A stretch of 13,732 nucleotides of DNA, taken from the NCBI GenBank assembly GCA_947631345.1, contig CANRKW010000020.1, positions 1 through 13,732 on the forward strand, given 5' to 3'. Made by a program: the position numbers and the translations under genes. The stretch comes from an uncultured Bacilli bacterium. Lineage in GTDB: Bacteria; Bacillota_I; Bacilli_A; RF39; UBA660. Each line of letters begins with the position of its first letter. Positions within the stretch are counted from its first letter, which is position 1. Below, one piece after another: positions 1-13,732 of the stretch. The notes beneath the pieces are model-generated. The model had not been told where the DNA came from and made no database searches. It saw only the letters and a list, made by a program, of their open reading frames with translations.

Positions 1-144
1 AAAGATTTAGCTAAAAAAATAGGTGTTGGAATATCTACTATAGGTAATTTAGAAAGTTCTAATATAACACAAGGTGTTAGTTTATATAATTTATATAAAA
101 TAAGTAAAGTATTAGATGTTTCTATAGATAAATTCTTTGAATAG
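1..144 (+). CDS. XRE-family HTH regulator, C-terminal fragment
   Basis: The window opens inside a gene; the last 47 codons are visible and end in TAG at 142-144. The peptide reads KDLAKKIGVGISTIGNLES, then a segment ending VSIDKFFE. This is the usual second half of a Cro/C1-type helix-turn-helix domain: the turn and recognition helix (a 'xxLAxxxGVsxxTIxxlE' pattern), then two short helices ending in 'vLdVsidxFF'. Such proteins bind operator DNA as dimers in the cytoplasm. The start, any N-terminal extension and the target genes are outside the window. The gene is followed at once by a terminator, so it is probably not co-transcribed with uvrC. The family call is firm, the specific role unknown. 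Confidence 0.8.
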   Translation, partial: KDLAKKIGVGISTIGNLESSNITQGVSLYNLYKISKVLDVSIDKFFE

Positions 145-170
145 CATATATTGCTATTTTTCTTTTGTTT
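140..170 (+). terminator. Rho-independent terminator of the XRE gene
   Basis: A 7-bp perfect stem AATAGCA (140-146) / TGCTATT (152-158) with a 5-nt loop is followed by a T-rich tail (157-170, interrupted by C and G). The left arm overlaps the stop codon of the upstream gene, and the right arm overlaps the -35 region proposed for uvrC. Confidence 0.8.
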
Positions 171-179
171 TAGTACAAT
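151..179 (+). promoter_or_regulatory. Probable sigma-A promoter of uvrC
   Basis: TTGCTA (151-156), a 17-bp spacer, then TACAAT (174-179). Transcription would start near 186, where the AGGTG ribosome binding site (186-190) begins, 8 nt before the ATG at 199. The leader would be only about 13 nt. Confidence 0.55.
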
Positions 180-198
180 AATTATAGGTGTATTTATT

Positions 199-1962
199 AT
201 GATTAAAGAAAAATTATCATTAGTTCCTTTACTTCCAGGATGTTACTTAATGAAAAACAAAGAAGGTATAGTTATATATGTAGGTAAAGCCAAATTACTT
301 AAAAATAGGCTTAAAAGTTACTTTAATGGAAGAGTAGAAGGTAAAACAAAAAAGTTAGTAAGTGAAATAGTAGATTTTGATTATATTATAACTGGTAGTG
401 AATTAGAAGCTTTTATATTAGAAATGAACTTAATTAAAAAGTACGATCCTAAATATAACATACTTCTTAAAGATGACAAAAGTTATCCATATATAGAATT
501 TAAAAATGAGAAATATCCTAGTCTTTCTGTCAAAAGAGAAATAAACGTTCAAAAAAAGAACAAAATGCTCTTTGGCCCATTTCCAAATGCCTATGCAGCA
601 AGAAGACTTGTTAATCTAATAAATAGGTTATACCCATTAAAAAAATGCGATAAAATGCCCAAGAAGGAATGCTTATATTACCACATAGGTGAATGTTTAG
701 GTTACTGTATTCATAAAGACATAGACACAACTAATTTAAGAGGCGAAATAATAGATATACTAAATGGACATGATGAAATACTTATAAATAAAATAAATGA
801 AAAAATAAAGATAAATTCAGATAACTTAAATTATGAAGTTGCTTTAGAACTAAAAAAAGAACTAGATTATATAAAAATAGTATTTGAAAGACAAAAAGTA
901 GAATTAAATGATGGAATAAATAGAGATATATTTAATTACTACATAAATAATGGTTATATAAGTATTAGTGTATTCTTTTTAAGAAATGGAAAACTTCTAG
1001 GAAATAAAAAGAACATCTTTCCTTTAATAGATGACATAAAAGAAACTCTAGAATATTACATAGTAAACTTTTATGCTAAAAAGAACATCCCACCTAAAGA
1101 AATAATAGTCCCAAATGAACTTGATATAGACCTCCTTAGTAGTGTTTTATCTACTAAAGTTATTACAACTACAAAAGGAAAGAAAAAGCACTTATTTGAT
1201 CTTGCAAAAACCAATGCAAAAATTAATTTAGAAAACAATATGGAAATGATTTATAGAAATGATGAAAGAAGCTTTGATGCAAGTCGTGAACTTGGTAACA
1301 TCTTAAATATAGAAAATCTAAGTATAATAGAAGCTTTTGACAATGCCCATTTATTTGGTACTTTTACAGTAAGTGGTATGGTAACTTTTATAGATGGAAA
1401 ACCAAGTACTAAAGACTATAGAAAATTCAAAATTTCAAAAGAACAAAATGATGATGTATCTTCTATGAAAGAAGTTATATATAGAAGATATCAAAAAATG
1501 CTATTAAACAAAACAAGAAAACCTGACTTAATATTAGTAGATGGTGGAATAAATCAAGTTAATGCCTGTAATGAAGTTTTAAACAGTTTAAACATAAATA
1601 TAAAAGTATGTGGACTTATGAAAGATGACAAACACACTTTATCTGCACTTTTAGATGGAGACACACTAACAACATATAATATAGATAAAAAAAGTAATGT
1701 ATTTTATCTTTTAACAAGAATAAGTGATGAAGTTCATAGATTTACAATAAATTATCATAGACAAATAAGAAGTAAAGGAAGTCTTTCTTCAGTTTTAGAT
1801 GAAATAGAAGGTATAGGAGAAGTAAGAAAAAAAGAACTTCTTAAAAAATACGGAAGTTTAAAGAAAATAAAAGAAGCTAGTATTGAAGAACTTTCCAATA
1901 TTTTACCAGAAAATGTAGCAATAAATTTATTAGAATTTTTAGAAAGTAAAGAAAACCTTTAA
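199..1962 (+). CDS. uvrC: UvrABC excinuclease subunit C
   Basis: UvrC makes the dual incisions on either side of a lesion after UvrA/UvrB have located it. The 587-aa product has the full domain order. A GIY-YIG nuclease domain lies at about residues 10-90 (GCYLMKN, IVIYVGKAK, with a conserved ExxLIKKYxPKYN segment). A Cys cluster C150-x7-C158-x7-C166-x3-C170 matches the Fe-S ligand spacing seen in other UvrC proteins. A UVR-type helical hairpin is at about 205-235. The RNase H-like second nuclease carries D381 (FDNAH), D448 (LVDGG) and H513, and helix-hairpin-helix motifs (GIGEVRKKELLKKYGS) end the protein. An upstream in-frame TTG at 151 would add 16 hydrophobic residues and lies in the terminator and promoter; ATG 199 has AGGTG 8 nt upstream and starts where the family does. 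Length is normal. Confidence 0.97.
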   Translation: MIKEKLSLVPLLPGCYLMKNKEGIVIYVGKAKLLKNRLKSYFNGRVEGKTKKLVSEIVDFDYIITGSELEAFILEMNLIKKYDPKYNILLKDDKSYPYIEFKNEKYPSLSVKREINVQKKNKMLFGPFPNAYAARRLVNLINRLYPLKKCDKMPKKECLYYHIGECLGYCIHKDIDTTNLRGEIIDILNGHDEILINKINEKIKINSDNLNYEVALELKKELDYIKIVFERQKVELNDGINRDIFNYYINNGYISISVFFLRNGKLLGNKKNIFPLIDDIKETLEYYIVNFYAKKNIPPKEIIVPNELDIDLLSSVLSTKVITTTKGKKKHLFDLAKTNAKINLENNMEMIYRNDERSFDASRELGNILNIENLSIIEAFDNAHLFGTFTVSGMVTFIDGKPSTKDYRKFKISKEQNDDVSSMKEVIYRRYQKMLLNKTRKPDLILVDGGINQVNACNEVLNSLNINIKVCGLMKDDKHTLSALLDGDTLTTYNIDKKSNVFYLLTRISDEVHRFTINYHRQIRSKGSLSSVLDEIEGIGEVRKKELLKKYGSLKKIKEASIEELSNILPENVAINLLEFLESKENL

Positions 1963-1986
1963 ATTATTTAAAATATAATGTATAAT
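1958..1986 (+). promoter_or_regulatory. Promoter for the RnfC-like gene, probably giving a leaderless mRNA
   Basis: TTTAAA (1958-1963), a 17-bp spacer and a perfect TATAAT (1981-1986). Only 7 nt separate the -10 box from the ATG at 1994, so the expected start point falls on or next to the start codon. No purine-rich ribosome binding site exists between them. The elements are AT-only, so chance resemblance is possible. Confidence 0.45.
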
Positions 1987-1991
1987 TTAAA
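1958..1991. repeat. 10-bp inverted repeat over the promoter
   Basis: TTTAAATTAT (1958-1967) is the exact reverse complement of ATAATTTAAA (1982-1991), separated by 14 nt. The left arm contains the proposed -35 and the right arm most of the -10, a placement expected of an operator. It lacks any G or C, so it may be a chance product of composition. It is not followed by a T-run and does not look like a uvrC terminator. Confidence 0.4.
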
Positions 1992-1993
1992 TT

Positions 1994-2770
1994 ATGAAAG
2001 AGTTAGAAGTAGAAAATAATTATTTATTTGATTATATTTATATACCTTTTGATAATGAATATGATTTATCATTAGAAAATGAATATGTCTATAGAAATGA
2101 TTTAATAGTTAAAAGTAAAAATATATATTCTCCTATATCAGGAAGAATATATGGAAAAACAGATATGAATTTTTATGATTCACAAAGTGAAGTTCTAGTT
2201 ATAGAAAATGACTTTAAAGACCTAATAAATAAGTCTTATATAAGAAATAAAGATATATATAATGTAGATATTCCTAAGTTAGATATTTTAAATAAAAGTG
2301 AAATAATATTAAAAATAACTAATGATATTAATTTATCTTTATTATTTAAAGACAACATAGTAAATATATTAGAAACACTAAATATAATAAATATAAAAAC
2401 TAAAAAAAATGTTAAAATTTTATTAGATAAAAGAAATATATTTATTTATGAACTTTTATTTAGTTATATAGGAACATATCCTAATATAGATATTATATTT
2501 AATAGTGAAACTTACACTTTAGATGTATATGAAATAATAGATTTATACAATTTAATTAGAAATAATCCTATAAGAGATTTTATTTATATAGAACTTTCAA
2601 ATAAGAAAGATATATCTATTTTAAAAGTAAAGAAATACTGTAATTTAAAAGAACTTCTATATAATAAGAATATTTCATTTAATAAAGATATTGTTATTAA
2701 TGATAAAGTAAAAACTACTAATTTAGATTATATTATAGATGAAAAAATCAATAAGATTTACATTAATTGA
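1994..2770 (+). CDS. Degenerate RnfC-like protein (barrel-sandwich plus SLBB-like), function unknown
   Basis: The 258-aa protein has no signal peptide or TM segment. Residues about 30-72 (RNDLIVKSKNIYSPISG, then IYG and EVLVIEN) look like the N-terminal barrel-sandwich domain of RnfC, which carries a 'v..Gd.V...q.i......v.sp.sG.v' pattern. Residues 172-222 follow the RnfC/NuoF order: a 'TYTLDVYEIIDLYNLIRNNPI' helix (RnfC has 'n..T.yai.eAv..gkPl'), then a strand and an SLBB-like segment. The glycine-rich FMN/NADH motifs and the two 4Fe-4S cysteine clusters of RnfC are absent; the only Cys is C216. A redox function therefore seems lost, and a scaffold or binding role is possible. The assignment rests on remembered family patterns and is moderate. 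Start ATG 1994 has no ribosome binding site. Base composition is extremely AT-rich. It sits downstream of uvrC with its own promoter and no clear terminator between. Confidence 0.55.
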   Translation: MKELEVENNYLFDYIYIPFDNEYDLSLENEYVYRNDLIVKSKNIYSPISGRIYGKTDMNFYDSQSEVLVIENDFKDLINKSYIRNKDIYNVDIPKLDILNKSEIILKITNDINLSLLFKDNIVNILETLNIINIKTKKNVKILLDKRNIFIYELLFSYIGTYPNIDIIFNSETYTLDVYEIIDLYNLIRNNPIRDFIYIELSNKKDISILKVKKYCNLKELLYNKNISFNKDIVINDKVKTTNLDYIIDEKINKIYIN

Positions 2771-2810
2771 CAAGAATTTATAAAAGAATATATTAATTTT
2801 ATTTAATATT

Positions 2811-2819
2811 TGATATAAT
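2811..2819 (+). promoter_or_regulatory. Extended -10 promoter of the sORF-CPBP unit
   Basis: TGATATAAT is a perfect extended -10 (TG-n-TATAAT). No good -35 stands 17 bp upstream, as is usual for extended -10 promoters. A TTGACA at 2767-2772 with TATATT at 2789-2794 (16-bp spacer) could be a second, weaker start. Initiation from the extended -10 would be near 2826, about 23 nt before the small ORF. Confidence 0.6.
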
Positions 2820-2848
2820 TGTATTGAAAGGTAAAGGAGGTGCCATTT

Positions 2849-2893
2849 ATGAGTTTAAAAGAACTTTTAAAAAAACTATTCCCATGGTTATAG
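2849..2893 (+). CDS. 14-aa amphipathic peptide ORF (candidate leader or effector peptide)
   Basis: The ORF encodes MSLKELLKKLFPWL and ends in TAG. Translation is supported by AAAGGAGGTG (2833-2842), a ten-base match to the anti-Shine-Dalgarno with 6-nt spacing, the strongest ribosome binding site in the window, behind an extended -10 promoter. Hydrophobic residues L3, L6, L7, L10, F11, W13 and L14 fall on one helix face opposite K4, E5, K8 and K9, giving a net charge of about +2. There is no signal peptide or Cys. It lies 42 nt upstream of the CPBP gene in the same unit. It could be a leader peptide that couples translation to the membrane protein, or a small membrane-active or signalling peptide, since CPBP proteins are known partners of small peptides in bacteriocin loci. 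No homologue is recognised. Confidence 0.55.
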   Translation: MSLKELLKKLFPWL

Positions 2894-2935
2894 TCTAAAC
2901 AATATGGGGGTTCTTGGTTAATTTAAGAGGTGGAT

Positions 2936-3604
2936 ATGAAAAGCAACTATACTAAATTAATAAAAGGGATTTGTGTTATACTTCTATATATTTTAATGCC
3001 TGAAATACTTGCTATGTTCGTGCCCAGTATTCAGGAATCTAACACTTTGGATTTAATATATAGATGCTTATTTATGTTTTTGTTGCTTCTATTATATATT
3101 TACATTTATAAAGACGATATAATAAAAGAAGTAAAGACATTTTTAAGTCGCCCTTTAAAAATAGTGGGTTCTTCGTTAATTTACTTCTTATTCCTAATAC
3201 TGGGTATAGGTACAATATCTGCAGTTTTGCTTTTTTTAGACCTAGCCCCAGGTTTTCAATATGCTAACTCTGCCATTTTGGACACACTACTTAATAAAAA
3301 TTTTATAATATTAATAATATACGTTTTCTTTATAACACTATTTACAGAACAAATAGTGTTTAGGAAAGTATTTAAAGACATAATAAATAATAAGTATTTC
3401 TTTATAATATTTTCAGGAATTATATATGGTATATTACAAGTAGGATATTCATTTTCTAGTATAAATGATGTTCTTACAATAATACCTTTCGCTTATGCTG
3501 GTATTATATTAAATCTTTCATATGAAAAAACAAATACAATTGTAACACCTTGTTTAGTATATTTTTTCTATGATTTGTTTTTACTTTTGATTACTATTTC
3601 CTAG
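2936..3604 (+). CDS. CPBP/Abi-family membrane protein, probably inactive as a protease
   Basis: The 222-aa protein has about six to eight TM segments (roughly residues 8-28, 40-58, 77-101, 121-137, 154-172, 178-194, 201-221). The CPBP (CAAX protease and bacteriocin-processing) pattern can be followed but is damaged. E138-Q139-xxx-R143 stands where EExxxR is usual; the next motif reads GIIYGILQ with Q168 instead of the metal-binding His; the last motif has Y209 and D213 where H and N/D are usual. Only the first Glu and the Arg remain of the classic set, so hydrolysis is doubtful. ATG 2936 follows AAGAGGTGG (2925-2933); a GTG at 2930 lies inside that site. The first half looks visibly richer in G and C than its neighbours. 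It is preceded by a tiny ORF and followed after 31 nt by a membrane-anchored protein, suggesting a shared unit. Bacteriocin self-immunity or peptide handling is possible but inferred. Confidence 0.7.
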   Translation: MKSNYTKLIKGICVILLYILMPEILAMFVPSIQESNTLDLIYRCLFMFLLLLLYIYIYKDDIIKEVKTFLSRPLKIVGSSLIYFLFLILGIGTISAVLLFLDLAPGFQYANSAILDTLLNKNFIILIIYVFFITLFTEQIVFRKVFKDIINNKYFFIIFSGIIYGILQVGYSFSSINDVLTIIPFAYAGIILNLSYEKTNTIVTPCLVYFFYDLFLLLITIS

Positions 3605-3635
3605 AATTGTAAAGAATAATAAAAAGAGGGATTGT

Positions 3636-4298
3636 ATGAATAAAAAAATAATTATACTTGCTTTTTTAATGATTATAACATTATCTGGACTGATAGTATT
3701 AAATATAGAAAAAGAAAAAAGTAAAAATGAAGTTTTAGAAAAAGATTACATTGCTGAAAATAATGAATTTAATGTAACTAAAAAAATAACTGAAAAAGAA
3801 ATAATATATGAAGTAATAGATAAAGGTTTAACATATAGTTGGACTTTTGCTAAAAATGATAACACTTATAAATTAAAAGATAATATAGAAATAGAAACTG
3901 ATTTAAAATTAGATGTAATAAAAGATAGTATAAATAGTTTAAATAATTTAGTAAGTAATAAAGATGTAACTGTTATAAAGTTTTCACATCATGGGTATTT
4001 ACCTAGTAAAGCAAAAATACTTATAGATGTAAAAGATAAATATAAAGAAGGAGAATTATTATATTTATACTATTTTAATGAAGAAGAAAATAAAGTAGAA
4101 TATATAGATAGAGGAATAAAAGTAGAAAATGGAAAAGTAGAGTTTGAAATTGAACATTGTTCTAAATATTTCTTAACTGCTTCAATTGTACAAGATGCTG
4201 TAAATAACCCTAAAAACATAAATATAGTTATAATAGTAATGGTAGTGGTTATTATAGTTTTAATAGCTGTTACATTATTTCAAAACAAGAATAAATAA
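3636..4298 (+). CDS. Exported protein anchored by N- and C-terminal TM helices, function unknown
   Basis: The 220-aa product has a hydrophobic N-terminus after MNKK (residues 4-23, signal or anchor), a hydrophilic middle and a strong C-terminal helix (about 194-214) followed by KNKNK, which leaves a basic cytoplasmic tail. The middle ends in a beta-rich segment (124-181) of the form 'kAkIlIdVkdkYkeGelLYLYYFNeeenKVEYIdrgikVeNGkVeFeieHcSkYFLTa'. This resembles the small beta-domains near the C-terminus of many Firmicute surface proteins, which typically end 'vtFetdHFStYvl'. There is no sortase motif. AGAGGG (3625-3630) precedes the ATG by 5 nt. The terminator at 4282-4316 overlaps its end, so it is the last gene of the unit that starts with the 14-aa ORF. 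Role unknown; surface or membrane sensing alongside the CPBP protein is only a guess. Confidence 0.75.
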   Translation: MNKKIIILAFLMIITLSGLIVLNIEKEKSKNEVLEKDYIAENNEFNVTKKITEKEIIYEVIDKGLTYSWTFAKNDNTYKLKDNIEIETDLKLDVIKDSINSLNNLVSNKDVTVIKFSHHGYLPSKAKILIDVKDKYKEGELLYLYYFNEEENKVEYIDRGIKVENGKVEFEIEHCSKYFLTASIVQDAVNNPKNINIVIIVMVVVIIVLIAVTLFQNKNK

Positions 4299-4316
4299 TT
4301 TTCTTGTTTTTTCTTC
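4282..4316 (+). terminator. Rho-independent terminator
   Basis: A 10-bp perfect stem AAAACAAGAA (4282-4291) / TTCTTGTTTT (4301-4310) with a 9-nt loop and a pyrimidine tail. The left arm overlaps the last codons of the preceding gene. It ends the 2811-4298 unit. Confidence 0.8.
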
Positions 4317-4345
4317 TTGAAAAATACTTTATACTTTATTATTAT
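4317..4345 (+). promoter_or_regulatory. Probable sigma-A promoter of holA
   Basis: TTGAAA (4317-4322), 17-bp spacer, TATTAT (4340-4345). Six nucleotides later comes the ribosome binding site GAGGAA (4352-4357), so the start point is expected at the ribosome binding site itself, 11 nt before the ATG. Confidence 0.6.
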
Positions 4346-4362
4346 AAATATGAGGAATTATT

Positions 4363-5289
4363 ATGATATATGTTTTATATGGAGAAAATGAAAGTGAAAT
4401 AAAAAAATACATTTCTTTAATTATAAAAGAAAACAAAATAGATACAAAAGTTACTTATAATTATAAAGATGATAAAATAGAAGATGTAATAGAAGAAGCA
4501 AGTTACACTGATTTATTTGGTAGTACTAAATTAATAATACTAAATGACTCGACTTTTTTATCTACTGATAAACTAACTAATGAAGATAAATTATTAAGTT
4601 TTATAGATAATCCTAATAAAAGTACTATATTAATACTTAAAAATGACAAAATTGATTCTAAAAAGAAAATAGTTAAAGAACTTAATATAAAAGCAAAAGT
4701 TATAGAATTTAAACTTCTAAATAATAAAAATATAGATAAATATATTATGGATTATTTTAAAGAAAAAGACTTTTCTATAGATACACCTAGTATTAAAGAA
4801 ATATCTAAAAGACTTATTTCAAATACTTCTGTTATAGATTCTGAATTAGAAAAACTTATATTATATAAAACTAATAGTAAAAAAGTAACTTTAACTGATG
4901 TAGAAAAAGTAATAACTAAATATGAAAGTGAAAATGTATTTGATTTAATAGATTCTGTTATAAGAAAAGATAAAAAAGGTATATTTACTAAATATAAAAA
5001 ACTTATTAATGAAAAGGTTGAACCTATTATGATTCTAACACTTTTATCAAACCAATTTAGGCTTTTACTTAGTGTTTTAATATTATCTAAAAATACAACT
5101 GACGATAAAATAGCAAGCATATTAAATGAACATCCTTATAGAATAGAAATAGCTAAAAGAAGTATTTACAATATTAAAAAAGAAGAACTAATTTTAATAA
5201 TTAAAAAACTATTTATAACTGACTATAATATTAAAACAGGTATTATGGATAAATATGATGCACTTAATCAATTTTTTCTTGAACTTTAA
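4363..5289 (+). CDS. holA: DNA polymerase III, delta subunit (clamp loader)
   Basis: The 308-aa delta subunit opens the beta sliding clamp within the clamp-loader complex at the replication fork. The N-terminus MIYVLYGENESEIKKYI is typical of HolA, where the P-loop of the AAA+ fold is degenerate ('lYGedeyli') and ATP is not bound. Further family signs are 'ASYTDLFGSTKLIIL', then 'NPNKSTILIL' in the AAA+-like module (to about 130), a helical lid (about 140-200) and a collar domain with 'EPIMILTLLSNQFRLLL' and the C-terminal 'KTGIMDKYDALNQFFLEL' (family: 'iKtG......leelll.l'). It is slightly shorter than most HolA (about 330-345 aa). The GAGGAA site fixes ATG 4363. The gene has its own promoter and no rpsT or comE neighbour in this window. 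Confidence 0.92.
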   Translation: MIYVLYGENESEIKKYISLIIKENKIDTKVTYNYKDDKIEDVIEEASYTDLFGSTKLIILNDSTFLSTDKLTNEDKLLSFIDNPNKSTILILKNDKIDSKKKIVKELNIKAKVIEFKLLNNKNIDKYIMDYFKEKDFSIDTPSIKEISKRLISNTSVIDSELEKLILYKTNSKKVTLTDVEKVITKYESENVFDLIDSVIRKDKKGIFTKYKKLINEKVEPIMILTLLSNQFRLLLSVLILSKNTTDDKIASILNEHPYRIEIAKRSIYNIKKEELILIIKKLFITDYNIKTGIMDKYDALNQFFLEL

Positions 5290-5307
5290 TACTTTTTATG
5301 GTACAAT
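5279..5307 (+). promoter_or_regulatory. Probable sigma-A promoter of the 131-aa gene
   Basis: TTGAAC (5279-5284), 17-bp spacer, TACAAT (5302-5307) with TG one base upstream (extended -10). The -35 overlaps the last codons of holA. The ribosome binding site AAAGGGTGAG starts about 15 nt downstream. Confidence 0.6.
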
Positions 5308-5337
5308 AATCTCTTAAAAAAGAAAGGGTGAGAAAAG

Positions 5338-5733
5338 ATGAAAAAAGAAGAATTTATTAAAAAACTAGAGAAATTATATAAAGAAGAAACAAAAAATGCA
5401 CTACTGTTTATTTTAGGAATTAATAATGGTTTATATGAAAAATGTAAAGAAGAAATTATAGATGTAGAATATTCATTTAATATTGTAAAAACTTTACATA
5501 AAAGTATTATAACTAAAGTAAGAAAACTATTAAATATAGAATTATCTTTAGAAAAAAATACAGACACAAGTTTCTATAATTTAGGAAGTTCCATTAGTTA
5601 TTTTCTAAGTATTGGAGAAACTGATATAATATTAGGTTATATAAATAATCTATTAGAAAGTGAATTAAATAGTAAATTAAATAAAGATACTTTAGATAAA
5701 TTAGTACTAAAAATGTCTAAAAATACAAAATAA
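5338..5733 (+). CDS. Hypothetical protein, soluble and helical
   Basis: I do not recognise this 131-aa protein. It begins MKKEEFIKKLEKLYKEETKNALLF, a charged amphipathic helix. It is lysine- and glutamate-rich with no TM segment, signal peptide or metal-binding motif; its single Cys (in YEKCKEE) is isolated. Residues 30-110 alternate leucine and isoleucine with charged residues, which suggests a small all-alpha fold. The ATG follows AAAGGGTGAGAAAAG with good spacing and an extended -10 promoter, so expression is likely. It lies alone between holA and lon, both with their own promoters. A minus-strand ORF through part of it is a composition shadow. Confidence 0.65.
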   Translation: MKKEEFIKKLEKLYKEETKNALLFILGINNGLYEKCKEEIIDVEYSFNIVKTLHKSIITKVRKLLNIELSLEKNTDTSFYNLGSSISYFLSIGETDIILGYINNLLESELNSKLNKDTLDKLVLKMSKNTK

Positions 5734-5763
5734 AAAATTTAAATAAAAAAATTAAAAAATGGG

Positions 5764-5792
5764 TAGACAAGAGGTAGGAAAAAATTTATAAT
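5764..5792 (+). promoter_or_regulatory. Sigma-A promoter of lon
   Basis: TAGACA (5764-5769), 17-bp spacer, TATAAT (5787-5792), with an A/T-only stretch upstream resembling an UP element. I find neither a CIRCE inverted repeat nor a CtsR heptad pair around it, so heat control by HrcA or CtsR is not visible. The ribosome binding site GGAGGTG is at 5805-5811. Confidence 0.7.
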
Positions 5793-5820
5793 AAAAAGTC
5801 ATATGGAGGTGAAAAACACA

Positions 5821-8148
5821 ATGATTAAAAGTAACTTACCAGTGATTTTATTAAAAAGTCTTGTGCTTTTACCTCTTGAAGAATCTAGGGTAGAACTAAA
5901 TAACGATATAAGTAAAAAAATAATAGAAATAGCAGAAAAAAAATACGACAAATATCTTTTAGTAGTACCCCCACTTAATGATTTAGAATTAAGCCCAGAC
6001 ACGACTGATATACCTAAAGTAGGTGTAGTAGCTAAAATATCTAGTAAAATAGTACTGCCTAATAAAAACTTACGAATAGTGCTTACTGGTATAAAAAGAG
6101 TTAAAGTATTAAGTTATTTCAATTTTAAAGAAGAAAATGACATATTAGAAAGTGTTATAGTAAATTATAAAGAAGAAGAATACAGTATAATAGAAGAAAC
6201 CGCGCTTTACAGAAAATTAATGCAAGAATTAGAAAAATACATAAGTAAAAATCCATATATATCTAACTCTATTATAAATACATTAAGAGATTTAACTGAT
6301 TTAGAAAAACTTACTGATAAAATATCTACATTTATGGTACTAAATAATGAAAAAAAACTAGATTTAATGTTAGATATGAGTAAAACTAGTCGAACAAAAA
6401 AACTTATAAAAGAAATGAATGTAGAACTTGCTGTTTTAGAACTTGAAAATAAAATAGAAGAAGAGTTAAAAGTTAATTTAGATAATATGCAAAAAGAAGT
6501 TATTCTAAAAGAAAAGTTAAAAATAATAAAAGAAGAATTAGGAGAAAAAGATACAAAGACTTCTTTTATTGAAAAGATAAAAGAAAAACTAAATGATGGG
6601 TATCCTATACATATAAGAAGAAGAATAGATAGTGAACTTATAAAATGCAGTACAATAAATGAGTCTTCTCCAGAACTTGTAGTAACTTATAATTATATTG
6701 AAACTCTTACTTCTATTCCTTTTGGAATATACACAAAAGAAGAAAAAGACTTAAGGAAAATAAAAGAAACACTAGATAATAGTCATTATGCTTTAAATGA
6801 TGTTAAAATGCGTATAACTGAATATATTGCAGTAAAATCAAGAAACAACTTAACAAACAGCCCGATTATTTGTCTTGTGGGTCCTCCTGGGGTAGGTAAA
6901 ACAACACTTGCTGAATCTATTGCAATGTCTTTAAACAAAAAATATGCAAAAATATCTCTAGGTGGAATAAACGACCCTGCAGAATTAATTGGCCACAGAA
7001 AAACTTATATAGGCGCGTCCCCTGGTAAAATAATAACTTCCCTTATAAAAGCAGGAAGTATGAATCCAGTAATACTTTTAGACGAAGTTGACAAAATAGC
7101 AGAATACTATAAAGGAGATCCAGCTTCTTGTTTACTAGATATATTAGATATAACTCAAAATAAAACGTTCATAGATAATTACATAGAAGAAATGGTTGAC
7201 TTAAGTAAAGTAACTTGGGTATTAACAGCAAATGATTTGAGCAAAATTCCTTATGTATTATTAGATAGACTAGAAATAATAGAAGTACCAAGTTATTTAG
7301 ATCACGAAAAACTAATGATAGCCAAAAATTATTTAATTCCTTTAATAAAAAAAGAAAATGGAATAGAAAATATAGATATAGAAATACCAGATAATATAAT
7401 AAACAAAATAATACAAAGATATACTAAAGAAAGTGGTGTAAGAAATTTATATAGATTAATATCTAAAATAATAAGAAAGATAATAACTAATTATAGTTTA
7501 GAAAATAAAGAGCTAACTAATATAACTATAAATAATATAGAAGAATATTTAGGAAAAGAAACATTTAAAGAAAGAAAAATAGACTCTCTTATAGGCCTTA
7601 CAAATGCTCTTGCTTATACACCTTATGGAGGAGAAGTATTAAGTATAGAAGTAACTTCTTATGAAGGAGAAAGTGAATTTATAACAAGTGGAAGCCTTGG
7701 AAATGTACTAGAAGAAAGTATAAAAGTTGGTGTAAGTTATATAAAATCCAATGTAGAATTATTTAATATAGATAAAACTTTATTAAATAAAACAATACAT
7801 ATAAACTTTAGAGAAGGTGGTATTCCAAAAGATGGACCATCAGCAGGATGTGCAATAACTACAGGAATATTAAGTTATTTAAAAAAGCAAAAAATACCAA
7901 ATAATATCTCATTTACTGGTGAAATAACATTACTAGGTGATATTCTTCCAGTAGGTGGCTTAAGAGAAAAATTATCTTGTGCGATAAAAAATGGAATAAC
8001 AACAGTTTATGTTGCAATAGATAATTATACAGATGTATTTGAATTAGATGATGAAATAAAAGATAGATTAAATATTAAGTATGTAAATAATTATATTGAA
8101 ATATATAATGATTTATTTAAGGAGGAAAACGAAAATGAAAAGAATTGA
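5821..8148 (+). CDS. lon: ATP-dependent Lon protease
   Basis: This cytosolic AAA+ serine protease degrades misfolded and regulatory proteins. The 775-aa product has the LonA layout: an N-terminal substrate-binding domain (5-175, beginning LPVILLKSLVLLPLEE), a long coiled-coil helix (about 200-245), and an AAA+ module with Walker A GPPGVGKT (354-361), Walker B VILLDEVD (417-424) and sensor-2 Arg in GVRNLYR (539-545). The S16 protease domain (about 590-765) carries Ser674 in KDGPSAG and Lys717 in GGLREK, an intact Ser-Lys dyad. An in-frame ATG at 5803 lies within the ribosome binding site GGAGGTG (5805-5811), so ATG 5821 is the better start (9-nt spacing). Length matches B. subtilis LonA. Its last 14 nt overlap the next gene. 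The downstream spoVID- and ysxE-like genes echo the Bacillus lonA region, where ysxC and the hem genes lie in between. Confidence 0.98.
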   Translation: MIKSNLPVILLKSLVLLPLEESRVELNNDISKKIIEIAEKKYDKYLLVVPPLNDLELSPDTTDIPKVGVVAKISSKIVLPNKNLRIVLTGIKRVKVLSYFNFKEENDILESVIVNYKEEEYSIIEETALYRKLMQELEKYISKNPYISNSIINTLRDLTDLEKLTDKISTFMVLNNEKKLDLMLDMSKTSRTKKLIKEMNVELAVLELENKIEEELKVNLDNMQKEVILKEKLKIIKEELGEKDTKTSFIEKIKEKLNDGYPIHIRRRIDSELIKCSTINESSPELVVTYNYIETLTSIPFGIYTKEEKDLRKIKETLDNSHYALNDVKMRITEYIAVKSRNNLTNSPIICLVGPPGVGKTTLAESIAMSLNKKYAKISLGGINDPAELIGHRKTYIGASPGKIITSLIKAGSMNPVILLDEVDKIAEYYKGDPASCLLDILDITQNKTFIDNYIEEMVDLSKVTWVLTANDLSKIPYVLLDRLEIIEVPSYLDHEKLMIAKNYLIPLIKKENGIENIDIEIPDNIINKIIQRYTKESGVRNLYRLISKIIRKIITNYSLENKELTNITINNIEEYLGKETFKERKIDSLIGLTNALAYTPYGGEVLSIEVTSYEGESEFITSGSLGNVLEESIKVGVSYIKSNVELFNIDKTLLNKTIHINFREGGIPKDGPSAGCAITTGILSYLKKQKIPNNISFTGEITLLGDILPVGGLREKLSCAIKNGITTVYVAIDNYTDVFELDDEIKDRLNIKYVNNYIEIYNDLFKEENENEKN

Positions 8149-8374
8149 TTTAATAAAAAGATTATTTGAAGAACCTATAAAAATATATGGATATGAAGTA
8201 TACGAATGGATAGATATGGTTAAAAGAGTTAGAACATTTGTAGTACTAGATGATGAATTAAACACAGTAATTGATTTAGAAGAAGTAGGTATATATTCAA
8301 AAGAATTAATAGACTTTTTAGAAAGTAAAGGCTATAAAGAAATTAATAAAGCAAAACTTCTTACAAAAAGATAA
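8135..8374 (+). CDS. Small hypothetical protein coupled to lon
   Basis: A 79-aa protein beginning MKRIDLIKRLFEEPIKIYGYEVYEWIDMV. I do not recognise it. It is soluble and charged, with predicted alternation of helix and strand (RTFVVLDDELNTVIDLEE looks like a two-stranded beta hairpin) and a C-terminal helix ending in lysines. It has no Cys. AAGGAGG (8119-8125), 9 nt upstream, decides the ATG at 8135 over an earlier in-frame ATG at 8096. The start lies 14 nt inside the lon reading frame, so translation is probably coupled to lon and the two are made together. A role in assisting or regulating Lon is possible from position only. Confidence 0.7.
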   Translation: MKRIDLIKRLFEEPIKIYGYEVYEWIDMVKRVRTFVVLDDELNTVIDLEEVGIYSKELIDFLESKGYKEINKAKLLTKR

Positions 8375-8402
8375 TCATATAAAATAGCTCCTTTCATATA
8401 AT
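8375..8402 (+). promoter_or_regulatory. Candidate sigma-E-type (or sigma-A) promoter of the spoVID-like gene
   Basis: TCATATA (8375-8381), 13 nt, CATATAAT (8395-8402). Against the Bacillus sigma-E consensus as I recall it (KMATATT / CATACAnT, about 14 bp apart), this is 6 of 7 and 7 of 8 positions. The same -10 contains a perfect sigma-A TATAAT (8397-8402), but a sigma-A -35 17 bp upstream (ATCATA) is poor. Either way, initiation is expected near 8409. spoVID is a sigma-E gene in B. subtilis. Confidence 0.45.
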
Positions 8403-8415
8403 TAATTGAAAGGAG
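8388..8415 (+). promoter_or_regulatory. Hairpin that sequesters the Shine-Dalgarno of the spoVID-like gene
   Basis: CTCCTTTCA (8388-8396) pairs perfectly with TGAAAGGAG (8407-8415) across a 10-nt loop. The right arm is the ribosome binding site of the gene starting at 8423. There is no T-run after the stem, so it is not a terminator on this strand. RNA entering from the lon unit would carry the whole hairpin; RNA begun inside it near 8409 would not. Confidence 0.7.
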
Positions 8416-8422
8416 AATTATA

Positions 8423-9031
8423 ATGAATAATATTATTGAATTTAAAAAAGACTGCATAATGAAAACAATGGTATCAGAAATAACAGATATAAGTTTAACA
8501 CACGACTATAAAATATTATCTGATAGAATCGAGGGTTATTTTGATGTAACAGGAGAATACAAAATAACAAAATCTAGTATAGAAAAAGAAGAATTTATGT
8601 ATACTATACCTTTTACTATAAGTTTATCTAGTTTAATAGATACATCTACTATAAATCTAACTATACATGACTTTAAATACACTATTGATAAAGATGTCTT
8701 ACATTTAAAAATGGCTCTTAAAATGGAATATGAAGAAATAAAAGAAGAAATTAAAGAAACTAAAGAAGAAGAAATTAAAGAAGAAGTAATAGAAGATATA
8801 ATAGATACAGAAAAAACAGAAGAATATGTAAAAAATATGACTTTAGAAATGGACCAAAATAAAGAGTATTCAAAATATAAAATATACATTATGAGAGAAG
8901 AAGATACAATAGAAAGTGTTGCTATAAAATATAATACATCTTTAGATATATTAAAAGAATATAATGATATAGAAAATATAAAAGTAAAAGATAAGATAAT
9001 AATTCCTATTATAGATGAAAAACAAGATTAG
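8423..9031 (+). CDS. spoVID: SpoVID/SipL-like spore coat morphogenesis protein (SPOCS + LysM)
   Basis: SpoVID (SipL in clostridia) links the coat basement layer to the forespore surface during encasement. This 202-aa version shows a single N-terminal SPOCS/DUF3794-like domain (residues 1-101; ITDISLTHDYKILSDRIEGY then FDVTGEYKI parallels SpoVID's 'isLdP.i.i.e....v.i.G.l.LtGEY'), an acidic Glu/Lys-rich linker (103-145) and a C-terminal LysM (152-196; IYIMREEDTIESVAIKYNT ... NDIENIKVKDKIIIP). Known SpoVID/SipL proteins exceed 500 aa, so this is a minimal form. GAAAGGAG lies 7 nt before ATG 8423 and is buried in a hairpin. The next gene overlaps by 17 nt and is YsxE-like, matching the spoVID-ysxE pair of B. 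subtilis. The symbol is assigned from domain order plus context. A general LysM envelope protein is the main alternative. Confidence 0.75.
   Translation: MNNIIEFKKDCIMKTMVSEITDISLTHDYKILSDRIEGYFDVTGEYKITKSSIEKEEFMYTIPFTISLSSLIDTSTINLTIHDFKYTIDKDVLHLKMALKMEYEEIKEEIKETKEEEIKEEVIEDIIDTEKTEEYVKNMTLEMDQNKEYSKYKIYIMREEDTIESVAIKYNTSLDILKEYNDIENIKVKDKIIIPIIDEKQD
8732..8785 (+). repeat. Low-complexity GAA/AAA tract encoding the charged linker
   Basis: Near-repeats of a GAAGAA-AT(A/T)-AAA unit encode EEIKEEIKETKEEEIKEE (residues 104-121) between the SPOCS-like and LysM domains. The tract could vary in length by slippage; its in-frame register would be kept if units change by three. Confidence 0.6.
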
Positions 9032-9866
9032 TAAAATTAGATTAATAGGTAATGTTAAAATAATAGAAACACCTATAGAAAAAAGAGTAGTAAAAGCAAA
9101 AACTAAAGATTTGGAACCACTTTTTGAATATTTGAAAGAAAGAGGGTTAGATATAACTCCTCAAATTTTAGAAAGTACAAATACTGAAATAACTTACAAA
9201 TATTATGAAGAAAATAAAACATTTCAAATTGATAAATCATATGACTTAATTAAATTAGTAAGCACTCTTCATTATAAAACAGCCTATTATAAGCCAGTAA
9301 GTAGAAAAAAATACAAAGATATATATAATACTCTTATAGATAATGTAGATTACTTAAAAGAATATTATAATGATTTAATAACTAAAATAGATAACACTTT
9401 ATTTATGAGTCCTAGTGAATACTTACTTGCAAGAAATTATACAATCATAAATACAAGTTTAATATATATAGAGAAAGAATTAAATGCTTGGTATAATTTA
9501 GTAAAAGACAAAACTAAAGAAAGAGTATCTATTGTACATAACAATTTAAAATTAAATAATTACATTAAAGGGGAAAAAGAAGTTTTAACTAGTTGGGACA
9601 ATTTTTTGGTTGATACACCTATACTTGATTTATATAAATTATACAAAAATGAATATAAAAATATAGATTTTGCTTCACTTTTAAAAGAATATAATAATAC
9701 TTTTAAACTCACAAAAGAAGAAGTAAAACTATTATTTATTCTAATAAGTATGCCTATTAAATTAGAAAGTACAAAAGATGAATACGAAACAGTTCGTGAA
9801 GTAAAAAGAGCTTTAGATTATATTTATAGAACAAATAAAGTAATAACATCAAGCATTTTTAATTAA
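9015..9866 (+). CDS. ysxE: YsxE/CotS-like spore-coat kinase-fold protein, probable pseudokinase
   Basis: The 283-aa protein follows the aminoglycoside-phosphotransferase-like fold of the CotS/YsxE coat proteins. Its catalytic loop region reads VHNNLKLNNYI (174-184), where active relatives have 'HgDlh.gNil'; the metal-binding region reads LTSWDNF (191-197) for 'IDwD..'; and 'DTPILDLYKLY' (200-210) matches the family's 'p..Dla.l'. The catalytic Asp is replaced (H175-N176-N177) while N181 and D195 remain, so phosphotransfer is doubtful. The N-lobe (50-90) is short and lacks a clear nucleotide loop. The start overlaps the spoVID-like gene by 17 nt and has no ribosome binding site of its own, so translation probably depends on re-initiation. 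The spoVID-ysxE order is that of Bacillus. Its 3' end overlaps a minus-strand gene by 18 nt. The symbol rests on context and motif order. Confidence 0.65.
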   Translation: MKNKISKIRLIGNVKIIETPIEKRVVKAKTKDLEPLFEYLKERGLDITPQILESTNTEITYKYYEENKTFQIDKSYDLIKLVSTLHYKTAYYKPVSRKKYKDIYNTLIDNVDYLKEYYNDLITKIDNTLFMSPSEYLLARNYTIINTSLIYIEKELNAWYNLVKDKTKERVSIVHNNLKLNNYIKGEKEVLTSWDNFLVDTPILDLYKLYKNEYKNIDFASLLKEYNNTFKLTKEEVKLLFILISMPIKLESTKDEYETVREVKRALDYIYRTNKVITSSIFN

Positions 9867-10043
9867 TTGATATATTAAAAGACTTATTAAAACTAAAAGA
9901 ATAAATACATTAATTCTAGTAGGTAAAACTAAAGTAAAAATAGCTTGCCAAAATACTAAAACAACATTAACTATTAAAATAATCACATTAAATAGTTTTT
10001 GATTATGTTTATATAATTCTTTTAAATCATTAATTCTATTCAT
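9849..10043 (-). CDS. Small two-TM membrane protein, unknown
   Basis: A 64-aa protein: MNRINDLKELYKHNQ, then a TM helix (about 17-38, containing FWQAIF), a short PTRIN turn and a second TM helix (44-60). I do not recognise it. Evidence that it is real: AGGTG (10049-10053, read on minus) 5 nt before the ATG, and a well-spaced promoter (TTAACT-17-TATACT). The -10 region CATATACT is also close to a sigma-E -10, but no matching -35 is seen. It lies antisense to any read-through from the ysxE-like gene and overlaps its last 18 nt. It is the only gene between the coat pair and the pseudopilins. Confidence 0.6.
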   Translation of the reverse strand: MNRINDLKELYKHNQKLFNVIILIVNVVLVFWQAIFTLVLPTRINVFILLVLISLLIYQLIKNA

Positions 10044-10059
10044 AAATTCACCTATTAAT

Positions 10060-10088
10060 AGTATATGTAAAGTACTTAAATAAGTTAA
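10060..10088 (-). promoter_or_regulatory. Promoter of the small membrane protein (minus)
   Basis: On the minus strand TTAACT (complement of 10083-10088), 17-bp spacer, TATACT (complement of 10060-10065), then 6 nt to the AGGTG ribosome binding site. The leader would be about 10 nt. Confidence 0.55.
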
Positions 10089-10089
10089 C

Positions 10090-10116
10090 AGACTTCTAAA
10101 TTTGAAGTCTTTTATT
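10090..10116 (+). terminator. Rho-independent terminator between the coat genes and the pseudopilins
   Basis: Perfect 7-bp stem AGACTTC (10090-10096) / GAAGTCT (10104-10110) with a 7-nt loop and TTTTATTT behind it on the plus strand. It would stop plus-strand transcripts that run past the ysxE-like gene and antisense through the minus-strand gene. Confidence 0.75.
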
Positions 10117-10129
10117 TATGTGTATTATC

Positions 10130-10138
10130 TGATATAAT
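10130..10138 (+). promoter_or_regulatory. Extended -10 promoter of the pseudopilin cluster
   Basis: TGATATAAT, a perfect extended -10 with no clear -35. Six nucleotides later comes AGGAG (10145-10149), the ribosome binding site of the first gene. Confidence 0.6.
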
Positions 10139-10155
10139 TATATTAGGAGTAGAAT

Positions 10156-10317
10156 ATGAATAAAAAAGGTTTTGTTGAAGTAGTAATAGTTTATACATTT
10201 TTAATTATCTTTTTATTAGTAATGACATCTGTATTAAATAGTTTAACTAATAGAAATACATTAATAAATACATTAGTAGAAGATGTTAAAAATACATTAA
10301 ATGGAGATAAAATATGA
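10156..10317 (+). CDS. 53-aa prepilin-like protein, first gene of the pseudopilin cluster
   Basis: The short ORF reads MNKKGFVEVVIVYTFLIIFL, continues hydrophobic to about residue 27 and ends in a polar helix (NRNTLINTLVEDVKNTL) with no globular head. The KKGF start and hydrophobic helix look like a class-III-type leader cut between G5 and F6 by a prepilin peptidase. The conserved Glu, however, is at mature position +3 (E8), not +5. It may be a minimal pseudopilin or a TM partner of the pilins. AGGAG lies 6 nt upstream of the ATG. The stop overlaps the next start as ATGA (10314-10317), so the genes are translationally coupled. Reading is uninterrupted and promoter and ribosome binding site are good, supporting a real gene despite its size. 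Confidence 0.7.
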   Translation: MNKKGFVEVVIVYTFLIIFLLVMTSVLNSLTNRNTLINTLVEDVKNTLNGDKI

Positions 10318-10769
10318 AAAAGGGTTTTGTTTTTGTAGAAACATTAGTAGTATTATCAGTAGTAACTGTAAGTATTGTAAGTTTATATGGGGTATACTTA
10401 AAAATAAGCACTGATATAGAAAAAAGAGAATACTATGATAATGTAAGTGATTTATATAAAACAAATATAGTTAGAAATCTTATAAATATAAATAAAGTAA
10501 ATGAATTTATAGAAATAAATAAAAATAATTGTGAAAGTTTTATGGATAGTAAATGCACTAATATATTAGAAAGTCTTAATATTGATAATGTTTATATAAC
10601 TGATAAAAAAGTAAGCTTAATATTAGAAGATAAAAATATAGATAATACATTAAAAGAATATCTTAAAACAATAAATACAAGTTCTAATACTTTATATATA
10701 ATAATTAACTATAAAAATAATGGTCACAATTACTATGCAAGTCTTAAATATAAGGAGTCTAATATATGA
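10314..10769 (+). CDS. Type II/IV pseudopilin, second gene
   Basis: A 151-aa protein starting MKKGFVFVETLVVLSVVTVS. It has a short basic leader, a G4|F5 prepilin peptidase site with Glu at mature +5 (E9), a 20-residue hydrophobic helix and then a polar head. Such proteins are assembled from the membrane into a pilus or pseudopilus. The head is Asn-, Lys- and Ile-rich and contains C73 and C81, which could form a disulfide loop outside the cell. No further family (for example ComGD or ComGE) can be named with confidence. It overlaps both neighbours by 4 nt (ATGA), which indicates a tightly coupled operon. The prepilin peptidase, ATPase and platform protein needed for assembly are not in the window. 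Confidence 0.8.
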   Translation: MKKGFVFVETLVVLSVVTVSIVSLYGVYLKISTDIEKREYYDNVSDLYKTNIVRNLININKVNEFIEINKNNCESFMDSKCTNILESLNIDNVYITDKKVSLILEDKNIDNTLKEYLKTINTSSNTLYIIINYKNNGHNYYASLKYKESNI

Positions 10770-11209
10770 AAAAAAATGGTTTTACACTTATAGAAATAAC
10801 TATAAGCATAACTCTTTTATCAGTAATAATGGTATTCTTATTTAAGTATTTGAATTTAGTTTTAAAAGATGAAACTAATATAACTGATAAAACTAAAATA
10901 TTATTAGATCAAAATATAATATCTAAAATAATAAATGAAGATATAAATAATAATGGAATCAAAGATGTAAATTGTTCTAGTAATAGTTGTGATATAACTT
11001 TACTAAATGATGAAACACGTCTAATAGAAATAAATGAAAACTTAATTAACTATAAAGATACTACTAATAATATAACCCTATTAAAAAGAAAAACTATATT
11101 AAATTACAATATAACATTAAAAAATGACATAACTAATTTATATCAAATAATACTTGCTTCATCTGATAAAAAATACAGAATAGAAGTAACTTATTATAAA
11201 ACTGATTAA
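10766..11209 (+). CDS. Type II/IV pseudopilin, third gene (ComGF/PulJ-like)
   Basis: A 147-aa protein with the textbook prepilin N-terminus MKKNGFTLIEITISITLLSV: cleavage between G5 and F6, N-methylated Phe at +1, Glu at +5 (E10), then a TM helix to about residue 34. The head contains C70-x4-C75 within a beta-type segment. An early helix (47-62) followed by several strands recalls ComGF or PulJ minor pseudopilins, but this is a loose match. It is coupled to the previous gene by an ATGA overlap. Its final 51 nt overlap the 3' end of ylbJ on the other strand; both reading frames are intact, and no terminator separates them. Confidence 0.82.
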   Translation: MKKNGFTLIEITISITLLSVIMVFLFKYLNLVLKDETNITDKTKILLDQNIISKIINEDINNNGIKDVNCSSNSCDITLLNDETRLIEINENLINYKDTTNNITLLKRKTILNYNITLKNDITNLYQIILASSDKKYRIEVTYYKTD

Positions 11210-12058
11210 CAAAATTAAGAATTTGTTTTTCAATATTAATTTTTTGTTAATATTATAATCACTTAAAATACTAAATGCTTGAGATATAATAGAAATAGAA
11301 CTAAAATTAATTATAGATGAAGTAAGTACAAATCTAATATTTAAAGATATATTTACTTCATTTATTTTGTTTATTCCACTAGTCATTTCTAAAATAGCTG
11401 ATAACACATTTTCTATTAAAATAGGTAAATCTATAAAATTAAAAATAATATTAGAAATAATAGTAAAAATAGTCATTGTACCTAAAATAATTATTAAAGT
11501 ATATACATTATTAATAATAGAAGACTTTATAAAACTAAAGAAACTTTCACTTTTAATATTTATAGGTATATTCACTTTAGTTAGTTTTTTATAATAAAAT
11601 AGATAAACAATTATATTAGATATATAAGTAATAAGTAAAATTGTAATTCCTAATTTTATACTACCAAATATTAAAAAGCCTACACTTGCTATTACAAACA
11701 TTGGATTTGGAAAAAAACTTGTACTTAAAATAATACTTGCATCTTTACAAGAAATTATGTTTTTATCTAATAATTCTTTAATATATTTACTATTACTTGG
11801 AAGTCCTGAAAAAAGACTCATAAGAAATATATAACTATATTTAAACTTAAACACTTTATTTAAAAAATAAATGTAATTATACTTTATTAATATATCTCCT
11901 AATATAAAAAAAGGAAACAAACTAGGTAAAACATTATTTATAAAAACGTTCAAACTATATTTAACACTATCTATAATAATAGTTGGATTAAATAAAAATA
12001 CAAATAAAATAAAACTTAAAAATAAAAAAGTTACACTATATTTAATAATTTTCATCAT
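11159..12058 (-). CDS. ylbJ: YlbJ-like sporulation integral membrane protein
   Basis: The 299-aa protein has about eight TM segments and the two repeated 'gate' (nucleoside-recognition) modules of the YlbJ/SpmA type. Visible marks are NVLPSLFPFFILGDILI (42-58), SGLPSNSKYIKELLDK (84-99; family: 'sGyP.GAk......'), FFPNPMFVIASVG (115-127; family: 'SNPlFi...v...') and, in the second half, LEMTSGIN (223-230; family: 'LEvt.G'). In B. subtilis YlbJ is needed for efficient sporulation and is expected to move a small solute across a membrane. B. subtilis YlbJ is about 400 aa, so this is shorter. The GAAAGG site (12065-12070, minus) favours the first ATG of ATGATG. It is divergent from ylbL, close to the ylbJ-ylbL neighbourhood of Bacillus. 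Its 3' end overlaps the last pseudopilin. Confidence 0.8.
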   Translation of the reverse strand: MMKIIKYSVTFLFLSFILFVFLFNPTIIIDSVKYSLNVFINNVLPSLFPFFILGDILIKYNYIYFLNKVFKFKYSYIFLMSLFSGLPSNSKYIKELLDKNIISCKDASIILSTSFFPNPMFVIASVGFLIFGSIKLGITILLITYISNIIVYLFYYKKLTKVNIPINIKSESFFSFIKSSIINNVYTLIIILGTMTIFTIISNIIFNFIDLPILIENVLSAILEMTSGINKINEVNISLNIRFVLTSSIINFSSISIISQAFSILSDYNINKKLILKNKFLILLISFIISYFYSVFFIR

Positions 12059-12073
12059 AAATTGCCTTTCATA

Positions 12074-12082
12074 TGCTATAAT
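12074..12082 (+). promoter_or_regulatory. Extended -10 promoter of ylbL, overlapping the ylbJ promoter
   Basis: TGCTATAAT is a perfect extended -10 on the plus strand; six nucleotides later comes GGGTG (12089-12093), the ribosome binding site of the TTG start at 12101. On the minus strand TATTAT (complement of 12078-12083) is a -10 candidate for ylbJ and shares five bases with the plus-strand box. Confidence 0.55.
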
Positions 12083-12100
12083 ATTAATGGGTGAAGAAGT

Positions 12101-13108
12101 TTGACTAATAAAATATATGAAAGTGTAAAAAGATTTATAAAAAATAATTATAAATTTTTAATAGTATATATACTTTTAATAAGTTCATTTTTTATAGAAC
12201 TTGATTATGAAATATATAGTCCAGGTGGGCTTGGTAATTTAGAAAAAAGAATAAATGTAGAAGATTCATATGAAGAAGAAGGTTCATTTAATTTAACATA
12301 CGTAAGTGCTAAAAGAGGTTCTCTTCCTATTGTCTTATTAAGTTATATAATTCCTTCTTGGGATTTAGTTAGTTTAGATAACTCAAGAATTGAAAACGAA
12401 GATTATGATGAAATACTAGAAAGAGGAAGAATTGACTTAAATAATGTTAATGAAATAGCTTTGAAAGTTGCATATGAAACAGCTAATTTAGATTATTCTA
12501 TAACTAAAAATGACCTAACTGTTTATTATGTTTTTGAGGATGCTGATACAAATTTAAAAGTAGGTGACGTACTTCTTGAAGTAGAAGGACAAAAAATAGA
12601 AAATATGGATGACTTAAGTGTAGTTTTAGATAATAAAGAAGTAGGAGATACTGTTAAATTTAAAGTAAAAAGTGATGGAAAAACAAAAGAAAAAACTGGT
12701 GTTTTATATGAAAGTGAAGGAAAGAAAATAATAGGGATGTATCTAACTAATGTAATAAAAGTAGAAACTGATAGAAAGATAACTTTTAAATATAGCCCTA
12801 ATGAAAGTGGTTCTTCAGGTGGACTTATGAGTACATTAGAAATCTATAATAGAATTACACCTAAAGACATTACTAAAGGCCTTACAATTGCTGGAACTGG
12901 GACTATGGAAATAGATGGTACTGTAGGTGAAATTGGTGGAGTAAAATATAAATTAATGGGCGCAGTTAAAAAGCACGCGGATGTATTTATAGTACCAGTT
13001 AATAATTATGAAGAAGCACTTAAAGTAAAAAAAGAAAATAACTATAAAATAAAACTTATAAAAGCAGAAAACTTTACCCAAGTATTAGAAAGTTTAGAAA
13101 ACTTATGA
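12101..13108 (+). CDS. ylbL: PDZ-containing Lon-like serine protease YlbL
   Basis: The 335-aa membrane-anchored protease has its catalytic part predicted outside the cell. A basic N-terminus precedes one TM helix (18-33). A PDZ domain (about 140-205; NLKVGDVLLEVEGQKI) is followed by an S16 Lon-type proteolytic domain (225-335). Ser239 in SGSSGGLM stands where YlbL has GPSAGLM, and Lys284 in IGGVKYK matches the Lon 'GG..eK'; the dyad appears intact although the Pro and Ala around Ser are changed. 'LTIAGTGTMEIDGTVGEIGG' is a strong family signature. There is no AAA+ domain, as expected. Translation starts at TTG 12101: no ATG or GTG occurs in frame before the TM helix, and GGGTGAAG precedes it. 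It is the first gene of a two-gene unit and divergent from ylbJ. Confidence 0.93.
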   Translation: MTNKIYESVKRFIKNNYKFLIVYILLISSFFIELDYEIYSPGGLGNLEKRINVEDSYEEEGSFNLTYVSAKRGSLPIVLLSYIIPSWDLVSLDNSRIENEDYDEILERGRIDLNNVNEIALKVAYETANLDYSITKNDLTVYYVFEDADTNLKVGDVLLEVEGQKIENMDDLSVVLDNKEVGDTVKFKVKSDGKTKEKTGVLYESEGKKIIGMYLTNVIKVETDRKITFKYSPNESGSSGGLMSTLEIYNRITPKDITKGLTIAGTGTMEIDGTVGEIGGVKYKLMGAVKKHADVFIVPVNNYEEALKVKKENNYKIKLIKAENFTQVLESLENL

Positions 13109-13118
13109 AAGGAGAAAA

Positions 13119-13448
13119 ATGGAGAATTTAAAAACTAACGATAATTTATATATAGCATATTTAACATTATTAGTTAATTACGAATTAGTAAAAGTGAAAA
13201 AACTAATAAGAATAGAAAAAGAGTCTATATATAAATTTGATAAAGAAACAAATGAATTTAGAAAAATAATAACAATATCATATTATGATGCAATAAATAA
13301 AGCATTACTAATAAAAGAATCAGATGACACTATATATACTTATAAAACTCCATATATAGAAGTAGTAAGTATAGAAATTATTGATAAAATAAAATATAAT
13401 TTAGAAAGTAGTGTAGATGAGTGTTTAACACGTAAATTAACCATATAA
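13119..13448 (+). CDS. Hypothetical protein downstream of ylbL
   Basis: A 109-aa protein I do not recognise. There is no signal peptide or TM helix. The first half has a helix (NDNLYIAYLTLLVNYELVKV) followed by alternating strands (KKLIRIEKESIYKFDKETNE, then RKIITISYYDAI), suggesting a small alpha/beta fold. C102 (in DECLTRK) is its only Cys. AAAGGAG (13108-13114) gives 4-nt spacing to ATG 13119, only 10 nt after the ylbL stop, so it is co-transcribed. A terminator overlaps its stop. The Bacillus ylbM or rpmF neighbours are not present here. Confidence 0.65.
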   Translation: MENLKTNDNLYIAYLTLLVNYELVKVKKLIRIEKESIYKFDKETNEFRKIITISYYDAINKALLIKESDDTIYTYKTPYIEVVSIEIIDKIKYNLESSVDECLTRKLTI

Positions 13449-13460
13449 TTGGTTTTTTTT
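13439..13460 (+). terminator. Rho-independent terminator of the ylbL unit
   Basis: Stem AACCA (13439-13443) / TGGTT (13450-13454) with a 6-nt loop and a run of eight T residues (13453-13460). The stem is short but the T-tract is strong. It overlaps the stop codon of the preceding gene. Confidence 0.7.
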
Positions 13461-13471
13461 CTTGTATAGTA

Positions 13472-13500
13472 GTGATAAATTAACTAGAATATGTTAAAAT
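13472..13500 (+). promoter_or_regulatory. Probable promoter of the AAA-ATPase-like gene
   Basis: GTGATA (13472-13477), 17-bp spacer, TAAAAT (13495-13500) with TG one base upstream (extended -10). An alternative is TTGTAT (13462-13467) with TAGAAT (13485-13490), also 17 bp apart. The ribosome binding site GGGAGG (13513-13517 region) is 9 nt before the ATG. Confidence 0.5.
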
Positions 13501-13526
13501 ATATATGAGTTGGGAGGAAATGCTAT

Positions 13527-13732
13527 ATGAAAGGATTACCAATTGGAATATCTGATTTTAAAGAAATAATCACAAAAGATTACTATTATGTAGATAAAAC
13601 AAAAACTATAGAAGAATTATTAGAAAAAAAAGCATATGTAGTATTATTTCCGCGTCCTAGAAGATTTGGTAAGTCTTCACTTATTTCTACATTAGATTAT
13701 TTCTTTAATGTAGAAAATAATAAAGAAAATAA
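13527..13732 (+). CDS. AAA-ATPase-like / PD-(D/E)XK family protein, N-terminal part
   Basis: The first 68 codons of a gene cut by the window end. MKGLPIGISDFKEII, YYYVDKT and RPRRFGKSSL (43-52), followed by LDYFF, form the signature of the 'AAA-ATPase-like' family (PF09820), whose P-loop is RPRRFGK(S/T). These proteins usually run to about 500-550 aa with a C-terminal PD-(D/E)XK nuclease-like domain. They are often multicopy in gut anaerobes, and their function is not established. GGGAGG precedes ATG 13527 by 9 nt. An ATG at 13520 is in another frame that soon stops. Being a lineage-variable family, it may mark the edge of an accessory segment. Confidence 0.85.
   Translation, partial: MKGLPIGISDFKEIITKDYYYVDKTKTIEELLEKKAYVVLFPRPRRFGKSSLISTLDYFFNVENNKEN

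Follow-up and report, generated by a model that had tools for sequence, protein, structure and literature searches.

In the 13,732-nt stretch of DNA analysed here (the window), the boundary between the lon transcription unit and a spoVID-like/ysxE-like operon is probably marked by a sigma-E promoter nested in a hairpin that sequesters the Shine-Dalgarno sequence (SD) of the spoVID-like gene. The left arm of the hairpin, CTCCTTTCA (8388..8396, + strand), pairs with the right arm, TGAAAGGAG (8407..8415, +), across a loop of 10 nt in the RNA fold (TATAATTAAT, 8397..8406, +). The right arm contains the SD AAAGGAG (8409-8415) of the ATG at 8423, and the putative -10, CATATAAT (8395..8402, +), has its first two bases in the left arm and the remainder in the loop. 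Both the pairing of the 9-nt arms and the place of this SD within the right arm had been reported in an earlier, sequence-only reading, and their coordinates proved exact when re-read from the sequence.

Polymerase running in from lon and the 79-aa open reading frame (ORF) that follows it would produce an RNA carrying both arms; this long RNA would fold, bury AAAGGAG and leave the spoVID-like gene untranslated. During sporulation, polymerase with sigma-E would initiate near 8409, past the left arm, and the short RNA, beginning at the SD, could not fold and would be translated. The SD thus pairs with a segment (8388-8396) that precedes the predicted start at 8409 and would be found only in RNA started further upstream.

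Gene context and collection of relatives

The upstream unit contains lon (ATP-dependent protease La; 5803..8148, +), which is matched by NCBIfam TIGR00763 (691.8 bits, cut-off 608) and by the Pfam Lon domains, and the 79-aa ORF (8135..8374, +), which overlaps the end of lon by 14 nt. This ORF was listed from a TTG at 8096, and the ATG at 8135 was adopted; it had no match in Pfam or NCBIfam. The earlier reading was right in naming lon as the upstream unit, but the direct neighbour of the gap is the ORF, so that read-through would come from lon and the ORF together. The hairpin and the promoter sit in the 48 nt that separate the stop codon of the ORF (8372-8374) from the ATG at 8423.

The spoVID-like gene (8423..9031, +) encodes a protein of 202 aa with a C-terminal LysM domain (Pfam LysM, 24.4 bits, cut-off 20.9). 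The model TIGR02907 (spore_VI_D) matched its C-terminal part only, at E 4e-6 and 26.6 bits against a cut-off of 169.85. The start Met is kept in 29/29 aligned sequences. Although the family shares a highly conserved N-terminal domain (EFKKDC...), the Pfam model SPOCS_spoVID-N fits only 3 of the 29 homologues, the protein of the window not being among them. The label “spoVID-like”, already used in the earlier reading, is a fair one on the basis of the LysM domain, the place of the gene and its ysxE-like neighbour. This neighbour, a ysxE-like spore coat gene (9015..9866, +; NCBIfam TIGR02904, E 1.7e-19, below cut-off), overlaps the end of the spoVID-like gene, and the two probably form one operon. 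An intrinsic-terminator-like hairpin lies past it (10090..10110, +) and was the sole site of this kind in a terminator scan of 7500-10500; the scan accepted loops of 3-8 nt only, and hence the SD hairpin with its 10-nt loop could not be listed. Further downstream are a ylbJ-like gene (11159-12058, - strand; TIGR02871, E 4e-33, below the curated cut-off) and a SepM-like S16 protease with a PDZ domain (12101-13108; NF041438, 149 bits, cut-off 200). The joint occurrence of spoVID-like, ysxE-like and ylbJ-like genes in the window suggests that the host is a spore former.

Relatives of the gap were collected by several routes. A homologue search gave 590 proteins, 120 of which were listed, and an alignment of 29 rows including the window was built from these. 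Scanning of genomes yielded 12 loci, and matches were obtained in 165 of the 243 genomes of the family (the best 70 of these 165 matches were read), and further scans gave matches in 7 of 9 genomes in the genus of a related genome, G003, and in 1/1, 1/2 and 5/6 genomes of three other genera. No relatives were found in viral contigs. From the 92 sequences (the window and L001-L091), L009, L011, L086 and L087 were dropped because they had no usable start, and nine duplicates were removed from the remaining 88 leaders (eight being one genome reached by two routes, and L090 being the same as L089), which left 79 distinct leaders. L040 and L077 lack a recognised SD and were classed as “none” in the leader classification. 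A clade of 13 leaders (the window, L001-L007, L018, L019, L088, L089 and L091) was chosen by protein similarity. In a protein tree built by a quick method, its members fall into a starred set of 14, the fourteenth being L020, which has another architecture. A blastp search for homologues of the 79-aa ORF found them at the corresponding position in L001-L007, and the remaining 71 leaders searched gave none; in L018, L019, L088, L089 and L091, lon is directly upstream of the spoVID-like gene. The gap from the upstream stop to the start codon is 45-53 nt in all 13 clade leaders.

A putative sigma-E promoter inside a conserved stem

Directly after the stop codon of the 79-aa ORF lies TCATATA (8375..8381, +), a putative -35 of the sigma-E type, and the left arm of the hairpin takes up part of the promoter spacer plus the two leading bases of the -10. 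Scoring used the full sigma-E consensus and spacing. As a motif, TCATATA-13-CATATAAT agrees with the sigma-E type (ATA-type -35, CATA-type -10, ~13-15 nt between them) and is, judged by its letters, most likely a mother-cell promoter used by sigma-E. The box at 8395-8402 had previously been read as a TATAAT element. Its position across the end of the left arm and the loop stands; the sigma-E type fits the box better than a vegetative one and strengthens the idea of a nested promoter. A scan of 7500-10500 for plain sigma-70 promoters gave 27 sites against 28.4 in shuffles and did not list the box, and this candidate was rejected. The predicted transcription start at 8409 (+) derives from promoter geometry, at the customary start-to--10 spacing (7 nt past the last T of the -10), and the predicted 14-nt leader from 8409 (+) is AAAGGAGAATTATA. 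With the start placed 7 nt past the -10, the mRNA is predicted to begin at AAAGGAG or 1-2 bases earlier in 13/13 clade leaders.

The promoter signature extends well beyond the window. Of the 79 leaders, 65 carry CATAnnnT between 11 and 42 nt upstream of the start, compared with 39 of 793 G003 genes; a conserved -10 in the loop was one of the checks named in the earlier reading. The best -35-like 7-mer scores 9 or 10 of 10 in 62/79 leaders (23% in letter shuffles), with a spacing of 13-14 nt in 61 of these 62; within the clade, 12 of the 13 leaders reach 9 or 10 and L006 scores 8. The placement of a promoter within the arms is thus a matter of motif and conservation (CATAnnnT and the ATA-type -35). 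An excerpt of a study on Bacillus subtilis names spoVID among the coat genes activated by sigma-E (PMC517825). For Clostridioides difficile, another report describes very similar -10 elements for sigma-E and sigma-K, which are distinguished by ATA (sigma-E) or AC (sigma-K) in the -35, and gives CATATAAT as the -10 element of a promoter of the sigma-K type (PMC3789822).

The conservation of the stem in relatives was a check named beforehand, and 13/13 clade leaders keep the pairing. In all of them the left arm lies in the promoter spacer, a CATA-type -10 enters the loop and AAAGGAG reaches the right arm. GGAG is paired in 13/13 separate folds, and the preceding AAA is unpaired in L019, L088 and L091. 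Shuffles of the left side match the nested stem in at most 2 of 200 cases for each clade leader, and in 1/200 for the window. Outside the clade, 11 of 66 leaders have a nested stem by the same criteria, some probably by chance. The stems of L026, L028 and L057 (by these criteria) and of L047 and L071 (by fold only) lie elsewhere on the tree and are clearly different.

Paired changes in the two arms were tabulated by folding each leader separately and indexing the pairs by distance from the SD. Among the 13 clade leaders, a two-sided change was observed at offset +4 from the first G of GG, where nine leaders have A-U, L006 has G-C and L018 has U-A. This position is unpaired in the window and L001, and falls just outside the 9-bp stem of the window. 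Over 18 leaders (the clade and L026, L028, L047, L057 and L071, which were added because they show the stem and so bias the table towards it), two-sided changes were also found at +2, +3, +5 and +6. Those inside the 9-bp stem of the window come from L026, L047, L057 and L071, which were picked for showing the stem; the right arm is constrained there by the SD, which leaves little room for covariation. MAFFT alignments (A2 and A3) were set aside for these counts, since a variable number of bases between the left arm and the -10 makes the arm slide in them.

An alignment-free comparison was made by swapping arms between leaders. Over the 79 leaders, each leader's own arms pair better than swapped arms, with a z of -6.4 and 0/5000 permutations as good, uncorrected for relatedness. 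Likewise uncorrected, the 13-leader clade gave 32/5000 and the 66 other leaders 65/5000. In the eight closest leaders the own arms (-15.4) and swapped arms (-15.5) were not discriminated (2934/5000 permutations), because the arms are nearly identical in all of them.

Strength of the hairpin and competing readings

The folding energy of 8375-8450 is -13.8 kcal/mol, compared with -6.4 ± 2.3 kcal/mol for shuffles (z -3.2; 3 of 200 as stable). The window is AT-rich and has many inverted repeats: the settings used gave 153 pairs, with the SD hairpin 20th among the 25 longest, so that a bare repeat says little. It is the exact coincidence of the right arm with the SD, together with the conserved arrangement, that on the available sequences raises the hairpin above chance. 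No known RNA family from Rfam matched the window at the gathering score.

How rare such masking is was gauged in G003, where the survey covered ~1.06 Mb of a ~1.4 Mb related genome with genes defined by simple ORF calls. The energy needed to open the SD of the spoVID-like orthologue is 10.2 kcal/mol, the second highest of 792 gene calls (median 1.3; 99th percentile 7.7), and the window, computed in the same way, gave 10.45. The 13 clade leaders range from 5.3 to 14.4 in this frame, the lowest value being that of L001. Sigma-E-like promoter matches were found at 13 G003 genes, for seven of which an SD-opening energy was obtained: 10.2 for the spoVID-like gene and 0.5-3.7 for the other six. Under a stricter criterion of a contiguous stem, 5 of 514 G003 genes qualify with 2.4 expected from shuffles, and wide use of SD-masking hairpins in this genome is unsupported. 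Among these five, the spoVID-like gene ranks second by stem score, and it alone has CATA between its arms. That the SD and a pyrimidine-rich promoter spacer merely happen to pair would agree with the abundance of inverted repeats in the window and with the near-expected number of strict stems in G003. Such a coincidence is improbable in view of the stem in 13/13 clade leaders, the arm-swap result over 79 leaders with the two-sided pair changes, and the rank of the G003 orthologue.

In the proposed masking mechanism, the long and short RNAs should differ in the accessibility of the SD, and the computed energies do. In the 13 clade leaders, 6.9-12.3 kcal/mol are needed to free GGAG in the long RNA, and 0.0-1.1 kcal/mol suffice in the short RNA. 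For the window, the values are 9.7 kcal/mol for 8300-8470 and 1.0 kcal/mol for 8409-8470, or 10.4 and 0.0 in a short frame. The burial of the SD would also suit an RNA thermometer acting on the long transcript, which the sequence-only reading had ranked as the weaker alternative. The cost of freeing GGAG in 8300-8470, however, falls only from the above 9.7 kcal/mol at 37 °C to 9.2 at 42 °C and 8.2 at 50 °C, and the conservation of the promoter in the loop has no role in that model. The thermometer was rejected on these energies and is hardly credible.

A dimeric repressor or activator would fit arms that lie 10 nt apart and overlap the -10, and the inverted repeat could then be an operator in DNA. 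This too is very unlikely: the arm sequences differ among relatives, the distance between the arms varies, and 8 of the 13 clade leaders (L003, L006, L007, L018, L019, L088, L089 and L091) have at least one G-U pair in the stem. G-U pairs keep RNA pairing and break DNA symmetry, which favours a function in RNA.

A more substantial competitor, although still the less likely reading, is that the hairpin is primarily an intrinsic terminator of the lon unit, into which the SD was recruited through genome compactness with masking as a by-product. In 12/13 clade leaders, that is, in all 12 relatives, 6-7 T occur in the 9 nt after GGAG, and A-T pairs extend the stem outward. In addition, a terminator-like hairpin sits immediately before the -10 in 27 of the 79 leaders (class B). 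In the window, no T run follows the stem (AATTATAAT, 4 T of 9) and the hairpin was not recognised as an intrinsic terminator, but the 9-bp stem still covers the SD in full, with the high SD-opening energy given above. Termination and masking are, moreover, compatible in the relatives, where the T-rich tract past the right arm means that the same hairpin may also halt through-going polymerase. We therefore regard masking of read-through RNA, with possible termination in the relatives, as the better account.

Class B leaders (including L022, L033, L039, L041, L048, L065, L070 and L075), which come from more distant relatives, place the promoter against a separate terminator-like hairpin. Judged by eye, several of them have a possible -35 in the loop or close to it, with the T run acting as spacer and the -10 coming next. 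Stop and start signals thus seem to be overlapped in two different ways at one gene boundary, by the nested hairpin and by the class B arrangement. A hairpin or terminator is present in 44 of 65 leaders with a close co-directional neighbour versus 7 of 14 others (Fisher p 0.23), so such a neighbour was no predictor of either.

Other sporulation genes and known systems

The fourth highest SD-opening energy in the G003 survey (8.9) belongs to a sigma-factor gene (L150:12950-13723, minus strand) that fits SigG best (NF006071, 359.4 bits, cut-off 372; TIGR02850, 342.1 bits, cut-off 457). TIGR02850 matches 20 of 24 relatives searched, none above the cut-off. Among 16 sigG-like leaders with a placeable start (from L153-L171), the SD-opening energy is 8.4-16.1 in 11 and 0.0-4.3 in five. 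By eye, all 11 high-energy leaders have GTATAAA, GAATAAA or GCATAAA, read as a GTATA-type -35, before the left arm of an SD-masking hairpin, an arrangement similar to that of the spoVID-like gene. An AT-rich possible -10 is seen in their loops, and the upstream gene differs between genomes. The upstream gene ends, by eye, like what we take to be a sigma-E gene in 7 of the 16 leaders; three of these seven belong to the 11 that have the hairpin. A yqfC-like gene of G003 (L142:12855-13094, +; TIGR02856, E 5e-6, below cut-off) shows the class B order, a terminator and then CATATAAT (GATGCTTAAAAAAGCATCTTTTTTCATATAATT). It is conceivable, although we lean slightly against it, that a ~48-nt cassette of promoter, SD-masking hairpin and, in relatives, terminator has been reused at spoVID-like and sigG-like genes and, in the looser form of a promoter set against a terminator, at a yqfC-like gene, where it would prevent expression from read-through RNA and give a clean start at the nested promoter.

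If the proposed mechanism is correct, a device documented in a phage and proposed for sigG would extend to a spore-coat-like gene, with comparative evidence. A small genome would then pack the signals for silence and start, and in relatives also for stop, into ~50 nt at a boundary between housekeeping and developmental genes. It would also supply a search rule: look for hairpins that have the SD as their right arm and a sigma-factor -10 in their loop. A literature search limited to open-licence papers found no such leader at spoVID, which is weak evidence of absence.

The principle itself is already known, being documented for bacteriophage T4 gene e and proposed for B. subtilis sigG. It also operates at the transposase genes of IS10 and IS50, where transcripts that come in from outside fold so that the start is masked, unlike those from the element's own promoter; these are mobile elements without developmental control. 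The T4 gene e (lysozyme) logic, which the earlier reading had offered as the parallel, follows the same principle: according to the part of the source available, early read-through RNA hides the SD, with a reported 100-fold effect (PMC3014915). There, however, a phage late sigma factor sets the timing, whereas the present gene would be under a developmental promoter of the chromosome, with a terminator possibly built into its hairpin in relatives.

The closest parallel is instead the proposal for B. subtilis sigG (spoIIIG), in which, as far as an excerpt of the report describes it, translation of read-through RNA is blocked by a hairpin that RNA started at the gene's own promoter is unable to form (PMC5942855). 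In both cases a sporulation gene lies downstream of an earlier-expressed unit (spoIIGA-sigE in B. subtilis). As described in that excerpt, the B. subtilis read-through hairpin has 20 or more base pairs, in contrast to the 9-bp stem with the -10 in its loop found here; its promoter is used by sigma-F and sigma-G, whereas the spoVID-like gene has a sigma-E-type promoter; and the local sigG transcript has a second, short hairpin at the ribosome binding site. What may be new in the present case is the threefold overlap, in the relatives, of a promoter with an SD mask and a terminator, along with its repeated use at sporulation genes.
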